Part shown: one piece after another, positions 1 through 64,000 of the stretch
Layout of the letters: each line of letters opens with the position of its first letter
How positions within the stretch are numbered: position 1 is the first letter of the stretch
NCBI RefSeq assembly: GCF_030818655.1
Contig: NZ_JAUTAN010000001.1
Span: 4,154,001-4,218,000 of the forward strand
Source: Nocardioides zeae
GTDB lineage: Bacteria; Actinomycetota; Actinomycetes; Propionibacteriales; Nocardioidaceae
DNA length: 64,000 bases
Reading direction: 5' to 3'
Notes under the pieces: generated by a model
Told to the model about the DNA's origin: nothing
What the model saw: the letters and a program-made list of their open reading frames with translations, nothing else
Databases searched by the model: none
Position numbers and translations under genes: made by a program

Positions 1-1473
1 CTGCCCCGCATCGTCGTCGACCTCAATGGCGGCGAGGCCGGCTACACGTGGGTGGTCGTCGCCACGCTCCTCACCATGACGGCGTCCACCCCGATCTGGG
101 GCAAGCTCGCCGACCTGGTCGACAAGAAGCTGCTCGTGCAGATCGCCCTGGTGACCTACGCCGTGGGCTCGATCGCCGCCGGCCTCTCGCAGAACATGGG
201 GCAGCTGATCGCGGCCCGTGCCGTCACCGGTCTCGGCGTCGGCGGCATGACCGCCCTCGTCATGGTGGTCATCGCCACGATCGTCACGCCGCGCGAGCGC
301 GGCCGCTACTCGGGCTACATCGGTGCCGTCTTCGCCATGGCGACCGTGAGCGGCCCGCTCATCGGTGGCCTCATCGTCGACACCCCCGGCCTCGGCTGGC
401 GCTGGACCTTCCTCGTCGGCGTCCCCGTCGCCGCCGTCGCGCTCGTCGTCCTGCAGCGCACGCTCCACCTGCCCACGCCGGTCCGCGTGCCGGGTGAGCG
501 TCCGTCGATCGACTACGCCGGCGCGCTCCTCATCGTCGGCGGCGTCTCCGTGCTGCTCGCCTGGGTCTCGCTCGCGGGCCACCAGTTCGACTGGGCCTCG
601 CTGACCACCGCCGGCATGATCGCCCTCGGTGTCGCGCTCCTCGCTGCCGCCGTCGTCGTCGAGAGCCGGGTGGCCGAGCCGATCATCCCCCTGCGCCTCT
701 TCGCCGACCGCACCACCACGCTCGCCACGCTCGCCTCCGTCATGGTCGGCGTCGCGATGTTCGGCTCGACGGTCTACCTGTCGCAGTACTTCCAGATCGC
801 CCGCGGCATGAGCCCCACCCACGCAGGTCTCATGTCGACCCCGATGGTGCTCGGTCTCTTCGTCTCGAGCGTCGTCACCGGTCGGATCATCAGCAGCACG
901 GGCCGGTGGAAGAGGTTCCTCGTCAGCGGCATGGTCGCCGTCGTCGTCGGTCTCGCCCTGCTCTCCACCATCGACGCGCACACGCCCCTCGTCGAGATCG
1001 GCGCGTTCATGGTCGTGCTCGGCGCCGGCCTGGGTGCGACGATGCAGAACCTCGTGCTCGCGGTGCAGAACCAGGTCGCGCAGCGCGACATGGGCGCGGC
1101 CAGTGCCCTCGTGACGTTCTTCCGCTCGATCGGCGGCTCGTCCGGCGTCGCGGCCCTCGGCGCCCTGCTCGGCCACCAGGTGGCCGACAAGGTGACGAGC
1201 GGCCTGGCGTCGCTGGGGATCGCTGCCGAGGGCTCCGGTACGACGCTGCCGGACCTCGACACGCTGCCGGCGCCCGTCCGGGACGTGTTCCAGGGTGCCT
1301 ACGGCGACGCCACCGCGCTGCTGTTCCTCGTCGCTGTGCCCTTCGCCGTCGTGGCCCTGCTCCTCGTCAGCGCGATCCGCGAGGTCCCGCTGCGCACGAC
1401 CCTCGACGTCGCCCCGTCGACGCCCGTCGACGAGCGCGAGGACGCCCCGGTCGAGGTGGAGGCGGCGCGATGA
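1..1473 (+). CDS. DHA2-type MFS efflux transporter (5' end outside window)
   Basis: The frame is open from base 1, so the start lies upstream; 490 residues are visible. Hydrophobic segments alternate along the whole length up to a hydrophilic, acidic tail, and a PRERGRYSG loop (about bases 286-315) has the basic character of the cytoplasmic loop A motif of the major facilitator superfamily. Length and segment number fit the 14-TM EmrB/QacA (DHA2) group, proton-driven exporters of drugs and lipophilic ions in the cytoplasmic membrane. The stop codon overlaps the ATG of a MarR-family gene, so the two are probably one transcript and the regulator probably controls the pump. The substrate cannot be told from sequence. 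Confidence 0.9.
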   Translation: MPRIVVDLNGGEAGYTWVVVATLLTMTASTPIWGKLADLVDKKLLVQIALVTYAVGSIAAGLSQNMGQLIAARAVTGLGVGGMTALVMVVIATIVTPRERGRYSGYIGAVFAMATVSGPLIGGLIVDTPGLGWRWTFLVGVPVAAVALVVLQRTLHLPTPVRVPGERPSIDYAGALLIVGGVSVLLAWVSLAGHQFDWASLTTAGMIALGVALLAAAVVVESRVAEPIIPLRLFADRTTTLATLASVMVGVAMFGSTVYLSQYFQIARGMSPTHAGLMSTPMVLGLFVSSVVTGRIISSTGRWKRFLVSGMVAVVVGLALLSTIDAHTPLVEIGAFMVVLGAGLGATMQNLVLAVQNQVAQRDMGAASALVTFFRSIGGSSGVAALGALLGHQVADKVTSGLASLGIAAEGSGTTLPDLDTLPAPVRDVFQGAYGDATALLFLVAVPFAVVALLLVSAIREVPLRTTLDVAPSTPVDEREDAPVEVEAAR

Positions 1474-1973
1474 GCGCCACCGCCACCCACCCCGCGTCGA
1501 GCGGCCACGGCACCGCCGAGCTGGACCCGGACGTGCTGCGGGACCTGGAGCACCAGTTCTTCGTGCTCCTGCGGCGTCTCCGGCGCAACCTGGCCGAGCG
1601 CGGCCACGCGGTGGCGCCGGGCCTCACGGCCCTGGGCTACGGCGTGCTCGACCAGTTGGCGCGCGACGGCGCTGCCCGGGCCACCGAGGTGGCGTGCGTG
1701 CTGGGCGTCGACAAGGGCGCGATGAGCCGCACCGTCCACCAGCTCGTCGAGCTGGGCCTGGTCGAGCGCAGCAACGACCCCGACGACGCCCGGGCCCTCG
1801 TGCTGGAGCTGTCGGACCACGGTCGGGAGCGGCTCACCGCGGTGGGCCTCCAGCGTCACGCCGTCTTCCTCCAGGCGATGGCGGAGTGGACCTCCGAGGA
1901 GGTGGCCGACCTCGCGGCCACCCTCGGCCGCTACAACGCGAGCATCGAGGCCGCGCTGGCCGCGGAGCGCTGA
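1470..1973 (+). CDS. MarR-family transcriptional regulator
   Basis: A 167-residue protein whose ATG overlaps the transporter stop (ATGA). A winged helix-turn-helix occupies roughly residues 45-115: TALGYGVLDQL leads into the helix pair around VACVLGVDKGAMSRTVHQL, followed by the wing sequence ERSNDPDDARA, which is the usual MarR signature (D-x-R in the wing). The ends are helical, as expected for the dimer interface. MarR proteins normally repress a neighbouring pump gene and release DNA on binding the pump's phenolic or lipophilic ligand; here the overlap with the DHA2 gene supports that role. Ligand and operator are not identifiable because the promoter lies outside the window. Confidence 0.92.
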   Translation: MSATATHPASSGHGTAELDPDVLRDLEHQFFVLLRRLRRNLAERGHAVAPGLTALGYGVLDQLARDGAARATEVACVLGVDKGAMSRTVHQLVELGLVERSNDPDDARALVLELSDHGRERLTAVGLQRHAVFLQAMAEWTSEEVADLAATLGRYNASIEAALAAER

Positions 1974-1992
1974 CGGCTCACGGCTCACGCAC

Positions 1993-2045
1993 AAGGGGCA
2001 CGAACGACACCCGGACCCCGGTCCGGACCGTCGTTCGTGCCCCTT
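1993..2045. terminator. Long hairpin between convergent genes (bidirectional terminator)
   Basis: A perfect 16-bp inverted repeat (1993-2008 with 2030-2045, arm AAGGGGCACGAACGAC) encloses a 21-nt loop that is itself nearly palindromic (CCGGACC...GGTCCGG). It lies 20 bp after the MarR stop and 26 bp before the stop of the convergent glucosidase gene, so it can end transcription from both sides. Confidence 0.75.
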
Positions 2046-2070
2046 CTCGCGTGGGTCGCGTCGTACCCGG

Positions 2071-3732
2071 TCAGTCCGCCAGGAACCACGCCGCGGTGTC
2101 GGGGGCGATCGTCGCGCCGGGGGCCTCGCCGCTGCTCAGGAGCAGCGAGCCGAGGTCGTCGGGCAGCGGTTCCGGCGCCTCGCCGGCGTTGAGCACGCAG
2201 GTGAGCGGGCCGCGGCGGTAGACGAGCAGCGCCGGTCCGGCCTGCAGCACGTCGACCTCCTCGCCCGCCGTGTCGGCGAACGTGCGCCGCGTCGCCAGCG
2301 CCGCGCGGTAGAACTCCAGCGTCGACCCCTCGGCCCCCGTCTGAGCCTCGACCGTCAGTGCCGCCCAGTCGCCGGGCTGCGGCAGCCAGGGCTGGGTGCC
2401 GTCGGCCGCCGGCCCGAACCCGTACGGCGCGGTCTCGCCGCTCCACGGGATCGGCACGCGGCAGCCGTCGCGCCCGATGTCGGGCTTGGCGCTGTCCTTG
2501 GTGCGGAACCAGGACGGGTCGGTGCGGTCCTCGGGGGCCACGTCGACCTGCTCGAGGCCGAGCTCCTCGCCCTGGTAGAGGTACGCCGAGCCCGGCAGGC
2601 CCAGCATGGCCAGCGTGGCCGCGCGGCCCCGGGCCCGGCCGAGGTCGCCCCCGCCGTACCGGGTGACGTGGCGGACCACGTCGTGGTTGCTGAGCACCCA
2701 GGTCGGGGTCGCGCCGTACGGGCGGAGCGAGGGGAGCGTCTCGGTGATGACGTCGGCGAACGCCTGCGCGTCCCACGCCGCGGAGAGCCAGTGGAAGTTG
2801 AAGGACTGCTGGAGCTCGTCGGGACGGACGTAGCGCGCGATGGCCTCCGCCGTGCGCGCCCACGACTCGGCGACGGCCATGCGGCGGCCGCGCTCGGAGT
2901 CGTCGTACTCCGCCAGCACGGCGTGCCAGCGCCGGTAGACGTCGTGCACCTCCGGCTGGTCCCACATGGGCTCGTCCAGGCCGGCTGCCTCGACCATGGA
3001 GGCAGGCCCGTCGGCGTCGGGATCGGGGAGCTCCGTGTCGGGCAGGCCCTCCTTCTTGAAGAGGCCGTGCGCCACGTCGACGCGGAAGCCGTCGACCCCG
3101 CGGTCCAGCCAGAACCGCAGGATGTCGACGAACTCGTCGCCGACCTCCGGGTTGCGCCAGTTGAGGTCGGGCTGGGTGGAGTCGAAGAGGTGGAGGTACC
3201 ACTGCCCGGGGGTGCCGTCCGCCTCCTCGACGCGGCTCCAGGCCGCGCCGCCGAAGACGCTCGGCCAGTTGTTGGGCGGGGTGTCGGTGCCGTCGTCGTC
3301 GCGGAACACGTAGCGCTCGCGCTCGGGACTGTCGGGCCCGGCGGCCAGCGCGGCCTGGAACCAGGGGTGCTGGTCGGACGTGTGGTTGGGCACGAGGTCG
3401 ACGATGACCTTGAGCCCCAGCTCGTGGGCCCGGGCCAGCAGGGCGTCGGCGTCGGTGAGCGAGCCGAAGAGCGGGTCGATGTCGCGGTAGTCGGCCACGT
3501 CGTAGCCGTGGTCCTTCTGCGGCGACGTGTAGAAGGGCGTGATCCACAGCGCGTCGACGCCGAGGTCGCGCAGATGGGGGAGCCGGGCGGTGATGCCGGG
3601 CAGGTCGCCCACGCCGTCGCCGTCGGCGTCGGCGAAGCTCCGCACGTAGACCTGGTAGACGACCGCCTGGCGCCACCAGGCGCCGTCGACCGACGGGAGG
3701 GCGGACGGGGTTGGATCGTTCGAGTCGACCAT
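2071..3732 (-). CDS. GH13 alpha-glucosidase / alpha-amylase-family glycosidase
   Basis: A 553-residue cytoplasmic enzyme without a signal peptide that should hydrolyse alpha-glucosidic bonds of malto-oligosaccharides, sucrose or trehalose. The start MVDSNDP is chosen because the TIM-barrel begins soon after it (AWWRQAVVYQVYVRSF, residues 18-33). The conserved GH13 regions are all visible: DLVPNHTSD (112-120), DGFRVDVAHG with nucleophile Asp219, VAES with acid/base Glu289, and LSNHDVV with Asp351. The oligo-1,6-glucosidase-like order of these regions matches the family usually named alpha-glucosidase (AglA/MalL). It is transcribed alone and convergent with marR. Exact substrate is inferred only to the subfamily level. 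Confidence 0.9.
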   Translation of the reverse strand: MVDSNDPTPSALPSVDGAWWRQAVVYQVYVRSFADADGDGVGDLPGITARLPHLRDLGVDALWITPFYTSPQKDHGYDVADYRDIDPLFGSLTDADALLARAHELGLKVIVDLVPNHTSDQHPWFQAALAAGPDSPERERYVFRDDDGTDTPPNNWPSVFGGAAWSRVEEADGTPGQWYLHLFDSTQPDLNWRNPEVGDEFVDILRFWLDRGVDGFRVDVAHGLFKKEGLPDTELPDPDADGPASMVEAAGLDEPMWDQPEVHDVYRRWHAVLAEYDDSERGRRMAVAESWARTAEAIARYVRPDELQQSFNFHWLSAAWDAQAFADVITETLPSLRPYGATPTWVLSNHDVVRHVTRYGGGDLGRARGRAATLAMLGLPGSAYLYQGEELGLEQVDVAPEDRTDPSWFRTKDSAKPDIGRDGCRVPIPWSGETAPYGFGPAADGTQPWLPQPGDWAALTVEAQTGAEGSTLEFYRAALATRRTFADTAGEEVDVLQAGPALLVYRRGPLTCVLNAGEAPEPLPDDLGSLLLSSGEAPGATIAPDTAAWFLAD

Positions 3733-3811
3733 GCGGGCGAGTCTAGGGACGGGGTGCCTGCAGGACGGAAAACCCGCGCGCGAGGTCCCGTGATCGGTGA
3801 CACTCAGGGCC

Positions 3812-4666
3812 ATGAGGCGCTCGACGACGGCCCGTGGGGCGGCAGCCGTGCTCGCGACGGCAGCAGCGGTGCTGGTGGGCATCGCCGGGGTGCAGCTCCT
3901 CGACCGCGAGCCCGCGACCCGCGTCGTCGATGTCTCGCCCCCGGAGGCAGCGACGGCTGCCGCAGGGGAGGAGGGCTGGGAGTGCCCGGAGCCCACGCCC
4001 GGCGCGGAGCCGACGGCCGAGGGGCCGTACGAGGCGATGGGCGTGCCCGACGCGTGGCCCGCGGAGGAGCCCGTCGTCGCGTCACCGCCGCCGGCCGACG
4101 GCCTCGGCACGGGCCCGCCCGGCTCGGTCCTGCCGGGCGAACCGGGCGGGCACGGCGCCGCCACCTTCGGATTCGACCGGCCCTACGACGAGCTCGACGG
4201 TGAGCGACCGACCTTCGTCTGGGTGGTCGGCGACGGCGGCGTCGAGGGCTACGTCTTCCGCTGGGACCGCGACAGCGTCGTGCGCTTCGGGGCCGGCGCG
4301 GTGGCCCTCCGCGCGGAGGACGGCACGACGGTGATCGGTCGCCACCAGCCGCCCGGGCTGCCCGACTACCCGGTCAACGAGCGCGGGCAGTCCTACGGGC
4401 CCAAGGTCGACGACCTCGAGTCGCCCGACCTCGTCGAGGTCGCCGGACGCTGCGGCATCGCGGGCTACGCGGAGCAGGCACTGTTCGGCGTCCCCGACCT
4501 CCCCGCCGACGTCGACACGGTCGAGGAGCTGGAGGCGTTCAACGCGGCCCTGCCGACCAGCGTGCCCGTGACCGAGTCCGACGGCGTCACCGAGGTCGAC
4601 CGGATCGAGGTCATGAACCCGGTCCCGGACTACTGCCTCAGCGGCGGATCTCCTCCCACCTGCTGA
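3812..4666 (+). CDS. Hypothetical membrane-anchored/secreted protein
   Basis: A 284-residue protein of no family I recognise. Starting at ATG 3812, an Arg-containing N-terminus (MRRSTTARGAA) precedes one hydrophobic stretch (about residues 8-27) that can act as signal peptide or membrane anchor; an upstream GTG at 3797 is possible but lengthens the charged lead. The rest is acidic and Pro/Glu rich, with four Cys (CPEP, GRCGIAG, DYCLSG, PTC at the end) that could form disulfides outside the cell. Its last 29 bases overlap the 3' end of the convergent photolyase gene. Extracytoplasmic location is inferred from the N-terminus. Confidence 0.6.
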   Translation: MRRSTTARGAAAVLATAAAVLVGIAGVQLLDREPATRVVDVSPPEAATAAAGEEGWECPEPTPGAEPTAEGPYEAMGVPDAWPAEEPVVASPPPADGLGTGPPGSVLPGEPGGHGAATFGFDRPYDELDGERPTFVWVVGDGGVEGYVFRWDRDSVVRFGAGAVALRAEDGTTVIGRHQPPGLPDYPVNERGQSYGPKVDDLESPDLVEVAGRCGIAGYAEQALFGVPDLPADVDTVEELEAFNAALPTSVPVTESDGVTEVDRIEVMNPVPDYCLSGGSPPTC

Positions 4667-5999
4667 GCGCCTCAACGCGCTCCTCCTTGTGGTCGACGAT
4701 CGGCGCGGCGTACCCCACCTGCTCGCGCGCCGCGGCCGACGGCTCGTGGGGATCCTCGCCGTCGGGCAGGTCGCGCAGCTCGGGCACCCAGCGGCGCACG
4801 TAGTCGCCCCGCGGGTCGAACTTGCGACCCTGCCCGGTCGGGTTGAAGACCCGGAAGAAGGGCGACGCGTCGGTGCCGGAGCCGGCGGTCCACTGCCAGC
4901 CGTGCTGGTTGGAGGGCAGGTCGCCGTCGACGAGCCACTGCATGAAGTGCCGCGCGCCGTGCTGCCACTCCACGTGGAGGTCCTTCACCAGGAAGCTGGC
5001 GACGATCATCCGCACCCGGTTGTGGACCCAGCCGCTGCAGCGCAGCTGCCGCATGCCGGCGTCCACGATCGGGAAGCCGGTGCGCCCCTCGCGCCAGGCG
5101 TCGAACCCCTCGCCCGGGTCGTCGTAGCGCATCCGCCCGTACTCGGCCCGCAGGTACTCCCGTGCCGTCTCCGGTCGGTGGTGCAGCACGTCGGCGTAGA
5201 ACTCGCGCCACGCCAGCTCGGAGCGGTACGTCGCGCGTCCGGCCCCGCTCGCCCGGCCGATCTCGGCCAGCATCGTGCGGGGGTGGATCTCGCCCCACTT
5301 GAGGTGCACCGACATCTTCGAGGTGGTGTCGAGGTCGGGCCGGTCGCGCTCGTCGGAGTACGTCGCCAGGTGGTCCGCGACGTACGTCTCCCAGCGCTGC
5401 GCCGCCGCCCGCTCCCCGGCCTCCGGGAGGCGCAACCCCTCGGGCAGGTCGACGTCGGGCACGTCGACGGAGGACGCCAGCTCCAGGCCGCTCAGGCCGC
5501 GCGGCGCCTCGTACGGCGTGTCCCAGTCGCGGTCCGCCCAGGCGCGGGAGAAGGGGGTGAAGACGGCGTACGGCGTGCCGTCGCCCTTCGTCACGCTGCC
5601 GGGGTCCACCGCGTACGGCGAGGAGGTGCGCACCAGCTCGATGTCGTGCTCCGCGAGGGCCGCGGCGACGCGCTCGTCGCGCTCCGCGCCGTACGGGCCG
5701 AAGTCGGCACTGACGTGGACCTCGGTGGCGTCGACCTCGCGGGCGGCCGCGACGACCTGCTCGACGGGGTCGCCGCGGAGCACCGACAGGCGGGTGCGGC
5801 GCGAGCGGAGGGACGCGTCGAGCGCCCGCAGCGAGGCGGCCAGGTGGGCCCTGCGGGAGACGCCGGCCACGTCCCACAGGGCGGGGTCGAGGACGAAGAG
5901 CGGCAGCACCGCGTCGGCCTCGGCAGCGGCCAGGAGGGCGGGGTTGTCGGCCAGCCGCAGGTCGCGGCGGAACCACATGACGCTGTGGCGGGTGGGCAT
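4638..5999 (-). CDS. phr: Deoxyribodipyrimidine photo-lyase
   Basis: A 453-residue cryptochrome/photolyase family enzyme that would split cyclobutane pyrimidine dimers in DNA using FAD and a light-harvesting cofactor. The N-terminal alpha/beta domain opens with VMWFRRDLRLADNPAL (about residues 7-22). The C-terminal FAD domain holds the expected blocks: TSKMSVHLKWGEI, ELAWREFYADVL, DAGMRQLRCSGWVHNRVRM, and SNQHGWQWTAGSG followed by FNPTGQGRKFDPRGDYVRRW. The Trp residues of the electron-transfer path and the FAD-binding Asn-x-x-Gln region are present, so it looks functional. It is a class I CPD-type sequence rather than 6-4 type, by inference from length and motif order. Confidence 0.95.
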   Translation of the reverse strand: MPTRHSVMWFRRDLRLADNPALLAAAEADAVLPLFVLDPALWDVAGVSRRAHLAASLRALDASLRSRRTRLSVLRGDPVEQVVAAAREVDATEVHVSADFGPYGAERDERVAAALAEHDIELVRTSSPYAVDPGSVTKGDGTPYAVFTPFSRAWADRDWDTPYEAPRGLSGLELASSVDVPDVDLPEGLRLPEAGERAAAQRWETYVADHLATYSDERDRPDLDTTSKMSVHLKWGEIHPRTMLAEIGRASGAGRATYRSELAWREFYADVLHHRPETAREYLRAEYGRMRYDDPGEGFDAWREGRTGFPIVDAGMRQLRCSGWVHNRVRMIVASFLVKDLHVEWQHGARHFMQWLVDGDLPSNQHGWQWTAGSGTDASPFFRVFNPTGQGRKFDPRGDYVRRWVPELRDLPDGEDPHEPSAAAREQVGYAAPIVDHKEERVEALSRWEEIRR

Positions 6000-6071
6000 T
6001 CCTCCACAGTGCCAGGCCGCCCCTCGGGTGGGGGGTCGTCGCCTGCCCGCCGGTAGGGAAGAATGGTTCTC

Positions 6072-6758
6072 GTGAGCGATCTGATCGACACCACCGAGAT
6101 GTACCTGCGCACGATCTACGAGCTCGTGGAGGAGGGCATCGTCCCGCTGCGCGCGCGCATCGCGGAGCGCCTGCACCAGTCGGGTCCGACGGTGTCCCAG
6201 ACCGTCGCGCGCATGGAGCGCGACGGCCTCCTGACGGTCGAGGGCGACCGCCACCTCGAGCTCACCGAGGAGGGCCGCCGCCTCGCCGTGCGCGTCATGC
6301 GCAAGCACCGCCTGGCGGAGCGCCTGCTCACCGACGTCATCGGCCTGGACTGGGAGCTCGTGCACGCCGAGGCCTGCCGGTGGGAGCACGTGATCAGCGA
6401 GACCGTCGAGCGGCGGCTGCTCGAGCTGCTGGGCAACCCGACCGAGTCGCCCTACGGCAACCCGATCCCCGGCCTCGACGAGCTCGGCCAGGACGACCTG
6501 CCCGCCGACTTCATGGACGGTGTCGAGTCGCTGCAGAGCGTCGCCGCCGCCGACGAGTCGCGGGTGCACGTGCGCCGCATCTCCGAGGAGATGCAGAAGG
6601 ACGAGGTGCTCATGAGCGCGCTGCGTCGCGTGGGGGCCCTGCCGGACAAGACGGTGACCGTCGTGGCGACCTCGGAGGGCGTGCTCGTGGGCTCCGGCGG
6701 CGAGACCGCCGAGATCTTCCCCGACGCCGCCGAGCACATCTTCGTGCGCCGCATCTGA
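6072..6758 (+). CDS. DtxR/IdeR-family metal-dependent repressor
   Basis: A protein of 228 residues from GTG 6072 (SDLIDTTEMYLRTIYEL, the classic IdeR/DtxR opening). GTG 6072 is preferred over ATG 6063 because AGGGAAG at 6055-6061 is about 10 nt upstream of it and almost touches the ATG. Domains in order: winged HTH (residues 1-73, recognition helix QSGPTVSQTVARMERDGL), metal-binding dimerisation domain (74-140, with the H-x-x-x-E and E-C/M-x-W-E-H elements HAEACRWEHV) and a C-terminal SH3-like domain. In actinobacteria such proteins bind Fe(II) and repress siderophore, heme and storage genes. The neighbours do not reveal its targets. Confidence 0.9.
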   Translation: MSDLIDTTEMYLRTIYELVEEGIVPLRARIAERLHQSGPTVSQTVARMERDGLLTVEGDRHLELTEEGRRLAVRVMRKHRLAERLLTDVIGLDWELVHAEACRWEHVISETVERRLLELLGNPTESPYGNPIPGLDELGQDDLPADFMDGVESLQSVAAADESRVHVRRISEEMQKDEVLMSALRRVGALPDKTVTVVATSEGVLVGSGGETAEIFPDAAEHIFVRRI

Positions 6759-6835
6759 CCCCGCGTCCGATGCCCGGCGGGAATCCAGAGGTTCTCTTGA
6801 GGTTGGCCGCCGGTCGGAAGTCGTAGCGTCGCGGT

Positions 6836-6870
6836 GCGCTGCCCCTCGCGGGGAGGGTGAGGGGCAGCGC
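6836..6870 (+). terminator. Strong GC hairpin downstream of the DtxR-family gene
   Basis: A perfect 12-bp stem (GCGCTGCCCCTC at 6836-6847 with its complement at 6859-6870) and 11-nt loop lies 77 bp after the stop. There is no U-tract, which is common for high-GC actinobacterial terminators. The 249-bp gap 6759-7007 holds nothing else I can support. Confidence 0.5.
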
Positions 6871-7007
6871 CACAGCACGATGCACCATTCGGCCACACGT
6901 CCCGGTGCCGGCGGACGCCGTCGGCACGGGCCGTGACTCGCGGGGGCCGTCTTCGTTGGTGGAGGCAGCGTGGGGAGTCGCTCCCCGCCCCGGCGGAAGG
7001 CTCCGAG

Positions 7008-7352
7008 ATGGAGATGCTCGCGGTCGAGCTCACGGCGTTCACGCGCCGCACCGGCAGCGTCGTCGTCGCCCACAGCGCGACCGACCTCGTCCGCGGGCTG
7101 GAGCCCGGCGAGACCGTGGCGACGCGCGACCAGGACGACGTCGTGCGGGTGGCCGTCGTCGCCGACCTCGACTTCGACCTCGAGGACACCTACTACCGCC
7201 TCACGCTCGGCGAGGTGCTTCGTCTCGACGAGGCCGAGCTGGCCGTGTCGACCGCGCTGGGCGCGGGCGCCCTGCCGGTCCGCGCCGGGGCCGAGCGGCT
7301 GTTGGCGGCGGTCGGTGTCAGCCGACCCGCGCACCTGCGTCGCGTGCGCTGA
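7008..7352 (+). CDS. Conserved hypothetical protein
   Basis: A 114-residue acidic protein. ATG 7008 (MEMLAVELTAF) is favoured over an in-frame GTG at 6933 because GGCGGAAGG ends 7 nt before it. The sequence alternates short beta-like and acidic stretches (DDVVRVAVVADLDFDLEDTYYRL) with no signal peptide, membrane segment or known motif. Its 3' end overlaps the convergent Sir2 gene by 35 bp. Function unknown. Confidence 0.6.
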   Translation: MEMLAVELTAFTRRTGSVVVAHSATDLVRGLEPGETVATRDQDDVVRVAVVADLDFDLEDTYYRLTLGEVLRLDEAELAVSTALGAGALPVRAGAERLLAAVGVSRPAHLRRVR

Positions 7353-8199
7353 CCTCGCGCCGACGCGCGTCGAGCGCGTCGAGGAAGCCGCTGCAGCCGA
7401 TGTCGAGCGCATGGGTCGCGAGGTCGTCGCCCCGGGTGGCCCCCCGGTTCACGATGACGACCGGCACGCCGCTGCGGACCGCGCGGCGCACGAACCGGAA
7501 CCCGCTCATCACCGTGAGGGACGTGCCGACCGCTAGCAGCGCGCCGTCGTCGGGCCGCAGCGCGTCGACCGCGGCGAAGCAGCGCTCGACCCGCGCCGCC
7601 GGCACGTTCTCGCCGAAGAACACGACGTCGGGCTTGAGCACGCCGCCGCAGGCCTCGCAGGGCGGCACGACGAAGTCGCTCGTGTCCTCGAGGTCGACGT
7701 CGCCGTCGGGACGCACCAGCACGGTGGCGTGCCGCTCCGCCCAGTCGGGGTTGGCGGCCGCCATCCGCTCCTGGAGCGTCGCCCGCGGGCTGGTGGCCCG
7801 GCAGTCGAGGCAGACCACGTCGGCGATGCGGCCGTGCAGCGCGACCATCCGGCGCGTGCCGGCCGCCTCGTGGAGGCCGTCGACGTTCTGGGTGATGAGC
7901 AGCTCGGGGTCGATGGCGGCGACCGCCCGGTGGCCGGGGTTGGGGTCGGCGCGCCGCATGCGGGTCCAGCCGAGGTGGCTGCGCGCCCAGTACCGCTGCC
8001 GCGCGTCGGCGCCGGAGACGAAGTCGCCGTACGTCATGGGGGTGGGCCGCGGCGGGCGGCCCTCCGCGACGGGGCCGCGGTAGTCCGGGATGCCCGAGTC
8101 GGTCGACAGGCCCGCGCCGCCGACCAGCACGAGGCGCCGGGGTGCCAGCAGCGCCAGGGCCGCCTCGACGGCCTCCGGGGCGGCGGTGCGCTCAGCCAC
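7318..8199 (-). CDS. Sir2-family NAD-dependent protein deacylase (sirtuin)
   Basis: A 293-residue sirtuin that would remove acyl groups from lysines with NAD+ as co-substrate. The Rossmann NAD site GGAGLSTDSGIPDYRG lies around residues 27-42, TQNVDGLH and the catalytic LHGRI follow, the zinc site is formed by CLDC and CEAC pairs, and VGTSLTV and VIVNRG bind NAD near the C-terminus. The start is GTG (complement of 8197-8199). It uses a longer loop between the two Cys pairs than the compact CobB type. Substrates cannot be read from sequence. Confidence 0.93.
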   Translation of the reverse strand: MAERTAAPEAVEAALALLAPRRLVLVGGAGLSTDSGIPDYRGPVAEGRPPRPTPMTYGDFVSGADARQRYWARSHLGWTRMRRADPNPGHRAVAAIDPELLITQNVDGLHEAAGTRRMVALHGRIADVVCLDCRATSPRATLQERMAAANPDWAERHATVLVRPDGDVDLEDTSDFVVPPCEACGGVLKPDVVFFGENVPAARVERCFAAVDALRPDDGALLAVGTSLTVMSGFRFVRRAVRSGVPVVIVNRGATRGDDLATHALDIGCSGFLDALDARRREVSARDAGARVG

Positions 8200-8232
8200 G
8201 CGGCGTGCCCTCGCCGGGCTGCGGAGGTCGGG

Positions 8233-8502
8233 TCACCGGGCGTAGCGCAGCTCGGCCCGCGCCCGTGCCTTGGCCGCCTCCACCTCGCGGTCCTTGGGCG
8301 GTGCGGAGGTCTCCAGGTCGTCGACGAGGCGGCGCGTGATGTGCGCGATCTCGCGCACCGCCTGGTCGAAGACGGCCTGGTTGGCCTGCGACGGCTTGCT
8401 CGTGCCGCTCACCTTGCGCACGAACTGCAGCGCCGCGGCGTGCACCTCGTCGTCGGTCGCCGGCGGCTCGAAGTTGTTGAGCGGACGGATGTTGCGGCAC
8501 AT
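8233..8502 (-). CDS. DUF2277-family protein
   Basis: An 89-residue protein beginning MCRNIRPLNNFEPPATDDE, the hallmark of the DUF2277 family, whose members are small actinobacterial and proteobacterial proteins of unknown role. The body is helical (VHAAALQFVRKVSG, AVFDQAVREIAHITRRLVDDL) and ends in a basic KARARAELRYAR tail. ATG 8502 is chosen because family members start directly at MCRNI. It sits 35 bp from the divergent reductase gene, sharing the promoter region 8503-8536. Confidence 0.85.
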   Translation of the reverse strand: MCRNIRPLNNFEPPATDDEVHAAALQFVRKVSGTSKPSQANQAVFDQAVREIAHITRRLVDDLETSAPPKDREVEAAKARARAELRYAR

Positions 8503-8536
8503 GGTCCAACGGTACGTCGCCACCTATCCTCGGGGA

Positions 8537-9709
8537 ATGCCTGAGAGCCGCTCGGACCGAGCCCTCGACCTCGTCCTCCTCGGCGCGACCGGCTTCACCG
8601 GTCGCCTCACCGCGGAGTACCTCGCCCGCCACGCCCCCGCCGACCTCCGCTGGGCCCTCGCGGGCCGCAACGAGGCCCGTCTCGCGCAGGTGCGGGACGG
8701 GCTGCCCACCGGTGCGGTCGGCGCCCCCGAGCTCGTCGTCGCCGACTCCGGCGACCCGGAGTCGCTGCGCGCGCTGGCGGAGAGCACCCGCCTCGTCATC
8801 ACGACGGTGGGGCCGTTCCTCCGGTACGGCGAGCCGCTCGTCGCCGCCTGCGCCGCCGCGGGCACCGACTACGTGGACATCACGGGCGAGCCCGAGTTCG
8901 TCGACGAGGTGTGGCTGCGCCACCACGAGGCCGCCGAGGCCTCGGGTGCGCGCATCGTCCACGCCTGCGGCTTCGACTCGATCCCCCACGACCTCGGGGT
9001 CCGCTTCGCGGTCGGGCACCTGCCCGACGACGTACCGATCAAGGCCCGCGGCGTCGTGCGCGCCGCGGCGATCTCGTCGTCCGGCACGCTGCACTCGGCG
9101 CTCGAGCAGTTCGCCCGCGCCCGCACCATGAGCCGCACCCACGCGGCCCGCCGCAAGGCCGAGGGGCGGCCGGAGGGGCGGCGCGTGCGCGGCTCCGGCG
9201 GCAAGCCGCACCGCGACCCCGCGCTCGGCTACTGGCTGCTGCCGCTGCCCACGATCGACCCCATGGTCGTGGTGCGGAGCGCGGCCGCGGACCCGTCGTA
9301 CGGGCCCGACTTCACCTACTCCCACTACGCGGGCACCAAGACGCTCCGGTACGCCGCGGGTGGCGCCGGCGCCGTCGGCGCGCTGGCGGTCGCGGCCCAG
9401 GTCGGCCCGCTGCGCCGGGCGCTGATGAACCGGTTCGGTTCCGGCCAGGGGCCGGACGAGCGGCGCCGGGAGAAGTCGTGGTTCACCGTCGACGTCGTCG
9501 CGGAGGGCGGCGGTCGCACCGTGCACGCGCGGGTGAGCGGCGGCGACCCCGGCTACGGGGAGACGTCCAAGATGCTCGCGGAGTCGGCCCTGTCGCTGCT
9601 GTTCGACGACAACCCGCCGACGGCCGGGATGGTGACGACCGCGCAGGCGATGGGCGAGCACCTCACGGCCCGCCTGCAGGCGGCGGGGATCCGGTTCGAG
9701 GTGCTCTGA
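8537..9709 (+). CDS. Saccharopine dehydrogenase-like / trans-acting enoyl reductase-family protein
   Basis: A 390-residue NAD(P)-dependent reductase-like protein. The N-terminal Rossmann motif LVLLGATGFTGRLTAEYL (about residues 11-28) and TVGPFLRYGEPLVAACAAAGTDYVDITGE (written here as its central part) are the signature of the saccharopine dehydrogenase NADP domain; members in mycobacteria act as trans-acting enoyl reductases in lipid synthesis. The middle has CGFDSIPHDLG, also typical. A hydrophobic stretch (AAGGAGAVGALAVAAQV, near residue 280) may be membrane-associated. No lipid-synthesis neighbours are present, so substrate is open. Start ATG 8537 is 34 bp from the divergent DUF2277 gene. 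Confidence 0.85.
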   Translation: MPESRSDRALDLVLLGATGFTGRLTAEYLARHAPADLRWALAGRNEARLAQVRDGLPTGAVGAPELVVADSGDPESLRALAESTRLVITTVGPFLRYGEPLVAACAAAGTDYVDITGEPEFVDEVWLRHHEAAEASGARIVHACGFDSIPHDLGVRFAVGHLPDDVPIKARGVVRAAAISSSGTLHSALEQFARARTMSRTHAARRKAEGRPEGRRVRGSGGKPHRDPALGYWLLPLPTIDPMVVVRSAAADPSYGPDFTYSHYAGTKTLRYAAGGAGAVGALAVAAQVGPLRRALMNRFGSGQGPDERRREKSWFTVDVVAEGGGRTVHARVSGGDPGYGETSKMLAESALSLLFDDNPPTAGMVTTAQAMGEHLTARLQAAGIRFEVL

Positions 9710-9729
9710 GGGGGGTCGTACGGGTCACT

Positions 9730-10260
9730 GTGGAGGACGCCGTCGACCTCATCACCCAGATGACCGGCGCCGGCGTCGAGGTCCTCGAGCCCGGCCAGTC
9801 GTGCTCCGATCTCGCCGTCGCCCCGGGCGAGGTCGCCTGGCCGGTCGCCAGCGGCGTCGGGCTCGACCGCCAGAACTGGGGCAACTCCGGCGGTAACTGG
9901 GCGCGCGGGCACACCGGCACCGACTTCTCGCTGCCCTGCGGTGAGCCCGTCTACGCCGCCCACTCGGGGATCGTGCGCACCGACCCCTCGCAGAGCGGAT
10001 GGGCCGGTCCGAACTTCCCCAAGACCACCACCGGCACTGACAGCTTGGCCACCTGGTACGCCCACATGTCGGCCGCGATCGTCGAGGACGGCGAGCAGGT
10101 CCAGTCCGGGCAGATCATCGGCCACGTCGGGACGCTCGGCAACAGCACCGGCTGCCACCTCCACTTCGAGGTCCACCCGGACAACGGCTCGATCTACGCA
10201 GACAACATCAACCCCTCGACCTGGCTGCGGAACAACGCCGGACGCACCCTCGCGCCATGA
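9730..10260 (+). CDS. M23 (LytM) peptidase domain, N-terminally truncated
   Basis: The frame enters directly 6 nt after the preceding gene's stop and the first usable start is GTG 9730 (an ATG at 9760 is also possible); neither has a Shine-Dalgarno sequence or signal peptide. The M23 zinc endopeptidase motifs are intact: GHTGTD with the first ligands, TWYAHMS, and the H-x-H ligand in HLHFEVH. Such domains cut peptide cross-links in the cell wall and in actinobacteria are often part of conjugative transfer modules. Loss of any export signal suggests a remnant of a longer protein whose front was deleted at about 9715. Its stop overlaps the next gene's ATG, the layout expected of an old transfer operon. 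Confidence 0.7.
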   Translation: MEDAVDLITQMTGAGVEVLEPGQSCSDLAVAPGEVAWPVASGVGLDRQNWGNSGGNWARGHTGTDFSLPCGEPVYAAHSGIVRTDPSQSGWAGPNFPKTTTGTDSLATWYAHMSAAIVEDGEQVQSGQIIGHVGTLGNSTGCHLHFEVHPDNGSIYADNINPSTWLRNNAGRTLAP

Positions 10261-10856
10261 GCCGGTCGACATCATCACTGCGTGAGCAGTGGGCGGAGAG
10301 CACCAACCGGGAAGCGGTCGTCGTGCTTCCCCTGCTGGCCCTGGTGTCCATCGGTGTTCTCTACGGCGCCTACTTCGTGCCGGGGTTCTGGTCAGGCTTG
10401 AGCTGGTGGGGGATCTTGGGGGCCGGCGCGGCCCTGGCGCTGGGGTGCCTCATCGGCCTGGCCCGCTCGGTCGGGTACCGCCCGATCAGCGCGCCACCGA
10501 CCGAGTCGCTGTGGCACATCACCTCAGCCCCGGCCCTCCTCAAGGCGACGCCGGGCAGCGTGGTCACGCTCGACGTCGACCACTGCCGCCCCCTGGCACG
10601 GATGCCCGACCGCTCGCGGCCCTGGCGCCTGCCCCGCCGCGGGGTCTACTTCTTCACCTCGTCCCCGAGCGTCGCGGCCGCCGAGGCGAACGTCTCGGCG
10701 CGTCGACGACGTGCCGCGGTGCTCCTGGAGCTCGACCCCGCTGGCCTCGGCGCCCCGAGGTTCCAGCGGGGCTCGGCGGTAGCGAGCACCGCCGGCTACC
10801 GCGGCCAGGTCCGCTCCGTGACCCCGCTCCACGCCTCGATCGCCGACGGCCAGTGA
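10257..10856 (+). CDS. Hypothetical two-TM membrane protein of a mobile-element type
   Basis: A 199-residue protein with ATGA overlap to the M23 gene. Two hydrophobic segments (about residues 22-42 and 48-68) are followed by a cytosolic basic domain containing WRLPRRGVYFF and a poly-Arg run. I recognise no family, but the pairing of M23 peptidase, 2-TM protein and a very small membrane protein is usual in actinobacterial integrative elements. A role at the membrane alongside the M23 domain is inference from position. Confidence 0.6.
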   Translation: MSRSTSSLREQWAESTNREAVVVLPLLALVSIGVLYGAYFVPGFWSGLSWWGILGAGAALALGCLIGLARSVGYRPISAPPTESLWHITSAPALLKATPGSVVTLDVDHCRPLARMPDRSRPWRLPRRGVYFFTSSPSVAAAEANVSARRRRAAVLLELDPAGLGAPRFQRGSAVASTAGYRGQVRSVTPLHASIADGQ

Positions 10857-10883
10857 CTGTCAACCGTTACCGAAGGAGATGCG

Positions 10884-11114
10884 ATGTTCGAAGACTCCCC
10901 GCCGTGCGCACCTGACGTTCCAGCGCTCGACGCCCTCGCGAACCTTGCCCTGATTGTCGGAGCGCTGGCCTTGGTGGTCGCCCTTGTCGCGTTCGCTCTC
11001 GGGCGCAGCGAGTTCCGCCGGCCCCCGTGGATGGGCCGGTTCACGATCGGTGGCGTGGTCCTCGGCGTGGGCCTGATCCTCCTGGCGTGGTTCTTGCACG
11101 CGCCTTGGTGCTGA
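10884..11114 (+). CDS. Small two-TM membrane protein
   Basis: A 76-residue protein with a strong ribosome site (GAAGGAG at 10872-10878, 5 nt before ATG). Two hydrophobic helices (about residues 20-40 and 52-70) are joined by a basic loop (GRSEFRRPPWMGR). The small size and topology resemble pilin-like or pore subunits placed next to transfer genes, but no motif proves this. It is the last of the three-gene remnant beginning at 9730. Confidence 0.6.
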   Translation: MFEDSPPCAPDVPALDALANLALIVGALALVVALVAFALGRSEFRRPPWMGRFTIGGVVLGVGLILLAWFLHAPWC

Positions 11115-11198
11115 CGAGGTGCACTCGTTGCCCCTCCGGGAGTGATTCGACGGAATCACCCCGGGGCGGTGGAAAGTCAGTGCCGCGTTCAAGGGCGG

Positions 11199-11507
11199 TC
11201 AGGGGGCGGACGTCATGCGTTCGCGTGACTCGTCGGCCCGCTCGACCAGCGCCTGCGGGTCCGCGCCGGCCAGGACGAGCGCCGCGAACGCCGCGACCGA
11301 GCGGGGCTGGGTAGCCGTCGGCCGCGCCAGGTAGAGACCGATCAAGCTCCCCGCCGCCTGCGCGAGCAGATCCGTACGTCCGGCAGCCTCCGCGCGGAGC
11401 TCCTCGACGACGACCTCGAACGGCATGCCGTCCTCAAGCCGTCGACGCGCACCGGCCTCGAGGCTGATCTTCAAGGCAGTGTCAGGAGCGAGGCGACGCG
11501 AGGGCAT
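11199..11507 (-). CDS. Hypothetical protein beside a LexA-type box
   Basis: A 102-residue, Ala/Arg/Glu-rich helical protein starting MPSRRLAPDTALKISL; no family recognised. The start ATG 11507 lies 20 bp from a perfect LexA-type palindrome (11527-11542), so SOS control of this gene is plausible. No Shine-Dalgarno sequence precedes the ATG, which could mean leaderless translation. The divergent neighbour is the 115-residue partner of an AbiEii nucleotidyltransferase. Confidence 0.55.
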   Translation of the reverse strand: MPSRRLAPDTALKISLEAGARRRLEDGMPFEVVVEELRAEAAGRTDLLAQAAGSLIGLYLARPTATQPRSVAAFAALVLAGADPQALVERADESRERMTSAP

Positions 11508-11526
11508 GACACCAGTAGACCATTCA

Positions 11527-11542
11527 TCGAACAGGTGTTCGA
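11527..11542. promoter_or_regulatory. LexA/SOS-type box, perfect TCGAAC-N4-GTTCGA
   Basis: TCGAACAGGTGTTCGA matches the actinobacterial LexA consensus at all palindromic positions. It sits between divergent genes starting at 11507 (-) and 11621 (+). A second inverted repeat, GTAGACC (11515-11521) with GGTCTAC (11551-11557), surrounds it almost concentrically. Confidence 0.75.
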
Positions 11543-11620
11543 TAAAAACCGGTCTACCATGGTCTTCTTGGCCGACGGCCAACTAGAGGGAGAACCAGCA
11601 CAGAGGGAGGAGGGGTCGCG

Positions 11621-11968
11621 ATGGAGCAGCGCACCTTCTTCCGGGACCACCGCCCCTACGACTCCCCGGAGCGCCTGGAAGACCTGACCGGACCCGCCGG
11701 CGGGGTGGTCGACGTGCCGCACGCGGTGCTGTGGGCCCCCGGAGGCCCAGCCCGCGACCTCGACGACGCCGCGGTGCGGCGCATGGTCTACGTCGCGGTG
11801 ATCGCCGAGGGCACCCGCGCCGACCAGGCCGCGTTGTTGAACCGCGACTTGCTGGTCGAGGACTGGCCTCGGCTCATGATCCCGCGCCGGGCGCGCGAGC
11901 TGTGGGAAGCACGTTTTCCCGAGCTGACCAGCACCGAGCCGGCCGCGCCCGCCGGCGCGCACCGATAG
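11621..11968 (+). CDS. Hypothetical partner of AbiEii-type nucleotidyltransferase
   Basis: A 115-residue protein whose stop overlaps the GTG of the nucleotidyltransferase gene (TAGTG), so the two are translationally coupled. The central part (RRMVYVAVIAEGTRADQAALL, given to its core) reads as two helices without a clear DNA-binding motif; it is not the winged-helix AbiEi antitoxin of the classical type IV pair. A GAGGGAGGAGGGG tract supplies the ribosome site. Position suggests an antitoxin or accessory subunit; that is inference. Confidence 0.6.
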   Translation: MEQRTFFRDHRPYDSPERLEDLTGPAGGVVDVPHAVLWAPGGPARDLDDAAVRRMVYVAVIAEGTRADQAALLNRDLLVEDWPRLMIPRRARELWEARFPELTSTEPAAPAGAHR

Positions 11969-12918
11969 TGAGCGACGCCGGCAGCCGGGACGAGAGCGGA
12001 AGACCCGCGGCCGCTCCCGACCTCGAACGCGCGGCGTTCGAGCAAATCCAGCAACGAGTGGCCGCGGTCGCACTGCGCAGTGCAGCTGCGTCTGGGTTCG
12101 CCTTGGCGGGCGCCGGCGCGATCCGCGCCCACGGCGTCACCGATCGCCCCACCCAGGACGTCGACCTCTTCACCACCCAGACCGACCCAGCGGCGTTCAG
12201 CGCGGCGGTCGACGAGGTCGTCGCGGGCCTGGGCAACGAAGGCTTCCAGGTGGCCGCACTGCGACGCCTCGACGGGTTCGCCCGCCTCCAGGTCCTCGCA
12301 CCCCCCACACCCGCGACAACAGAAGAACATCGCCCGGGAGGACCGGAGGACCCGAGCGGCCTGGTGGTCGAGGTCGACCTCGGTATCGACTGGCGGGCAC
12401 ACCCGCCCGTGACGCTCGACGTCGGCCCGGTACTGGCCCTCGAGGACGCTGTCGCCAACAAGGTGCTGGCGCTCTACTCGCGCGGCGAGGTCCGCGACTA
12501 CCTCGACGTCGACGCCATCCGCCAGACCGGCCGGTTCAACGACGACGAGCTGCTCACAGCCGCAGCCGAGCGCGACCCCGGCTTCGAGCCCCTCATGTTC
12601 GGGCGCCAGTTGAGGGGGGTCGAACGCGCCGAGCCGGCCGCCGTCGAGCCCTACGGACTCGACGCTGACGACCTTGCAGCCGTCCAGGCGCGCCTCACGC
12701 TCTGGTCTGCCCAGATTGACCCCGCCGGCGCCAGCGCCGCGCACCTCCGGGCCGCGGCGCATGACGAGCTGCAGCAGGCGCGATCGACAGCCGCTCGCCT
12801 GGACGCAGCGAACACGAGCGCGGCCCGCGTCGAGAGTGAAGCCCAGCTCCCGCGCGTCGACGAACCGCGACGAGCCACCTTGGAGCGAGGGTCCAAGCGT
12901 CGGCCGCTTAGCAGCTAA
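11968..12918 (+). CDS. AbiEii/AbiGii-family nucleotidyltransferase (toxin-like)
   Basis: A 316-residue protein from GTG 11968. The nucleotidyltransferase fold is marked by FALAGAGAIRAHGVTDRPTQ followed by DVDLF, i.e. the G-G/A-x-A ... D-x-D core at about residues 44-72, a third acidic position at VVEVDLGID, and the helix LALEDAVANKVLALYSRGEVRDYLDVD typical of the AbiEii C-lobe (only its core quoted elsewhere). Family members transfer nucleotides to RNA or protein and act as abortive-infection toxins. Coupling to the upstream small gene fits a toxin-antitoxin pair. The C-terminal ~100 residues are helical and Ala/Arg rich with no known motif. Confidence 0.75.
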   Translation: MSDAGSRDESGRPAAAPDLERAAFEQIQQRVAAVALRSAAASGFALAGAGAIRAHGVTDRPTQDVDLFTTQTDPAAFSAAVDEVVAGLGNEGFQVAALRRLDGFARLQVLAPPTPATTEEHRPGGPEDPSGLVVEVDLGIDWRAHPPVTLDVGPVLALEDAVANKVLALYSRGEVRDYLDVDAIRQTGRFNDDELLTAAAERDPGFEPLMFGRQLRGVERAEPAAVEPYGLDADDLAAVQARLTLWSAQIDPAGASAAHLRAAAHDELQQARSTAARLDAANTSAARVESEAQLPRVDEPRRATLERGSKRRPLSS

Positions 12919-12987
12919 CCCCCAACTAGCGCGCCGGGACGGCCCTCCGGGCTCTGAGGAGATCGCGGCGGGCCGTGCGGCTGCAAC

Positions 12988-13128
12988 TCAGGCCGCGCCG
13001 GAGAGCACATCGGCAAGCTCAGCGGCGGCTCGGATCACCTCCGCGATGGCGAGTGCCCAGGTAAGCGCTCCAGCGGGCCTGCGGGTCGATTCATCGGGGT
13101 GCCGGTCTCGGTCGGTCGGGTCGGTCAT
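12988..13128 (-). CDS. Possible small hypothetical protein
   Basis: A 46-residue frame (MTDPTDRDRHPDESTRRP, then an Ala/Leu-rich helix AGALTWALAIAEVIRAAAEL). Composition is protein-like but there is no near Shine-Dalgarno sequence. It is the only candidate gene in the 348-bp gap 12919-13266. Confidence 0.3.
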   Translation of the reverse strand: MTDPTDRDRHPDESTRRPAGALTWALAIAEVIRAAAELADVLSGAA

Positions 13129-13266
13129 ACAACTGACTTCGACTTCGCTCCAAAAAGACAGTACGACGCCGCCACCTTTTTCAAACCGCGCCACCTACGA
13201 CGCCCACCTTCTCTGAATGGAACGAGAGGCAGCCCCCGACGTCGGATCGGCGCCTACGGTTCCATC

Positions 13267-14406
13267 ATGTACCCGCCACCCGCCGGCCCGGAGCTCACGG
13301 AACTCCAGGCAAGGGAGCTTGACGACACATTTCTGGCCTCGGACCCGTTCAAGTACTTCTGTTCGCGCATTTCCTCATTGCTGACCTGGCACGAGCGAGC
13401 GCCGCTGGCGAGCACGCCCCTGCCACCGCCCGACTCCGGCAGCGTTCGAGCCGAGTTCAACCAGTACCTGCAGCGCGCCGCCGCCGACGGGCCCTTCGAC
13501 GAGCTCGACGTACACGCGCAGGTAGCAGCCGACGCGCTCGCGGTTCGCCATCACGCCGCTGAGGCCCTTCTTCGGTTCGCCCACGTTCGCCTGGCCCCGC
13601 CAGCGAACACGCAAGTGAGATGTCTGTGGGGGGAACTAGCCGCGGGGCCGACACATATCGCGGACGTGCTCCGCGGTCTCAACGCAGCTGCTCAGGAGGC
13701 GGACGCGAGCGAGCGGGCGCTGCGGGCCCTCGTCGAACCCAAATCGCGCGAGGCTGCCCGCAGAAGCTCGGACATCACTGGCGCCTGCAACGTCCTCCTC
13801 GCGTGGCTAGAGCACGCCGCGAATCTAATGAGCCCGGCTGAGATCGACCTCCATGCAGCTCACAACAAGGTGAAACACGGCCTTGCAGTTCGGGCGCGAT
13901 CAGACATGCGAGTCTCATTTGTCACTACACCGCCCCGTGCAGACGGCACGGTTCCCCTCAGCGCCTTCACCGGCCCCGGCGTACTCGACATCTTCGATCA
14001 ACCCGTCCTCGAGTTCCTTACTCGCGACCAGAAAGTCGACGGTCACCGCCAGGGACTGGAGATCACGCAACTCCGGCTCAAGCCGTCGGCGGTGCTAGCG
14101 GAGGCATACATGATCGCCATGGCCCATGGCGTGCTGTTTCACGTTGCCGGCGTGGAGCACTTCGCGGGCCGCGACGACCTTCAGGACTTCCAGGCGCCAG
14201 CACCCCACCCCGGCTACCCGGTAGGAGGACCCAGGCCGCAGGACATCGACGCCCATACTCCACTCGGAATGCGCTTCCCCCTGACCACACCGCCCGGCGG
14301 TGGTCAGGCGAAGCGCAGGGCAGGCATCGGCTTCCGTGACCACTTCTTGGACCTCCAGCTCGACCATGCCAACCGCAGCCGCGCCCGCGTCGTCGACGAC
14401 GACTGA
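13267..14406 (+). CDS. Hypothetical protein, possibly HEPN-like helical
   Basis: A 379-residue soluble protein starting MYPPPAGPELTELQAREL. It is mostly helical; around residues 196-204 it contains HAAHNKVKHG, a short basic motif seen in several HEPN-like and SAV-type families of unknown role in accessory regions. Codon usage is slightly less GC-extreme than the backbone genes, in keeping with acquired DNA. There is no signal peptide or membrane segment. Function not recognised. Confidence 0.6.
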   Translation: MYPPPAGPELTELQARELDDTFLASDPFKYFCSRISSLLTWHERAPLASTPLPPPDSGSVRAEFNQYLQRAAADGPFDELDVHAQVAADALAVRHHAAEALLRFAHVRLAPPANTQVRCLWGELAAGPTHIADVLRGLNAAAQEADASERALRALVEPKSREAARRSSDITGACNVLLAWLEHAANLMSPAEIDLHAAHNKVKHGLAVRARSDMRVSFVTTPPRADGTVPLSAFTGPGVLDIFDQPVLEFLTRDQKVDGHRQGLEITQLRLKPSAVLAEAYMIAMAHGVLFHVAGVEHFAGRDDLQDFQAPAPHPGYPVGGPRPQDIDAHTPLGMRFPLTTPPGGGQAKRRAGIGFRDHFLDLQLDHANRSRARVVDDD

Positions 14407-14528
14407 ACCCACAGCCCCGAAACTGCCGAGCGTCGGGGCGAGCGGCCGCAAGCGCCCAACTAGATCCTGGCGCGTCGAGCGCGCTGGTCCCAGTCACGTC
14501 CCAACGATGCGGCGGCGAAGGATCTCAA

Positions 14529-15098
14529 CTAGACGCTCGTGCGCCGCTCGCGGATGTGTCGCTCAAACTCGCGCCGCTGCGTGACCAACTCACCCACTGC
14601 GCGAGCGATCTCATCAGGGTCCACCAGCCGCTTCCCGAACAAGATCAAGAGAAGGTATCGGCGCGCCCGGTTGCCCGACTCACTGCTGTACGCGGTCACG
14701 ACGTCCATGTCCGCCGAGACCAAGCTCTCCGCCGCCGCCCTAGTCGTCGCGTCGCTGAGGAGCTGCACCTTGGCGGCCGCATGCTCTAGTCCGATGGCCT
14801 CGGCCACCAACGGCTCAGAGAAGGCCGACAGGTCCACCGGCGCCATGATCCGGAAGAGTCGCCCCACGCCGCCGCTCAGCGAGCCGATCGCTGGCGCAAT
14901 GATCGAACTCTGCTGCGCTCGTAGGACAACGGCCGTCGCTCGAACGATCAGTTGCTCGACCGCCTCCTGTTCGCCCTGCCGCCCCGACTCGCGGGTCTGC
15001 TGCCTCGCCTGAAACGCGACGGCGCCGATCGCGGCCAACGCACCAATCACGGCACTGACCATCGAAGTCACCGCGGTCATCCACATCTCGCTCGACAT
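14529..15098 (-). CDS. Hypothetical single-TM protein
   Basis: A 189-residue protein with one N-terminal hydrophobic helix (AVTSMVSAVIGALAAIGAVAF, about residues 9-29) followed by a long amphipathic helical region (QARQQTRESGRQGEQEAVEQL) and a C-terminal acidic/basic helix (ELVTQRREFERHIRERR). This is the look of a membrane-tethered coiled-coil protein. No family recognised; it stands alone between accessory genes. Confidence 0.55.
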   Translation of the reverse strand: MSSEMWMTAVTSMVSAVIGALAAIGAVAFQARQQTRESGRQGEQEAVEQLIVRATAVVLRAQQSSIIAPAIGSLSGGVGRLFRIMAPVDLSAFSEPLVAEAIGLEHAAAKVQLLSDATTRAAAESLVSADMDVVTAYSSESGNRARRYLLLILFGKRLVDPDEIARAVGELVTQRREFERHIRERRTSV

Positions 15099-15431
15099 GC
15101 CCGCAAGGTAGGCGGGCGCACCGACAATCGGAGTTCACCCACACCCCGACCTGGCGGCCGGAACCCGGGGCCGCTCGGGCCCGCCCGACGGGCGATTCCG
15201 TCGAATCACCTCCCCACACACCCAACGTGCACCCAGATCGACGGACCGGCTTCGACGGGTCGGATCGAACATAGACCTACAGGATCGGACGCATGTTCGA
15301 CTTGCGAAGTTGTGTCGAAATTGCGATTTGAGCGCCTTAGAGGCCTCGGAACACCTAGGGACATAGGACTGGGGCTGCCAGGCGCTGTACACCCGCTTAG
15401 CGCCCCGTCAGCGCGACGCTGTGGATTGGTT

Positions 15432-15461
15432 GCACCCCTAGTCGGAGGGGTGCGGTATGGT
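15432..15461 (+). promoter_or_regulatory. Palindrome overlapping a candidate promoter
   Basis: A perfect 8-bp inverted repeat, GCACCCCT (15432-15439) and AGGGGTGC (15446-15453), lies immediately before TATGGT (15456-15461), a plausible -10 element. A TTG-rich -35 (around 15426-15434) overlaps the left arm. This is the layout of an operator over a promoter feeding the hairpin leader and the 34-residue gene downstream. Confidence 0.4.
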
Positions 15462-15477
15462 GAGAGGGCATGAAAAA

Positions 15478-15626
15478 CCCCAAGGCGCGGAATGGCTCCG
15501 TGCTGGACGGGACCTGCGCCTTGGGGTCTTCGACAACACATTCTGGCGAGAGCGTGTTGCTTCTAAGGCTACAACCGAGGAACGCGTGAGGCCTACCCGG
15601 GCGACCCAGATGGCCGGGCGGGTAGG
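15478..15626 (+). ncRNA. Structured leader RNA of three successive hairpins
   Basis: Three inverted repeats in a row: an 11-bp stem (CCCCAAGGCGC 15478-15488 with 15516-15526), a 6-bp stem (CAACAC 15534-15539 with 15554-15559) and an 8-bp stem (CCTACCCG 15592-15599 with 15619-15626). They separate the candidate promoter at 15456 from the ribosome site of the tiny gene at 15673. I do not recognise the class; it may be a regulatory leader or an independent small RNA. The rest of 15099-15477 holds only a weak LexA-like sequence. Confidence 0.4.
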
Positions 15627-15672
15627 TCTTACACGTGGGGCTCATGCATGAGTATGGAAGGAGCGAGCCACC

Positions 15673-15777
15673 GTGCCCGTCTCCACTCGTAGGGTCGTCC
15701 GCAAGACGACAAGAACTGTCCGGGTGCCCGTGCGCATCGAGCGCAGAGTCACCATCACGGTGAAGCCCAAGCGCTAA
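15673..15777 (+). CDS. 34-residue very basic small protein
   Basis: GTG 15673 follows an excellent ribosome site (GGAAGGAG at 15656-15663, 9 nt spacing) and the frame ends at TAA 15775-15777, with a strong terminator 20 bp later. The product reads MPVSTRRVVRKTTRTVRVPV and then RIERRVTITVKPKR: 10 Arg, 3 Lys and one Glu, with alternating Val/Thr that suggests beta-strands. Such a peptide should bind nucleic acid or membranes. No homologue is known to me. The complete set of promoter, leader, ribosome site and terminator argues that it is a real gene. Confidence 0.55.
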   Translation: MPVSTRRVVRKTTRTVRVPVRIERRVTITVKPKR

Positions 15778-15796
15778 GCGCTCGGCTGGCAGGACC

Positions 15797-15829
15797 GTGG
15801 CGGCCTCAAGGGTTCCTTGAGGCCGCCAC
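15797..15829 (+). terminator. Intrinsic-type terminator of the small basic gene
   Basis: A perfect 14-bp stem (GTGGCGGCCTCAAG 15797-15810 with 15816-15829) and 5-nt loop starts 20 bp after the TAA of the 34-residue gene. Confidence 0.7.
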
Positions 15830-15921
15830 ACCTACGTTTGCTCACAGGCTTCCCAGCCGTCCAAGGCAGCCCGCTGACGGCCCGGAGTTCTCGCACTCGG
15901 TACACAAGGAACGGCCCCGCC

Positions 15922-16623
15922 TCAGGGCTTGCGGTCCAGAAGGATCGAGACCCTGCTGGTGCTGTCGATCCACCAACCCAGTTTTGGGTTGATGCGTTCA
16001 GCCGTCGCGACGAGGTGCTGGTACTGGGCGTCTAGGTCGCGGTGGTGGATCGGTTCGTGATGACCGATGCGGTTGCGAAGCTCGCGAATGGCGTCAAGGT
16101 CGCTGTGTAGCCGGTGCCGTCCGTAGTGGGGGAACGCGTGCCGGAGGCAAGGCTGCCAAAGGGACCGGTTGTTCGCGGCGCTGAACATCGACCACCAAAA
16201 GCCGAACGTGAACTCAGCGACGACCTTGCCTTGCGAGACGAGCGGGTCGGGCACCGGACCCGTCACTGGATCGGGGGCAGGCCTCGCGCGGTCCAGCGCC
16301 TGGGTGACGAACCTGCGTGTGCTCGGAACCTGCTGGAACGGCAGGTTGGTGTCGAGATACCAAGGCACCAAGGGGCGGCCGTTGGACCGCTGCTCGGCTG
16401 CGATCCACTGCGTAAGCGCCTCGTCGATCGTGTTGCGCAGTGCGACCTCGAGGTAGTGGATGCCCCTGAAGAATGCGTCGCCAACGTCGAGGTTCCACGC
16501 ATAGAGCTTGAGCGCCGCAGTCCTCTTGTTGCCACAAGCAGCCAGATAGGGACCCATACGCGGTGTGGAGAGCAAGCGCGTCACTTCGGTGGAGACCGGG
16601 CGGTAGATCGTCACGACCAGCAT
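15922..16623 (-). CDS. Abi-family (AbiF/AbiD-like) HEPN protein, abortive infection
   Basis: A 233-residue protein of the Abi family. Family landmarks are the N-terminal helix IHYLEVALRNTIDEAL (about residues 55-70), FTFGFWWSMFS (138-148) and the C-terminal HEPN-type RNase motif R-N-R-I-G-H-H (183-189) followed by EPI. HEPN domains with R-x4-6-H cut RNA; Abi proteins of this type stop growth of phage-infected cells. The start ATG 16623 is preceded by a compact structured RNA (16644-16693, same strand), matching the known association of abiF-type genes with a small RNA motif. Gene and RNA are surrounded by island genes. The phage target cannot be inferred. Confidence 0.82.
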   Translation of the reverse strand: MLVVTIYRPVSTEVTRLLSTPRMGPYLAACGNKRTAALKLYAWNLDVGDAFFRGIHYLEVALRNTIDEALTQWIAAEQRSNGRPLVPWYLDTNLPFQQVPSTRRFVTQALDRARPAPDPVTGPVPDPLVSQGKVVAEFTFGFWWSMFSAANNRSLWQPCLRHAFPHYGRHRLHSDLDAIRELRNRIGHHEPIHHRDLDAQYQHLVATAERINPKLGWWIDSTSRVSILLDRKP

Positions 16624-16643
16624 CTTGCCCTGAAATGGACTAG

Positions 16644-16693
16644 GCCCCGGGGGGTTCCTGTGACCGGAGTCCAGAAACCGTTAATCCCGGGGC
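16644..16693 (-). ncRNA. Structured RNA upstream of the Abi gene (abiF-RNA-like)
   Basis: On the minus strand an 8-bp outer stem (GCCCCGGG/CCCGGGGC, 16686-16693 with 16644-16651) encloses GATTAAC and an 8-bp inner stem (GGTTTCTG/CAGGAACC with one G-U pair, 16672-16679 with 16653-16660), capped by a GAC-TCCG-GTC hairpin (16662-16671). It ends 20 nt before the ATG of the Abi gene. The Rfam-type abiF motif is known to sit just upstream of such genes; assignment to that exact class is by position and shape, not by alignment. Confidence 0.55.
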
Positions 16694-16803
16694 GCTCTGC
16701 CCATAATGTAACACAGCATGGAGTTGGGCCAAGCCTGAGTCAGCATCACGACCAACCCGGCTAGGGCGCCAACCCCCGGGGCCCTCTGGGCCACCAGCCC
16801 AGG

Positions 16804-17121
16804 CTAGGCGTCGGCACGCGGGAGCGTGTCCAGGCGGTCCCAGTGGATGACACGGAGGGCGTCCTTCACACTCTGCTCGTCATTCCCCAGCAGCTGAGTG
16901 CCGGTGGACAGATCGGTCACGCGGGCGGCGTACCGCGAACTGCTGCTAGGGCCCGCGTCGAGAACTTCGACGCGCAACTCGTGGGGCCCACGGGCCACGC
17001 TGGTCCGGGTCATCTCGTACGTGTAGATGCGGACGGTGTCGAATACGCGGCCACCGTTCGCCTCGAAGTCTCCGATAGCTCCGCCAATTTCGTCGGCGTT
17101 GTCCAAGTTGATGTCGCCCAT
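16804..17121 (-). CDS. Hypothetical protein
   Basis: A 105-residue acidic protein starting MGDINLDNADEIGGAIGDFE, chosen because AAGGTGGG lies about 6-13 nt upstream of ATG 17121. It alternates beta-like strands (VFDTVRIYTYEM, ARVTDLSTGTQLL) with an amphipathic helix near the end (DEQSVKDALRVIHWDRL). No motif or family recognised. It lies upstream of, and on the same strand as, the Abi gene but is separated from it by the RNA region. Confidence 0.5.
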   Translation of the reverse strand: MGDINLDNADEIGGAIGDFEANGGRVFDTVRIYTYEMTRTSVARGPHELRVEVLDAGPSSSSRYAARVTDLSTGTQLLGNDEQSVKDALRVIHWDRLDTLPRADA

Positions 17122-17540
17122 GGGGCCCACCTTGGCAGACCGATGGAGCACCGGGCTGCGCGCGAGGCAAGGTGTCCCGGTAGCGGATCCCTGACCGGAC
17201 CACCGCGGATCCAGCTGCAGCATCGCTCACCGCTGGCGAGCCACCGTTCCGAGAGGCCCGTCCGTAACAACTCGCGGATCGGGTCCTTCATGCGGGATAA
17301 CCTGCCGAGAAGTTCGTCGGGTAAGCGGGCGGGCGCCAGTCGTCGGACCTCACCGCGTAGCGCCAGGTGCTCCTCACGGTCGGCAGCGCCCGAGCGTCGC
17401 ACCTACGTTGGCCACGGCCTACCGGCCTCGCCCGTGCCGGTGGTGGGTACTCGGGACTGCGACGGATAAGGGCGTGCGCTCTTCTACGCGGGTTGCTCGG
17501 CGCGTCCGGCCACGGCGGCGCCGCCGTCACCTCGCCGTGC
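17122..17540. other. 419-bp stretch without a supportable gene
   Basis: Open frames occur on both strands here but none has a ribosome site together with actinobacterial codon bias, and I see no RNA gene, repeat or terminator. Confidence 0.4.
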
Positions 17541-17768
17541 TCAGCGGCCTTCGCGAGACGCCCTCAGCCAATACCGGAGGAAGAAGATGAAGCAACCGGC
17601 CGGGACAATCGCGAACACGAGGTAGGGGATTGCGTCTGAGACGGACCCGTCAAGGACTTGGAGTAAAGCAACCCCCAGCTGCAAGACCACGCCGCCACCA
17701 AGCAGGGCCATGAAAACGCCGAGTGCAGTCCGATTTCGGAGGATCTCGGGCGTGGTCTCGTTCTGCAT
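17541..17768 (-). CDS. Small two-TM membrane protein
   Basis: A 75-residue protein starting MQNETTPEILRNRTALGVF with two hydrophobic helices (about residues 17-37 and 46-66) and a basic C-terminus (RYWLRASREGR). No family recognised. It resembles other small membrane proteins of this island (10884, 23212, 25484) only in topology, not in sequence. Confidence 0.55.
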   Translation of the reverse strand: MQNETTPEILRNRTALGVFMALLGGGVVLQLGVALLQVLDGSVSDAIPYLVFAIVPAGCFIFFLRYWLRASREGR

Positions 17769-17851
17769 GGCCAGGCGTCCCGTCGGCTCGTGGAGACCCC
17801 CACATCCCCCGCCACGCGTACGGCAAACGTCGATCCCGCCACGCACTCAAT

Positions 17852-17877
17852 CAAGCAGGCCTGTCGAGGCCTGCTTG
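17852..17877. terminator. Perfect 11-bp hairpin
   Basis: CAAGCAGGCCT (17852-17862) pairs perfectly with 17867-17877 around a GTCG tetraloop. It isolates the RHS gene from upstream transcription or ends an unseen transcript. Apart from this, 17769-18126 shows no gene. Confidence 0.5.
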
Positions 17878-18126
17878 GCTCATCTCACCCGAAAGCAGAT
17901 GATTTGCGCCCGCGGGCACTGCGCCCTGCCATCGCGACAGAGCACGCGCGCGCGTACCACAACCGGCTGGTAACCAACTTTCGGGTGGGCTAGACCGCTA
18001 TCAAGATTTCTACACAGATCTTGCACGCGGATGTTGAGGATGGTCCGGTGTCCCGCATATGCGCAGGTCAGGGGGCCTGTGTCGGGGAGCCGTCTCGGCA
18101 GAGTCGGCGTGATCTGGGGAGTCACC

Positions 18127-21100
18127 ATGCGTCTTCGTCCACCTGTCGTCCGCCTGGCCGCGTTGGCGGTGTGCTTGGCGGGAGCTCCGGCTCTCACGCT
18201 CTCGGGAGCGGCTGCAGCCAGCGCCCCGACGAGCCCCTTGGGGATCGCGGCGACGCCTGAGGCGCTGTCCAGCGATCCGGCGGACTACGACTCCGACGGG
18301 GACGGTCGTCCCGACCAGCCCTCCGAGGAGACGGCGATCGAGGTCGCGACCCGGCTGGGTGTCGAGGTCGAGGTGCTCTCGCTGCGCAGCGAGTCGCAGA
18401 CGGTCGTGGCTGATGCCGAGGGCCTGCTGAGCGTGGAGGACTTCGGTTCCCCGATCCGCATCCAGACCGACCCCGACGGCGCCGACGACGGCTGGGTCGA
18501 CGTGGACTACGACCTCGAGGAGACCGGCGACGGTGTCTGGGCGCCGAAGGCCTCTCGGGCCGACGTGGTCGTCAACGGCACCGTCGACGGTGTCGTCGAG
18601 GCCGCCCGGGTGACCTACGAGGACGGTTCCTCGGTCGCGGTGACGTGGCCCGAGGACAACCCCGGCGAGCTCGGCGAGCCGGTCATCGAGGGCGGGCTCG
18701 CGACGTACCCGCTCGAGGGGTTCTCCGGCTCGGTGGACCTGGTGGTCGCGATGACCACGACCGGTGCCTCGACGTGGCTGCGGATCAACGAGGCCCTCAC
18801 GCCCGAGGAGACCGCGGCGATCGAGTCCGAGGGCGTGACCTTCGGTGTGCGGACCTCCGGCGGGGTGGACCTGCAGACCAGCGATGAGGCGATCGCGGCC
18901 GACCCGGCCCTCGCGACCGACGTCTCGCCCGGTGCGCTGGTGCTCACCGACGACGACGGTGAGGCGGTGGGCGCCACGCCGCCGCTGGTGGCCTGGGACT
19001 CCTCCGCCCTCGACGAGGTCGGCATGCCGACCGAGTACACCCTCCTCGGCAGCGACCTCACCGAGCTCGAGGGCACTGGAGACCCCGGCGACGCCGGCGA
19101 CGCCAGTGGCTCTGGGGACTCGTCGGAGCACGAGCTGACGGTGACCCCGCCAGCCGAGCTCCTCGGCGGCACCGACGGCGCGGGCGCCGGGGTGGAGTAC
19201 CCGGTCATCATCGACCCGCAGTTCGAGAACCTCACCCAGAGCCAGGACACCTGGATCCGCAACGGCACGACCGCGTTGAACGGCTCGGACTCCAAGCTGC
19301 TGGTCGGCAAGCACGGCACCAGCGGCGCGGCTGCGAACCTGGCCGCCTCGCTCCTGCAGTTCCAGTCGACCGTCTTCGACGGCCGCCAGATCGACCAGGC
19401 CTACCTCGGGCTCTACCAGTACGGCGCGGGCACCTGCGCGGACCGCACGATGAACATCTACTCGATCCGTGACCAGTGGGCGCAGTCGCAGACCACCTGG
19501 GCCAACCAGCCGTCGTTCTACAACACCAACTTCGAGACCGCCACGCAGAACCGCGCCCCGAGCTGCTCCTCCGGCGCGGGCTACGTCGACATGAAGATCA
19601 CCCCGATCGTGCGGGACTGGGCCCACGGCGCCCGCCCCAACCGCGGCGTCATCCTCGCCGCCCCGAACGGCAGCGACACCACCTCCGCCCGGTCGTACTG
19701 CTCCATGGACTACAGCGCCGCATTCCCGGGCTGCGACCACAAGCCCTACCTGCGGGTGTCGTACTCCCTGGCGATCGCCGGTCAGCGTCCCGGCGCGAGC
19801 CACCTCAGCTTCACCGCCAGCGACCGCATCAACACCACCGTCGACGTCGGCACCGGCAACCTCATGGTCACCGTCAACGGCCTCAACCTGCCCACCATGG
19901 ACGGCCAGCTGCCGCTGAGCGCCACCTACAACGCCGTCGGCGGCAGCACCGACCGTCGCCTCGGCCGCGGCTGGATCCTGGAGAACACCACCGACATCCG
20001 CATGACCCCACGTGCCGGCAGCCAGTCCAGCGCCGACGTCGTGTTCACCGGCCCCGGCGGACGCACCGAGGAGTTCACCACCACGACCACCAGCGGGTCC
20101 GGTGTCACCAGCTACGACAGCCCCGACGGCGTGAAGGCCGACCTCTTCCGCTCCAGCAACGGCTACACGCTGAAGATGCGTGAGTCGCAGATGAAGTACG
20201 TCTTCTCGCCCGACGGTGGCCTGCTGCGCATGGAGGACCGCAACGGCAACACCACCGGTGTCTCCGAGGGCGCCACCCCGTCCGGCTCGGCGTACAAGAA
20301 CCTGACCATCGAGACCCCGGCCGGCTCGGTCGCCGCCCGCACCGGCAACATCACCACCACCTCGAACGGCACCACCACGATCACCCAGGGCACCTCGAGC
20401 GCCCTGCGCACCATCTCGTTCGCCCGGTCCAACAACCAGACCACCTCGTTCACCGACGCACGGGGCCGCACCACCACGTTCAGCTACAACAGCAACGGAC
20501 TGCTCTCGGAGATCGCCGCACCCGGCAACGTGACTACCCAGTTCACCTACGACGACCGCCGCCGCGTCACCGCGGTCACCCAGGTCGAGAACGCCTCCGG
20601 CGGACCCGGGAACTCCATCACCCGGTTCTCCTACCCCAACCGCCACCTCACCCGGGTCGCCGCACCGGACACCAACCAGAGCCAGTCGGTCGATGAGGCC
20701 CCGAACACGGTCTACGAGATCGACGACTACAACCGCGTCAAGAAGACCATCGACCCCGAGGGCCGCGAGCGCTCGCGCACCTACACCCCCAACTCCGACA
20801 CCGCGACCAGCACCCTCGGCGCCTCCTCCGGCGGCGGTGGCGGCGGTGGTGCCGCGGCCGGGTCGACGATCACGAACACGTGGGAGGGCAACGGCGGCGA
20901 CTCGATGACGGGGTCCACGATGCCCACCGGCGCCAGCAGCTCCTGGGAGTACAACGGCACCGCCGGTGCGGTCTACAGCCCGACCTCCAGCGAGGACGAC
21001 GCCGGCAACCAGAGTCTCTACACCTACAACGGTGCCGGCAACCAGATGACCTCCTCCGACGCCTCCCAGGCGACCGCTGAGGTCACCCGCAACTCCGACG

Positions 21101-23031
21101 GCACGATCGACACCGCAACCAGCCCCGGCAACGGCTCCAACGACACCAACTACGGCTACACCAACCGCCAGGTCACCTCGATGACCCCGGTCACCGGGTC
21201 CTCGCTCACCGCGCGGGCCTACACCTACGACACCGTCGGTCGCCTGGCCACCTCCACGAACGGTCGCGGGATCACCACCACCTACAGCTACAACGAGAAC
21301 GACCAGGTCGTCTCCGTCACCCACGACGGCGGCGGCACCGGCGGCAGCGGCACCCAGACCGTCACCTACGGCTACGACGCCGCCGGTCGGCAGAACTCCC
21401 GCGTCGACACCCACGGCACCACGACCACCACCTACGACCAGCTCGGTCGGCTGCTGACCCGCGTCAACACCGCCGGCGGCGGCACCATCACCTACACCTA
21501 CGACAAGGCCTCGCGCCTGGCGTCTTCGACCTCGACCGAGGGCGGCACCACCAACTACGCCTACGACAACGCCGGCACCCCGACGGGCTACAACTACCCC
21601 GTCACCCCGGGCAGCTCCACCCGCATCACCGTCCGGTTCACCACCGACGACAAGGGACGACGCACCGGCACCTACGTCGCCCCCAACGCCGACTTCACCA
21701 CCTGGACCGCGCGGACCACCAACACCTACGACAAGTCCGGTCGCGTCTCCCGCGTCCGCGCCGACCGCGGCAACGGCACCCCGGACATCATCGACGTCAG
21801 CTACTGCTACGTCGCCGGCACCACCCCCGCGAGCGCCTGCCCGGAGAACGACACCGACAACGACCGCGCCAAGCTCGCCTGGAAGAAGGACAACCTCACC
21901 GGCGACGGCGTCCGCTACACCTACGACGAGACCGGGCGCCTCACGAACGCCCAGCCCACCGCCGGGGGTACCACCTACTCCTACGACTACAACCAGGCCG
22001 GCGCCCGCACGTCCGCGACAGCTGGGTCGACCACGCAGACGCTGACGTTCAACGCCGCCCACCAGATCTCCACCAGCGGCTACACCTACGACGGCGCCGG
22101 CAACCTCACCGCCGACCCCGCCTCCGGCTCGACCAACATCACCTACACGCCCGCCGACCAGCTCAACAGCGTCAACAAGAACGGCACCACGTACTACTAC
22201 TCCCACGCCGGCGACGACAACAACGAGCTCCTGGAGCAGTCCAGCCCCGATGGCACCTACCGATACACCTACGGCCGCAACGCCGGCACCGGAGTCCCCG
22301 TCGTCGAGCAGGTCCACCGCACCTTCAACTCGAACGGATCCGTGGTGACCAACGCCGCCGCGGTCATCAGCGACCCCGTCACCGGCACCCCCGTCATGCT
22401 CAAGAGCGATGACGGCATCGCCTCGATCTACGTCTACGACGGCACCCCCGGCGCACCCATCGCCCTGATCTCCGACCAGGCCGGACAGGCCGCCCGGACC
22501 GCCGCCTACACCTACGACCCCTACGGCGCCGCCACCACCGCCGCCGGCGCCAACCCCAACGTCGCCGCCGAGAACCCCTACACCTTCTCCGGCAACGGCG
22601 TCCGCGACCGCACCACCAACTGGGTCCACTACGGCGAGCGCTACTACTCGACCCGCACCGGCACCTTCACCCAGCAAGACACCCTCGACGCACCACTCGA
22701 CCCCAACAACGCCAACCGCTACGCCTACGCCGGTGGCGACCCCATCAACAACACCGACCCCACCGGCCGCTACAGCTGGGATGAGTTCAAGGGCGACGCC
22801 AAGGGCGCGATCAGCAGCTTTGCTGACGGATGGGTGGACTACACCGTCACCGTCATTGCGACGACCACGTTCTTTGCTTTTGCCGGTACGAGCGCCGGCT
22901 GCATCGCTGGGGCCTGGGCAGGCCCGCCTGGCTGCGCTGCCGGCGCACAGACTGGAGCTGGGATTGGCACCGCTGCCGGCTTCATCTACGGGAACGCGCT
23001 TGCGATCGGTCAGCTCTGGGCCAATAGCTGA
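18127..23031 (+). CDS. RHS-repeat polymorphic toxin-like protein
   Basis: A 1634-residue secreted protein. ATG 18127 follows GGGGAG and gives a clean signal peptide (MRLRPPVVRLAALAVCLAG..., cleavage near ALTLSGAAAA-SA, about residue 31). An N-terminal region with a dockerin-like DSDGDGRPD stretch (residues 56-64) and a DNRLRE-like beta domain precedes a long YD/RHS repeat tract (YTYDGAGNLT, YTYDNAG, YGYDAAGR types, about 780-1480). The RHS core ends at YAYAGGDPINNTDPTGR (about residue 1548), after which a private 86-residue tail begins. That tail is hydrophobic and Gly/Ala rich with lower GC codons, suggesting a membrane-active or truncated toxin. The next gene encodes a 2-TM protein, a candidate immunity partner. 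RHS shells of this kind encase and deliver the C-terminal toxin. Confidence 0.85.
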   Translation: MRLRPPVVRLAALAVCLAGAPALTLSGAAAASAPTSPLGIAATPEALSSDPADYDSDGDGRPDQPSEETAIEVATRLGVEVEVLSLRSESQTVVADAEGLLSVEDFGSPIRIQTDPDGADDGWVDVDYDLEETGDGVWAPKASRADVVVNGTVDGVVEAARVTYEDGSSVAVTWPEDNPGELGEPVIEGGLATYPLEGFSGSVDLVVAMTTTGASTWLRINEALTPEETAAIESEGVTFGVRTSGGVDLQTSDEAIAADPALATDVSPGALVLTDDDGEAVGATPPLVAWDSSALDEVGMPTEYTLLGSDLTELEGTGDPGDAGDASGSGDSSEHELTVTPPAELLGGTDGAGAGVEYPVIIDPQFENLTQSQDTWIRNGTTALNGSDSKLLVGKHGTSGAAANLAASLLQFQSTVFDGRQIDQAYLGLYQYGAGTCADRTMNIYSIRDQWAQSQTTWANQPSFYNTNFETATQNRAPSCSSGAGYVDMKITPIVRDWAHGARPNRGVILAAPNGSDTTSARSYCSMDYSAAFPGCDHKPYLRVSYSLAIAGQRPGASHLSFTASDRINTTVDVGTGNLMVTVNGLNLPTMDGQLPLSATYNAVGGSTDRRLGRGWILENTTDIRMTPRAGSQSSADVVFTGPGGRTEEFTTTTTSGSGVTSYDSPDGVKADLFRSSNGYTLKMRESQMKYVFSPDGGLLRMEDRNGNTTGVSEGATPSGSAYKNLTIETPAGSVAARTGNITTTSNGTTTITQGTSSALRTISFARSNNQTTSFTDARGRTTTFSYNSNGLLSEIAAPGNVTTQFTYDDRRRVTAVTQVENASGGPGNSITRFSYPNRHLTRVAAPDTNQSQSVDEAPNTVYEIDDYNRVKKTIDPEGRERSRTYTPNSDTATSTLGASSGGGGGGGAAAGSTITNTWEGNGGDSMTGSTMPTGASSSWEYNGTAGAVYSPTSSEDDAGNQSLYTYNGAGNQMTSSDASQATAEVTRNSDGTIDTATSPGNGSNDTNYGYTNRQVTSMTPVTGSSLTARAYTYDTVGRLATSTNGRGITTTYSYNENDQVVSVTHDGGGTGGSGTQTVTYGYDAAGRQNSRVDTHGTTTTTYDQLGRLLTRVNTAGGGTITYTYDKASRLASSTSTEGGTTNYAYDNAGTPTGYNYPVTPGSSTRITVRFTTDDKGRRTGTYVAPNADFTTWTARTTNTYDKSGRVSRVRADRGNGTPDIIDVSYCYVAGTTPASACPENDTDNDRAKLAWKKDNLTGDGVRYTYDETGRLTNAQPTAGGTTYSYDYNQAGARTSATAGSTTQTLTFNAAHQISTSGYTYDGAGNLTADPASGSTNITYTPADQLNSVNKNGTTYYYSHAGDDNNELLEQSSPDGTYRYTYGRNAGTGVPVVEQVHRTFNSNGSVVTNAAAVISDPVTGTPVMLKSDDGIASIYVYDGTPGAPIALISDQAGQAARTAAYTYDPYGAATTAAGANPNVAAENPYTFSGNGVRDRTTNWVHYGERYYSTRTGTFTQQDTLDAPLDPNNANRYAYAGGDPINNTDPTGRYSWDEFKGDAKGAISSFADGWVDYTVTVIATTTFFAFAGTSAGCIAGAWAGPPGCAAGAQTGAGIGTAAGFIYGNALAIGQLWANS

Positions 23032-23088
23032 GCGAAGGGGTGTGGAACGCTCCTAGCCGCTAGAACCACCAGAATTCCAGGGAGTCTC

Positions 23089-23131
23089 CCGGGGCTCGTC
23101 TGTCCGCTATATGCAGATGGACGGGCCCCGG
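23089..23131. terminator. Imperfect hairpin between RHS and the candidate immunity gene
   Basis: CCGGGGCTCGTC (23089-23100) pairs, with one bulge, with GACGGGCCCCGG (23120-23131). It would end or attenuate RHS transcription, leaving the immunity-like gene a separate supply, presumably from a promoter in 23132-23205. Confidence 0.45.
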
Positions 23132-23211
23132 AGCTGCACGCGGACGAGCACCTCGCTTTCGTCAGCCCACTAACATTGCCTGAAGAGGATTCAGCGAAAA
23201 CGGAGGGGATT

Positions 23212-23451
23212 GTGACGACCAGCTTTCTTCGAATGCCGAAGCATCGGGGAGTTCTGATATTCCTGACGGTGGTCTACGCCCTCAGTACGGCCATGTCGGC
23301 GGGGGCATTGATCTTGTCGCTTGTAGATGGGACACAAGTTCTCCGGTTGGTTTTCGCGGCGTGGCTTGCTGCGTCCGCCCTGCTCTTGACAGGCGCGATC
23401 GCGGGACTCCTCGAAGTCCGGAGAGACAAAGTGGCTTCTTCCACCAAATAG
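23212..23451 (+). CDS. Two-TM small protein, candidate RHS immunity protein
   Basis: A 79-residue protein from GTG 23212 (GGAGGGG 3-9 nt upstream). Two hydrophobic helices (about residues 14-36 and 43-65) are flanked by a basic start (RMPKHRG) and end (VRRDKVASSTK). It lies 180 bp after an RHS gene with a hydrophobic C-terminal tail, the usual place of an immunity gene; membrane immunity proteins normally pair with membrane-acting toxins. No sequence family recognised, so the role is inference from position and topology. Confidence 0.5.
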   Translation: MTTSFLRMPKHRGVLIFLTVVYALSTAMSAGALILSLVDGTQVLRLVFAAWLAASALLLTGAIAGLLEVRRDKVASSTK

Positions 23452-23475
23452 TGGTGCGTCCGGGGGCCTTGAGTT

Positions 23476-24102
23476 CTACGGCGCGGGGGGCTTCCGGTTG
23501 CTCAGAGCGCGCACCACGCTCGCCCTAGAGACGCCGATGATCGCTGCGATCTGGTCAAGGGTGAGACCGTCTTCGTCTCGGAGCCGGCGGGCCGTAGTGA
23601 CTCGTTCGGGAGTCATGACCCGCGGTCGACCGCCGCGGCGTCCGCGGGCGCGGGCAGCCGCGAGTCCGGCGCGGGTGCGTTCCACGATCAGCTCGCGCTC
23701 GAACTCGCCGAGCGCGCCGAAAACGTGGAACACGAGGCGCCCGCCGGCGGTCGTGGTGTCAATGGCCTCGGTCAACGAGCGGAACCCGATGCCGCGGGCC
23801 TCGAGAGCGTTCACCTCATCGATGAGGTGTCGCAGCGAGCGTCCCAGGCGGTCCAGGCGCCACACCACCAACACGTCGCCCTCGCGGAGGTAGTCCAGCA
23901 CTCTCGTGAGCTCAGGGCGGGAGTCGGTCTTGCCGCTCGCGGTCTCCACGAAGACCCGTGTGGCGCCGGCCGCTGCGAGCGCGTCGATCTGCAGGTCGGC
24001 CGATTGATCTGCGGTCGAGACCCGGGCGTAGCCCACCAGGGTCCGAACGCGTTCGGGCACCGCCGCAGCCGCTGCTGTAGCCGCCTGCTCCTCGAGCATC
24101 AC
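23476..24102 (-). CDS. Serine recombinase (resolvase/invertase family)
   Basis: A 208-residue small serine recombinase. The catalytic Ser is in YARVSTADQS (about residues 24-33); LVVWRLDRLGRSLRHL carries the conserved Arg pair, and ALGEFERELIVERTRAGLAAAR is the long dimer helix (core quoted). A C-terminal helix-turn-helix (LTLDQIAAIIGVSRASVVRAL) binds DNA. Such enzymes resolve cointegrates or invert DNA segments. No transposase of the Tn3 type is adjacent, so it may serve an older element of which it is the relic, or a plasmid-derived island. Confidence 0.88.
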   Translation of the reverse strand: MMLEEQAATAAAAAVPERVRTLVGYARVSTADQSADLQIDALAAAGATRVFVETASGKTDSRPELTRVLDYLREGDVLVVWRLDRLGRSLRHLIDEVNALEARGIGFRSLTEAIDTTTAGGRLVFHVFGALGEFERELIVERTRAGLAAARARGRRGGRPRVMTPERVTTARRLRDEDGLTLDQIAAIIGVSRASVVRALSNRKPPAP

Positions 24103-24250
24103 CCCTCCTCGTCGCCCGGTTGGCTTCGGGCGCCCGACTCTACGGTGGAATGGCTCAGAAACGATGACGGCGCGACTTGTGATCCGTAGATTCTGGACAC
24201 GGGTTCTGATGCACGCTTTGGTGCACCCACGGGACTTGGGACACCCAGGC

Positions 24251-24268
24251 TCAAAAACGACCGTTTGA
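24251..24268. promoter_or_regulatory. Palindrome upstream of recombinase, possible res/crossover site
   Basis: TCAAAAACGACCGTTTGA is an imperfect 18-bp palindrome 149 bp upstream of the recombinase start and 35 bp before the divergent gene at 24303. Size and place fit a subsite bound by a small serine recombinase; it could equally be an operator. Confidence 0.3.
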
Positions 24269-24302
24269 CGACCGGCCGCCCACGCGGGACTGAGAGACTG
24301 GC

Positions 24303-25487
24303 GTGGTGGTGTCGACAGGTGGCGTCAGAGGTGACGAGTCGTCGTTCCGAGCGCGGTGGCACGACGACCAGGAGTCGATTCACATCAGCGTGCGCCCAGA
24401 CGGAATCGACGCCCTGCCGTTGGAGCAGCGACGCGAAGCCCTGGCAGACCTCGCAAGCACCTGCAGCACCGCCCTGATCGCGGCGAACGACCGCCACGCC
24501 GTCATCACCGATCCACCCGACCCCGACTACACCCTCGCTTGCGGCCCCGCGCCGACGCCACGCATCGACGACGTCGAGGTGTGGCTGACTGATGCGCCCA
24601 GCATCGAGCACGCCCTCGCCTGGATCCGGACTTTCGCCACCGTTCTCAACGCCAAGGGAGTGCGCTGCACCCTCAGCCCCTCACGCTGGGCCGGCCGCAG
24701 CCGCCCCGAACCGAACGGGCAGATGATCCCGAGCGCCGCGCTGTGCCTCAAAGGGTGGCGCATCATGGACGACACACGCCGGTGGGGCAGGTATCCGAAC
24801 CCGGGCTGGGTGTTCGACCACGAGCTGGCCGACCGGCTGCTCCACTCCACGCTGAAGTGGGTCGTGCGGGACAGCCCCACTCCCGACACCGCCACCGTCG
24901 ACATCGTCGTCGACGGCGTCGGCATGTTCATGCCTCCCACCGAAGCCGCGTGGCATTTACGACGCAACCTGACCAACGCGAAACTGATGTGGTTCGAGCA
25001 GGACACCCGCAGCCGCAACGTCCGCTTCGACTCCATCGGCCGGATCCTGGCCCAGGCCTACGAAGCCCACCAACCCTGGACCATGACCCTCGCGGCCGTG
25101 CGGTCCCTGCTCATCGACCTGCACCGCGACCTCGAGCTCGGTGTCGTCCGACTCGCCCCCAATCAGACCGGGAAACCCGGCTGGGCGCTGTCGTCCTACG
25201 CGCCTCTGCCCGAACACCTACCGCGAACCCGAACCATCTACTCACGGTGGCGCCACCACGACGCCACCAAAACCTTCGACGCCTACGGCATCCAGCTCCT
25301 CAGCGACGCCCACCTCGCCGCAGCCCACGACCTCACCGGCTGGATCATCACCCCCCTCACGGGCGGCATGCACCTCGTCGAACACCCCGACCCCGCCGCC
25401 TGGTTCGCCCACGACGAACCCGACCCCCACGTCCTCGCCCAAGCCCGACACGACTTCGGACCCATGATCATCGACCGGCGGGACTAG
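24303..25487 (+). CDS. Hypothetical 394-residue protein
   Basis: A soluble protein starting at GTG 24303, without signal peptide or membrane helix. It contains many Trp, His and Asp residues, e.g. WWLTDAPSIEHALAW-like and GWRIMDDTRRWGRYPNPGW blocks, and a central region WHLRRNLTNAKLMWFEQD. I recognise no catalytic motif. It sits divergently from the serine recombinase, in the island, and its 3' end overlaps a convergent 2-TM gene by 4 bp. Function unknown. Confidence 0.55.
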   Translation: MVVSTGGVRGDESSFRARWHDDQESIHISVRPDGIDALPLEQRREALADLASTCSTALIAANDRHAVITDPPDPDYTLACGPAPTPRIDDVEVWLTDAPSIEHALAWIRTFATVLNAKGVRCTLSPSRWAGRSRPEPNGQMIPSAALCLKGWRIMDDTRRWGRYPNPGWVFDHELADRLLHSTLKWVVRDSPTPDTATVDIVVDGVGMFMPPTEAAWHLRRNLTNAKLMWFEQDTRSRNVRFDSIGRILAQAYEAHQPWTMTLAAVRSLLIDLHRDLELGVVRLAPNQTGKPGWALSSYAPLPEHLPRTRTIYSRWRHHDATKTFDAYGIQLLSDAHLAAAHDLTGWIITPLTGGMHLVEHPDPAAWFAHDEPDPHVLAQARHDFGPMIIDRRD

Positions 25488-25705
25488 CGACGACGACGGC
25501 GTCGACGCGAAGCAGAAGAGCGGGCGCCGCGATTCAGCGAGCGATCGAGCACCGGATAGAACGCGTACCAGGAGAAGGCGAAGAACAAACCGGCGACAAC
25601 CGAGACCACCGTTGCGGAGAGCACGGTCTCGTCGTGCGACAGCATGAACGGGAACCATGCGATCCCGAAAAACAGGCCCGTAGCGGCAGCCAGCACGAGT
25701 CTCAT
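25484..25705 (-). CDS. Small two-TM membrane protein with poly-Arg tail
   Basis: A 73-residue protein with two hydrophobic helices (about residues 3-20 and 31-50) and a strikingly basic end (SASRRRRRRR). The N-terminus MRLVLAAATGLFFGIAWF could also be read as a signal peptide. No family recognised. It overlaps the convergent gene at 24303-25487 by 4 bp. Confidence 0.5.
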   Translation of the reverse strand: MRLVLAAATGLFFGIAWFPFMLSHDETVLSATVVSVVAGLFFAFSWYAFYPVLDRSLNRGARSSASRRRRRRR

Positions 25706-25912
25706 TCACGTCAGATACCCCAACGATCTGCCGGTGAACCCGAGCGGCCCTCTCATTCCCCGGGCCACCGCAATGGCCCGTACGCCGAGCTAGCCAGCCG
25801 TCCCGGTCGGCCCGGGCGGCCCGCGTGAATAGGCAGACCGTTCGAGGATCAACTCACTTTTGTCGCGTGCCGGGTCTGATGGAGGCTCTCATTCCACGGA
25901 AGGATGAGAGTC

Positions 25913-26233
25913 ATGGCAGCACCGAGGAAGTACCTCGAGGAGCTTCGGGAGCGGGCGATCAGAATGGCGGTCGATCTGCGGCGTGACCCGGCCACCAGGA
26001 GCGGCGCTCTGCGCCGGGTGGGCGAGCAGCTGGGGATCAATCCCGAGACGCTGCGCAACTGGGTCCAGCAGGCCGAGGTCGACGAGGGCCACCGGCCCGG
26101 CGTCACGACGGCCGAGGCGCAGCGGATCAACGAGCTCGAACGCGAGGTTCGTGAGCTGCGGCGAGCCAACGAGATCTTGCGGACGGCGTCGGCGTTTTTC
26201 GCCGCGGCGGAGCTCGACCGCAAGCTGAAGTAG
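25913..26233 (+). CDS. IS3-family transposase OrfA (HTH subunit)
   Basis: A 106-residue protein from ATG 25913; GGAAGG (25898-25903) gives proper spacing to it, while touching the alternative ATG 25904. A helix-turn-helix (RVGEQLGINPETLRNWVQQA, about residues 38-57) recognises the IS ends and is followed by a leucine-zipper-like helix (INELEREVRELRRANEIL) for multimerisation. OrfA alone usually regulates; the OrfAB frameshift product is the transposase. Confidence 0.93.
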   Translation: MAAPRKYLEELRERAIRMAVDLRRDPATRSGALRRVGEQLGINPETLRNWVQQAEVDEGHRPGVTTAEAQRINELEREVRELRRANEILRTASAFFAAAELDRKLK

Positions 26234-26250
26234 CCCAGGCATCCAACCGG

Positions 26251-27198
26251 GTGCCGACTGCGGTGCTGGTCGACTACATCGACCAGCATCGCGAGAAGTT
26301 CGGGGTCGAGCCGATCTGCACCGTCCTACGAGCAGCTGGGATACAGATCGCCCCGAGCACCTACTACGCCGCCAAGAGCAGGCCGCCATCGGCACGAGCG
26401 ATCGCTGACGAGCAGCGGCTGGTGGTGATGCGTCGGGTTCACGAGGAGAACTACGGCGTCTACGGGGTCCGCAAGATGCACGCCGAGCTCAACCGGCGCG
26501 GCCACCGGATCGCGCGGTGCACGGTGCACCGGCTGATGCGCGCCGAGGGCCTACGCGGGATCAGCAGAGCCAAGGGACCCCGCACCACGGTTCCTGGAAG
26601 CGGCCCGGACACCCGCCCGGATCTGCTGGATCGTGACTTCAAGGCGCCGGAACCGAACCGGGTCTGGGTCGCGGACATCACCTACTGCCGCACCTTCGCC
26701 GGCTGGGTCTACGCCGCGTTCGTCATCGACGTCTACTCGCGCCGCGTCGTGGGCTGGCAGCTCTCGAAGAGCCTGCGCACCGACCTCGCCCTGGACGCCC
26801 TCGAGATGGGGCTGTGGACCCGTCAGCACGCCGGCCAGGACACCACCGGCGTCATCGCACACAGCGACAAGGGCGTCCAGTACCTCGCAGTGCGCTACAC
26901 CCAGCGACTGGCCGAGGCCGGTGCTGTCGCGTCGGTGGGGTCGACGGGCGACAGCTACGACAACGCCCTGGCCGAGGCGTTCAACTCGCTATTCAAGGCC
27001 GAACTCGTCCGCAACAAGGGGCCGTGGAAGAACATCGACGACCTCGAGATCGCGGTCGCCGAGTACATCGACTGGTTCAACCATCGACGTCTGCACGGCG
27101 AGATCGGGCTCGTCCCACCGGTCGAGTTCGAGGACGACTACTACCGGCACAACCCTGCGCCGACTACCGTCAGCGCGTCACTTCAGAGCCTCCACTGA
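26251..27198 (+). CDS. IS3-family transposase OrfB (DDE integrase core)
   Basis: A 315-residue frame from GTG 26251. An HTH_21-type region (YGVYGVRKMHAELNRRGH) precedes the rve catalytic domain with the DDE triad: Asp in VADITYCRTF, Asp in IAHSDKGVQY and Glu in SYDNALAEAFNSLFKAEL. orfB lies in the -1 frame relative to orfA and stays open at least 10 nt into orfA, as needed for the OrfAB fusion. The usual A6G slippery run is absent at the overlap. The gene is intact. Confidence 0.93.
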   Translation: MPTAVLVDYIDQHREKFGVEPICTVLRAAGIQIAPSTYYAAKSRPPSARAIADEQRLVVMRRVHEENYGVYGVRKMHAELNRRGHRIARCTVHRLMRAEGLRGISRAKGPRTTVPGSGPDTRPDLLDRDFKAPEPNRVWVADITYCRTFAGWVYAAFVIDVYSRRVVGWQLSKSLRTDLALDALEMGLWTRQHAGQDTTGVIAHSDKGVQYLAVRYTQRLAEAGAVASVGSTGDSYDNALAEAFNSLFKAELVRNKGPWKNIDDLEIAVAEYIDWFNHRRLHGEIGLVPPVEFEDDYYRHNPAPTTVSASLQSLH

Positions 27199-27304
27199 AC
27201 CCGGCACGCGACACTTTGTCGACCGTTCCGCGTTGAGGGTCGCCGGCCAGGGGTGAGAATCACTTCCGCCGGATCTGCTCACACCCCTCCCGGACAGGGA
27301 TTGA

Positions 27305-28145
27305 TTGATTGACGCCGAACCCCGCGTCGTTGACTGGGACGCGATCACGCCAGCTGAGGCCTTTGAGTTCCGGGCCCGCTGGGACGCTGCCGCCGGCGAT
27401 CGCGAAGCGTGGTTGCGCGAGCACTGTGCGGTCGACCTCAACTACGAACCCGCATCGCTGCAGGCAGTGTGGGACTGGCTCAGAGAGTGGATACGCGGAC
27501 CCCAAGACGTCGCCACACCCGACCCGGTCTTCTGGGTCGGACCGCTCAGCGGGTCAGCGGCCGAGCGCCGATCCGCCGCGGTCGAGGCGGTCGTCGGATA
27601 CCTCGAGCAAGTGCTGTGGCGTCGTCACCCAGCCTTGGTCCCCGCGATTGCCAAGACGCCCGGCCCCGGGCAGATCAAGGTGATGGATCAGTACGCGTCC
27701 GGCTTGGACTGGGCGCCGCGGGTGAAGTGGGGGGCCGCCGTCGAGACAGCATCACTTGCCGTGCGCATGGGGCGGGTTTTCGACCGGGACCCGGACGACG
27801 AGTTCCGACTCCACAACTGGTTGATGAGGACCTTCGACGCCTACGAAGAGGCGCTGAAGAAGAGCAAGAAGGAACTCAAGCGCCGCAAGCCGCCCGTACC
27901 GAACGCAAAGGTCTCCAGATGGCGCGACCCCGACGACCCCACCTACTCCTTCGAGGTCTGGTTCACAGATGAGACCCTCTACGACTTTCCAACCGTCGCC
28001 GCAAACGGCCACCGAGATGCTCGCTGCACTCGAAGACGTCCAGGAGGCCCACCACCACGACAGCAACGCGATCCTGATCGCCGGTCCCATCAAGCCCCGC
28101 AGACTCCGAGCAGCACTCAAGAAGCACCTCACCAACCCGCAGTGA
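27305..28145 (+). pseudogene. Hypothetical gene with a probable +1 frameshift
   Basis: From TTG 27305 the frame codes for a plausible protein (DAITPAEAFEFRARWDAAAG ... ETLYDFPTVAAN) but after about 28005 it turns into Pro/Arg/Gln-rich text typical of a wrong frame. The +1 frame continues naturally as ATEMLAALEDVQEAHHHD ... RAALKKHLTNPQ with normal GC third positions and a stop at 28143-28145. Removing one G from AACGGCC (about 28005-28010) restores a ~279-residue protein. No family recognised; a Lys-rich helix (EEALKKSKKELKRRK) precedes the break. It lies 91 bp after the IS3 element. Either a decaying gene or a sequence error. Confidence 0.55.
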
Positions 28146-28357
28146 CGGGGAAGCGGCAGCCCGCGACATTGCATTGAACACGGGGGCGGTGGGCAAGGTC
28201 CCCGGTCAGTTCGCTCATCAGGCCCGGCCCAGCTTGTAGCTCGCTGCCACGAACACCAGGGGAAACCCCCCGCGTCCAGCACCTGGACCCATCAGAAAGA
28301 TTGGCGAACGGTCCGTGCTGCAGTCAGGCGAATCGCGACGCAGGCCCGTGGTGGAGG

Positions 28358-28681
28358 TCAGAGGATCCCGCGAGCGGCTGCGGTGGCGTCGGGCACGGGC
28401 CAGTAGTAGACCCACGTGCCGCGGCGCTCGCAGTCGATGAGTCCCGCCTCGCGCAGCTTGCGCAGGTGGTGGGAGACGGTGGGCTGCGAGACGCCCACGT
28501 CGTCGATGTCGCACACGCAGACGGGCTCCGGGGCGCCGGCGATCCGCGAGTAGAGCCGGAGCCGGACCGGGTCGGCGAGGGCCTTGAGCACGGCCGCCGC
28601 CGCCGTCGCGGCGTCCTCGTCGAGCCCGGGGAGGGACTCGGCGCTCGGGGTGCAGCACGCGGGGGCGGGGGCCGTGGTCAC
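28358..28681 (-). CDS. arsR: ArsR-family arsenic-responsive repressor
   Basis: A 107-residue winged-helix repressor from GTG 28681. The metal site CVCDID sits just before the recognition helix region (VSQPTVSHHLRKLREAGLI), the classic ArsR layout in which As(III) binding by Cys releases DNA. An extra Cys pair near the start (PACCTPS) is common in actinobacterial ArsR. It is divergent from acr3-arsC, with a candidate operator at 28691-28704. A longer start (ATG 28726) would run through that operator and is less likely. Confidence 0.88.
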   Translation of the reverse strand: MTTAPAPACCTPSAESLPGLDEDAATAAAAVLKALADPVRLRLYSRIAGAPEPVCVCDIDDVGVSQPTVSHHLRKLREAGLIDCERRGTWVYYWPVPDATAAARGIL

Positions 28682-28690
28682 CTGCGGATA

Positions 28691-28704
28691 TTGACAGATG
28701 TCGA
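28691..28704. promoter_or_regulatory. Candidate ArsR operator
   Basis: TTGACAGATGTCGA is an imperfect palindrome in the 47-bp divergent region between arsR and acr3, and a related ATCGATGAACGTCGAA overlaps the acr3 start. The place is right for an autoregulating ArsR; exact consensus was not tested. Confidence 0.5.
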
Positions 28705-28728
28705 AGCAGGCCGCCACAGTCTGCATCG

Positions 28729-29814
28729 ATGAACGTCGAAACAAGGTCGGTCCCGGGCGTGCGGCTCCCGCTCCTCGACCGGCTGCTCCCCGTGTGGATC
28801 GCCGCCGCGATGGCGGCGGGCCTGCTGCTGGGCCGCCTCGTGCCGGGCCTCGACGAGGCGCTGGGCGCGGTCGAGGTCGGGTCGGTGTCACTGCCGATCG
28901 CCCTGGGCCTGCTCCTGATGATGTATCCGGTGCTCGCCAAGGTGCGGTACGACGAGACGGGGCGCGTGACCTCCGACCGGCGGCTGCTCGTCGCGTCGCT
29001 GGTGCTGAACTGGATCCTCGGGCCCGCCCTCATGTTCGCCCTCGCGTGGCTGCTGCTGCCGGACCTGCCGGAGTACCGCACGGGCCTGGTGATCGTCGGC
29101 CTCGCGCGCTGCATCGCGATGGTGCTCGTCTGGAACGACCTGGCGTGCGGCGACCGCGAGGCCGCGGTCGTGCTCGTGGCGCTCAACTCCGTGTTCCAGG
29201 TCGTGGCGTTCGCGGGGCTCGGGTGGTTCTACCTGCAGGTGCTGCCGGGCTGGCTGGGGCTCTCGACGACCTCGGCCGAGTTGTCCGTCGGGGCGATCGC
29301 CCTCAGCGTCCTGGTCTTCCTCGGGGTCCCGCTCGTCGCGGGCTGGCTCACGCGGGTCGGGGGCGAGCGCGCGCGGGGTCGTGACTGGTACGAGGAGCGC
29401 TTCCTGCCCCGCATCGGTCCGCTGGCGCTCTACGGCCTCCTCTTCACGATCGTCGTGCTGTTCGCCCTGCAGGGGGACGCGATCACCTCGCGGCCGTGGG
29501 ACGTCGCCCGCATCGCGCTGCCGCTGCTGGCCTACTTCGTGCTCATGTTCGCGCTGTCCTGGGTGCTCGGCGTGCGGCTGGGGCTCGGCTACCCCCGCAC
29601 CGCGACGCTGGCGTTCACCGCGGCCGGCAACAACTTCGAGCTCGCCATCGCCGTCGCGATCGGCACCTTCGGCGTCACCTCCGGCCAGGCCCTCGCCGGC
29701 GTGGTGGGCCCGCTCATCGAGGTCCCGGTGCTCGTCGCGCTCGTCCACGTCGCGCTGCGCCTGCGGGGCGACGACCCCGTCGGCCCCACCCCCGCCCGAG
29801 GAGGCTCCTCATGA
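28729..29814 (+). CDS. arsB: Acr3-type arsenite efflux permease
   Basis: A 361-residue, 10-TM arsenite exporter of the Acr3 (BASS-like) family. The family signature with the essential Cys is visible in GLARCIAMVLVWNDLACGD (about residues 124-142), and GNNFELAIAVAIGTFG (302-317 region) is the second conserved core. It pumps As(OH)3 out across the cytoplasmic membrane. The ATG overlaps the ArsR operator region and has no Shine-Dalgarno sequence, so the mRNA may be leaderless. Its stop overlaps arsC (ATGA). The family is also called ArsB in annotation although not related to E. coli ArsB. Confidence 0.93.
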   Translation: MNVETRSVPGVRLPLLDRLLPVWIAAAMAAGLLLGRLVPGLDEALGAVEVGSVSLPIALGLLLMMYPVLAKVRYDETGRVTSDRRLLVASLVLNWILGPALMFALAWLLLPDLPEYRTGLVIVGLARCIAMVLVWNDLACGDREAAVVLVALNSVFQVVAFAGLGWFYLQVLPGWLGLSTTSAELSVGAIALSVLVFLGVPLVAGWLTRVGGERARGRDWYEERFLPRIGPLALYGLLFTIVVLFALQGDAITSRPWDVARIALPLLAYFVLMFALSWVLGVRLGLGYPRTATLAFTAAGNNFELAIAVAIGTFGVTSGQALAGVVGPLIEVPVLVALVHVALRLRGDDPVGPTPARGGSS

Positions 29815-30266
29815 GCGACCAGGTCCCCGCCGGCCACGCCCCCGTCGTCGTCTTCGCCTGCCGCGCCAACGGCGGCCGGTCGGTCGCCTCGCGGTTGCTG
29901 GCCGAGCACTACGCCGGCGGTCGGGTCGTCGCGCTCTCCGCCGGCACGACCCCCGGCGACCGCGTGCACCCCGAGGTCGCCCGCGTGCTCGAGGACCTCG
30001 GCCTCGACACCTCGCGCGAGTCGCCGCGGCTGCTGACCGCCGAGATGATCGCCGCGAGCGACCTGGCGGTCACCCAGGGCTGCGGCGAGACGTGCCCCTA
30101 CGTGCCGGGCGCCCGCTACCGCGACTGGCCGCTCGACGACCCGAAGGGCCAGGACGAGGCGACGGTGCGCCGCATCGTCGCCGACATCGACGCCCGCGTG
30201 CGCGACCTGCTGGTGGAGCTGGTGCCCGACATCGACCTGCCTCCGAGCCTCCTCGGCCGCGGCTGA
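29811..30266 (+). CDS. arsC: Arsenate reductase, low-molecular-weight phosphatase type
   Basis: A 151-residue protein with the LMW-phosphatase active loop C-x5-R-S (FACRANGGRS, nucleophilic Cys near residue 16) and a downstream CGETCPYVPG with the second redox Cys pair. The fold and these Cys fit thiol- or mycothiol-linked arsenate reductases that make arsenite for Acr3 to export. The active loop reads CRANGGRS rather than the more usual C-x-H-N-A/S-x-R-S, an Ala-Asn-Gly variation that keeps the catalytic Cys and Arg. GAGGAGG lies 5 nt upstream of ATG 29811. Confidence 0.85.
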   Translation: MSDQVPAGHAPVVVFACRANGGRSVASRLLAEHYAGGRVVALSAGTTPGDRVHPEVARVLEDLGLDTSRESPRLLTAEMIAASDLAVTQGCGETCPYVPGARYRDWPLDDPKGQDEATVRRIVADIDARVRDLLVELVPDIDLPPSLLGRG

Positions 30267-30268
30267 GG

Positions 30269-30607
30269 TCAGCCGGCGCTGCGGTTCCGCGGGGGGAGCG
30301 CGGCCGGGCTCGAGGTGGGGCTCGAGGTCGGGCTCGAGGTCGGGATGGGCGGGCGCTCGTTGCCGGCCGGGCGCACGTGGGTCGCGTCGACCCACCCCTG
30401 CACCACCCGCGGGGACCCGCCGTGGGCCTCGGCGGCCTGGTCGACGGCGATCACCCAGGCCTCCCACCCGCCACGCTGGCCGAGCCGGCGGCGCCACATG
30501 AGCAGGATCCCGGGCTTCGGGTGCACCCACTGCGCCGTGATGTCCACCCACACGTGCTGCACCCGCGCCGACCGGGCGGGCTCGCGCTGCGTGGACGGGA
30601 CCTTCAC
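30269..30607 (-). CDS. Hypothetical protein under a LexA-type box
   Basis: A 112-residue protein from GTG 30607 (MKVPSTQREPARSARVQHVW). The core is beta-rich and Trp-rich (VWVDITAQWVHPKPGILLMW, then RRRLGQRGGWEAWVIAVD), and the C-terminus has a PTSSPTSSPTSSP repeat. A LexA-type palindrome at 30617-30632 lies directly over its promoter region, so it is probably DNA-damage induced. GGAGG (30609-30613) is only 1 nt from the GTG, too close for a normal ribosome site. Function not known; it resembles small SOS-regulated actinobacterial proteins in context only. Confidence 0.6.
   Translation of the reverse strand: MKVPSTQREPARSARVQHVWVDITAQWVHPKPGILLMWRRRLGQRGGWEAWVIAVDQAAEAHGGSPRVVQGWVDATHVRPAGNERPPIPTSSPTSSPTSSPAALPPRNRSAG
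30307..30342. repeat. Three 12-bp tandem repeats inside a coding tail
   Basis: GGCTCGAGGT(G/C)G is repeated three times without gaps. Read on the minus strand it encodes the repeated Pro-Thr-Ser-Ser tail of the small gene at 30269-30607. Multiples of 12 keep frame, so copy number could vary without damage. Confidence 0.8.
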
Positions 30608-30616
30608 GCCTCCGAT

Positions 30617-30632
30617 TAGAACATGTGTTCGA
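30617..30632. promoter_or_regulatory. LexA/SOS-type box
   Basis: TAGAACATGTGTTCGA matches TCGAAC-N4-GTTCGA with a single change in the left outer arm. It lies 10 bp upstream of the GTG of the minus-strand gene and 87 bp before the plus-strand SRPBCC gene. Confidence 0.65.
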
Positions 30633-30718
30633 ACAAGACCGAAGGGGTGAAGTCGGTCCGTGACCGGCTCCCGGGCGTCGCGCGGGGTGTCGCGCGGGGT
30701 GTCGGGTACCGGCCCCGC

Positions 30719-31153
30719 ATGGCACGCAACGAGCGACTGACCGACGCCACCCCCGCCCAGGTCTGGGACGTCCTCGCCGACGGCTGGCTCTACCCCTCGT
30801 GGGTCGTCGGGGCCTCCCGGATGCGGGCGGTCGACGACACCTGGCCCGCGGCGGGCTCCCGCCTGCACCACTCCGTCGGCGTGTGGCCGCTCCTCATCGA
30901 CGACGCCACGATCGTCGAGGAGGCGGAGCCCTCGCGGCGGCTGCAGCTGAAGGCCCGGGGTTGGCCGATGGGGGAGGCTCGGGTCGTGCTGACGCTGGAG
31001 CCCGAGGGGCAGGGGACCCGCCTCGTCATCGAGGAGGACGCGATCGCCGGGCCCGGGCGGCTCGCGCCGCCGCCCGTGCGGGGCGTGAGCATCGCCTGGC
31101 GCAACGTCGAGACCCTGCGACGGCTGGCGCTGCTCGCCGAGGGCCGGTCGTGA
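30719..31153 (+). CDS. SRPBCC-family (polyketide cyclase/START-like) protein
   Basis: A 144-residue small-ligand-binding protein of the SRPBCC fold. Landmarks are the N-terminal ATPAQVWDVLADGWLYPSWV (strand-helix opening), the DATIVEEAEPSRRLQLKARG central strands, and the C-terminal long helix WRNVETLRRLALLAEG. Such proteins bind hydrophobic ligands in a helix-grip cavity; some are aromatases or lipid-transfer proteins. The stop overlaps the GTG of an SDR gene, and an FAD-dependent oxidoreductase follows, so the three probably act on one lipid- or isoprenoid-like compound. That joint role is inference. Confidence 0.8.
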   Translation: MARNERLTDATPAQVWDVLADGWLYPSWVVGASRMRAVDDTWPAAGSRLHHSVGVWPLLIDDATIVEEAEPSRRLQLKARGWPMGEARVVLTLEPEGQGTRLVIEEDAIAGPGRLAPPPVRGVSIAWRNVETLRRLALLAEGRS

Positions 31154-32136
31154 CGGGACCGCTCCCCGACGGCGCCGTCGTGCTGGTCACGGGCGCCTCC
31201 AGCGGCATCGGCCTCGGGGTCAGCCGCCGGCTGGCGGCCCGCGGCATGCACCTCGTGCTGGCGGCCCGCGACCGTGCCGCGCTCGACCAGGCGGCGGCCG
31301 ACTGCGTCCGGGCCGGGGCGGCCTCCGCGATGGTCGTCCCCACGGACGTGGGCGACGACGAGGCCGTCGCCCGGCTCGTCGCGACCGCCGCCGGGCGCGA
31401 GGGCCGCATCGACGCGGTCGTCAGCGCGGCCGGGGTCGCGTCGTACGGACGCCTGGAGGAGCAGCCCGCCGACGTGGCCCGCGCCGTGCTCCGCACCAAC
31501 CTGCTGGGCGGGCTGTCGCTCGCCCACCACGCGCTGCCGGTGCTGCGCGCCCAGGGGCGGGGGCGGCTCCTGCTCGTCGGCTCGGTGCTGGGCCACGTCG
31601 TCGCGCCGACGATGACGCCCTACGTCGTCAGCAAGTGGGGCCTGCGCGGCCTCGCCCGCCAGCTCCAGGTCGAGAACCGCGACCTGCCCGACCTCCACGT
31701 CGACTACGTGGCGCCCGGCGGCGTCGACACCCCCATCTACACGAGCGCGGCGACGACGGGGGTCCGCGGACGCCCGCCGCTCCCCGTCTCGTCGGCCGAC
31801 CGCGCCGCGGAGCAGATCGTCGCCATGCTCGACGGCCGCCGCCGCGCCGCGCAGCTCACCCCGGTCAACCACCTGCTGCGGTTCGGGTTCACGGCGGTGC
31901 CGTGGGTGTACGACGCGCTGGTCACCCCCGCGTTCCGCGCCATCGCGGCCGAGCGCGAGCCGGCGCCGGCCGGACCCGGCAACGCCTTCGAGCCCGTCGC
32001 GGAGCACGCGCTCAGCGGCGGCCACGGCAGCGGTCTGCGGGCCGTCGCGCGCCAGGTGGGGCGGACCCTCGGCGTACGTCGTCCGCCTCCGGCGCCCTCC
32101 GGCCCGTCGGGCGGTGCGGGCGGCGGGGTCGCGTGA
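31150..32136 (+). CDS. Short-chain dehydrogenase/reductase
   Basis: A 328-residue SDR from GTG 31150 (GTGA overlap). The cofactor site TGASSGIG lies at about residues 14-21; NAG is replaced by SAAG in AVVSAAGVASYG; the active site has Ser in VGSVLGH and the Y-x-x-x-K in YVVSK (about residue 158). The substrate loop PGGVDTPIY follows. The extra ~80 residues after the SDR core (FGFTAVPWVYDALVTP) are hydrophobic and may bind membranes or a lipid substrate. Member of a three-gene operon with SRPBCC and FAD oxidoreductase genes. Confidence 0.88.
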   Translation: MTGPLPDGAVVLVTGASSGIGLGVSRRLAARGMHLVLAARDRAALDQAAADCVRAGAASAMVVPTDVGDDEAVARLVATAAGREGRIDAVVSAAGVASYGRLEEQPADVARAVLRTNLLGGLSLAHHALPVLRAQGRGRLLLVGSVLGHVVAPTMTPYVVSKWGLRGLARQLQVENRDLPDLHVDYVAPGGVDTPIYTSAATTGVRGRPPLPVSSADRAAEQIVAMLDGRRRAAQLTPVNHLLRFGFTAVPWVYDALVTPAFRAIAAEREPAPAGPGNAFEPVAEHALSGGHGSGLRAVARQVGRTLGVRRPPPAPSGPSGGAGGGVA

Positions 32137-33719
32137 GCGGCGCTGCCGCGGCGTACGACGCCGTCGTCGTCGGCGGCGGGCCCAACGGCCTCGTCGCGGC
32201 CAACCTCCTCGTCGACGCCGGGTGGTCGGTGCTCCTCCTGGAGGCCCAGGCGGAGGTGGGCGGTGCGGTGCGCAGCGATCGGGGGGTGGACCCGGAGTTC
32301 GTGCACGACACGTTCAGCGCGTTCTACCCCCTCGCGGCCGCGTCGCCGACGCTGCGGGGGTTCGAGCTGGAGCGGTACGGGCTGGTGTGGCGCCACGCGC
32401 CCGCCGTGCTCGGCCACCCGACGGCCGACGGGCGCTGGGCGATCCTGCACCGGGACCGTGACCGGACCGCCGCCGGGCTCGACGAGCTGTGCCCCGGCGA
32501 CGGGGATGCCTGGCTCGAGCTGTGCGCCACCTGGGACCGCATCGGCGAGCACGTCGTGCACGCCCTGCTCGCGCCCTTCCCGCCGGTGCGGGCGGGCGCA
32601 CGGGCGGTGGCGAGCCTGCCGCGCGCCGGCGGCCTCGACCTCGTGCGGCTGCTGCTCAGCCCGGTCGCCGACGTGGGCCGTGAGCTGTTCCGCGGCGAGG
32701 GGCCGCGGCTCCTGCTGGCCGGCAACGCCGGCCACGCCGACATCCCCCTCGACGCCCCCGGCTCGGGCCTCATGGGCATCCTCATGTCGATGCTCGGCCA
32801 GACCGTCGGCTTCCCCGTGCCCACCGGCGGGGCGGGGGAGCTCGCCGCGGCGCTCGAGCGCCGGTTCGTGGCCCGGGGCGGCGAGGTGCGCTGCGGCGCC
32901 GAGGTCACGGCGATCGAGGTCGCGGACGGACGAGCCACCGGCGTCGTCGCGCTCGGCGAGCGCATCGCGGCGCGGCGCGCGGTGGTGGCCGACGTCGTCG
33001 TCCCGCACCTCTACGGGGGCCTCGTCGCCGAGGAGCACCTGCCGCCCCGGTTCCGCCGGCGGCTGCGCGGGTTCTCGCTCGACCCCGGCACGGTCAAGGT
33101 CGACTGGGCGCTCGACGGCCCGGTCCCGTGGGCCGCGCCGCCCGTCGTCGCCCCCGGCACGGTGCACGTCGCCGACTCCGTCGACCAGATGGCCGACGCG
33201 CTCCACCAGGTGAGCAACGGGTCCGTCCCGGCCGAGCCGTTCCTGCTCACCGGGCAGATGACGGCGACCGATCCCTCGCGCTCGCCGGCCGGCACCGAGT
33301 CGATGTGGGCCTACACCCACGTGCCCCAGGAGGTGCGCACCGACGCCGGCGGCGACGGCCTCACCGGCGCCTGGGACCGCGACGAGTGCGAGCGGTTCGC
33401 CGACCGCGTGCAGGCCCGCATGGAGCGGCTCGCGCCCGGGTTCGGGAGCCTCGTGCGCGCCCGCCGCGTGCTGGGCCCGCACGAGATGCAGGCCCGGGAC
33501 GCCAACCTGGTGGGCGGCTCCATCAACGGTGGTACGGCGCAGCTCCACCAACAGCTCGTCTTCCGGCCCGTCACGGGCTGGGGGCGGGCGGAGACGCCCG
33601 TGAAGGGGCTCTACCTCGGCTCGGCCTCGGCCCACCCCGGCGGCGGGGTGCACGGGGCGCCGGGCAGCAACGCCGCCCGCGCCGCGCTGGCGCACGACCG
33701 GTGGCGGCTGCGGCGCTGA
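32133..33719 (+). CDS. Phytoene desaturase-like FAD-dependent oxidoreductase
   Basis: A 528-residue flavoprotein from GTG 32133 (GTGA overlap). The N-terminal dinucleotide site VVVGGGPNGLVAANLLVDAG (about residues 10-29) is followed by EAQAEVGGAVRSD, as in the CrtI/amine-oxidase-like group. The C-terminal FAD motif reads GLYLGSASAHPGGGVHGAPG, the usual end of bacterial phytoene desaturase-like proteins. No carotenoid genes are nearby, and family members act on many lipids or isoprenoids, so the substrate is unknown. The gene ends the SRPBCC-SDR-FAD operon. Confidence 0.88.
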   Translation: MSGAAAAYDAVVVGGGPNGLVAANLLVDAGWSVLLLEAQAEVGGAVRSDRGVDPEFVHDTFSAFYPLAAASPTLRGFELERYGLVWRHAPAVLGHPTADGRWAILHRDRDRTAAGLDELCPGDGDAWLELCATWDRIGEHVVHALLAPFPPVRAGARAVASLPRAGGLDLVRLLLSPVADVGRELFRGEGPRLLLAGNAGHADIPLDAPGSGLMGILMSMLGQTVGFPVPTGGAGELAAALERRFVARGGEVRCGAEVTAIEVADGRATGVVALGERIAARRAVVADVVVPHLYGGLVAEEHLPPRFRRRLRGFSLDPGTVKVDWALDGPVPWAAPPVVAPGTVHVADSVDQMADALHQVSNGSVPAEPFLLTGQMTATDPSRSPAGTESMWAYTHVPQEVRTDAGGDGLTGAWDRDECERFADRVQARMERLAPGFGSLVRARRVLGPHEMQARDANLVGGSINGGTAQLHQQLVFRPVTGWGRAETPVKGLYLGSASAHPGGGVHGAPGSNAARAALAHDRWRLRR

Positions 33720-33760
33720 GGGCCTCCCCGGACCGCCGCCTCGTGGATCGTCGCCTCGCG

Positions 33761-33879
33761 GACGTCATGCGAAGTGGTGGTGCGGGCCGTCGGGTTGCAT
33801 GACGTCCCGGAGTGCGGCGCGGGACCCCTCGGGGACGTCATGCGAACCGCCGGTCGGGGGCGCCGCACCGCATGACGTC
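33761..33879. repeat. Intergenic palindromic repeat element, copy 1 (two 46-bp units)
   Basis: Two units, each bounded by GACGTCATGC and its inverse GCATGACGTC: 33761-33806 and 33834-33879. Both are exactly 46 bp and are 27 bp apart. The spacer contains GGGACCCCTCG. The same double element, with the same unit length, is found at 50716-50835. It lies in the 263-bp gap 33720-33982. Confidence 0.85.
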
Positions 33880-33900
33880 CCGGGGCCGGCCGGCGCCCCG

Positions 33901-33916
33901 GTAACACGGAACTTAC
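33901..33916 (+). promoter_or_regulatory. GlnR-like box, distal
   Basis: GTAAC-N6-CTTAC, half-sites spaced as in the actinobacterial GlnR box. The fit is to the relaxed AC-N9-AC form rather than the strict consensus. Its centre is 44 bp, four helical turns, from that of the proximal box. Confidence 0.4.
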
Positions 33917-33944
33917 GCACCGAGGACCGCAACGTCTTCCAGGT

Positions 33945-33960
33945 GTGACCATTCGGAAAC
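33945..33960 (+). promoter_or_regulatory. GlnR-like box, proximal
   Basis: GTGACCATTCGGAAAC matches the published GlnR box form GTnAC-N6-GAAAC at every defined base. It ends 22 bp before the ATG of the Nit1C cluster's first gene, a cluster whose members are named for nitrogen-starvation response. So close to the start codon it would overlap the -35 region of a near-leaderless promoter. Confidence 0.55.
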
Positions 33961-33982
33961 ACTCGGACCGTGGACTTCTCCC

Positions 33983-34807
33983 ATGAGGTTCACCGCCCAC
34001 GACGCGCACCGGCACATCGGTCGGCTCCCGGCGTACCCCTTCTACGGGGGGCCGCCGATCCAGCCCGACGTGACCGCCCGCGAGAGCGTCGCCGAGCTGG
34101 TGGCCGACCTCGACGCGGAGGGCACGGAGCGGGCGCTGGTGCTGCCCAACTACGGCGTGCCCGACCCCGACGTCTCGTTCCGCCTCAACCACCTCGCGCT
34201 CGACGCGGCGCACGCTGACGACCGGATCCGGTGCGGGCTGTGGGTGTCGCCGAAGGCCTCCGACGCCGAGCGCAACACCGCCGCCCTGGCCCTCGCCGCG
34301 GAGGACGGCGTGGCCGCCCTCAAGACCAGCTTCCTGCTCGGTGGCGCGGTCGACGACCCCGACTGCCGGGTCGAGCTCGACCGGATCTTCACGACGGCCG
34401 CGGAGCTCGACCTCGTCGTCCACGTGCACACCTCGCCCGGCGCGGCGTCCGACGTGGACCGCATCGGCGAGCTGGTCGAGCGCCACGGCGACGCCACCAA
34501 GATCCACCTCGTCCACCTGGGCGGCGGGATGAGCGGCCACATGAAGCTCATCGGCGGCCGCTTCTTCGACTGGATCGAGGCGGGCAAGCAGGTCTACACC
34601 GACACCTCCTGGGCCATCGGGTTCGCTCCCGTGTGGCTCTGCCAGGAGATCCAGCGGCGCGGCATCGGCGCCGACCGCGTCCTCTTCGCCACCGACACCC
34701 CCTGGGGCGACCACGCGGGCGAGCACGCCCGCCTGGCCGCCGCGACCGACGACCCCGAGCTCACCGCCGCGCTCTTCCGGGGCAACTTCGAGGCCCTCTA
34801 CGGCTGA
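33983..34807 (+). CDS. Amidohydrolase-family (PF04909-like) metal-dependent hydrolase
   Basis: A 274-residue TIM-barrel hydrolase. Metal-ligand positions are visible as DAHRHIG at the N-terminus (residues 6-12), VVHVHTSPG (about 149-157), HLVHLGG (175-181) and the Asp of LFATDTPWGDHAG (about 233-245). The WGDHAG end is characteristic of the ACMSD/uracil-type amidohydrolases. It leads the Nit1C operon and has no strong ribosome site. It may hydrolyse a C-N bond in the pathway's product or intermediate; the substrate is unknown. Confidence 0.85.
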   Translation: MRFTAHDAHRHIGRLPAYPFYGGPPIQPDVTARESVAELVADLDAEGTERALVLPNYGVPDPDVSFRLNHLALDAAHADDRIRCGLWVSPKASDAERNTAALALAAEDGVAALKTSFLLGGAVDDPDCRVELDRIFTTAAELDLVVHVHTSPGAASDVDRIGELVERHGDATKIHLVHLGGGMSGHMKLIGGRFFDWIEAGKQVYTDTSWAIGFAPVWLCQEIQRRGIGADRVLFATDTPWGDHAGEHARLAAATDDPELTAALFRGNFEALYG

Positions 34808-34849
34808 GACCGCACCACCCCCCCCGCACACCGACCACAGGAGACCCGC

Positions 34850-35374
34850 ATGCCCACGTTCGACGACGAGATCATGGCCAACATCGAGAAGTCCGTGGCC
34901 GAGATCCCGCACCCCTCGCAGCCCAAGGGCACCAACCTCTACGGCTCGACGAAGATCTTCCCGGACTACCAGGCGAGCGAGGGGCAGAGCTACCTCACCC
35001 TCGTGCACGGCATCCCGCACGAGAGCTCGGTCAGCTTCGTCGCCGTCCTCCAGGCGACGCGCGCACTGCGCAAGGGCTTCGAGTCGGCGCTCTACTTCTA
35101 CGGCCCGGGCGCCCTGGCCTGCGTCGACACCCGTGGCTTCCCGACGACGGGCGACGTCGCCTTCCCCGGCAACCAGAACATGAACGACTCCATCAAGACG
35201 TTCGTGAAGGAGGGCGGCACGGTCTTCTGCTGCCGCTTCGGGCTCGCGCTCCACGGCAGCCGCGAGGAGGACCTGATCGAGGGCGTCATCCCCGCGCACC
35301 CGCTCGACGTGCAGGACGCGGTCATCCACTACGCCAACAAGGGCGCCATCATCAACTCCGTCTACAACCTCTGA
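34850..35374 (+). CDS. MSMEG_0572/Sll0783-family nitrogen starvation response protein
   Basis: A 174-residue protein of the Sll0783 family, recognised from its even composition and conserved blocks: EIPHPSQPKGTNLYGSTKIF, HGIPHESSVSFVAVLQATRA, YFYGPGALACVDTRGFP and the Cys pair in VFCCRFGLALHGSREEDL. In cyanobacteria the gene is induced by nitrogen shortage and is needed for PHB accumulation. It is always linked with a nitrilase and a radical SAM gene. Its biochemical role is not known. A GGAGA ribosome site lies 6 nt before the ATG. Confidence 0.93.
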   Translation: MPTFDDEIMANIEKSVAEIPHPSQPKGTNLYGSTKIFPDYQASEGQSYLTLVHGIPHESSVSFVAVLQATRALRKGFESALYFYGPGALACVDTRGFPTTGDVAFPGNQNMNDSIKTFVKEGGTVFCCRFGLALHGSREEDLIEGVIPAHPLDVQDAVIHYANKGAIINSVYNL

Positions 35375-35384
35375 GGGCCGGACG

Positions 35385-36452
35385 ATGACCGCACCGGCCC
35401 CCTCCACCCGGGTGGACGTCGCCATCCAGGGCATTCGTCTCCTCGACGCCCCCGTCGCGCGCCGTGCCGGCGCGGGACCCAGCGACGACGGGCACGTGCT
35501 GCTGGGCGGGGTCGGCGCGGCCATCCCCCTCAATCCCCGCAGCCCCTACACCGTCCGGGGCGGCAAGCTGCTCCTCGACGGCGCCGACACCGGCCTCGGT
35601 CTCGAGGCGATCCGCCGCCCGCGGTTCTACGACCTCACGACCGCCGACGGCGTCCCCTACGAGAAGATCGCCCGCCTGCACTCCTCCCACGTGCTGGCCA
35701 CGACGGTGGTGCAGACCTGCGCCCGGTACGCCGAGGCCGAGCGCTGCCGCTTCTGTGCCATCGAGGAGTCGCTGCGGGCGGGCGCGACGGTGGCGGTGAA
35801 GACCCCGGCCCAGATCGCCGAGGTGGCGCTCGCCGCCCACGAGCTCGACGGGATCACGCAGGTCGTGATGACGACGGGCACCTCGACCGGCCGTGACCGC
35901 GGTGCGACCCACCTGGCCCGCTGCGTGCGGGCCGTGCGCGCCGTGCTCCCCGACCTCCCCATCCAGGTGCAGTGCGAGCCGCCCGGCGACCTCGCGACCA
36001 TCACCGAGCTGAAGGAGGCGGGCGCCAGCTCGATCGGCATCCACGTGGAGTCGCTCGACGACGAGGTGCGGCGCCGCTGGATGCCGGGCAAGGGCAGCGT
36101 GCCGATGGCGGAGTACCGCGCCGCCTGGGCCGAGGCCGTCCGCGTCTTCGGCTGGAACGAGGTCTCGACCTACGTCCTCGTCGGCCTCGGCGAGGACCCC
36201 GACGAGCTCGTCGCCGCGGCGGCCGAGCTCATCGCGATGGGCGTCTACCCCTTCGTCGTCCCCTTCCGCCCTCTCGCCGGCACCCTCGCGACCGACGTCG
36301 ACCACGTGCCGGCCCCCGACCCGCGGGTCGTCGCCGACGTGACCACCCGCGTCGCCGCCCTCCTGCGCGCCGCCGGGATGGCCGGCGCCGACCAGTCTGC
36401 CGGCTGCGCGGCCTGCGGCGCCTGCTCCGCGCTCTCGTGCGAGGGGGCCTGA
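35385..36452 (+). CDS. MSMEG_0568-family radical SAM protein
   Basis: A 355-residue radical SAM-like enzyme 10 bp after the Sll0783-type gene. The cluster motif in TCARYAEAERCRFCAI is spaced C-x8-C-x2-C (Cys112, 121, 124) instead of the usual C-x3-C-x2-C. The barrel is otherwise typical (TTGTSTGRDRG SAM region, GASSIGIHVESLD, YVLVGLGEDPDE). A second Cys group, GCAACGACSALSC at the C-terminus, could hold an auxiliary Fe-S cluster. It would make a 5'-deoxyadenosyl radical to modify a Nit1C intermediate; the reaction is unknown. Confidence 0.9.
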   Translation: MTAPAPSTRVDVAIQGIRLLDAPVARRAGAGPSDDGHVLLGGVGAAIPLNPRSPYTVRGGKLLLDGADTGLGLEAIRRPRFYDLTTADGVPYEKIARLHSSHVLATTVVQTCARYAEAERCRFCAIEESLRAGATVAVKTPAQIAEVALAAHELDGITQVVMTTGTSTGRDRGATHLARCVRAVRAVLPDLPIQVQCEPPGDLATITELKEAGASSIGIHVESLDDEVRRRWMPGKGSVPMAEYRAAWAEAVRVFGWNEVSTYVLVGLGEDPDELVAAAAELIAMGVYPFVVPFRPLAGTLATDVDHVPAPDPRVVADVTTRVAALLRAAGMAGADQSAGCAACGACSALSCEGA

Positions 36453-36453
36453 G

Positions 36454-37908
36454 GTGACGCTCGACCTGCACGTCCTCGCCGGGGTACGACGCGACACCGC
36501 CCCCGCGCGCACCCCGGCCCCCGGCTGGTCGGTGGCCGAGGCCGCGTCGGCGGCCGAGCACGCGGCGTACCGGCGCCTGCGGCGCGACGTGTTCGTCGCC
36601 GAGCAGGGCGTCTTCGCCCGCGACGACCTCGACGCGGTCGACGACGACCCGCGCACGGTCGTGCTGCTCGCGCGCGCGGCGGACGGCACGGTGCTGGGCG
36701 GTGTGCGCCTCCACCCGGCGCCGGAGGCCGACGGCTCCGTCCGGGTCCGCGACATCGGTTGGTGGCGGGGGAGCCGTCTCGTCGTCGCCCCCGGCGCGCG
36801 CAGCGTCGGCCACCTCGGGCCTGCCCTCGTGCGGGCCGCCTGTGCCCGGGCCGAGGCGGAGGGCGCGCTGCGGTTCGACGCCGTCGTGCAGGTCGCCAAC
36901 GAGCGGCTCTTCTCGCGGCTCGGCTGGCGCACCCGCGCCTCGGTGACCGCGCACGGCACGCCGCACGTCGTCATGGACTGGCCGATCGACCGCGTCCAGC
37001 GGCTCGCGGACGCCACGAAGGCGGCGCTCGGCCGGCTGCTGGACCCGTTGCGCGCGGGGGTCCCGGCGGGGTACGTCGGGGACGACGCCGCCCCCGTCCC
37101 GAGCGCCGACGGGCTCGTCGCCGCGTGCGACGCGATCCTGCCGTCGATGGTCGAGCGCGACCCCGAGTGGGCCGGCTGGTGCGCGGTGCTCGTCAACGTC
37201 AACGACCTCGCGGCCATGGGCGCCCACCCCGTCGGGCTGCTCGACGCGGTCGGGGCCCGCGACGCCTCCTTCGCGCGCCGCGTGCTCCGCGGTCTCGGCG
37301 ACGCCGCCGCCGCGTGGGGCGTGCCGGTGCTGGGTGGTCACACGCAGCTCGGCGTGCCCGCGGCGCTGTCGGTGACCGCGCTCGGCCGGACCGACGACGC
37401 CCTGCCGCGTCCCGTGCCCGGGGGTGGTGGCCGTGCCGGCGACGTCCTCCGCGTCACCGCCGACCTCGGCGGCGGCTGGCGACCCGGCTACACCGGCCAG
37501 CAGTGGGACTCCACCTCCCACCGTCGGCCCGACGACCTGCGGGCGCAGGCCCGCGTCGTACCGACCCTGGCGCCCACCGCCGCCAAGGACGTCTCGATGA
37601 GCGGCCTGGTCGGCACCACGGGGATGCTCGCCGAGGCGAGCGGCTGCCGCGCCGTGCTCGACGTGGCAGCGATCCCCACGCCCGCCGACGCGCGCGTCGG
37701 CGACTGGCTCACCTGCTTCCCGGGCTTCGCCGTCGTCACCGCCGAGCGCCCCACCGCGCTCCCCGGTCACGCGGCCGCCCTGCCCCACCACGTCGACACC
37801 GCCCGCTGCGGCGCGCTCACCCCGGGGACCGGGGTCGGGCTGCGCTGGCCGGACGGCGTCGTCACCGAAGCCGTCCGTCACACCGTCACAGGAATGGGAC
37901 CAGCATGA
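36454..37908 (+). CDS. MSMEG_0567/Sll0786-family GNAT-AIR synthase fusion
   Basis: A 484-residue two-domain protein from GTG 36454. Residues ~20-175 are a GNAT acyltransferase (YRRLRRDVFVAEQGVFA, VLGGVRLHP, NERLFSRLGWR). Residues ~200-480 are an AIR synthase/PurM-like ATP-dependent domain: VNVNDLAAMGAHPVGLLDAV, VLGGHTQL and the Gly-rich ADLGGGWRPG. PurM-like enzymes activate carbonyl or amide groups with ATP. This fusion is a Nit1C hallmark. Stop overlaps the nitrilase ATG. Substrate unknown. Confidence 0.92.
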   Translation: MTLDLHVLAGVRRDTAPARTPAPGWSVAEAASAAEHAAYRRLRRDVFVAEQGVFARDDLDAVDDDPRTVVLLARAADGTVLGGVRLHPAPEADGSVRVRDIGWWRGSRLVVAPGARSVGHLGPALVRAACARAEAEGALRFDAVVQVANERLFSRLGWRTRASVTAHGTPHVVMDWPIDRVQRLADATKAALGRLLDPLRAGVPAGYVGDDAAPVPSADGLVAACDAILPSMVERDPEWAGWCAVLVNVNDLAAMGAHPVGLLDAVGARDASFARRVLRGLGDAAAAWGVPVLGGHTQLGVPAALSVTALGRTDDALPRPVPGGGGRAGDVLRVTADLGGGWRPGYTGQQWDSTSHRRPDDLRAQARVVPTLAPTAAKDVSMSGLVGTTGMLAEASGCRAVLDVAAIPTPADARVGDWLTCFPGFAVVTAERPTALPGHAAALPHHVDTARCGALTPGTGVGLRWPDGVVTEAVRHTVTGMGPA

Positions 37909-38816
37909 GCACTCCCGCCACCACTCCGTCGGCTGGCGCTGTCGCCGCCGTCTGCGCCGGCTTCGGCCGCGACGTCGAGGAGAACCTCGCCCAGGTCGCC
38001 GCCCACGTCGAGGCCGCCCGCGCCCAGGGCGTGCGCCTCCTCGCCCTGCCCGAGGCCTGCCTGGGCGGCTACCTGTCCGTGCTCGGCCGCGGCCGCGACG
38101 GCAGCGGCGACGAGCTGCCGGCCGACCTGCCGCCCGTCATGGACCTCGACGGTCCCGAGCTGCGCCGCGTCGCCGCCATCGCCCGCGAGATGACGCTCGT
38201 CGTCGGTCTGTGCGAGTCGGACGGCGCCGAGCGCTACAACACGGCCGCCATCGTCACCGGCGACGGCGTCGTCGGGGCGCACCGCAAGGTGCACCAGCCG
38301 CTGGGGGAGAGCCTCTTCTACGCCGCGGGCGACACCTACGCCGCGTTCGACACGCCGGCCGGGCGCGTCGGCGCGCTGATCTGCTACGACAAGGCGTTCC
38401 CGGAGGCGGCCCGCGCGCTCGCGCTCGACGGGGCCGAGGTCGTCACCTGCATCTCGGCGTGGCCGGCCTCGCGCACCGCCGGCGCCGCGGACATCGCCCA
38501 GGACCGCTGGACGACGCGCTTCAACCTGTTCGACGCCGCACGGGCGCTGGAGAACCAGGTCGTGTGGGTCGCCTCCAACCAGCACGGCACCTTCGGGTCG
38601 CTGCGCTTCGTCGCCAACGCGAAGGTCGTGGGCCCGGGCGGCGACGTGCTTGCCAGCACCGGCACCGCCGCCGGTCTCGCGGTCGCCCACGTCGACGTGC
38701 CGGCCGCGCTCGAGACCGCCCGGCGGGCGATGTTCCACCTCGGCGACCGTCGTCCGGACACCTACCCGGCGACCCTCGCGCAGGGCGCCCCGACGCGGGA
38801 GCCGGTCCGTGCCTGA
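37905..38816 (+). CDS. Nit1C-type nitrilase (Nit6803 family)
   Basis: A 303-residue nitrilase that hydrolyses R-CN to acid and ammonia. The full catalytic set is present: Glu50 in LPEACLGG, Lys128 in HRKVHQPLGES and Cys160 in LICYDKAFPEAARAL. The length and the start at ATG 37905 (ATGA overlap) fit the bacterial Nit1 subfamily. Nit1C nitrilases have been tied to cyanide and nitrile assimilation in pseudomonads, which would fit a cluster under nitrogen control. The true substrate is presumably made by the cluster's own enzymes. Confidence 0.94.
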   Translation: MSTPATTPSAGAVAAVCAGFGRDVEENLAQVAAHVEAARAQGVRLLALPEACLGGYLSVLGRGRDGSGDELPADLPPVMDLDGPELRRVAAIAREMTLVVGLCESDGAERYNTAAIVTGDGVVGAHRKVHQPLGESLFYAAGDTYAAFDTPAGRVGALICYDKAFPEAARALALDGAEVVTCISAWPASRTAGAADIAQDRWTTRFNLFDAARALENQVVWVASNQHGTFGSLRFVANAKVVGPGGDVLASTGTAAGLAVAHVDVPAALETARRAMFHLGDRRPDTYPATLAQGAPTREPVRA

Positions 38817-39126
38817 GGCCACCTTCACCGTGCGCTGGCCCGACGGCGCCGTCACCGACTGCTGGTCGCCCTCCCTCGTCGTCCACGACCACCTCGACGA
38901 GGGGGCCACCTACACCGTCGAGGAGTTCACGCGCCGCTCCGCCGCGGCACTGGCGGAGGGGAGCGAGCGGGTCAGGGCGCGCTACGGCTTCGCGTGCACC
39001 GCCTCGGCCGCGTCGCTCGACCTGATCGAGGTCCGCGCGGCCACCCACGCGCCCGACGCCCCCGTCGAGGTGCTGCGCCTGTTCCCGCCCCTGCCTGCGT
39101 CCCTGCCCGAGGAGGCTCCCCGATGA
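38809..39126 (+). CDS. MSMEG_0570-family nitrogen starvation response protein
   Basis: A 105-residue protein from GTG 38809, overlapping the nitrilase by 8 bp and the next gene by ATGA. The start FTVRWPDGAVTDCWSPSLVV and the region YTVEEFTRRSAAALAEGSERV are typical of the family. It is a small soluble protein, possibly a subunit or cofactor carrier; the family has no assigned activity. Its linkage is restricted to Nit1C clusters. Confidence 0.88.
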   Translation: MPEATFTVRWPDGAVTDCWSPSLVVHDHLDEGATYTVEEFTRRSAAALAEGSERVRARYGFACTASAASLDLIEVRAATHAPDAPVEVLRLFPPLPASLPEEAPR

Positions 39127-40499
39127 GCACCGCACCCACCCTGCACCGCACCGGCGTCGTCGTGGTCGGCGGCGGCCAGGCCGGACTGTCGACCAGCTGG
39201 TACCTCACCCGCGACGGGGTCGACCACGTCGTGCTCGAGGCCGGGACGGCCACCCACGAGTGGGCCGACACCCGCTGGGACGCCTTCACCCTCGTCACGC
39301 CCAACTGGCACTGCCGGCTGCCGGGCTGGTCCTACGACGGACCCGATCCCGACGGCTTCATGAGCCGCGACGAGGTCGTCGCGTGGCTGGCGGGCTACCC
39401 CGCGAGCTTCGGCGCCCCGCTCCGCGAGCACACCCGCGTCACCGCGCTCACCGAGCGCGAGGGCGGTGGCTTCGTCGTCGACGCGGTCGGTCCCGCCGGG
39501 CCCGAGGTGTGGGAGGCCGACCAGGTCGTCGTGGCGACCGGTGGCTACCACGTGCCGATCGTGCCCGCCTGGGCCCCGGCGCTCTCGCCGTCCGTGACGC
39601 AGCTGCAGTCGGCGGACTACCGCAACCCCGACGCGCTCCCCGACGGCGAGGTGCTCGTCGTCGGCACCGGCCAGTCCGGCGCCCAGATCGCCGAGGACCT
39701 CCACCTCGCCGGGCGGCGGGTCCACCTCGCCGTCGGCGACGCGCCGCGGGTGGCGCGCCGCCACCGCGGCCGCGACGTGATGACGTGGTTGGCCGAGATG
39801 GGGCTCTACGACACGTCGGTGGCGCAGTACCCCGGCGGTCTCGCCGCGCGCGAGAAGACCAACCACTACGTGACGGGCCGCGACGGCGGGCGCGACATCG
39901 ACCTGCGGGCGTTCGCGGCCGAGGGGATGCGGCTCTACGGGCTGCTCGACGGCCTCGAGGCCGGCAGCGGCACGACGGTGACGTTCCGCCCCACCCTGCG
40001 GGCCGCGCTCGACGCCGCGGACGACACCTACCGGTCCATCTGCCGCGACGTCGACCGCTGGATCGAGGCGCGCAACGCCGAGGGTGCCGGGATCGACGCG
40101 GCGCCGGCCGCGCCGTACGAGCCCGTCTGGGAGCCCGAGACCGAGCCGGGGTCGCTGGACCTCGCCGCGGCGGGCGTCACGAGCGTGGTGTGGGCGATCG
40201 GCTACCGCCCGGACTACCGCTGGGTGCGCGTCGGGGTCTTCGACGGCACGGGGCGACCGACCCACACGCGCGGGGTGACCGCGGTGCCGGGGCTCTACTT
40301 CCTCGGTCTGCCCTGGCTGCACACGTGGGGCTCGGGCCGCTTCCTCGGGATCGCGGCCGACGCCGAGCACGTCGCCGGCTGCATCACGGGACGCCCGACG
40401 CGCACCACGCCCGCCGCGTCCGCGCTCGCCCGCGAGGTGTCCCCGGGGCCCTGGGGTCGCGACGTGCGGGTCGAGACCGCCGCAGCCGCCGCGCGCTAG
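39123..40499 (+). CDS. MSMEG_0569-family flavin-dependent oxidoreductase
   Basis: A 458-residue FMO-like flavoprotein. The FAD site VVVVGGGQAGLSTSWYL (about residues 12-28), the linker RWDAFTLVTPNWHCRLPGW, the NADPH site VLVVGTGQSGAQIAEDL (about 178-194) and the C-terminal LPWLHTWGSGRFLG are all present. Related enzymes add oxygen to N or C; in this cluster it may oxidise an amine toward an oxime, nitrile or N-oxide. That step is inference. Start ATG 39123 overlaps the previous stop. Confidence 0.9.
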   Translation: MSTAPTLHRTGVVVVGGGQAGLSTSWYLTRDGVDHVVLEAGTATHEWADTRWDAFTLVTPNWHCRLPGWSYDGPDPDGFMSRDEVVAWLAGYPASFGAPLREHTRVTALTEREGGGFVVDAVGPAGPEVWEADQVVVATGGYHVPIVPAWAPALSPSVTQLQSADYRNPDALPDGEVLVVGTGQSGAQIAEDLHLAGRRVHLAVGDAPRVARRHRGRDVMTWLAEMGLYDTSVAQYPGGLAAREKTNHYVTGRDGGRDIDLRAFAAEGMRLYGLLDGLEAGSGTTVTFRPTLRAALDAADDTYRSICRDVDRWIEARNAEGAGIDAAPAAPYEPVWEPETEPGSLDLAAAGVTSVVWAIGYRPDYRWVRVGVFDGTGRPTHTRGVTAVPGLYFLGLPWLHTWGSGRFLGIAADAEHVAGCITGRPTRTTPAASALAREVSPGPWGRDVRVETAAAAAR

Positions 40500-40510
40500 G
40501 GTCACCGGCC

Positions 40511-41380
40511 GTGCCCGCCCTCCGCATCGCCGCCGTCGCCGCCCACTTCGGGCGGGACGTCCAGCGTGCCGTCGCGAAGGTCGAGGGCATCATCGGCGAC
40601 GCCCGGGCGGCGGGCGCGGGCCTGCTCGTGCTGCCGGACGCGACGTTGGGCGGCTACCTCTCCGACCTCCGCCACCCCGACCCGGCCACGCTGCCGCCGG
40701 CGCTGGCCGAGGACTCGTGGGAGGTGCAGCGCATCGTCGCGCTGGCGCGCGAGATGGTGGTCTGCTTCGGCTACGCCGAGGAGGTCGTCGTCGACCGCCC
40801 CGGCGACCCCGCGGGGCCGGAGCTGCGGCTCTACAACACGGCGCTCGCCGTGACGGGCGACGGCGTGCTCGGCCGGCACCGCAAGGTGCACCAGCCGGCG
40901 GGGGAGTCGCTCGTCTACGCCGCGGGCACGGCCTTCGAGGCCTTCGACACGCCCGTCGGGCGGCTCGGCATGCTCATCGACTACGACAAGACGTTCCCCG
41001 AGGCCGCCCGCACCCTCGCCCTCGACGGGGCGCGGCTGCTGGCGTGCCTCTCGGCGTGGCCCGCGAGCGTCACCGACCGCGCCTCCCGCCTGCCCCAGGA
41101 CCGGCAGTCGCGCCTCTTCGACCTGTACGACGCGGCCCGCGCCGCCGAGAACCAGGTCGTCTGGGTGTCGTCGAACCAGACCGGCGTGATGGGCGGGCTG
41201 CGCTTCCTCGGCCAGGCCAAGGTGGTCGGACCGGGCGGCGACGTGCTGGCGCGCACCTCGTCCAAGGGCGGGCTCGCGCTGGCGGAGGTCGACGTCGACG
41301 TCGAGGTCGCGCGGGCCCGCCGGCTGCTCCACCACCTCGCCGAGCGGTCGCCCGCGGCGTACGGGACCCTGGGCGCGTGA
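40511..41380 (+). CDS. Nitrilase-fold protein lacking catalytic Glu and Cys
   Basis: A 289-residue protein of the carbon-nitrogen hydrolase fold, 30-45 percent-like in layout to the nitrilase two genes upstream (same HRKVHQPAGES and NQVVWVSSNQTG blocks). The catalytic Lys125 is kept, but Glu is Asp43 (VLPDATLGG) and the nucleophilic Cys is Asp157 (MLIDYDKTF; codon GAC at 40979-40981). The rest of the fold is well preserved, with no frameshift or stop, so it looks selected as a non-hydrolytic partner or an enzyme of altered chemistry. Start GTG 40511 is 11 bp after the flavoprotein stop; the stop overlaps the glycosyltransferase GTG. Confidence 0.9.
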   Translation: MPALRIAAVAAHFGRDVQRAVAKVEGIIGDARAAGAGLLVLPDATLGGYLSDLRHPDPATLPPALAEDSWEVQRIVALAREMVVCFGYAEEVVVDRPGDPAGPELRLYNTALAVTGDGVLGRHRKVHQPAGESLVYAAGTAFEAFDTPVGRLGMLIDYDKTFPEAARTLALDGARLLACLSAWPASVTDRASRLPQDRQSRLFDLYDAARAAENQVVWVSSNQTGVMGGLRFLGQAKVVGPGGDVLARTSSKGGLALAEVDVDVEVARARRLLHHLAERSPAAYGTLGA

Positions 41381-42471
41381 GGATCGCGCTCCTGACCTAC
41401 TCGACGAAGCCGCGCGGCGGCGTCGTCCACACGCTCGCGCTCGCCGAGGCGCTCGTCGGGCTGGGGGCGGAGGTCGACGTCTGGACGCTGGGGCGTGGCG
41501 GGGACACCGCCTTCTTCCGTCCCGTCGCGCCCGGGGTCGGGGTGCACGCCGTGCCCTTCGAGGCCCGGGACGACGAGAGCGTCGGCGAGCGGATCCTGCG
41601 CTCGATCGAGGTGCTGGGCGCCGCCCTCCGGGACGCCGGGCAGGCGTACGACGTCGTGCACGCCCAGGACTGCATCTCGGCCAACGCGGCGCTGGGCGCC
41701 GGCCTGCCGTGCCGACGCACCGTGCACCACCTCGACACCTTCACGACTCCCAAGCTCGTGGCCTGCCACGATCGTGCCGTCGCGCTGCCCACCCACCTGC
41801 TCTGCGTGTCCGCCTCGGTCGCCGCCGAGGTCGAGGAGGGGTGGGGACGCACGCCCGTGGTCGTGCCGAACGGGGTCGACGCGGCCCGGTTCGCGGGCGG
41901 AGCGGGGGACGCGGTCGGCCGGGCGACGTGGGCCGCCCACCTCGGGCGCTACGTGCTGGCCCTCGGGGGCATCGAGCCCCGCAAGGGCACGCTCGACCTG
42001 CTCGAGGCGTTCGCCGCGCTGCGGGCGTCGTCGCCCGACCACGCCGACCTCGAGCTGGTGGTCGGCGGGGGCGAGACGCTGTTCGACTACCGGGACTACC
42101 GGGCCGCCTTCGATGCCCGGGCGGCCGAGCTGGGCGTCACGCCGGTCGTGCTGGGCCCGGTCCCCGACCCCGACCTGCCGTCGCTCGTCGCCGAGGCCGC
42201 CGTGCTCGGCTTCCCGTCGACGAAGGAGGGCTTCGGGCTCGCCGCGATGGAGGCGCTGGCCGCGGGCGTCCCCGTCGTCTGCCGCGACCTGCCGGTGCTG
42301 CGCGAGGTGTTCGGGTCCGCCGTCCTGTTCGGGGCGTCCGTGCCGGAGCTCGTCGAGGCGCTCGACCGGGCGCTGCGGACGCCGGTGGACGCAGAGGTCG
42401 GGCGGGCGTTGGCCGCGTCGTACACGTGGGAGAGCGCCGCGCGGCAGCACCTGGCCTGGTACGGCGCCTGA
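41377..42471 (+). CDS. MSMEG_0565-family glycosyltransferase
   Basis: A 364-residue GT4-type (GT-B fold) glycosyltransferase, the last gene of the Nit1C cluster. ALLTYSTKPRGGVVHTLALA opens the acceptor domain; the donor domain shows VVPNGVDAARF, LGGIEPRKGTLDLLEAF and the E-x7-E element in PSTKEGFGLAAMEALAAG. Its presence suggests that the cluster makes a glycosylated product, or that a sugar-linked acceptor is used. Start GTG 41377 overlaps the stop of the preceding gene. Confidence 0.92.
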   Translation: MRIALLTYSTKPRGGVVHTLALAEALVGLGAEVDVWTLGRGGDTAFFRPVAPGVGVHAVPFEARDDESVGERILRSIEVLGAALRDAGQAYDVVHAQDCISANAALGAGLPCRRTVHHLDTFTTPKLVACHDRAVALPTHLLCVSASVAAEVEEGWGRTPVVVPNGVDAARFAGGAGDAVGRATWAAHLGRYVLALGGIEPRKGTLDLLEAFAALRASSPDHADLELVVGGGETLFDYRDYRAAFDARAAELGVTPVVLGPVPDPDLPSLVAEAAVLGFPSTKEGFGLAAMEALAAGVPVVCRDLPVLREVFGSAVLFGASVPELVEALDRALRTPVDAEVGRALAASYTWESAARQHLAWYGA

Positions 42472-42516
42472 CCTGACCCCTCCCGGTTGTCAGCGCACCG
42501 GCCTAGGGTGCTGCGC

Positions 42517-42897
42517 ATGAGGCGGCGCCCCCACGAGAACGTGCTGACGGTGCTCGTCGACCCTGCCGTCCTGCACGACCTCGAGCTGGAGCTGGTCGGG
42601 CGCGACCTCTGGCTGTGGCCGGTGCGCACGGCGGGGGTCTACCGCGACGGGGCGCAGGCGGCGCGGGTGATCCGGCGGCGGATGGTCGAGGCCCGGCGCG
42701 GGGCCTGGGACGACGCCGCGCGGTGGGTCCCGGTCTGGATCGCGTTCGGCGACACCTGGCGGCGCGGCGTGGACCCGCTGCCGTGGGCGGCGCACGCGGA
42801 GCTGTACGACGCGCTGACGCCCTTCGCGCCCCACGTGCGGTACCGGAAGGGGCTCGCGGGCGTCCCGCGACTGCGCGTCGCGCGCGAAGCGGCCTGA
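42517..42897 (+). CDS. Hypothetical protein
   Basis: A 126-residue basic, Trp-rich protein starting MRRRPHENVLTVLVDPAVLH. Strands (DLELELVGRDLWLWPVRTAG) and an Arg-rich helix (AARVIRRRMVEARRGAWDDA) alternate. No known family. It lies 45 bp after the Nit1C glycosyltransferase and could be co-transcribed, but it is not a usual member of that cluster. Confidence 0.55.
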   Translation: MRRRPHENVLTVLVDPAVLHDLELELVGRDLWLWPVRTAGVYRDGAQAARVIRRRMVEARRGAWDDAARWVPVWIAFGDTWRRGVDPLPWAAHAELYDALTPFAPHVRYRKGLAGVPRLRVAREAA

Positions 42898-43060
42898 GGG
42901 GTCGGGCCCGGGCGGGGCGGCCGGGTGCGCGCCCCAGGCCCTCGCGAAATGTGCGGCTGGGACAGGTCCGACCGCACCGGAGGCGCACCAACGTCCCATT
43001 TCCGGGCCGGACGGGGCCGGAACCGGGCCGGGCCGGGGCCGGCCGCCACCTTGCCCCCGT

Positions 43061-43102
43061 GGTTAACGAACGCTAACCTCGCTGGTTAGCAACCGCTAAC
43101 CA
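43061..43102. promoter_or_regulatory. Twin palindromes, candidate TetR-type (BkaR-like) operator
   Basis: GGTTAACGAACGCTAACC (43061-43078) and TGGTTAGCAACCGCTAACCA (43083-43102) are two related palindromes with GGTTA/TAACC ends, centres about 23 bp apart, directly before the acyl-CoA dehydrogenase gene. The mycobacterial operon of the same gene content is repressed by the TetR protein BkaR. No TetR gene is in the window, so the repressor is unassigned. Confidence 0.6.
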
Positions 43103-43120
43103 CCGCAGGAGGCGCCGCCG

Positions 43121-44299
43121 ATGTTCGAGCTGTCACGGGAGCACGAGGAGTTCCGCCGCTCCGTGCGCGAGTTCGCGGAGGCGGAGATCGCCCCGCACGC
43201 CGCGCGGTGGGACCGCGAGCACCACTTCCCGACCGACGTCGTCCACAAGATGGGCGACCTGGGGCTGTTCGGGCTGACGGCGCCGGAGGAGTACGGCGGC
43301 GCCGGGCTCGAGGGCTCCGACGGCGGGTTCACCTCCCTGTGCCTCGCGATCGAGGAGCTCGGCCGCGTCGACCAGTCGATGGGCATCACGCTGCAGGCCG
43401 GGGTGGGCCTCGGCATCAACCCGGTCCTCACCTACGGCACCGCCGCGCAGAAGGAGCAGTGGCTGCCCGACCTCGTCGCCGGGCGCACCCTCGCGGGGTT
43501 CGGCCTCACGGAGCCGGGCGCCGGGTCCGATGCCGGGGCGACCGCCACGAAGGCCCGCCTCGACGGCGACGAGTGGGTGATCGACGGCGCCAAGCAGTTC
43601 ATCACCAACTCCGGCTCCGCCATCACGAGCCTCGTCAACATCACCGCCCGCACCGGCACGCGAGAGAACGGTCGTCCGGAGATCAGCACCCTCATGGTCC
43701 CGGCGGGCACGCCCGGCTTCACCGCGGAGAAGGCCTACGACAAGCTCGGCTGGCACGCCTCCGACACCCACCCGCTGAGCTTCGAGGACTGCCGCGTCCC
43801 GGCGGAGAACCTCCTCGGTGAGCGCGGTCGGGGCTACGCGCAGTTCCTCGCCACCCTCGACGACGGCCGGGTCGCGATCTCGGCCCTCAGCGTCGGCTGC
43901 ATGCAGGCCTGCCTCGACCTCTGCGTCGCCTACGCCGGCGAGCGCCAGACTTTCGGCGGTCCCATCGGGCGCAAGCAGGGCGTCGCCTTCCAGATCGCCG
44001 ACCTCGAGGTGATGCTGCAGGCGGGCCGGATGCTCACCTACCGGGCGGCCGCGATGAAGGACGCGGGCGCGCCGTACCAGCAGTTCAAGCACGCCGCCTC
44101 CATCGCCAAGCTGCAGACCACGGAGGCCGCGGTGACGGCGACGCGGATCGCGACGCAGGTGTTCGGCGGCTACGGGTTCATGGAGGAGTACCCGGTGGCG
44201 CGGTTCTACCGCGACGCCAAGGTGCTCGAGATCGGCGAGGGCACCTCCGAGGTGCAGCGCATGCTCATCGCCCGCGGCCTCGGTCTCCCGGTCGAGTGA
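43121..44299 (+). CDS. Acyl-CoA dehydrogenase (isovaleryl/short-branched type)
   Basis: A 392-residue FAD enzyme that makes an alpha-beta double bond in an acyl-CoA. AGGAGG lies 8 nt before ATG 43121. The signatures GFGLTEPGAGSDAGA (about 126-140), the FAD/substrate stretch QTFGGPIGRKQGVAFQIAD and the C-terminal QVFGGYGFMEEYPVARFYRDAK are clear; the catalytic Glu is in IGEGTSEVQRMLI. With MaoC, CitE and a biotin carboxylase downstream it matches the mycobacterial FadE19 operon of leucine/isovalerate breakdown. It starts that operon behind the twin palindromes. Confidence 0.93.
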   Translation: MFELSREHEEFRRSVREFAEAEIAPHAARWDREHHFPTDVVHKMGDLGLFGLTAPEEYGGAGLEGSDGGFTSLCLAIEELGRVDQSMGITLQAGVGLGINPVLTYGTAAQKEQWLPDLVAGRTLAGFGLTEPGAGSDAGATATKARLDGDEWVIDGAKQFITNSGSAITSLVNITARTGTRENGRPEISTLMVPAGTPGFTAEKAYDKLGWHASDTHPLSFEDCRVPAENLLGERGRGYAQFLATLDDGRVAISALSVGCMQACLDLCVAYAGERQTFGGPIGRKQGVAFQIADLEVMLQAGRMLTYRAAAMKDAGAPYQQFKHAASIAKLQTTEAAVTATRIATQVFGGYGFMEEYPVARFYRDAKVLEIGEGTSEVQRMLIARGLGLPVE

Positions 44300-44823
44300 G
44301 CGGCGGCGCCATGACCAGCGACACCGGCAGCACCAAGCGCATCACCCAGCGGGGCCTGTGGTTCGAGGAGTTCGAGGTCGGCACGACCTACGAGCACCGC
44401 CCCGGCCGCACCGTCACGGAGGCCGACAACGTCCTCTTCACGACGCTGACGATGAACACCCAGCCGCTCCACCTCGACGCCGCCGAGAGCGAGCAGACCG
44501 CGCCGTTCCACGAGCGCCTCGTGAACTCTATGTTCACGCTGTCGACGCTCGTCGGGCTCTCCGTCGCCCAGCTGACGCAGGGCACGATCGTCGCGAACCT
44601 CGGGTTCACCGACATCGCCTTCCCGGCGCCGGTGCGGCACGGGGACACGATCTACGCCGAGACGCTCGTCGTCGACAAGCGGCTCTCCTCGAGCCGACCG
44701 GGGGAGGGTGTCGTCACGCTCGCCCACACCGCGCGCAACCAGCGGGGCGAGGTCGTCGCCACGGCGACGCGGAAGACCCTCGTGCGGGTCCGGCCCGACG
44801 AGCCCCGGCAGGACCCGGCATGA
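44296..44823 (+). CDS. MaoC-family (R)-hydratase
   Basis: A 175-residue hot-dog fold protein with the MaoC dehydratase outline: RTVTEADNVLFTTLTMNTQP carries the catalytic Asp and Asn/Thr region, HLDAAESEQT the conserved His, and NLGFTDIAFPAPVRHGDTIYAETLVVDKRLSSSRPG the sheet end (quoted in parts: FPAPVRHGDTIYAE). It would add water to an enoyl-CoA in the branched-chain pathway. GTG 44296 overlaps the upstream stop; ATG 44311 is an equal alternative, as neither has a good ribosome site. The stop overlaps citE (ATGA). Confidence 0.88.
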   Translation: MSGGAMTSDTGSTKRITQRGLWFEEFEVGTTYEHRPGRTVTEADNVLFTTLTMNTQPLHLDAAESEQTAPFHERLVNSMFTLSTLVGLSVAQLTQGTIVANLGFTDIAFPAPVRHGDTIYAETLVVDKRLSSSRPGEGVVTLAHTARNQRGEVVATATRKTLVRVRPDEPRQDPA

Positions 44824-45705
44824 GCGCCTGGCTCCCCGGCCCCGGCTGGCTGTTCTGCCCGGCCGACCGGCCGGAGCGCTACGTGAAGGCCCTCGACCGC
44901 GCCGACGTCGTCATCCTCGACCTCGAGGACGCCGTCGCCCGGCCCGCCAAGGCCGCGGCCCGCGACGCGGTCCGGCGGCTCTCCGAGACCGGCGGCCTCG
45001 ACCTCGACCGCACCGTCGTGCGGGTCAACGCGGCCGACGACGCCGCGGAGCACGCCCACGACGTGGCCCTGCTCGCCGCCGCCGGCGTACGCCGCGTGAT
45101 GCTCGCCAAGGCCGAGGAGCCGGCCGCGGTCGCGGCACTGGCGGCCGGGGGAGCGCACGAGGTGCTGCCCCTGCTGGAGACGCCGCGCGGCATCGAGAAC
45201 GCCGGTCCGATCGCGGCCACGGACGGCGTCGTGGCCGTCATGTGGGGCGCCGACGACCTCGTCGCGGCGATGGGCGGGACGGGCAGCAGGCGCGCCGACG
45301 GCAGCTACCGCGACGTGGCCCGCTACGCCCGGGAGCGCACGCTGGTCGCGGCCAAGGCGCACGGTCGCCTCGCGCTCGACGCCGTGCACATGGACATCGC
45401 CGACACCGACGGTCTCGCTGCCGCGGCCGAGGACGCCGCCGCCGTGGGCTTCGACGCCACCGTCGCGATCCACCCCAGCCAGGTGGCCGTCATCCGGGCG
45501 GCGTACGCGCCGAGCCCCGAGCGGCTCGCGTGGGCGGGAGGGACTGCTCGCGGCGTACCCCGACGGCCTGTCCGGCGCCGGCGGCGTCGGCACCCACGAG
45601 GGCCGGATGGTCGACGGCCCGATCTTCGCCCAGGCGCGCACCGTGCTGCGTCGGGCGGCAGCGACCACCCAGCCGAGGGACCAGCAGAGAGGTGACCACG
45701 CATGA
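44820..45705 (+). pseudogene. CitE-family lyase gene with a one-base frameshift
   Basis: The first ~237 residues are a normal HpcH/HpaI-CitE lyase: FCPADRPERYVKALDRADVV, LDLEDAVARP, VRVNA, LPLLETPRGIENAG and IHPSQVAVI. After WAGG at about 45540 the frame becomes Arg/Pro text. Removing one G from GCGGGAGGG (45534-45542) restores WAEGLLAAYPDGLSG ... THEGRMVDGPIFAQARTVLRRA and a stop whose TGA forms the ATGA overlap with accD at 45702, exactly as between the other genes of the operon. The enzyme would cleave or hydrolyse a short beta-hydroxyacyl- or malyl-type CoA ester. Either the gene is broken or the base is a sequence error; the conserved overlap favours a recent event or an error. Confidence 0.8.
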
Positions 45706-47302
45706 GCCTCCGGGAGGTGACCGCGGACCTGCGGTCGCGGATGGCGGCCCTGACCGCCGGCCGGGCGGGCGGCGGCGAGGCCGCGCGCCGCAAGCACACC
45801 GACCGCGGGAAGCTGCTGGTGCGTGACCGCGTCGACCGGCTCCTCGACCCCGGCAGCCCCTTCCTGGAGCTGGCGCCGCTGGCCGCGACGGGCATGTACG
45901 GCGCGCCCGACGCCGCCCCCGACGCCCCGGACGCGGTGCCCTCGGCCGGTGTCGTCGCCGGCGTCGGCCTCGTGCACGGTCGCCCCGTCATGGTCGTCGC
46001 GAACGACGCGACGGTGAAGGGCGGCACCTACTACCCGATGACGGTCAAGAAGCACCTGCGGGCACAGACCGTCGCCGCCGAGCACCACCTGCCGTGCATC
46101 TACCTCGTCGACTCGGGCGGCGCGTTCCTGCCGATGCAGGACGAGGTCTTCCCCGACCGCGAGCACTTCGGGCGGATCTTCTTCAACCAGGCGCAGATGT
46201 CCGCGCGCGGCATCCCGCAGCTCGCCGCCGTCATGGGCTCCTGCACCGCGGGCGGTGCCTACGTGCCGGCGATGAGCGACGAGACCGTCATCGTGCGCGA
46301 GCAGGGCACGATCTTCCTCGGCGGGCCGCCCCTCGTGAAGGCCGCGACCGGTGAGGTCGTCACCGCGGAGGAGCTCGGCGGCGGCGACGTCCACGCCCGC
46401 ACCTCGGGCGTCGTCGACCACCTCGCCGACGACGACGACCACGCGCTCGCCATCCTGCGCTCCATCGTCGCCACGCTCCCGGCACCGCCCGCGCTGCCCC
46501 CGGCCGCGGAGGAGCCCGAGCCCCCGGCGTACCCCCTCTCGACTCCGTCTACGACGTCGTCCCCTCCGACACCCGGCAGCCCTACGACGTGCGCGAGGTC
46601 ATCCGCCGCGTCGTCGACGGGTCGCGGTTCCACGAGTTCAAGCAGCTGTACGGCGAGACGCTCGTCTGCGGCTTCGCGCGGGTCGAGGGGCACGAGGTCG
46701 GGATCGTCGCCAACAACGGCATCCTCTTCAGCTCGTCGGCGCTCAAGGGCGCCCACTTCGTCGAGCTCTGCAACGCCCGGAAGATCCCGTTGCTGTTCCT
46801 CCAGAACATCACCGGGTTCATGGTCGGGCGGGAGTACGAGAACGGGGGCATCGCCCGCGACGGCGCCAAGCTGGTGACCGCCGTGGCCAGCAGCGTCGTG
46901 CCGAAGCTGACGGTCGTCATCGGCGGCTCCCACGGCGCGGGCAACTACGGCATGTGCGGCCGGGCCTACGACCCGCGGTTCCTGTGGATGTGGCCCAACG
47001 CGCGCATCTCCGTGATGGGGGGCGAGCAGGCCGCCAGCGTGCTCGCGACGGTCCGTCGCGACGGCATCGAGGCGCGCGGCGGCGCGTGGAGCGCCGAGGA
47101 CGAGGAGGCGTTCAAGGCGCCGGTGCGGGAGCAGTACGAGTCGCAGGGCTCGGCCTACTACTCCACCGCGCGGCTCTGGGACGACGGCGTCATCGACCCG
47201 GCCGACACCCGCCGCGTCGTCGGGATGGCCCTCGCGCTCGCCGCGCAGGGTGCCGCCGTCGAGCCGATCCCCCAGCCCTCCTACGGCGTCTTCCGCATGT
47301 GA
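45702..47302 (+). pseudogene. Acyl-CoA carboxylase beta subunit (AccD1/MccB-like) gene with a frameshift
   Basis: The carboxyltransferase is encoded in two frames. Bases 45702-46538 give the N-terminal half ([70 protein letters not shown]). From 46541 the -1 frame carries on as [20 protein letters not shown], then [40 protein letters not shown] and [17 protein letters not shown]. One missing base near 46539 (CCCTCTCGAC) explains it. Intact, it would be ~534 residues and pair with the biotin carboxylase at 47334 to carboxylate methylcrotonyl-CoA. All active-site blocks are intact on both sides of the break. Confidence 0.85.
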
Positions 47303-47333
47303 ACTCACCCCGACGCGCTCACCTGGAGAACCC

Positions 47334-49217
47334 ATGAAGATCAGATCAGTGCTCGTCGCCAACCGCGGCGAGATCGCGCTGCGCGTCTTCCGCACCTGCC
47401 GCGACCTCGGCCTCCGGACCGTCGCCGTGGTCGCGCCGGCCGATGTCAGCGCCCCCCACGCCCGGGCCGCGGACGTCGTCGTGCCCGTGCCGGGCTACCT
47501 CGACGGCGACGCGATCGTCGCCGCCGCCCGTGCGGCCGGGGCGGACGCGATCCACCCCGGCTACGGCTTCCTGTCGGAGAACGCCGGCTTCGCCCGCGCC
47601 GTCGAGGACGCCGGCATCACCTGGATCGGTCCCTCGCCCGCGGTCATCGACCTCATGGGCCGCAAGGACCGGGCCCGCACGGCGGCGGTGGAGGCGGGGG
47701 TGCCGGTCGTGCCGTCGTACCCCCTCGACGCCGACCCCGCGACCCTCGACTACCCCGTGCTCGTCAAGGCCGCCGCGGGCGGCGGCGGCAAGGGCATGCG
47801 CGTGGTGCGCGCGGCCGCGGAGCTGCCCGACGCCCTCGGCGCGGCGCGGCGCGAGGCGGTCGCCGCGTTCGGGGACGACACGCTGCTGGTGGAGAAGTAC
47901 GTCGAGCGCGGCCGCCACGTCGAGGTGCAGGTGCTCGGCGACCACCACGGCGCGGTGGTGCACCTCGGCGACCGTGACTGCTCCGCGCAGCGGCGCCACC
48001 AGAAGGTGCTCGAGGAGGCCCCCGCGCCGGCGCGCTCCGCCGACGAGGCCGCGCGTGCCGCGCAGCGCTGCGACGACGCCGTGCGCCTGGCCGCGGCGGT
48101 CGGCTACGCCGGGGCCGGGACGGTCGAGTTCCTGCTCGACGTCGACTCCGGCCAGCACTACTTCCTCGAGATGAACACCCGCCTCCAGGTCGAGCACCCG
48201 GTGAGCGAGCTCGTCATGGGCACCGACCTCGTGCGGCTCCAGCTGCAGGTCGCCGGCCGCACGGGCGAGCCGCTCCGCCAGGAGGACCTGGTGGCGCGCG
48301 GCCACGCCATCGAGGCGCGCGTCTACGCCGAGGACGCCTGGGGCGGCTTCCTGCCGCAGGCGGGCACGGCGTCGTACGTCGCGTGGCCGGCCCCGCGCGA
48401 CGGCGGCGGCCCGGCGGGCGGCGTCGTCGTGCGCACCGACCACGCGCTGGAGTCGGGCCAGGTCGTCTCGACGTCCTACGACCCGATGCTCGGCAAGGTG
48501 ATCGTGCACGCCCCCACCCGCGAGGCCGCCCGCGCGGCGCTCGTGCGGGCGCTCGACGAGACGGTCGTGCTGGGCGTCACCACCAACACCGGGTTCCTGC
48601 GGGCGCTCGTGGCGAGCGACGCGTTCCGCGACGTGGGGCTACCCGGGGGGCTCGACACCTCGTGGCTCGACCGCGCCGACATCGGCGGCGCCGACCTGCC
48701 CGCCCCGGACGAGGCGGCGGCCCGCGCGGTCGTGCTCGACCGCCTGGCCGCGGAGGACCGTGCCCGCACGCGCGGCCCGTTCGCGCTCGACGGGTGGCGG
48801 TCGGCGGCCGAGCCCGCGCCGTACGTGGTGCCGTGGCTGGAGGCGCCCTCCGGAGCGGACGCCCCGGGGACATCGGGGACGCGCGTGGCCGCGCTGCGGC
48901 GCACCGCCCACGCGGTCGAGGCCGTCGTCGACGGGCAGCAGTGGCGCTTCGCGGAGCCCGACCCGTTCACGGCGTCGGCGGCTGCGGCCGGGGACGGCGC
49001 GCTCGTCGCGCCCATGCCGGGCACGGTCACCGGCGTCGCCGTGCAGGTGGGCGACACGGTCACCGAGGGGACGGTGGTCGTCACGATGGAGGCGATGAAG
49101 ATGGAGCTCGCGCTGCGGGCGCCGTTCGACGGCACCGTCACGTCGCTCGCGGTCGCCGTCGGCGATCCGGTCGCGCTGGGTGCCCTGCTCGCCGAGGTGG
49201 AGGCGAGCGCGTCGTGA
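47334..49217 (+). CDS. Biotin-dependent acyl-CoA carboxylase alpha subunit (AccA1/MccA-like)
   Basis: A 627-residue fusion of biotin carboxylase and biotin carrier. VLVANRGEIALRVFRTCRDL opens the N-terminal domain; ATP-grasp motifs are KAAAGGGGKGMRVV and EMNTRLQVEHPVSELV; the biotin lysine is in VTMEAMKMELALRAP near residue 587. It carboxylates biotin with ATP and bicarbonate and passes the group to the beta subunit (here frameshifted at 45702). With acyl-CoA dehydrogenase, MaoC and CitE this fits methylcrotonyl-CoA carboxylase of leucine degradation. TGGAG lies 5-9 nt before the ATG. Confidence 0.93.
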   Translation: MKIRSVLVANRGEIALRVFRTCRDLGLRTVAVVAPADVSAPHARAADVVVPVPGYLDGDAIVAAARAAGADAIHPGYGFLSENAGFARAVEDAGITWIGPSPAVIDLMGRKDRARTAAVEAGVPVVPSYPLDADPATLDYPVLVKAAAGGGGKGMRVVRAAAELPDALGAARREAVAAFGDDTLLVEKYVERGRHVEVQVLGDHHGAVVHLGDRDCSAQRRHQKVLEEAPAPARSADEAARAAQRCDDAVRLAAAVGYAGAGTVEFLLDVDSGQHYFLEMNTRLQVEHPVSELVMGTDLVRLQLQVAGRTGEPLRQEDLVARGHAIEARVYAEDAWGGFLPQAGTASYVAWPAPRDGGGPAGGVVVRTDHALESGQVVSTSYDPMLGKVIVHAPTREAARAALVRALDETVVLGVTTNTGFLRALVASDAFRDVGLPGGLDTSWLDRADIGGADLPAPDEAAARAVVLDRLAAEDRARTRGPFALDGWRSAAEPAPYVVPWLEAPSGADAPGTSGTRVAALRRTAHAVEAVVDGQQWRFAEPDPFTASAAAAGDGALVAPMPGTVTGVAVQVGDTVTEGTVVVTMEAMKMELALRAPFDGTVTSLAVAVGDPVALGALLAEVEASAS

Positions 49218-50005
49218 GCGCGGCCTACTTCCGACGGACGGGCGAGCGGACCTACCGCGCCACCGAGCACACCGGCGGTGCCTGGGACCAGGCCACGCAG
49301 CACGTCGCGCCCGCGCTCGGGTTGCTCGTGCACGCCGTCGAGCAGGACCGGGACGCCCGGCGGTCCGACGGCCTGCGGATCGGGCGCGCGTCGTTCGACA
49401 TCCTCGGCACGATGCCGCTCGCCGAGGTCGAGGTGACGGTGCGGGTGCTGCGGCCCGGGCGCACCATCGAGCTGGTCGAGGCGACGCTGGCCCACGAGGG
49501 CCGCGCAGCGGTGGTGCTGCGGGCCTGGCTGCTCGACCCGCGCCCGACCGCGGACGTCGCCGGCACGGGGCTGACCCCGCTGCCGCCGCCGGCGGCGATG
49601 GAGCCGTGGGACCCGACCACCGTGTGGGCGGGCGGGTTCATCGCGTCGGTGGAGGTGCGGCGCGCGGCGGTGGCCCCCGGTCGGGGGGCCTTCTGGGTGC
49701 GGACGCCCCTCGACCTCGTCGACGACGGGACCGTCTCGCCGGTGGCCCGCGCGGCCGGGCTCTGGGACATCAGCAACGGCATGGTCGCGCGGGCCGAGCC
49801 GGGCGCGGTGGTGTTCCCCAACGTGGATCTCACGGCGCACCTGGTGCGGGAGCCGGTGCTCGAGGACGGCTGGGTCGGGTTCGACACGACGCAGACCTAC
49901 GGCCCCGACGGCCTCGGCCTGACCAGCAGCGTGCTGCACGACGCCGCGGGCCCGCTGGGCACGAGCGCGCAGGTGCTGACGGTGCGGCCGGTGGCACCCT
50001 CGTAG
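49214..50005 (+). CDS. Acyl-CoA thioesterase-family (double hot-dog) protein
   Basis: A 263-residue protein from GTG 49214 (GTGA overlap with accA1). It consists of two hot-dog-like halves; YFRRTGERTYRATEHTGGAW opens the first, and the second has WDISNGMVARAEPGAVVFPN and ENGWVGFDTTQTYGPDGLGL-like blocks (ending GLTSSVLHD). This is the outline of the TesB/acyl-CoA thioesterase-like family in actinobacteria. It would release CoA from acyl intermediates of the operon. Catalytic residues are not certain. Confidence 0.8.
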   Translation: MSAAYFRRTGERTYRATEHTGGAWDQATQHVAPALGLLVHAVEQDRDARRSDGLRIGRASFDILGTMPLAEVEVTVRVLRPGRTIELVEATLAHEGRAAVVLRAWLLDPRPTADVAGTGLTPLPPPAAMEPWDPTTVWAGGFIASVEVRRAAVAPGRGAFWVRTPLDLVDDGTVSPVARAAGLWDISNGMVARAEPGAVVFPNVDLTAHLVREPVLEDGWVGFDTTQTYGPDGLGLTSSVLHDAAGPLGTSAQVLTVRPVAPS

Positions 50006-50014
50006 GCTGCACGG

Positions 50015-50698
50015 GTGCGCCTCCTCCTGCTCCGCCACGGCCAGACGCCCGCCAACGTCGCCGGCCAGCTCGACACCGCGGCGCCCGGCCTGCCGCTGAC
50101 CGATCTCGGTCGACGCCAGGCGGCGGCGCTCGTGCCGGCGCTGGCGGACGAGCCCATCGTGGGGGTCTACGCCTCGGACCGCACGCGGGCCCAGGAGACC
50201 GCGGCGCCGCTCGCCGCGGACCGCGGTCTCGAGGTCGTGGTGCTCCCCGGGCTCGGCGAGGTCGCCGCGGGCGACCACGAGATGGGCAGCGGGCGTGAGG
50301 CGATCAAGGCATACCTCACCTGCGTCGGCGGCTGGATGCGCGGCGACCTGTCCGGCGGCATGCCCGGCGGGGAGGACGGCGCGGCGTTCCACGCCCGCTT
50401 CGACGGCGCGGTCCGCGCGATCGTGGCGCGCCACCGGCCGGACGACACCGTGCTCGCGATCTCCCACGGCGCCGCGCTCCGCGCCTGGATCGCGACGCTC
50501 CTGGGCGGCATCGACGACGACCACCCCCTCGTCGCCGGCATCCAGAACACCGGCGGCGCCTGGCTCGAGGGCGACGGCGACCGCTGGGAGCTCGTGCGCT
50601 GGTCGGAGGACCCCGTCGGCGGCGAGCACCTCGAGGACCACACCGCCCACGACGTCACCGGCGAGCGCGCCGAGGAGGCCGTGCGCGAGGCGGACTGA
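50015..50698 (+). CDS. Histidine phosphatase-family protein (phosphoglycerate mutase-like)
   Basis: A 227-residue protein from GTG 50015. The catalytic RHG is in LLLLRHGQTPANVAGQLDT (about residues 3-21) and the second active-site His in VLAISHGAALRAW. Family members remove phosphate from sugars, nucleotides or proteins. The last ~40 residues are an acidic tail. It lies 9 bp after the thioesterase gene and may be the last gene of the acyl-CoA operon by read-through, though its function does not point there. Confidence 0.88.
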   Translation: MRLLLLRHGQTPANVAGQLDTAAPGLPLTDLGRRQAAALVPALADEPIVGVYASDRTRAQETAAPLAADRGLEVVVLPGLGEVAAGDHEMGSGREAIKAYLTCVGGWMRGDLSGGMPGGEDGAAFHARFDGAVRAIVARHRPDDTVLAISHGAALRAWIATLLGGIDDDHPLVAGIQNTGGAWLEGDGDRWELVRWSEDPVGGEHLEDHTAHDVTGERAEEAVREAD

Positions 50699-50715
50699 GC
50701 CCCTCCCCGATCCGG

Positions 50716-50835
50716 GACGTCATGCGGTGCGGTGCCCCGGGCGACCGTTGCGCATGACGTCCTGGAGCCCGGGGGCCGGACCCCTCGCGGACGTCATGCG
50801 GCGCGGTGCCCCCGACCGCCGGGGTGCATGACGTC
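50716..50835. repeat. Intergenic palindromic repeat element, copy 2 (two 46-bp units)
   Basis: Two units bounded by GACGTCATGC and GCATGACGTC, at 50716-50761 and 50790-50835, each 46 bp and 28 bp apart, with GGACCCCTCG in the spacer as in copy 1 (33761-33879). It lies between the convergent histidine phosphatase and LacI genes, where it may also stop transcription. Confidence 0.85.
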
Positions 50836-50857
50836 CGGGCGGGGGAGCGGGAGAGGC

Positions 50858-51859
50858 TCAGGCGACCGTCGAGCGCCGTACGACGAGCTCCGGCGACAGC
50901 ACGATGTGCTCGACCTTGGCGTGCGGGTCCTCGATGACCTCGAGCAGGCGCCCGGTGGCGGCGGCGCCCATCTCGACGGCGGGCTGCCGCACCGAGGTGA
51001 GCGGGATGGCGGCCGCGGCGGCGAACTCGTTGTCGTCGTAGCCGACGATGGCGATGTCGTCCGGCACCCGCACGCCGGCCAGCGTCAACGTCTGCAGCAC
51101 GCCGAGCGCGATGAGGTCGTTGGCCGCGAAGATCGCGTCGGGCCGCCGGGCCGCGGGCAGGTCGAGCAGCGCCGCCGCGCCGACGCGGCCCGCCTCCACG
51201 TCGAGGGTGGGGGAGTCGACGTGCCAGACCGCGCCGCTGCCGTGCTGCTCGACGACCCGGCGTGCCGCCCCGAGACGGTGCTTGATCTGCGTGAGCCGCT
51301 CGGGCCCGCCGAGGAAGGCGATGCGGCGTCGTCCCACGTCGAGCAGGTGCTGGGTGGCGAGGGTGCCGCCGAGCGTGTCGTCGACGGACACCGACGAGAA
51401 CTCGCGGGCGCCGGTCTTGCGGTCGACGACGACGATCGCCGTACCGCGGTCGCGGAGGCGACGCAGCCGGTCCAGCACCTGGCCGGCCGGGGTCACGAGC
51501 ACGCCGGAGAGGCGCTGCTCGGCGAAGAGGTCGAGATAGGCCTTCTCGCGCTCGTGGTCCTGGCCGCTGTGGGCCATGACGAGCGGCCGACCGACGCCGG
51601 CGAGCCGTTCCTCGACGCCGCGGGCGACGGCGGTGAAGAACGGGTTGGCGATGTCGAGCACGACCATCCCGATGGAGTCGTTGGTGCCCCGACGGAGCTG
51701 GCGGGCGGCGATGTTGGGCACGAAACCGAGCTCGGCGATGGCCTGCTGCACCCGCTCGCGCGTCGCGGGTGAGACCTTCTCGGGGTGGTTGAGCGCGTTG
51801 GACACGGTCCCCGAGGAGACGCCGGCGAGCCGCGCCACGTCCCGCACCTGCGCCTGCAT
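50858..51859 (-). CDS. LacI-family repressor of the rhamnose genes
   Basis: A 333-residue LacI-type regulator. The N-terminal helix-turn-helix VRDVARLAGVSSGTVSNALN (about residues 5-24) and the hinge helix VPNIAARQLRRG are followed by a periplasmic-binding-like effector domain (NPFFTAVARGVEERL, VVDRKTG, IVGYDDNEF, SVRQPAVEMG). It is divergent from the rhamnose ABC operon; AT-rich palindromes fitting LacI operators occur at 51962-51982 and 56923-56943, so it probably represses both units and is released by rhamnose or a rhamnose derivative. A weaker half-site (around 51892-51909) near its own start suggests autoregulation. Confidence 0.9.
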   Translation of the reverse strand: MQAQVRDVARLAGVSSGTVSNALNHPEKVSPATRERVQQAIAELGFVPNIAARQLRRGTNDSIGMVVLDIANPFFTAVARGVEERLAGVGRPLVMAHSGQDHEREKAYLDLFAEQRLSGVLVTPAGQVLDRLRRLRDRGTAIVVVDRKTGAREFSSVSVDDTLGGTLATQHLLDVGRRRIAFLGGPERLTQIKHRLGAARRVVEQHGSGAVWHVDSPTLDVEAGRVGAAALLDLPAARRPDAIFAANDLIALGVLQTLTLAGVRVPDDIAIVGYDDNEFAAAAAIPLTSVRQPAVEMGAAATGRLLEVIEDPHAKVEHIVLSPELVVRRSTVA

Positions 51860-51912
51860 GCCGGGGACGCTAGCACGCGTCACGGGCGGGTTGACACGAT
51901 TCAATTCGGCCG

Positions 51913-51942
51913 TTGACAAGCGATCTGGAACGGGCGTACGGT
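51913..51942 (+). promoter_or_regulatory. Promoter of the rhamnose ABC operon
   Basis: TTGACA (51913-51918), 18-bp spacer, TACGGT (51937-51942). The predicted start falls just before the LacI operator at 51962. Confidence 0.55.
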
Positions 51943-51961
51943 CCGTGACGCCACTCACATT

Positions 51962-51982
51962 GAAACGATTTAATCGGTTCAG
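51962..51982. promoter_or_regulatory. LacI-type operator 1 (before the ABC operon)
   Basis: A 21-bp palindrome centred on T: arms TGAAACGATT and AATCGGTTCA. It is low in GC against the surrounding DNA and lies just downstream of the promoter, a roadblock position. Its core CGATT-(T/A)-AATCG recurs at 56928. Confidence 0.75.
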
Positions 51983-52019
51983 CGCCCGTGTGGCACCACC
52001 TGAGGAGGAAGCAGGTCCG

Positions 52020-53612
52020 ATGACCCCGAGCCCGACCACGGCCCCGGAGAACCCGGGCGGCGACGCGCGCCCCGTGCTCGAGATGGCCGACGTGCGCAAG
52101 TCGTTCGGCCCCGTCGCCGCGCTGCGCTCCGGCACGCTCACCGTGCGTCCCGGGTCGATCCACGCGCTCGTCGGCGAGAACGGCGCCGGCAAGTCGACGC
52201 TGGTGAAGATCGTGGCCGGCGTGCACCGCCGCGACGGCGGCACGCTGCGCTTCGAGGGCGACGACGTCGACTTCGCCTCGACGGCCGACTCGAAGGCCGC
52301 GGGCATCGCGGTCATCTACCAGGAGCCCACGCTCTTCCCCGACCTCTCGGTCACCGAGAACATCTTCATGGGTCGCCAGCCCCTCGGCCGCGGTCGCCGC
52401 ATCGACCGGGCCGCGATGCTCGCCGAGACCCGCGCGATCTTCGCGCGGCTCGGTGTCGACATCGACCCGCGGCGCCCGGCGCTCGGCCTGTCCATCGCCG
52501 ACCAGCAGATCATCGAGATCGCCAAGGCCATCTCGCTCGACGCCCGCCTCCTCATCATGGACGAGCCGACCGCCGCGCTCTCGGGCGTCGAGGTCGAGCG
52601 GCTCTTCGCGGTCGCCCGCAGCCTCCGCGACGAGGGCCGCGGCCTCGTCTTCATCTCCCACCGCTTCGAGGAGGTCTTCGCCCTCTGCGACGAGGTGACG
52701 GTGATGCGCGACGGCGAGTACGTCGCGACCACCGCCATCGCCGCCACCACGCCCGACGCGATCGTCGAGATGATGGTGGGCCGCGAGGTCGGCGAGCTCT
52801 TCCCCAAGCAGCCCGCCACGATCGGCGAGACCGTGCTGAAGGTCGAGGGCCTCACCTCCGCGGGCACGTTCCGCGGCATCGACCTCGAGGTGCGCGCCGG
52901 CGAGATCGTCGGCCTGGCCGGTCTCGTGGGCGCCGGCCGCAGCGAGATCGCCCGGGCGGTCTTCGGCGTGGACCGGTACGACGCGGGCCGCGTCACCATG
53001 CACGGCAAGCCCGTCCCGGCGCGGCGCCCCCGCGCGGCCATCGCCGCGGGCATGGCCTTCGTGCCGGAGGACCGTCGCAAGCAGGGCCTCGTGGTCGAGA
53101 ACTCCGTGGCCCACAACGTCGCGGCCGTCATCCGCACCCGGCTCGACCGCCTCGGCCTCCTCACCAACCGCGCCGAGAACCGCGCGAGCGCACCGTGGGC
53201 GGGCCGCCTCGAGGTCAAGACCAACGCCCTCGACATGCCCGCGACGACGATGAGCGGCGGCAACCAGCAGAAGGTCGTCATCGCCAAGTGGCTGGCGACC
53301 GAGCCGACGCTGCTCATCATCGACGAGCCGACCCGCGGCATCGACGTGGGCACGAAGTCGGAGGTGCACCGGCTGCTCTCCGACCTGGCCGGCCAGGGCC
53401 TCGCCATCCTCATGATCTCCTCCGAGCTGCCCGAGGTGCTGGGCATGGCCGACCGCGTGCTGGTCGTGCGCGAGGGCGAGATCACCGCCGAGCTCAGCCG
53501 GGCCGAGGCGACGCCGGAGGCGGTCATGAAGGCCGCCACCGCGGGCCACGAGTCCACCGGCGAGCTGGCCCCCGTCCTGCCCGATGCCCTCATGAAGGAG
53601 GTCAGCGCGTGA
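52020..53612 (+). CDS. Rhamnose ABC transporter ATP-binding protein
   Basis: A 530-residue tandem ATPase of the monosaccharide (RbsA/RhaT-like) importer class. The first ATPase domain has Walker A GENGAGKST (about residue 57) and Walker B LLIMDEPTAAL; the second has the usual degenerate first site GLVGAGRSE, signature MSGGNQQKV and LLIIDEPTRGIDVG. Together with two permeases and a binding lipoprotein it forms the rhamnose importer. GAGGAGG is 12-18 nt upstream of ATG 52020. The stop overlaps the next gene's GTG. Confidence 0.93.
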   Translation: MTPSPTTAPENPGGDARPVLEMADVRKSFGPVAALRSGTLTVRPGSIHALVGENGAGKSTLVKIVAGVHRRDGGTLRFEGDDVDFASTADSKAAGIAVIYQEPTLFPDLSVTENIFMGRQPLGRGRRIDRAAMLAETRAIFARLGVDIDPRRPALGLSIADQQIIEIAKAISLDARLLIMDEPTAALSGVEVERLFAVARSLRDEGRGLVFISHRFEEVFALCDEVTVMRDGEYVATTAIAATTPDAIVEMMVGREVGELFPKQPATIGETVLKVEGLTSAGTFRGIDLEVRAGEIVGLAGLVGAGRSEIARAVFGVDRYDAGRVTMHGKPVPARRPRAAIAAGMAFVPEDRRKQGLVVENSVAHNVAAVIRTRLDRLGLLTNRAENRASAPWAGRLEVKTNALDMPATTMSGGNQQKVVIAKWLATEPTLLIIDEPTRGIDVGTKSEVHRLLSDLAGQGLAILMISSELPEVLGMADRVLVVREGEITAELSRAEATPEAVMKAATAGHESTGELAPVLPDALMKEVSA

Positions 53613-54673
53613 GCGCCACCCTCGCCCCGCCGTCCACGGGCGGCGCCCCGAGCGGGTCCGGAGCCCCCGGTGCCGGAGGCCGCGTGCGCGCCGCGCTCGG
53701 TCACGCGCTCCGCTCCCGCGAGATCGCCGTCGCGGTCGTGCTCGTGCTCGTCGTCGCGGCCGCCACGGCGCGCAACGACAGCTTCCTCCTCTCGGGCGAC
53801 GGCTGGCGCGACCTGCTGCTGACCCCGTCGATCCTCCTGCTGCTCGCCGCCGGCCAGATGCTCGTCATCGTCACCCGCAGCGTCGACCTGTCGGTGGGCT
53901 CGACGATGGCGCTGACGGCCTACCTGACCGGCCGGCTCTTCATCGACCAGCCGGGCCTGCCGATCCCCGTCGTCGTGCTCGCCGGCGTGGCGATGGGCGC
54001 GCTGCTCGGCGTCGTCAACGGCGTGCTGGTGGCCTACGCCGGCGTGCCGGCCCTCGTCATCACGCTCGGCACGATGTACGTCTACCGCGGCGCCATGCTC
54101 AGCTGGGCCGGCAGCGACCGCATCACGGCCGACCAGATGCCGAAGGACTTCCTGTCGCTCGGCACGAGCTCGCTCGTCGGCATCCCCGTGCTGACCATCC
54201 TCGCCCTGCTCGTCGTCGCGGCGGTGGGCTACTACCTGCACACCGCCCGCTCGGGCCGGGAGCTCTACGCGATCGGCTCCGACCCGGACGCCGCGCGGCT
54301 CTACGGCCTCAAGGTCCCGACGCGCGTGCTCACCGCGTTCGTGCTCTGCGGCGCGCTGGCCGGCCTCGCCGGCGTGCTCCACGCCGCGCGCTACGGCTCC
54401 GTCTCCTCCTCGGTCGGCAACGGCATCGAGCTGCAGGCGGTCGGCGCCGCGGTCATCGGCGGCGTCGCGATCTTCGGCGGCAGCGGCACCGTGTGGGGCG
54501 CCGCCATCGGCGCCGTGCTCCTCGTGACCATCAACCGGGCCCTGCCCATCCTCGGCATCCCGGAGTTCTGGCAGCGCGCCGTCGTCGGCGCGCTCATCCT
54601 CGGCGCCGTCGTGCTCGACCGGCTGCTCGCGGCCCGACGCGCCCGCCGCCTCGACGAAGAGAGGGAGGACTGA
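53609..54673 (+). CDS. Rhamnose ABC transporter permease 1
   Basis: A 354-residue BPD_transp_2-type permease with about 8-10 hydrophobic helices from residue 40 on. The family signature around VIVTRSVDLSVGSTMALTAY (I-T-R/G-x-x-D-L-S-V-G) is present, as is YAIGSDPDAARLYGLKV. A Gly/Ala/Pro-rich cytosolic start (first ~35 residues) precedes the membrane part. GTG 53609 overlaps the ATPase stop. Confidence 0.92.
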   Translation: MSATLAPPSTGGAPSGSGAPGAGGRVRAALGHALRSREIAVAVVLVLVVAAATARNDSFLLSGDGWRDLLLTPSILLLLAAGQMLVIVTRSVDLSVGSTMALTAYLTGRLFIDQPGLPIPVVVLAGVAMGALLGVVNGVLVAYAGVPALVITLGTMYVYRGAMLSWAGSDRITADQMPKDFLSLGTSSLVGIPVLTILALLVVAAVGYYLHTARSGRELYAIGSDPDAARLYGLKVPTRVLTAFVLCGALAGLAGVLHAARYGSVSSSVGNGIELQAVGAAVIGGVAIFGGSGTVWGAAIGAVLLVTINRALPILGIPEFWQRAVVGALILGAVVLDRLLAARRARRLDEERED

Positions 54674-55755
54674 TGTCCGCCTCCACCCCGACCCGCGGCA
54701 CCGCTCCCGTGGGCCTCAGCAAGGGCGAGGCGCGCACCTACGCGTCGTACGCCCGCCCCGCGTGGCAGCGCTGGCTGCTCACCCGCGAGACGGCCGTCAT
54801 CCTGCTCCTCGCCGTCGTGTTCGTCTGGGCGACCTCGTCGGTGCCGAACTTCGACGGCCCCCTGACGCTCTACTACCTGTTCCTCGACCTGATGCCGATC
54901 CTGCTGATCGCGCTGCCGATGACGCTCGTCATCATCACCGGCGAGATCGACCTGTCGGTCGCCAGCACGGTCGTGCTCACCAGTGCCGTCACCGGCCTGC
55001 TGACGGTCGACGCCGGCTGGGGCTTCGGCCAGGCGGCGCTCGTCGCCATCGCGGTCGGCGCGCTGTGCGGCCTGTTCAACGGGTTCCTCGTCGGCTACGT
55101 GGGGCTGCCGTCGCTCGCCGTCACCATCGGCACGCTCGCGCTCTACCGCGGCATCGCGGTGGGCCTGCTCGGCACCGAGGCCAAGACCGGCTTCCCCGAG
55201 GAGTGGACCGACCGGGTCAAGGAGCGGATCGGGGAGACCAGCTACCCGCAGGTGCTCGTCGTCTTCGGCGTGCTCGCGGTCGTCTTCGTCCTCCTGCTCC
55301 ACTTCTCCGGCTTCGGCCGCGGCGTCTACGAGATCGGCCTGAACGACGAGGCCGCCCGGTTCTCCGGCGTCGACGTCGCCCGCACCAAGCTGCTCCTCTT
55401 CGTGCTCGCCGGCGCCGTCTCCGGTCTCGCGGGGGTCTACTACACGCTCCGCTACGACCTGGCGCGCGGTGACGCGGCCAACGGCCTCGAGCTGCAGGTC
55501 ATCGCGGCCGTGCTCCTCGGCGGCGTGTCGATCTTCGGCGGCCGCGGCGCCCTCCACGGCGTCGTCGCCGGCGTGCTCCTCATCGGTGTCATCTCCAGCG
55601 CGATGCGTCTGCAGGGTGAGACCGAGAACGTCACCACCATCGTGATCGGCCTGCTGCTGATCGCCTCCGTGGTGACCCCCAGCTTGCTCTCGTGGGTCTC
55701 GGGGCGCCTGCCCGCAGGAGTGAAGGGCGCGTCCGCGCGCTCGCGTCGGACCTGA
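54673..55755 (+). CDS. Rhamnose ABC transporter permease 2
   Basis: A 360-residue second permease of the same family: VIITGEIDLSVASTVVLTSA, GNGLxVGYVGLPSLAVTIGT-like region and YEIGLNDEAARFSGVDV. ATG 54673 overlaps the stop of permease 1 (TGATG). Two distinct permeases are usual for the RhaSTPQ-type rhamnose importer, in contrast to a single RbsC in ribose systems. Confidence 0.92.
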   Translation: MSASTPTRGTAPVGLSKGEARTYASYARPAWQRWLLTRETAVILLLAVVFVWATSSVPNFDGPLTLYYLFLDLMPILLIALPMTLVIITGEIDLSVASTVVLTSAVTGLLTVDAGWGFGQAALVAIAVGALCGLFNGFLVGYVGLPSLAVTIGTLALYRGIAVGLLGTEAKTGFPEEWTDRVKERIGETSYPQVLVVFGVLAVVFVLLLHFSGFGRGVYEIGLNDEAARFSGVDVARTKLLLFVLAGAVSGLAGVYYTLRYDLARGDAANGLELQVIAAVLLGGVSIFGGRGALHGVVAGVLLIGVISSAMRLQGETENVTTIVIGLLLIASVVTPSLLSWVSGRLPAGVKGASARSRRT

Positions 55756-55839
55756 CGCACCTCCGTTCCACCTGTTCCTCCAGCAGCACCCAGCAGCACC
55801 ACTCGATCCAGGGCACCGCCCCGACCGAAAGGCAGAACG

Positions 55840-56862
55840 ATGAAGTTCAACTCCCGGCGCACCACTGCGCTCGTCGCCCTGACGCTCGCTGCGAGCACGG
55901 CCCTCACCGCCTGCGGTGGCGGCGACGGCGACGGCGGCAGCGGCGACTCGGCCGAGACGATCACCTTCCTCCCGAAGAACCTCGGCAACCCCTACTTCGA
56001 CGCCTCCAGCACGGGTGGCGAGAACGCGGTCGACGCCTTCGGCGGCACGTTCGAGGAGGTCGGCCCGACCAACGCGACGCCCGACGCGCAGGTCCCCTTC
56101 ATCAACACGGCCGCGCAGCAGGGCGTCGGCGCCCTCGTGATCTCGGCCAACGACCCGACCGCCCTGGGCGACGCGCTCGAGGAGGCCCGCGACGCCGGCG
56201 TCAAGGTCGTCACGTTCGACTCCGACGTCGACGCCGAGTACCGCGACCTCTTCGTCAACCAGGCCACCCCCGAGGGCATCGCCGAGGCGCAGGTCGACCT
56301 GGTCGCCGAGCAGATCGGCGGCGAGGGCGAGGTCGCGATCCTCTCGGCCGCGGCCAACGCCACCAACCAGAACGCCTGGATCGACCTCATGGAGGAGTAC
56401 GCCGCCTCGGAGTACCCCGACATCGACATCGTCGAGACCGTCTACGGCGACGACGACGACCAGACCTCGTTCGACAAGACCGCGGCGCTGCTGCAGTCGC
56501 ACCCCGACCTCAAGGGCATCATCAGCCCGACCACGGTCGGCATCGCCGCCGCGGCGCGCTACCTCTCGACGTCGCAGTACAAGGGCCAGGTCGCGCTGAC
56601 CGGTCTCGGCACGCCCAACCAGATGCGCGAGTACCTGGAGGACGGCACCGTCACCGCGTTCGCGCTGTGGAACCCGGAGGAGCTCGGCTACCTCGCCGCC
56701 TACGCCGCCCACGCGCTGATCGAGGGCGACATCACCGGCGAGGAGGGCGACACCTTCGAGGCGGGCGACCTCGGTGAGTACACCGTGGGCGCGAACGGCG
56801 AGGTCGTCCTCGGCGAGCCGACCGTCTTCACGGTCGACAACGTCGGCGACTTCGACTTCTGA
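55840..56862 (+). CDS. rhaS: Rhamnose-binding lipoprotein
   Basis: A 340-residue substrate-binding protein. A lipoprotein signal ends in LTAC with the lipidated Cys25, followed by a flexible Gly/Asp/Ser linker (GGGDGDGGSGDSAE). The periplasmic-binding type 1 fold has FLPKNLGNPYFDASSTGGEN, VISANDPTALGDALEEARDA and VKVVTFDSDVD. It delivers rhamnose to the ABC importer encoded by the three genes before it. A strong 16-bp terminator follows 9 bp after the stop. Confidence 0.93.
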   Translation: MKFNSRRTTALVALTLAASTALTACGGGDGDGGSGDSAETITFLPKNLGNPYFDASSTGGENAVDAFGGTFEEVGPTNATPDAQVPFINTAAQQGVGALVISANDPTALGDALEEARDAGVKVVTFDSDVDAEYRDLFVNQATPEGIAEAQVDLVAEQIGGEGEVAILSAAANATNQNAWIDLMEEYAASEYPDIDIVETVYGDDDDQTSFDKTAALLQSHPDLKGIISPTTVGIAAAARYLSTSQYKGQVALTGLGTPNQMREYLEDGTVTAFALWNPEELGYLAAYAAHALIEGDITGEEGDTFEAGDLGEYTVGANGEVVLGEPTVFTVDNVGDFDF

Positions 56863-56871
56863 TCCGCCGAC

Positions 56872-56911
56872 CCGCGGGACCAGCACCACCCCCGGGGTGC
56901 TGGTCCCGCGG
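56872..56911 (+). terminator. Terminator of the rhamnose ABC operon
   Basis: A perfect 16-bp stem (CCGCGGGACCAGCACC 56872-56887 with 56896-56911) and 8-nt loop, starting 9 bp after the rhaS stop. Confidence 0.85.
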
Positions 56912-56922
56912 GGCCCGGCCCG

Positions 56923-56943
56923 CCGTACGATTAAATCGATTCA
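56923..56943. promoter_or_regulatory. LacI-type operator 2 (before the catabolic operon)
   Basis: CGATTAAATCGATTCA (56928-56943) repeats the inverse of operator 1 (CGATTAAATCGTTTCA) with one change, 25 bp before the mutarotase ATG. Its left outer arm is degenerate. Confidence 0.7.
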
Positions 56944-56968
56944 ATCAGCCTGTCCCGAGGAGGGATCC

Positions 56969-57403
56969 ATGGAGCGCGTCTGCTTCCAGCTGCAGGTCCG
57001 GCCGGACCGCCTGGAGGAGTACGCCGAGCGGCACGCCGCCGTCTGGCCCGCGATGCTCGAGGCGCTCCGCGACGCCGGGTGGCGCAACTACTCGCTGTTC
57101 CTCCGCCCCGACGGTCTCCTCATCGGGTACGTCGAGGTCGACGGCACCCTCGCCGAGGCGCAGGCCGCGATCGCGGCCACCGAGGTGAACGCCCGCTGGC
57201 AGGCCGAGATGGGCGCCTTCTTCGTCGACCTCGAGGGCGCCGCCCCCGACACCGGCTTCGTGCGGCTGGACGAGGTCTTCCACCTCGAGGACCAGCTCGC
57301 CGCCGCCGACCTGCCCGTCAGCACCCCCGCCGACACCCCCGCCGGCACCCCCGCCGCACCGACCGACCCCACCACCCGCCGTACCGAGGGAGAGCCCGCA
57401 TGA
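56969..57403 (+). CDS. rhaM: L-rhamnose mutarotase
   Basis: A 144-residue enzyme that interconverts the alpha and beta anomers of L-rhamnose before isomerisation. The fold's conserved parts are VCFQLQVRPDRLEEYAERHA (with the catalytic His), VWPAMLEALRDAGWRNYSLF and the C-terminal MGAFFVDLEG. After about residue 110 it carries a Thr/Pro/Ala-rich tail (STPADTPAGTPAAPTDPTTR) not found in the enzyme core. GAGGAGGG is 5 nt before the ATG; the stop overlaps rhaI. Confidence 0.93.
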   Translation: MERVCFQLQVRPDRLEEYAERHAAVWPAMLEALRDAGWRNYSLFLRPDGLLIGYVEVDGTLAEAQAAIAATEVNARWQAEMGAFFVDLEGAAPDTGFVRLDEVFHLEDQLAAADLPVSTPADTPAGTPAAPTDPTTRRTEGEPA

Positions 57404-58563
57404 CCAGCTTCGCCGACATCACGCCCACGCTGGAGCGTCTGGCGATCGAGGTCCCGTCCTGGGCCTACGGCAACTCGGGCACCCGGTTCAAGGTGTTCGG
57501 CACGCCCGGCACGCCGCGCTCGGTGGAGGAGAAGATCGCCGACGCCGCGACCGTCCACCGCTTCACCGGGCTCGCCCCGGCCGTCGCGCTCCACATCCCG
57601 TGGGACCTCGTGGACGACTGGGCGGCGCTGCGCCGCTACGCCGAGGACCAGGGCATCGCGCTCGGCACCATCAACTCCAACACGTTCCAGGACGACGACT
57701 ACAAGCTCGGCGCCCTCACGCACACCGACCCGAAGATCCGCCAGAAGGCGATCGACCACCACTTCGAGTGCATCGACGTCATGGACGCGACCGGCTCGCG
57801 CGACCTCAAGATCTGGCTGGCCGAGGGCTCGAACTACCCGGGCCAGGCCGACATGCGCGGCCGGCAGGACCGCCTCGCGGAGTCGCTCGCCGCGATCTAC
57901 GAGCGGCTCGGCGAGACGCAGCGCCTCGTGCTCGAGTACAAGTTCTTCGAGCCGGCCTTCTACCACACGGACGTGCCGGACTGGGGCACGTCGTACGTGC
58001 AGGTGAGCGCCCTCGGCGACCGCGCCAAGGTCTGCCTCGACACCGGCCACCACGCGCCGGGCACCAACATCGAGTTCATCGTGGCGCAGCTGCTGCGCCT
58101 CGGGAAGCTCGGCTCGTTCGACTTCAACTCGCGGTTCTACGCCGACGACGACCTCATCGTGGGCGCGGCCGACCCGTTCCAGCTCTTCCGGATCATGGTC
58201 GAGGTGATCCGCGGCGGCGGCCTCGACGAGGACTCCGACGTCGCGCTGATGCTCGACCAGTGCCACAACATCGAGAAGAAGATCCCGGGCCAGATCCGCT
58301 CCGTGCTCAACGTGCAGGAGATGACCGCCCGCGCGCTCCTGCTCGACCGCGAGGCGCTCACCGCCGCCCAGGAGGCCGGCGAGGTGCTCGACGCCCACGA
58401 GATCTTCATGGACGCCTTCTCCACCGACGTCCGCGCCGACCTCGCCGCCTGGCGCGAGTCCCGCGGCCTGCCCGCCCACCCCGCGAAGGCGTACGCCGCG
58501 AGCGGTCACCAGGAGGGCCTCGAGGCCGCCCGGGTCGGTGGCACGCAGGTCGGCTGGAGCTGA
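57400..58563 (+). CDS. rhaI: L-rhamnose isomerase
   Basis: A 387-residue TIM-barrel isomerase converting L-rhamnose to L-rhamnulose, of the actinobacterial/Rhizobium RhaI type rather than E. coli RhaA. Blocks include PSWAYGNSGTRFKVFGTPGT, the HIPWDL strand, LEYKFFEPAFYHTDVPDWGT with a metal ligand Glu, CLDTGHHAPGTNIE and FDFNSRFYADDDLIVGAADP. Start ATG 57400 overlaps the mutarotase stop. Confidence 0.94.
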   Translation: MTSFADITPTLERLAIEVPSWAYGNSGTRFKVFGTPGTPRSVEEKIADAATVHRFTGLAPAVALHIPWDLVDDWAALRRYAEDQGIALGTINSNTFQDDDYKLGALTHTDPKIRQKAIDHHFECIDVMDATGSRDLKIWLAEGSNYPGQADMRGRQDRLAESLAAIYERLGETQRLVLEYKFFEPAFYHTDVPDWGTSYVQVSALGDRAKVCLDTGHHAPGTNIEFIVAQLLRLGKLGSFDFNSRFYADDDLIVGAADPFQLFRIMVEVIRGGGLDEDSDVALMLDQCHNIEKKIPGQIRSVLNVQEMTARALLLDREALTAAQEAGEVLDAHEIFMDAFSTDVRADLAAWRESRGLPAHPAKAYAASGHQEGLEAARVGGTQVGWS

Positions 58564-58634
58564 GCCCGGCCGCGCGACCCGCCCCCCCGTCGTACCGATC
58601 CCGCCCGCCCTCACACCCAGAGGAACCACCCGAG

Positions 58635-60689
58635 ATGACTGATCTCACCGTCCCGCAGCAGCTGATCGCCCGGTCCAACCGGCTGGGCTCCGACCCGAAG
58701 AACACCAACTACGCCGGCGGCAACACGTCCGCGAAGGGCACCGAGACGGACCCGGTGACGGGGCAGCCCGTCGAGCTCGTGTGGGTCAAGGGCTCGGGCG
58801 GCGACCTCGGCACCCTGGAGGAGTCCGGTCTCGCGGTGCTGCGCCTCGACCGGATGCGCGCGCTGGTCGACGTCTACCCGGGCATCGACCGCGAGGACGA
58901 GATGGTCGCGGCTTTCGACTACTGCCTGCACGGCAAGGGCGGGGCGGCGCCGTCGATCGACACGGCCATGCACGGGCTCGTCGATGCGGCGCACGTCGAC
59001 CACCTGCACCCCGACTCCGGCATCGCGATCGCGACCGCGGCCGACGGCCCGTCGCTGACCCAGCAGGTCTTCGGCGACAAGGTCGTGTGGGTGCCGTGGC
59101 GCCGGCCCGGCTTCCAGCTCGGCCTCGACATCGCCGAGATCAAGGAGAAGAACCCGCAGGCGGTCGGCTGCATCCTCGGCGGCCACGGCATCACGGCCTG
59201 GGGCGACACCTCGGAGGAGGCGGAGACCAACAGCCTCTGGATCATCGACACCGCCGCGGCGTACATCGCGGAGCACTCCTCGGCGGAGCCGTTCGGTCCG
59301 GCGCTGGAGGGGTACGGCGCGCTGCCGGAGGCCGAGCGCCGGGCGAAGGCCGCCGCGCTCGCCGGCACCATCCGCGGCATCGCCTCGAAGGACGCGGCCG
59401 CGGCCGGGCGCTCCATGGTCGGCCACTTCACCGACAGCGACGTCGTGCTCGACTTCCTGGCGGCCGCCGAGCACCCGCGGCTCGCGGCCCTCGGCACCTC
59501 GTGCCCCGACCACTTCCTGCGCACCAAGGTCAAGCCGCTCGTGCTCGACCTGCCGGCGTCGGCCTCGGTGGAGGACTCGATCGCGCGGCTGAAGGAGCTG
59601 CACGAGGAGTACCGGGCCGACTACCAGGGCTACTACGACCGCAACGCGACGGCCGACAGCCCGGCCATCCGCGGCGCCGACCCGCTGATCGTGCTCGTGC
59701 CCGGCGTCGGGATGTTCTCCTACGGCAAGGACAAGCAGACCGCGCGCGTCGCGGGCGAGTTCTACGTCAACGCCATCAACGTGATGCGCGGCGCCGAGGG
59801 CCTCTCGACCTACGCCCCGATCGACGAGGCGGAGAAGTTCCGCATCGAGTACTGGGCGCTCGAGGAGGCCAAGCTCCAGCGCATGCCGAAGCCGAAGCCG
59901 CTCGCGGGCCGGATCGCGCTCGTCACCGGTGCCGCCGGCGGCATCGGCAAGGCGACCGCGAAGAAGCTGGCCGGCGAGGGCGCGGTCGTCGTCGTGGCCG
60001 ACCTCAGCCTGGAGAAGGCGGAGGCGGCCGCCGCCGAGATCGGCGGCTCCGACGTGGCGATCGGCGTCGCGGCGGACGTGTCCGACGAGGCGGCCGTGCA
60101 GGCCGCCGTCGACGCGACCGTGCTGGCCTTCGGCGGCGTCGACCTCGTCGTCAACAACGCCGGGCTGTCGCTGTCGAAGGCGCTGCTCGACACCACGGGC
60201 GAGGACTTCGACCTCCAGCACCGCGTGATGGCGAAGGGCTCGTTCCTCGTCGCCAAGGCGACCGCGAAGGTGATGATCGACCAGGAGCTCGGCGGCGACA
60301 TCATCTACATCTCGTCGAAGAACTCCGTGTTCGCCGGGCCGAACAACATCGCGTACTCGGCCACGAAGGCCAACCAGGCGCACCAGGTGCGGCTGCTCGC
60401 CGCGGAGCTGGGCGCCCACGGGATCAAGGTCAACGGCGTCAACCCCGACGGCGTCGTGCAGGGCTCCGGGATCTTCGCCTCCGGCTGGGGCGCCAACCGC
60501 GCCGCGGTCTACGGCGTGGAGGAGAAGGACCTCGGCAAGTTCTACGCGCAGCGCACCATCCTGAAGAAGGAGGTGCTGCCGGAGCACATCGCCAACGCGG
60601 TCTTCGTGCTCTGCGGCCCCGAGATGACCCACACCACCGGCCTCCACGTCCCCGTCGACGCCGGCGTCGCGGCGGCCTTCCTGCGCTGA
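58635..60689 (+). CDS. Bifunctional rhamnulose-1-phosphate aldolase / lactaldehyde-type dehydrogenase
   Basis: A 684-residue fusion. Residues 1-~400 are a class II aldolase with the zinc site in VDHLHPDSG (near 121) and GGHGITAWGD; residues ~425-684 are a short-chain dehydrogenase with VTGAAGGIGKATAKK (about 429-443), NNAGLSLSKA and the Y-x-x-x-K in YSATKANQAHQV (about 574). It splits rhamnulose-1-phosphate into dihydroxyacetone phosphate and lactaldehyde and oxidises the latter. The AGGAACC ribosome site precedes ATG 58635. Confidence 0.93.
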   Translation: MTDLTVPQQLIARSNRLGSDPKNTNYAGGNTSAKGTETDPVTGQPVELVWVKGSGGDLGTLEESGLAVLRLDRMRALVDVYPGIDREDEMVAAFDYCLHGKGGAAPSIDTAMHGLVDAAHVDHLHPDSGIAIATAADGPSLTQQVFGDKVVWVPWRRPGFQLGLDIAEIKEKNPQAVGCILGGHGITAWGDTSEEAETNSLWIIDTAAAYIAEHSSAEPFGPALEGYGALPEAERRAKAAALAGTIRGIASKDAAAAGRSMVGHFTDSDVVLDFLAAAEHPRLAALGTSCPDHFLRTKVKPLVLDLPASASVEDSIARLKELHEEYRADYQGYYDRNATADSPAIRGADPLIVLVPGVGMFSYGKDKQTARVAGEFYVNAINVMRGAEGLSTYAPIDEAEKFRIEYWALEEAKLQRMPKPKPLAGRIALVTGAAGGIGKATAKKLAGEGAVVVVADLSLEKAEAAAAEIGGSDVAIGVAADVSDEAAVQAAVDATVLAFGGVDLVVNNAGLSLSKALLDTTGEDFDLQHRVMAKGSFLVAKATAKVMIDQELGGDIIYISSKNSVFAGPNNIAYSATKANQAHQVRLLAAELGAHGIKVNGVNPDGVVQGSGIFASGWGANRAAVYGVEEKDLGKFYAQRTILKKEVLPEHIANAVFVLCGPEMTHTTGLHVPVDAGVAAAFLR

Positions 60690-60696
60690 CCCTCCC

Positions 60697-60847
60697 GCGT
60701 CGAGTTGGGTCGTACGGCGCGGCTCGTGCGTCGAGTTGGGTCGTACGGCGCGGCTCGTGCGTCGAGTTGGGTCGTACGCCGCGGTCGCCGCAGCCGTACG
60801 ACCCAACTCGGCGGATCTGCCACAGCCGTACAACCCAACTCGACGCG
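60697..60847. repeat. 31-bp tandem repeat with inverted copies
   Basis: Three direct copies with a 31-bp period (starts 60697, 60728, 60759; core GCGTCGAGTTGGGTCGTACG) are followed by two inverted copies of the core (about 60793-60810 and 60825-60846). They can fold into a long cruciform or hairpin between the aldolase and kinase genes. Confidence 0.85.
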
Positions 60848-60879
60848 CTCAACGCCCCACCCCCGAGAGAGAAGGAACG

Positions 60880-62418
60880 ATGACGGACCTGCCCCAGCCG
60901 CGCCCGGGTGACCTGCGGGTCGCGGCCGTCGACCTCGGCGCCACGAGCGGCCGGGTCATGGTGGCCGTCGTCGGTCCCGGGCGCCTCGACCTCGCCGAGG
61001 TGCACCGCTTCCCCAACGGCGGCGTGACCGCGGGCGGCTCGCTCTTCTGGGACGTCCTCGGGATCCACCGGGAGGTGCTCGCCGGGCTCCGCACCATCGC
61101 CGCGACCGGCCCCCTCGACGGCATCGGCATCGACTCCTGGGCCGTCGACCACGGGCTGCTCGACCGCGACGGCGTGCTGCTCGGCAACCCCTACAGCCAC
61201 CGGGACTCCCGCACCGACGGAGTACCGGAGCAGGTCTGGCAGACCGTCCCCGCCGAGGAGCTCTACGCCCGCACGGGCCTGCAGCACCTGCCCTTCACCA
61301 CCGTCTACCAGCTCGCCGCCGCCCGCGGCACCGCGGCGCTGGAGTCGGCGCAGACCCTCCTGCTGCTGCCCGACCTGCTCGGCTACTGGCTCACCGGCGA
61401 GATCGGCGCGGAACGCACGAACGCCTCCACGACGGGCCTGTACGACGCGACCACCGGCACGTGGGCCATCGACCTGGCCGCGCGGCTCGGGCTGCCGTGG
61501 AGCATCCTCCCGCCGCTCCGCGACGCGGGCGACCGGGTCGGCACCCTCCTGCCCGACATCGCCGCCGCACTCGGCCGCGGGCCGGACGACGCCCCCGTCC
61601 CGGTCGTCGCCGTCGGGTCGCACGACACCGCCTCCGCGGTGGTCGGCGTACCGGCCGCAGGCCCGGGGGAGGACGGCGAGCGCTTCGCCTACATCTCGTC
61701 GGGCACCTGGTCGCTGGTCGGCCTCGAGCTCGACGCCCCCGTGCTGACCGAGGCCGCACGCGCCGCGGACTTCACCAACGAGGCGGGCGTCGACGGCACG
61801 GTCCGCTACCTGAAGAACGTCATGGGCCTCTGGGTGCTCTCCCAGTCGGTGCAGACCTGGGAGCGTGACGGGACCCGGATCGACCTCCCCGCGCTCCTCG
61901 CCGAGGCCGCCGCCCTGCCGGCGCTGCGCACCGTCGTCGACATCGACGACGCGAGCCTCCTGCCGCCGGGCGACATGCCGGCCCGGATCCGCGCGCTCGC
62001 GGCGGCGGCGGGCGAGCCCGAGCCGCGCACGCCCGCCGAGGTCGCCCGCACCATCGTCGACTCGCTCGCCGTGGCCTACCGCCGGCACCTCCGCGCCGCG
62101 GCCGCCACCGCGGAACGGCCGTTCGACGTCGTCCACGTGGTCGGCGGGGGCACCCACAACACGTTGCTGTGCCAGCTGACGGCTGACGCCCTCGGGGTCC
62201 CCGTCCTCGCCGGTCCCGGCGAGGCCGCCGCCCTCGGCAACGTGCTGGTCCAGGCCCGCGCGCTCGGAGCGGACCTGCCCGACCTGACGGCGATGCGTGC
62301 CCTGCTCCGCGCGACGCACGAGCTGCGCCGCCACGAGCCGCGCACCGGCGCGGACGCGCTCGACTGGGACGCCGCCGAACGGCGCGTCCGACCTGGGCGG
62401 CCGACGACCGTCGGCTGA
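60880..62418 (+). CDS. rhaB: Rhamnulokinase
   Basis: A 512-residue FGGY-family kinase making rhamnulose-1-phosphate. VAAVDLGATSGRVMVAVV (about residues 12-29) is the N-terminal ATP fold; GIGIDSWAVDHGLLD and NPYSHRDSRTDG are rhamnulokinase-typical substrate elements; YISSGTWSLVGLELD and VVGGGTHNTLLCQLTADALG close the C-terminal domain. GAAGGAAC lies 1-8 nt before ATG 60880. It is separated from the aldolase gene by the repeat cluster at 60697-60847, so it may need its own promoter or be read through. Confidence 0.94.
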   Translation: MTDLPQPRPGDLRVAAVDLGATSGRVMVAVVGPGRLDLAEVHRFPNGGVTAGGSLFWDVLGIHREVLAGLRTIAATGPLDGIGIDSWAVDHGLLDRDGVLLGNPYSHRDSRTDGVPEQVWQTVPAEELYARTGLQHLPFTTVYQLAAARGTAALESAQTLLLLPDLLGYWLTGEIGAERTNASTTGLYDATTGTWAIDLAARLGLPWSILPPLRDAGDRVGTLLPDIAAALGRGPDDAPVPVVAVGSHDTASAVVGVPAAGPGEDGERFAYISSGTWSLVGLELDAPVLTEAARAADFTNEAGVDGTVRYLKNVMGLWVLSQSVQTWERDGTRIDLPALLAEAAALPALRTVVDIDDASLLPPGDMPARIRALAAAAGEPEPRTPAEVARTIVDSLAVAYRRHLRAAAATAERPFDVVHVVGGGTHNTLLCQLTADALGVPVLAGPGEAAALGNVLVQARALGADLPDLTAMRALLRATHELRRHEPRTGADALDWDAAERRVRPGRPTTVG

Positions 62419-62686
62419 CCTCACGGCCCACGCGCCGCTCGTCCCGGGAGACACCGTGGACGCCGACGTCACGACTGCCTCCCTGAGGCGCTCGCGCCCC
62501 GTGCCCCGCTGCTCGACCGGCTCCGCACGGTGACGCCGGAGGTGCACGGCGTCGCGCCTCGCCAGGATCACGGGCTGCTCGGGCCGGTGCGGCTGCTGCC
62601 GTACGTCGAGGTGGAGGTCCGCCGACGTTTCCGCCACCGCCGGTCGGGGGATCCGTCCGGGTCATCTCGGACCCGGAGGAACTCCC

Positions 62687-64000
62687 ATGCTCGATCCCGA
62701 CCTGCTCCACCGCCGCGCGACGACCGGTGATCCCGCTGCCCTGAGGGGCTACGTCGAGGTGATCCGCGCGGAGCACACCCGCCTCGAGGGCGCCCGCGAG
62801 GAGAGCGCCGCGGTGGCGGCGATACCCGGGTGGACCGGCATGGCCGCGGCTCACTACGCGGCTCGCGCCCAGGGACTCGTCGACGGCATCAGCACCGTGC
62901 GCAACGTGCTCGGTCTCGCCGCGGGCGGGGTGGAGGCCGCGGCGGGCTCGGTCGAGACCGCGATCGAGGCCGCCGACGCCGCCATCGTGCCGTGGCGGGA
63001 GCGAGGAGCCGACCCGGGCGGGCTCGAGCAGCTGTTGGCCTTCGCCGTCTCCGGCCGACTCGTGGGCATCACCTCCGACCACGATGCCCGGCTGGCCGCG
63101 GTCGCGGCGGTGCTCGGTGGGGACGGCGACGAGGTCGACCTCGACGCTCTGGACGCCGACACCCGGGAGTGGGTCGAGCGGGGGCTGGACCGCACCGACG
63201 CGTGGCTGTCAGGCAACGGCAGCGAGCTCGGGCCCCTCATCCCGAACACGGCGGCCACGGGCGACGACCGCGGGTGGATCCCCCAGGGGCTCGGCTACAG
63301 CGGGGCCACCGGGCTGCTGCTGCAGAGCTACTACACGAAGGACGGCGGCTCCTACCTGGCGCTGGTGGACGAGGCAGGAGGAACGGAGGTCAACGAGCTG
63401 CGGCTCGGTGACGAGGACGGCGAGGCGCCGGGCCACGTCGGCGGGGTCACCGTCGACGACGAGAACGGGCTGGTGCACGTCAGCTCGGACGGCCGTGTCC
63501 ACAGCTACTCGTTGCAGGCCCTGCGCGACGCACCGCCCGGCACACGGGTGGACGCCGTCCGTTCCAGCCCGGTGGCTGCAGCGTCGTACACGGCGTTCGC
63601 CGACGGCCTGCTCTACGTGGGCTCCCACAGCAAGAACGTCCTGCACGTCTACCGCCCCGACGCGGACGGGGGCTGGACTCCCCAGCTCGACGGCGCCGGC
63701 GACCCGGTCACCATCGCCACGCCGCCGGAGGTCCAGGGCGTCGTCGTGCGCGACGGCGAGCTCGTGTTCAGCACCTCCTACGGTCGGCAGAACGAGAGTG
63801 CCCTCGTGGTCCAGGACCGGGAGACCGGTGAGCGCAGCGAGCCGTACCCCCTGCCGAACATGTCCCAGGGCGTCGTCGAGGTCGACGGCCAGATCGTGAC
63901 GACCTACGAGTCGGGCGCGGAGGAGTTCGACAGCGCCGGCACGGGCGTGTTCGGGTGGCTCTGGGGGGTGCCGGACGACGACGGCCTGTGGGCCAGCCCC
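62687..64000 (+). CDS. WXG-like N-terminus fused to beta-propeller-like region (3' end outside window)
   Basis: ATG 62687 follows CCGGAGGA and the frame stays open to the last base (438 codons). The N-terminus is helical with a central W-x-G element (IPGWTGMAAAHYAARAQGLV, about residues 44-63), like the WXG100 helical hairpins exported by ESX-type systems. After a helical linker (to ~170) the rest is acidic and strand-rich with repeated motifs (TYLALVDEAG-like, GLVHVSSDGRVHSYSL, GLLYVGSHSKNVLHVYRPD, GELVFSTSYG), resembling a beta-propeller. It is probably secreted or surface-bound. The gap 62419-62686 before it shows nothing else. Confidence 0.6.
   Translation, partial: MLDPDLLHRRATTGDPAALRGYVEVIRAEHTRLEGAREESAAVAAIPGWTGMAAAHYAARAQGLVDGISTVRNVLGLAAGGVEAAAGSVETAIEAADAAIVPWRERGADPGGLEQLLAFAVSGRLVGITSDHDARLAAVAAVLGGDGDEVDLDALDADTREWVERGLDRTDAWLSGNGSELGPLIPNTAATGDDRGWIPQGLGYSGATGLLLQSYYTKDGGSYLALVDEAGGTEVNELRLGDEDGEAPGHVGGVTVDDENGLVHVSSDGRVHSYSLQALRDAPPGTRVDAVRSSPVAAASYTAFADGLLYVGSHSKNVLHVYRPDADGGWTPQLDGAGDPVTIATPPEVQGVVVRDGELVFSTSYGRQNESALVVQDRETGERSEPYPLPNMSQGVVEVDGQIVTTYESGAEEFDSAGTGVFGWLWGVPDDDGLWASP

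Follow-up and report, generated by a model that had tools for sequence, protein, structure and literature searches.

A nitrilase-fold protein with aspartate in place of the catalytic cysteine, a probable pseudoenzyme subfamily of actinobacterial MSMEG_0565-0572-type operons

The gene at positions 40511-41380 of the window, the 64,000-nucleotide stretch of Nocardioides zeae DNA that was analysed, encodes a protein of the nitrilase fold, here named AspNit, that carries aspartate at the position of the nucleophilic cysteine. Comparison with its relatives indicates that AspNit very probably represents a conserved pseudoenzyme subfamily of the operon type known from M. smegmatis as MSMEG_0565-0572. 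As to its function, our best guess, a little more likely than not, is that AspNit assists CysNit, the cysteine-bearing paralogue encoded in the same operon, as a non-hydrolytic partner that regulates it or holds a ligand. The genes of the operon and the key codons of AspNit are as follows.

33983-34807, plus strand: amidohydrolase (PF04909, by Pfam), often the first gene of the cluster
34850-35374, plus strand: MSMEG_0572/Sll0783 family protein (TIGR04044, 236 bits, above cut-off)
35385-36452, plus strand: MSMEG_0568 family radical SAM protein (TIGR04043, 509 bits, above cut-off)
36454-37908, plus strand: fused GNAT (MSMEG_0567) and AIR-synthase-like protein (TIGR04045 and TIGR04050, both above cut-off)
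37905-38816, plus strand: CysNit, paralogue with Glu50-Lys128-Glu135-Cys160 (translation, PF00795, alignment)
38809-39126, plus strand: MSMEG_0570 family small protein (TIGR04042, 104 bits, above cut-off for 38824-39126; putative start codon)
39123-40499, plus strand: MSMEG_0569 family flavin-dependent oxidoreductase (TIGR04046, 621 bits, above cut-off)
40511-41380, plus strand: AspNit, predicted nitrilase-fold pseudoenzyme of 289 residues (translation, PF00795, AlphaFold model with pLDDT 95.5)
40637-40639, plus strand: codon of Asp43, at the catalytic Glu position (Asp in 234 of 248 distinct AspNit)
40883-40885, plus strand: codon of Lys125, the retained catalytic Lys (Lys in 248 of 248)
40904-40906, plus strand: codon of Glu132, the retained second Glu, of the C-loop (244 of the 248 have Glu, three Asp and one Val)
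40979-40981, plus strand: codon of Asp157, at the nucleophilic Cys position (all 248 AspNit have Asp, all 167 others Cys)
41377-42471, plus strand: MSMEG_0565 family glycosyltransferase (TIGR04047, 431 bits, above cut-off)

The AspNit gene is an intact frame with a GTG start and a TGA stop; it begins 11 bases behind the stop of the flavoprotein gene, and its own stop overlaps the start of the glycosyltransferase gene by four bases. The protein matches the nitrilase superfamily profile PF00795 at 8.7e-34 and has the alpha-beta-beta-alpha fold of the superfamily. In place of the Glu-Lys-Cys catalytic triad stands Asp43-Lys125-Asp157. A previous sequence-only reading of this DNA had described just these two aspartates, the kept lysine and an intact, translationally linked gene, all of which is borne out at the codons and gene borders given above. 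The second glutamate of the C-loop, a conserved residue in the nitrilase superfamily, is present as Glu132. AspNit appears to be a member of the superfamily by descent, not by chemistry, and is predicted to be incapable of the usual thiol chemistry. It shares 55% identity with CysNit (154 of 279 columns), whose Glu50, Lys128, Glu135 and Cys160 align to AspNit positions 43, 125, 132 and 157, respectively.

Relatives were sampled mainly in Actinomycetota, by protein searches of which the best 120 matches were taken and by genome searches that followed kinship. Asp43, Lys125 and Asp157 are found in all of the best 120 of 4848 matches, among them P0003, which is identical to the window protein, ruling out a chance or sequencing slip as the source of the aspartates. 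The best 80 of 319 loci from one contig scan, together with the window, have Asp157 and Lys125 in 81 of 81 AspNit, and position 43 is occupied by Asp in 74, His in three, Tyr in two, and Gln and Gly in one each; of the 79 CysNit of the same loci, some of them partial rows (e.g. L070 and L030), all have Cys, 77 have Glu and two have a gap at the Glu position. A pooled alignment, sorted by residues 199 and 202 and not by the active site, holds 248 distinct AspNit and 167 other sequences, excluding stand-alone Glu/Cys loci, all of which have Cys. Asp157 and Lys125 are invariant among the 248, and Glu132 is nearly so; at position 43, 234 of them carry Asp, seven His, three Gly, two Tyr, one Gln and one Asn. 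The 167 others have Cys throughout at position 157 and Glu at position 43 in 165, with two gaps. A further 26 AspNit loci from the class search, which may partly share species with the pool of 248, all have Asp157, Lys125 and Glu132, and position 43 is Asp in 19 and Gly in seven.

Whether Asp/Asp marks a conserved subfamily was a question raised from the sequence before these alignments; the answer is yes for Asp157 and in part no for Asp43, which is common but, given the His, Gly, Tyr, Gln and Asn found there, rejected as a constant feature. Among the sequences read, the fixed mark of AspNit is the Cys-to-Asp change, whereas the Glu-to-Asp change is not fixed. This contrast says more than any other result: the general-base position may drift, whereas the aspartate at the nucleophile position is constant among the sequences examined. 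The pocket region around it is unusually constrained at Lys125, Glu132, Asp157, Tyr158, Asp159 and Lys160; among 88 AspNit all share Lys125, Asp157, Asp159 and Lys160, and position 132 is Glu in 85 and Asp in three. Residues of AspNit's own that are conserved to at least 97% include His12, Thr161, Arg190, Gln199, Leu202, Ala212, Thr224, Gln235, Lys252 and Glu278. Mean column entropy is lower in AspNit (0.88 bits) than in CysNit (1.01 bits), and in the stretch of helix 6 (residues 196-216) it is 0.25 against 0.59, the second lowest of nine segments compared. Two AspNit matches were flagged with one internal TGA (G466 C5:385895-386719 and G809 C98:1691-2518); tblastn of the corresponding loci, L128 and L134, gave no stop in the aligned part, and the TGA is probably located at the gene's end.

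Three quick maximum-likelihood trees, with SH-aLRT as the sole measure of support, place AspNit in one clade beside the CysNit clade (SH-aLRT 94, 95 and 96), and those Glu/Cys relatives that belong to other actinobacterial classes group with CysNit or outside both clades. A single duplication and a single Cys-to-Asp change suffice to explain the data, and Asp43 seems to have been replaced several times within AspNit. Across 26 hand-picked close pairs (NG86 method, 26 of 26 kept), AspNit has a median dN/dS of 0.108 and CysNit one of 0.157. Judged by sequence, AspNit combines lost catalytic residues, an intact gene and purifying selection, as a pseudoenzyme does. The sequence-only reading had named Glu/Cys homologues within the group, together with signs of decay in this copy, as the outcome that would overturn it; instead, Asp157 is constant and dN/dS is low. 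A third Glu/Cys subfamily lies near CysNit and AspNit in other actinobacterial classes (loci L091, L093, L096 and L100; proteins P0172 and P0201), and no cluster genes were found around these four loci in the fetched stretches (L104, L106-L108).

All six other gene types of the Nit1C cluster are present in the window, namely the MSMEG_0572-like, radical SAM, GNAT, AIRS, MSMEG_0570-like and flavoprotein genes, the GNAT and AIRS parts being fused. We infer that TIGR04044 and TIGR04042 correspond to ORFs 1 and 6 of the Nit1C cluster of Podar 2005, which is described as a seven-gene cluster with one nitrilase gene (PMC1199592). The subfamily 1 nitrilase of Nit1C is missing here: no match to its family, TIGR04048, was found at 1e-30 in the genome of the window, and CysNit and AspNit stand there instead. 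Against TIGR04048, the family of the canonical Nit1C nitrilase (Nit6803, 3wuy), CysNit and AspNit score 51.4 and 20.2 bits, respectively, far under the cut-off of 502.6 bits, and CysNit is therefore rejected as the canonical Nit1C nitrilase. Among 396 actinobacterial genomes searched, 19 carry MSMEG_0572, taken as the marker of the cluster, and none of these 19 has a TIGR04048 match above the cut-off, with weaker matches in six. The sequence-only reading had called 37905-38816 the true nitrilase; as CysNit lies far under the cut-off, and the marker-bearing genomes lack a match above it, the protein seems better called a Glu-Lys-Cys hydrolase with a putative amide or nitrile substrate. The solved sequences nearest to CysNit are N-carbamoylputrescine amidohydrolase and PH0642. 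In two proteins, P0193 (738 residues) and P0231 (718 residues), both from the jgi source, a CysNit of the Glu/Cys type is naturally fused to a flavoprotein of the MSMEG_0569 family. The flavoprotein part scores 609 and 606 bits against TIGR04046, above the cut-off, and the fusions hint that CysNit and this flavoprotein may act together.

The window cluster is an actinobacterial relative of the Nit1C cluster without the canonical Nit1C nitrilase. It has the composition of the MSMEG_0565-0572 (gpr) type, with two carbon-nitrogen hydrolases, an MSMEG_0565 glycosyltransferase and Nit1C-like genes, and the gene order of locus L105 is that given for MSMEG_0565-0572 in M. smegmatis (PMC6039565). The M. 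smegmatis operon is described as GlnR-dependent (PMC6039565, PMC4222082), and under nitrogen starvation the transcripts of MSMEG_0566 and MSMEG_0571 were 8.9 and 48 times higher, respectively, in the wild type than in a glnR deletion (PMC4222082). Peroxide resistance is affected by the whole operon, with no single gene pinned down in that account (PMC6039565). In the Pseudomonas literature, the names NitC and NitD denote the nitrilase and the radical SAM protein, respectively (PMC11049912).

Both paralogues are present in 78 of the 80 fetched loci; in the other two, L033 and L072, contig ends cut the CysNit side, and behind AspNit of L033 none of the other cluster genes was found within 8 kb. 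Within the family, 35 of 198 genomes match, that of the window included, each with exactly two matches. Within the class, 49 of 394 genomes match, of which 32 have two matches, 16 CysNit alone and one AspNit alone, where the type was read for all 17 single cases and for AspNit of 26 class loci, and assigned by identity for the rest. The phylum sample yielded nine matching genomes of 396, with both paralogues in five, including G374, which is distant in the tree. In G100 and G121, from another class, a Nit1C-like cluster that lacks AspNit contains a CysNit-like gene, and a stand-alone one is present as well; G143 and G381 have a stand-alone Glu/Cys gene only. A plasmid search returned four Rhodococcus records only. 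An obligate AspNit-CysNit pair is rejected by these counts, and since CysNit lacks AspNit in 16 of the 49 matching class genomes, AspNit is best regarded as accessory. In the tree, 14 of these 16 genomes form one clade and the other two stand singly. Three loci of the clade (L152, L153 and L165) have a different oxidoreductase of ~530-560 residues between CysNit and the glycosyltransferase, in the place of AspNit and/or the MSMEG_0569-type flavoprotein of other clusters; that of L152 and L153 is FAD-binding by Pfam, with no TIGR04046 among the families listed.

The sole AspNit-alone case in the class search is an orphan gene in genome G615 (L149:8342-9205), which retains Asp43, Lys125, Glu132 and Asp157. 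No MSMEG_0572 marker, no glycosyltransferase above its family cut-off and no CysNit orthologue were found in G615. The orphan departs from AspNit at nine of 100 near-invariant sites, compared to a median of 0 in 85 others; elsewhere, departures number at most four outside a deep branch, in which L090 has 10, P0232 nine and P0195 five. Four of the nine fall on the eight near-invariant sites that distinguish AspNit from CysNit (P=0.002, post hoc). In this one genome, the changes would fit a relaxation at AspNit-specific sites once CysNit and the operon were gone.

We propose that the lineage of the Glu-Lys-Cys hydrolase of this cluster underwent a duplication from which the ancestor of AspNit arose, and that one Cys-to-Asp change at the nucleophile of this ancestor abolished thiol chemistry, with the fold and the constrained pocket kept. 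AspNit would then bind the same kind of amide or nitrile ligand as CysNit and, as an accessory non-hydrolytic partner, tune CysNit or hold the ligand for it. In the simplest form, the two proteins would assemble into a heteromer across the A surface, formed by helices 5 and 6. A function tied to CysNit or its operon is probable and a ligand in the pocket somewhat favoured, whereas a stable AspNit-CysNit heteromer is a tentative suggestion. That AspNit might serve the active paralogue as a scaffold or regulator, as proposed earlier, is still plausible on this evidence, with CysNit often found without AspNit and AspNit once without CysNit.

The reading of AspNit as a ligand-holding partner of CysNit draws on the constraint of helix 6, on back-to-back loci and on rate correlations. 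A contribution of the A surface to the placement of the catalytic Cys has been suggested (PMC4981594), and all known functional superfamily members are described as built on a dimer, with one unpublished structure named as an exception (PMC4700190). In six Pseudonocardiaceae loci, the TGA of CysNit is directly followed by the ATG of AspNit, with zero bases between. Partial distance correlations, computed with the other cluster genes held constant on 52 loci, the non-redundant ones among 60 that have the full set of seven genes, are 0.28 between AspNit and CysNit, 0.30 between AspNit and GNAT-AIRS, 0.37 between CysNit and GNAT-AIRS, and highest, 0.72, between the radical SAM protein and the flavoprotein; the rate link of AspNit and CysNit is modest. 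A tandem CysNit-AspNit fold, predicted without a linker and with a shallow alignment for one half, gave a pTM of 0.51 and no fixed mutual placement, and no CysNit-AspNit fusion was found among the best 120 of 767 matches. An argument for an asymmetric interface, based on Trp199 and Leu212 in helix 6 of paired CysNit, was dropped, as the 16 partner-less CysNit mostly keep these residues (Trp199 in 12, Leu212 and also Arg202 in all 16); the CysNit-like genes of the AspNit-less clusters in G100 and G121 have Gln199 and Ala212.

Alternatively, as the sequence-only reading had also considered with acid-base chemistry on another substrate, AspNit might be an active enzyme, in which Asp157, Lys125 and Glu132 perform non-thiol chemistry on another metabolite of the pathway, with Asp157 as a predicted carboxylate nucleophile or acid-base catalyst. 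We consider this rather unlikely, and a more specific version, in which the invariant Asp157 is held by Lys125 and Glu132 for a chemistry impossible for Cys on an intermediate of the operon's pathway, unlikely as well. The constancy of Asp157 in 248 sequences in which position 43 varies would mean that the aspartate itself is selected, and the invariant Lys125, the nearly invariant Glu132 and AspNit's own residues such as His12, Thr161, Arg190, Thr224 and Lys252 point the same way, as does the persistence of AspNit with all four active-site residues in G615, where CysNit is gone. Asp-based chemistry would explain the invariant pocket well. However, 14 of 248 sequences have His, Gly, Tyr, Gln or Asn at position 43, and seven of 26 have Gly there, so that a classical base is not needed, the G615 orphan drifts at AspNit-specific sites, and we know of no natural superfamily member with an Asp nucleophile. 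If true, it would be the first carboxylate-centred member of the superfamily to our knowledge.

An empty-pocketed AspNit that merely completes or stabilises the CysNit oligomer is also unlikely. Dimerisation of the superfamily through helices 5 and 6 (PMC4981594, PMC4700190) and the low entropy of helix 6 in AspNit would be expected of such a structural partner, but an empty pocket should drift, and a pure scaffold explains poorly why four pocket residues are the same in 88 of 88 sequences and position 132 is nearly so. Moreover, 16 of the 49 genomes have CysNit and no AspNit, and the tandem fold reached a pTM of 0.51.

It is improbable that AspNit works with the GNAT-AIRS fusion or the glycosyltransferase and not with CysNit, for instance by carrying or chaperoning an intermediate. 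In 76 of 78 loci, the distance from the end of AspNit to the start of the glycosyltransferase gene is between -30 and +60 bases, and 41 loci show a 4-base overlap (starts extrapolated from alignments), and GNAT-AIRS is the top partial rate correlation of AspNit; yet short gaps and overlaps are common among the packed genes of the window, both candidate partners also occur in clusters without AspNit, and AspNit is a paralogue of CysNit in a superfamily that self-associates. A decaying duplicate on its way out, as the loss of two catalytic residues and the absence of AspNit from some CysNit-keeping lineages might suggest, is scarcely credible and was rejected in view of the median dN/dS of 0.108 in 26 pairs, 100 near-invariant sites across 85 sequences, intact frames and Asp157 in 248 of 248.

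Several known systems resemble AspNit in part. The CysNit paralogues, to which MSMEG_0571 of M. smegmatis belongs by gene order, share the operon, the Lys and the second Glu with AspNit, but differ in the Cys, kept by all 167, and in the Glu, kept by 165 with a gap in the other two. The PH0642 amidase of Pyrococcus horikoshii (6ypa, 1j31) and the N-carbamoylputrescine/D-carbamoylases (5h8i, 1uf4) show 23-27% identity. The natural enzymes of these groups have a Glu-Lys-Cys site, and 6ypa and 1uf4 are engineered Cys-to-Ala variants. In trypanosome prozymes and ADAT3, an inactive paralogue is kept beside an active one and physical contact between the two has been demonstrated; AspNit likewise accompanies an active-type paralogue, but those proteins have other folds, and the contact of AspNit with CysNit is a predicted one. 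MSMEG_0566 occupies the same place in the operon, adjoining the MSMEG_0565 glycosyltransferase in an order that matches L105, and judged by this gene order it should be the AspNit orthologue. It is described as a putative aliphatic amidase that possibly aids nitrogen assimilation (PMC6039565, PMC4222082), a role that would become doubtful if the loss of Cys is shared.

A catalytic cysteine is the hallmark of the nitrilase superfamily. The AspNit branch is a strongly conserved, cysteine-less lineage of apparently single origin in an operon of actinobacteria associated with nitrogen starvation, a clade that would have lost the cysteine once and has Asp in every sequence examined, be it a clean natural pseudoenzyme or a repurposed chemistry. 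A search of the open-licence literature by title and abstract found no report on point of a nitrilase pseudoenzyme. Re-annotation is suggested for orthologues annotated as hydrolases, e.g. the mycobacterial "aliphatic amidase" if it shares the change. In addition, as the cluster is a Nit1C variant without the canonical nitrilase, the cyanide and nitrile roles of the Pseudomonas clusters should not be transferred to it unchecked.

A dispersed REP-like inverted-repeat element occurs in the window at 33754-33883 and 50716-50835, with the core GACGTCATGCG facing its complement. Upstream of the cluster, it consists of two units 73 bases apart, and this 130-base stretch has 92 matches in the genome of the window, both strands counted.
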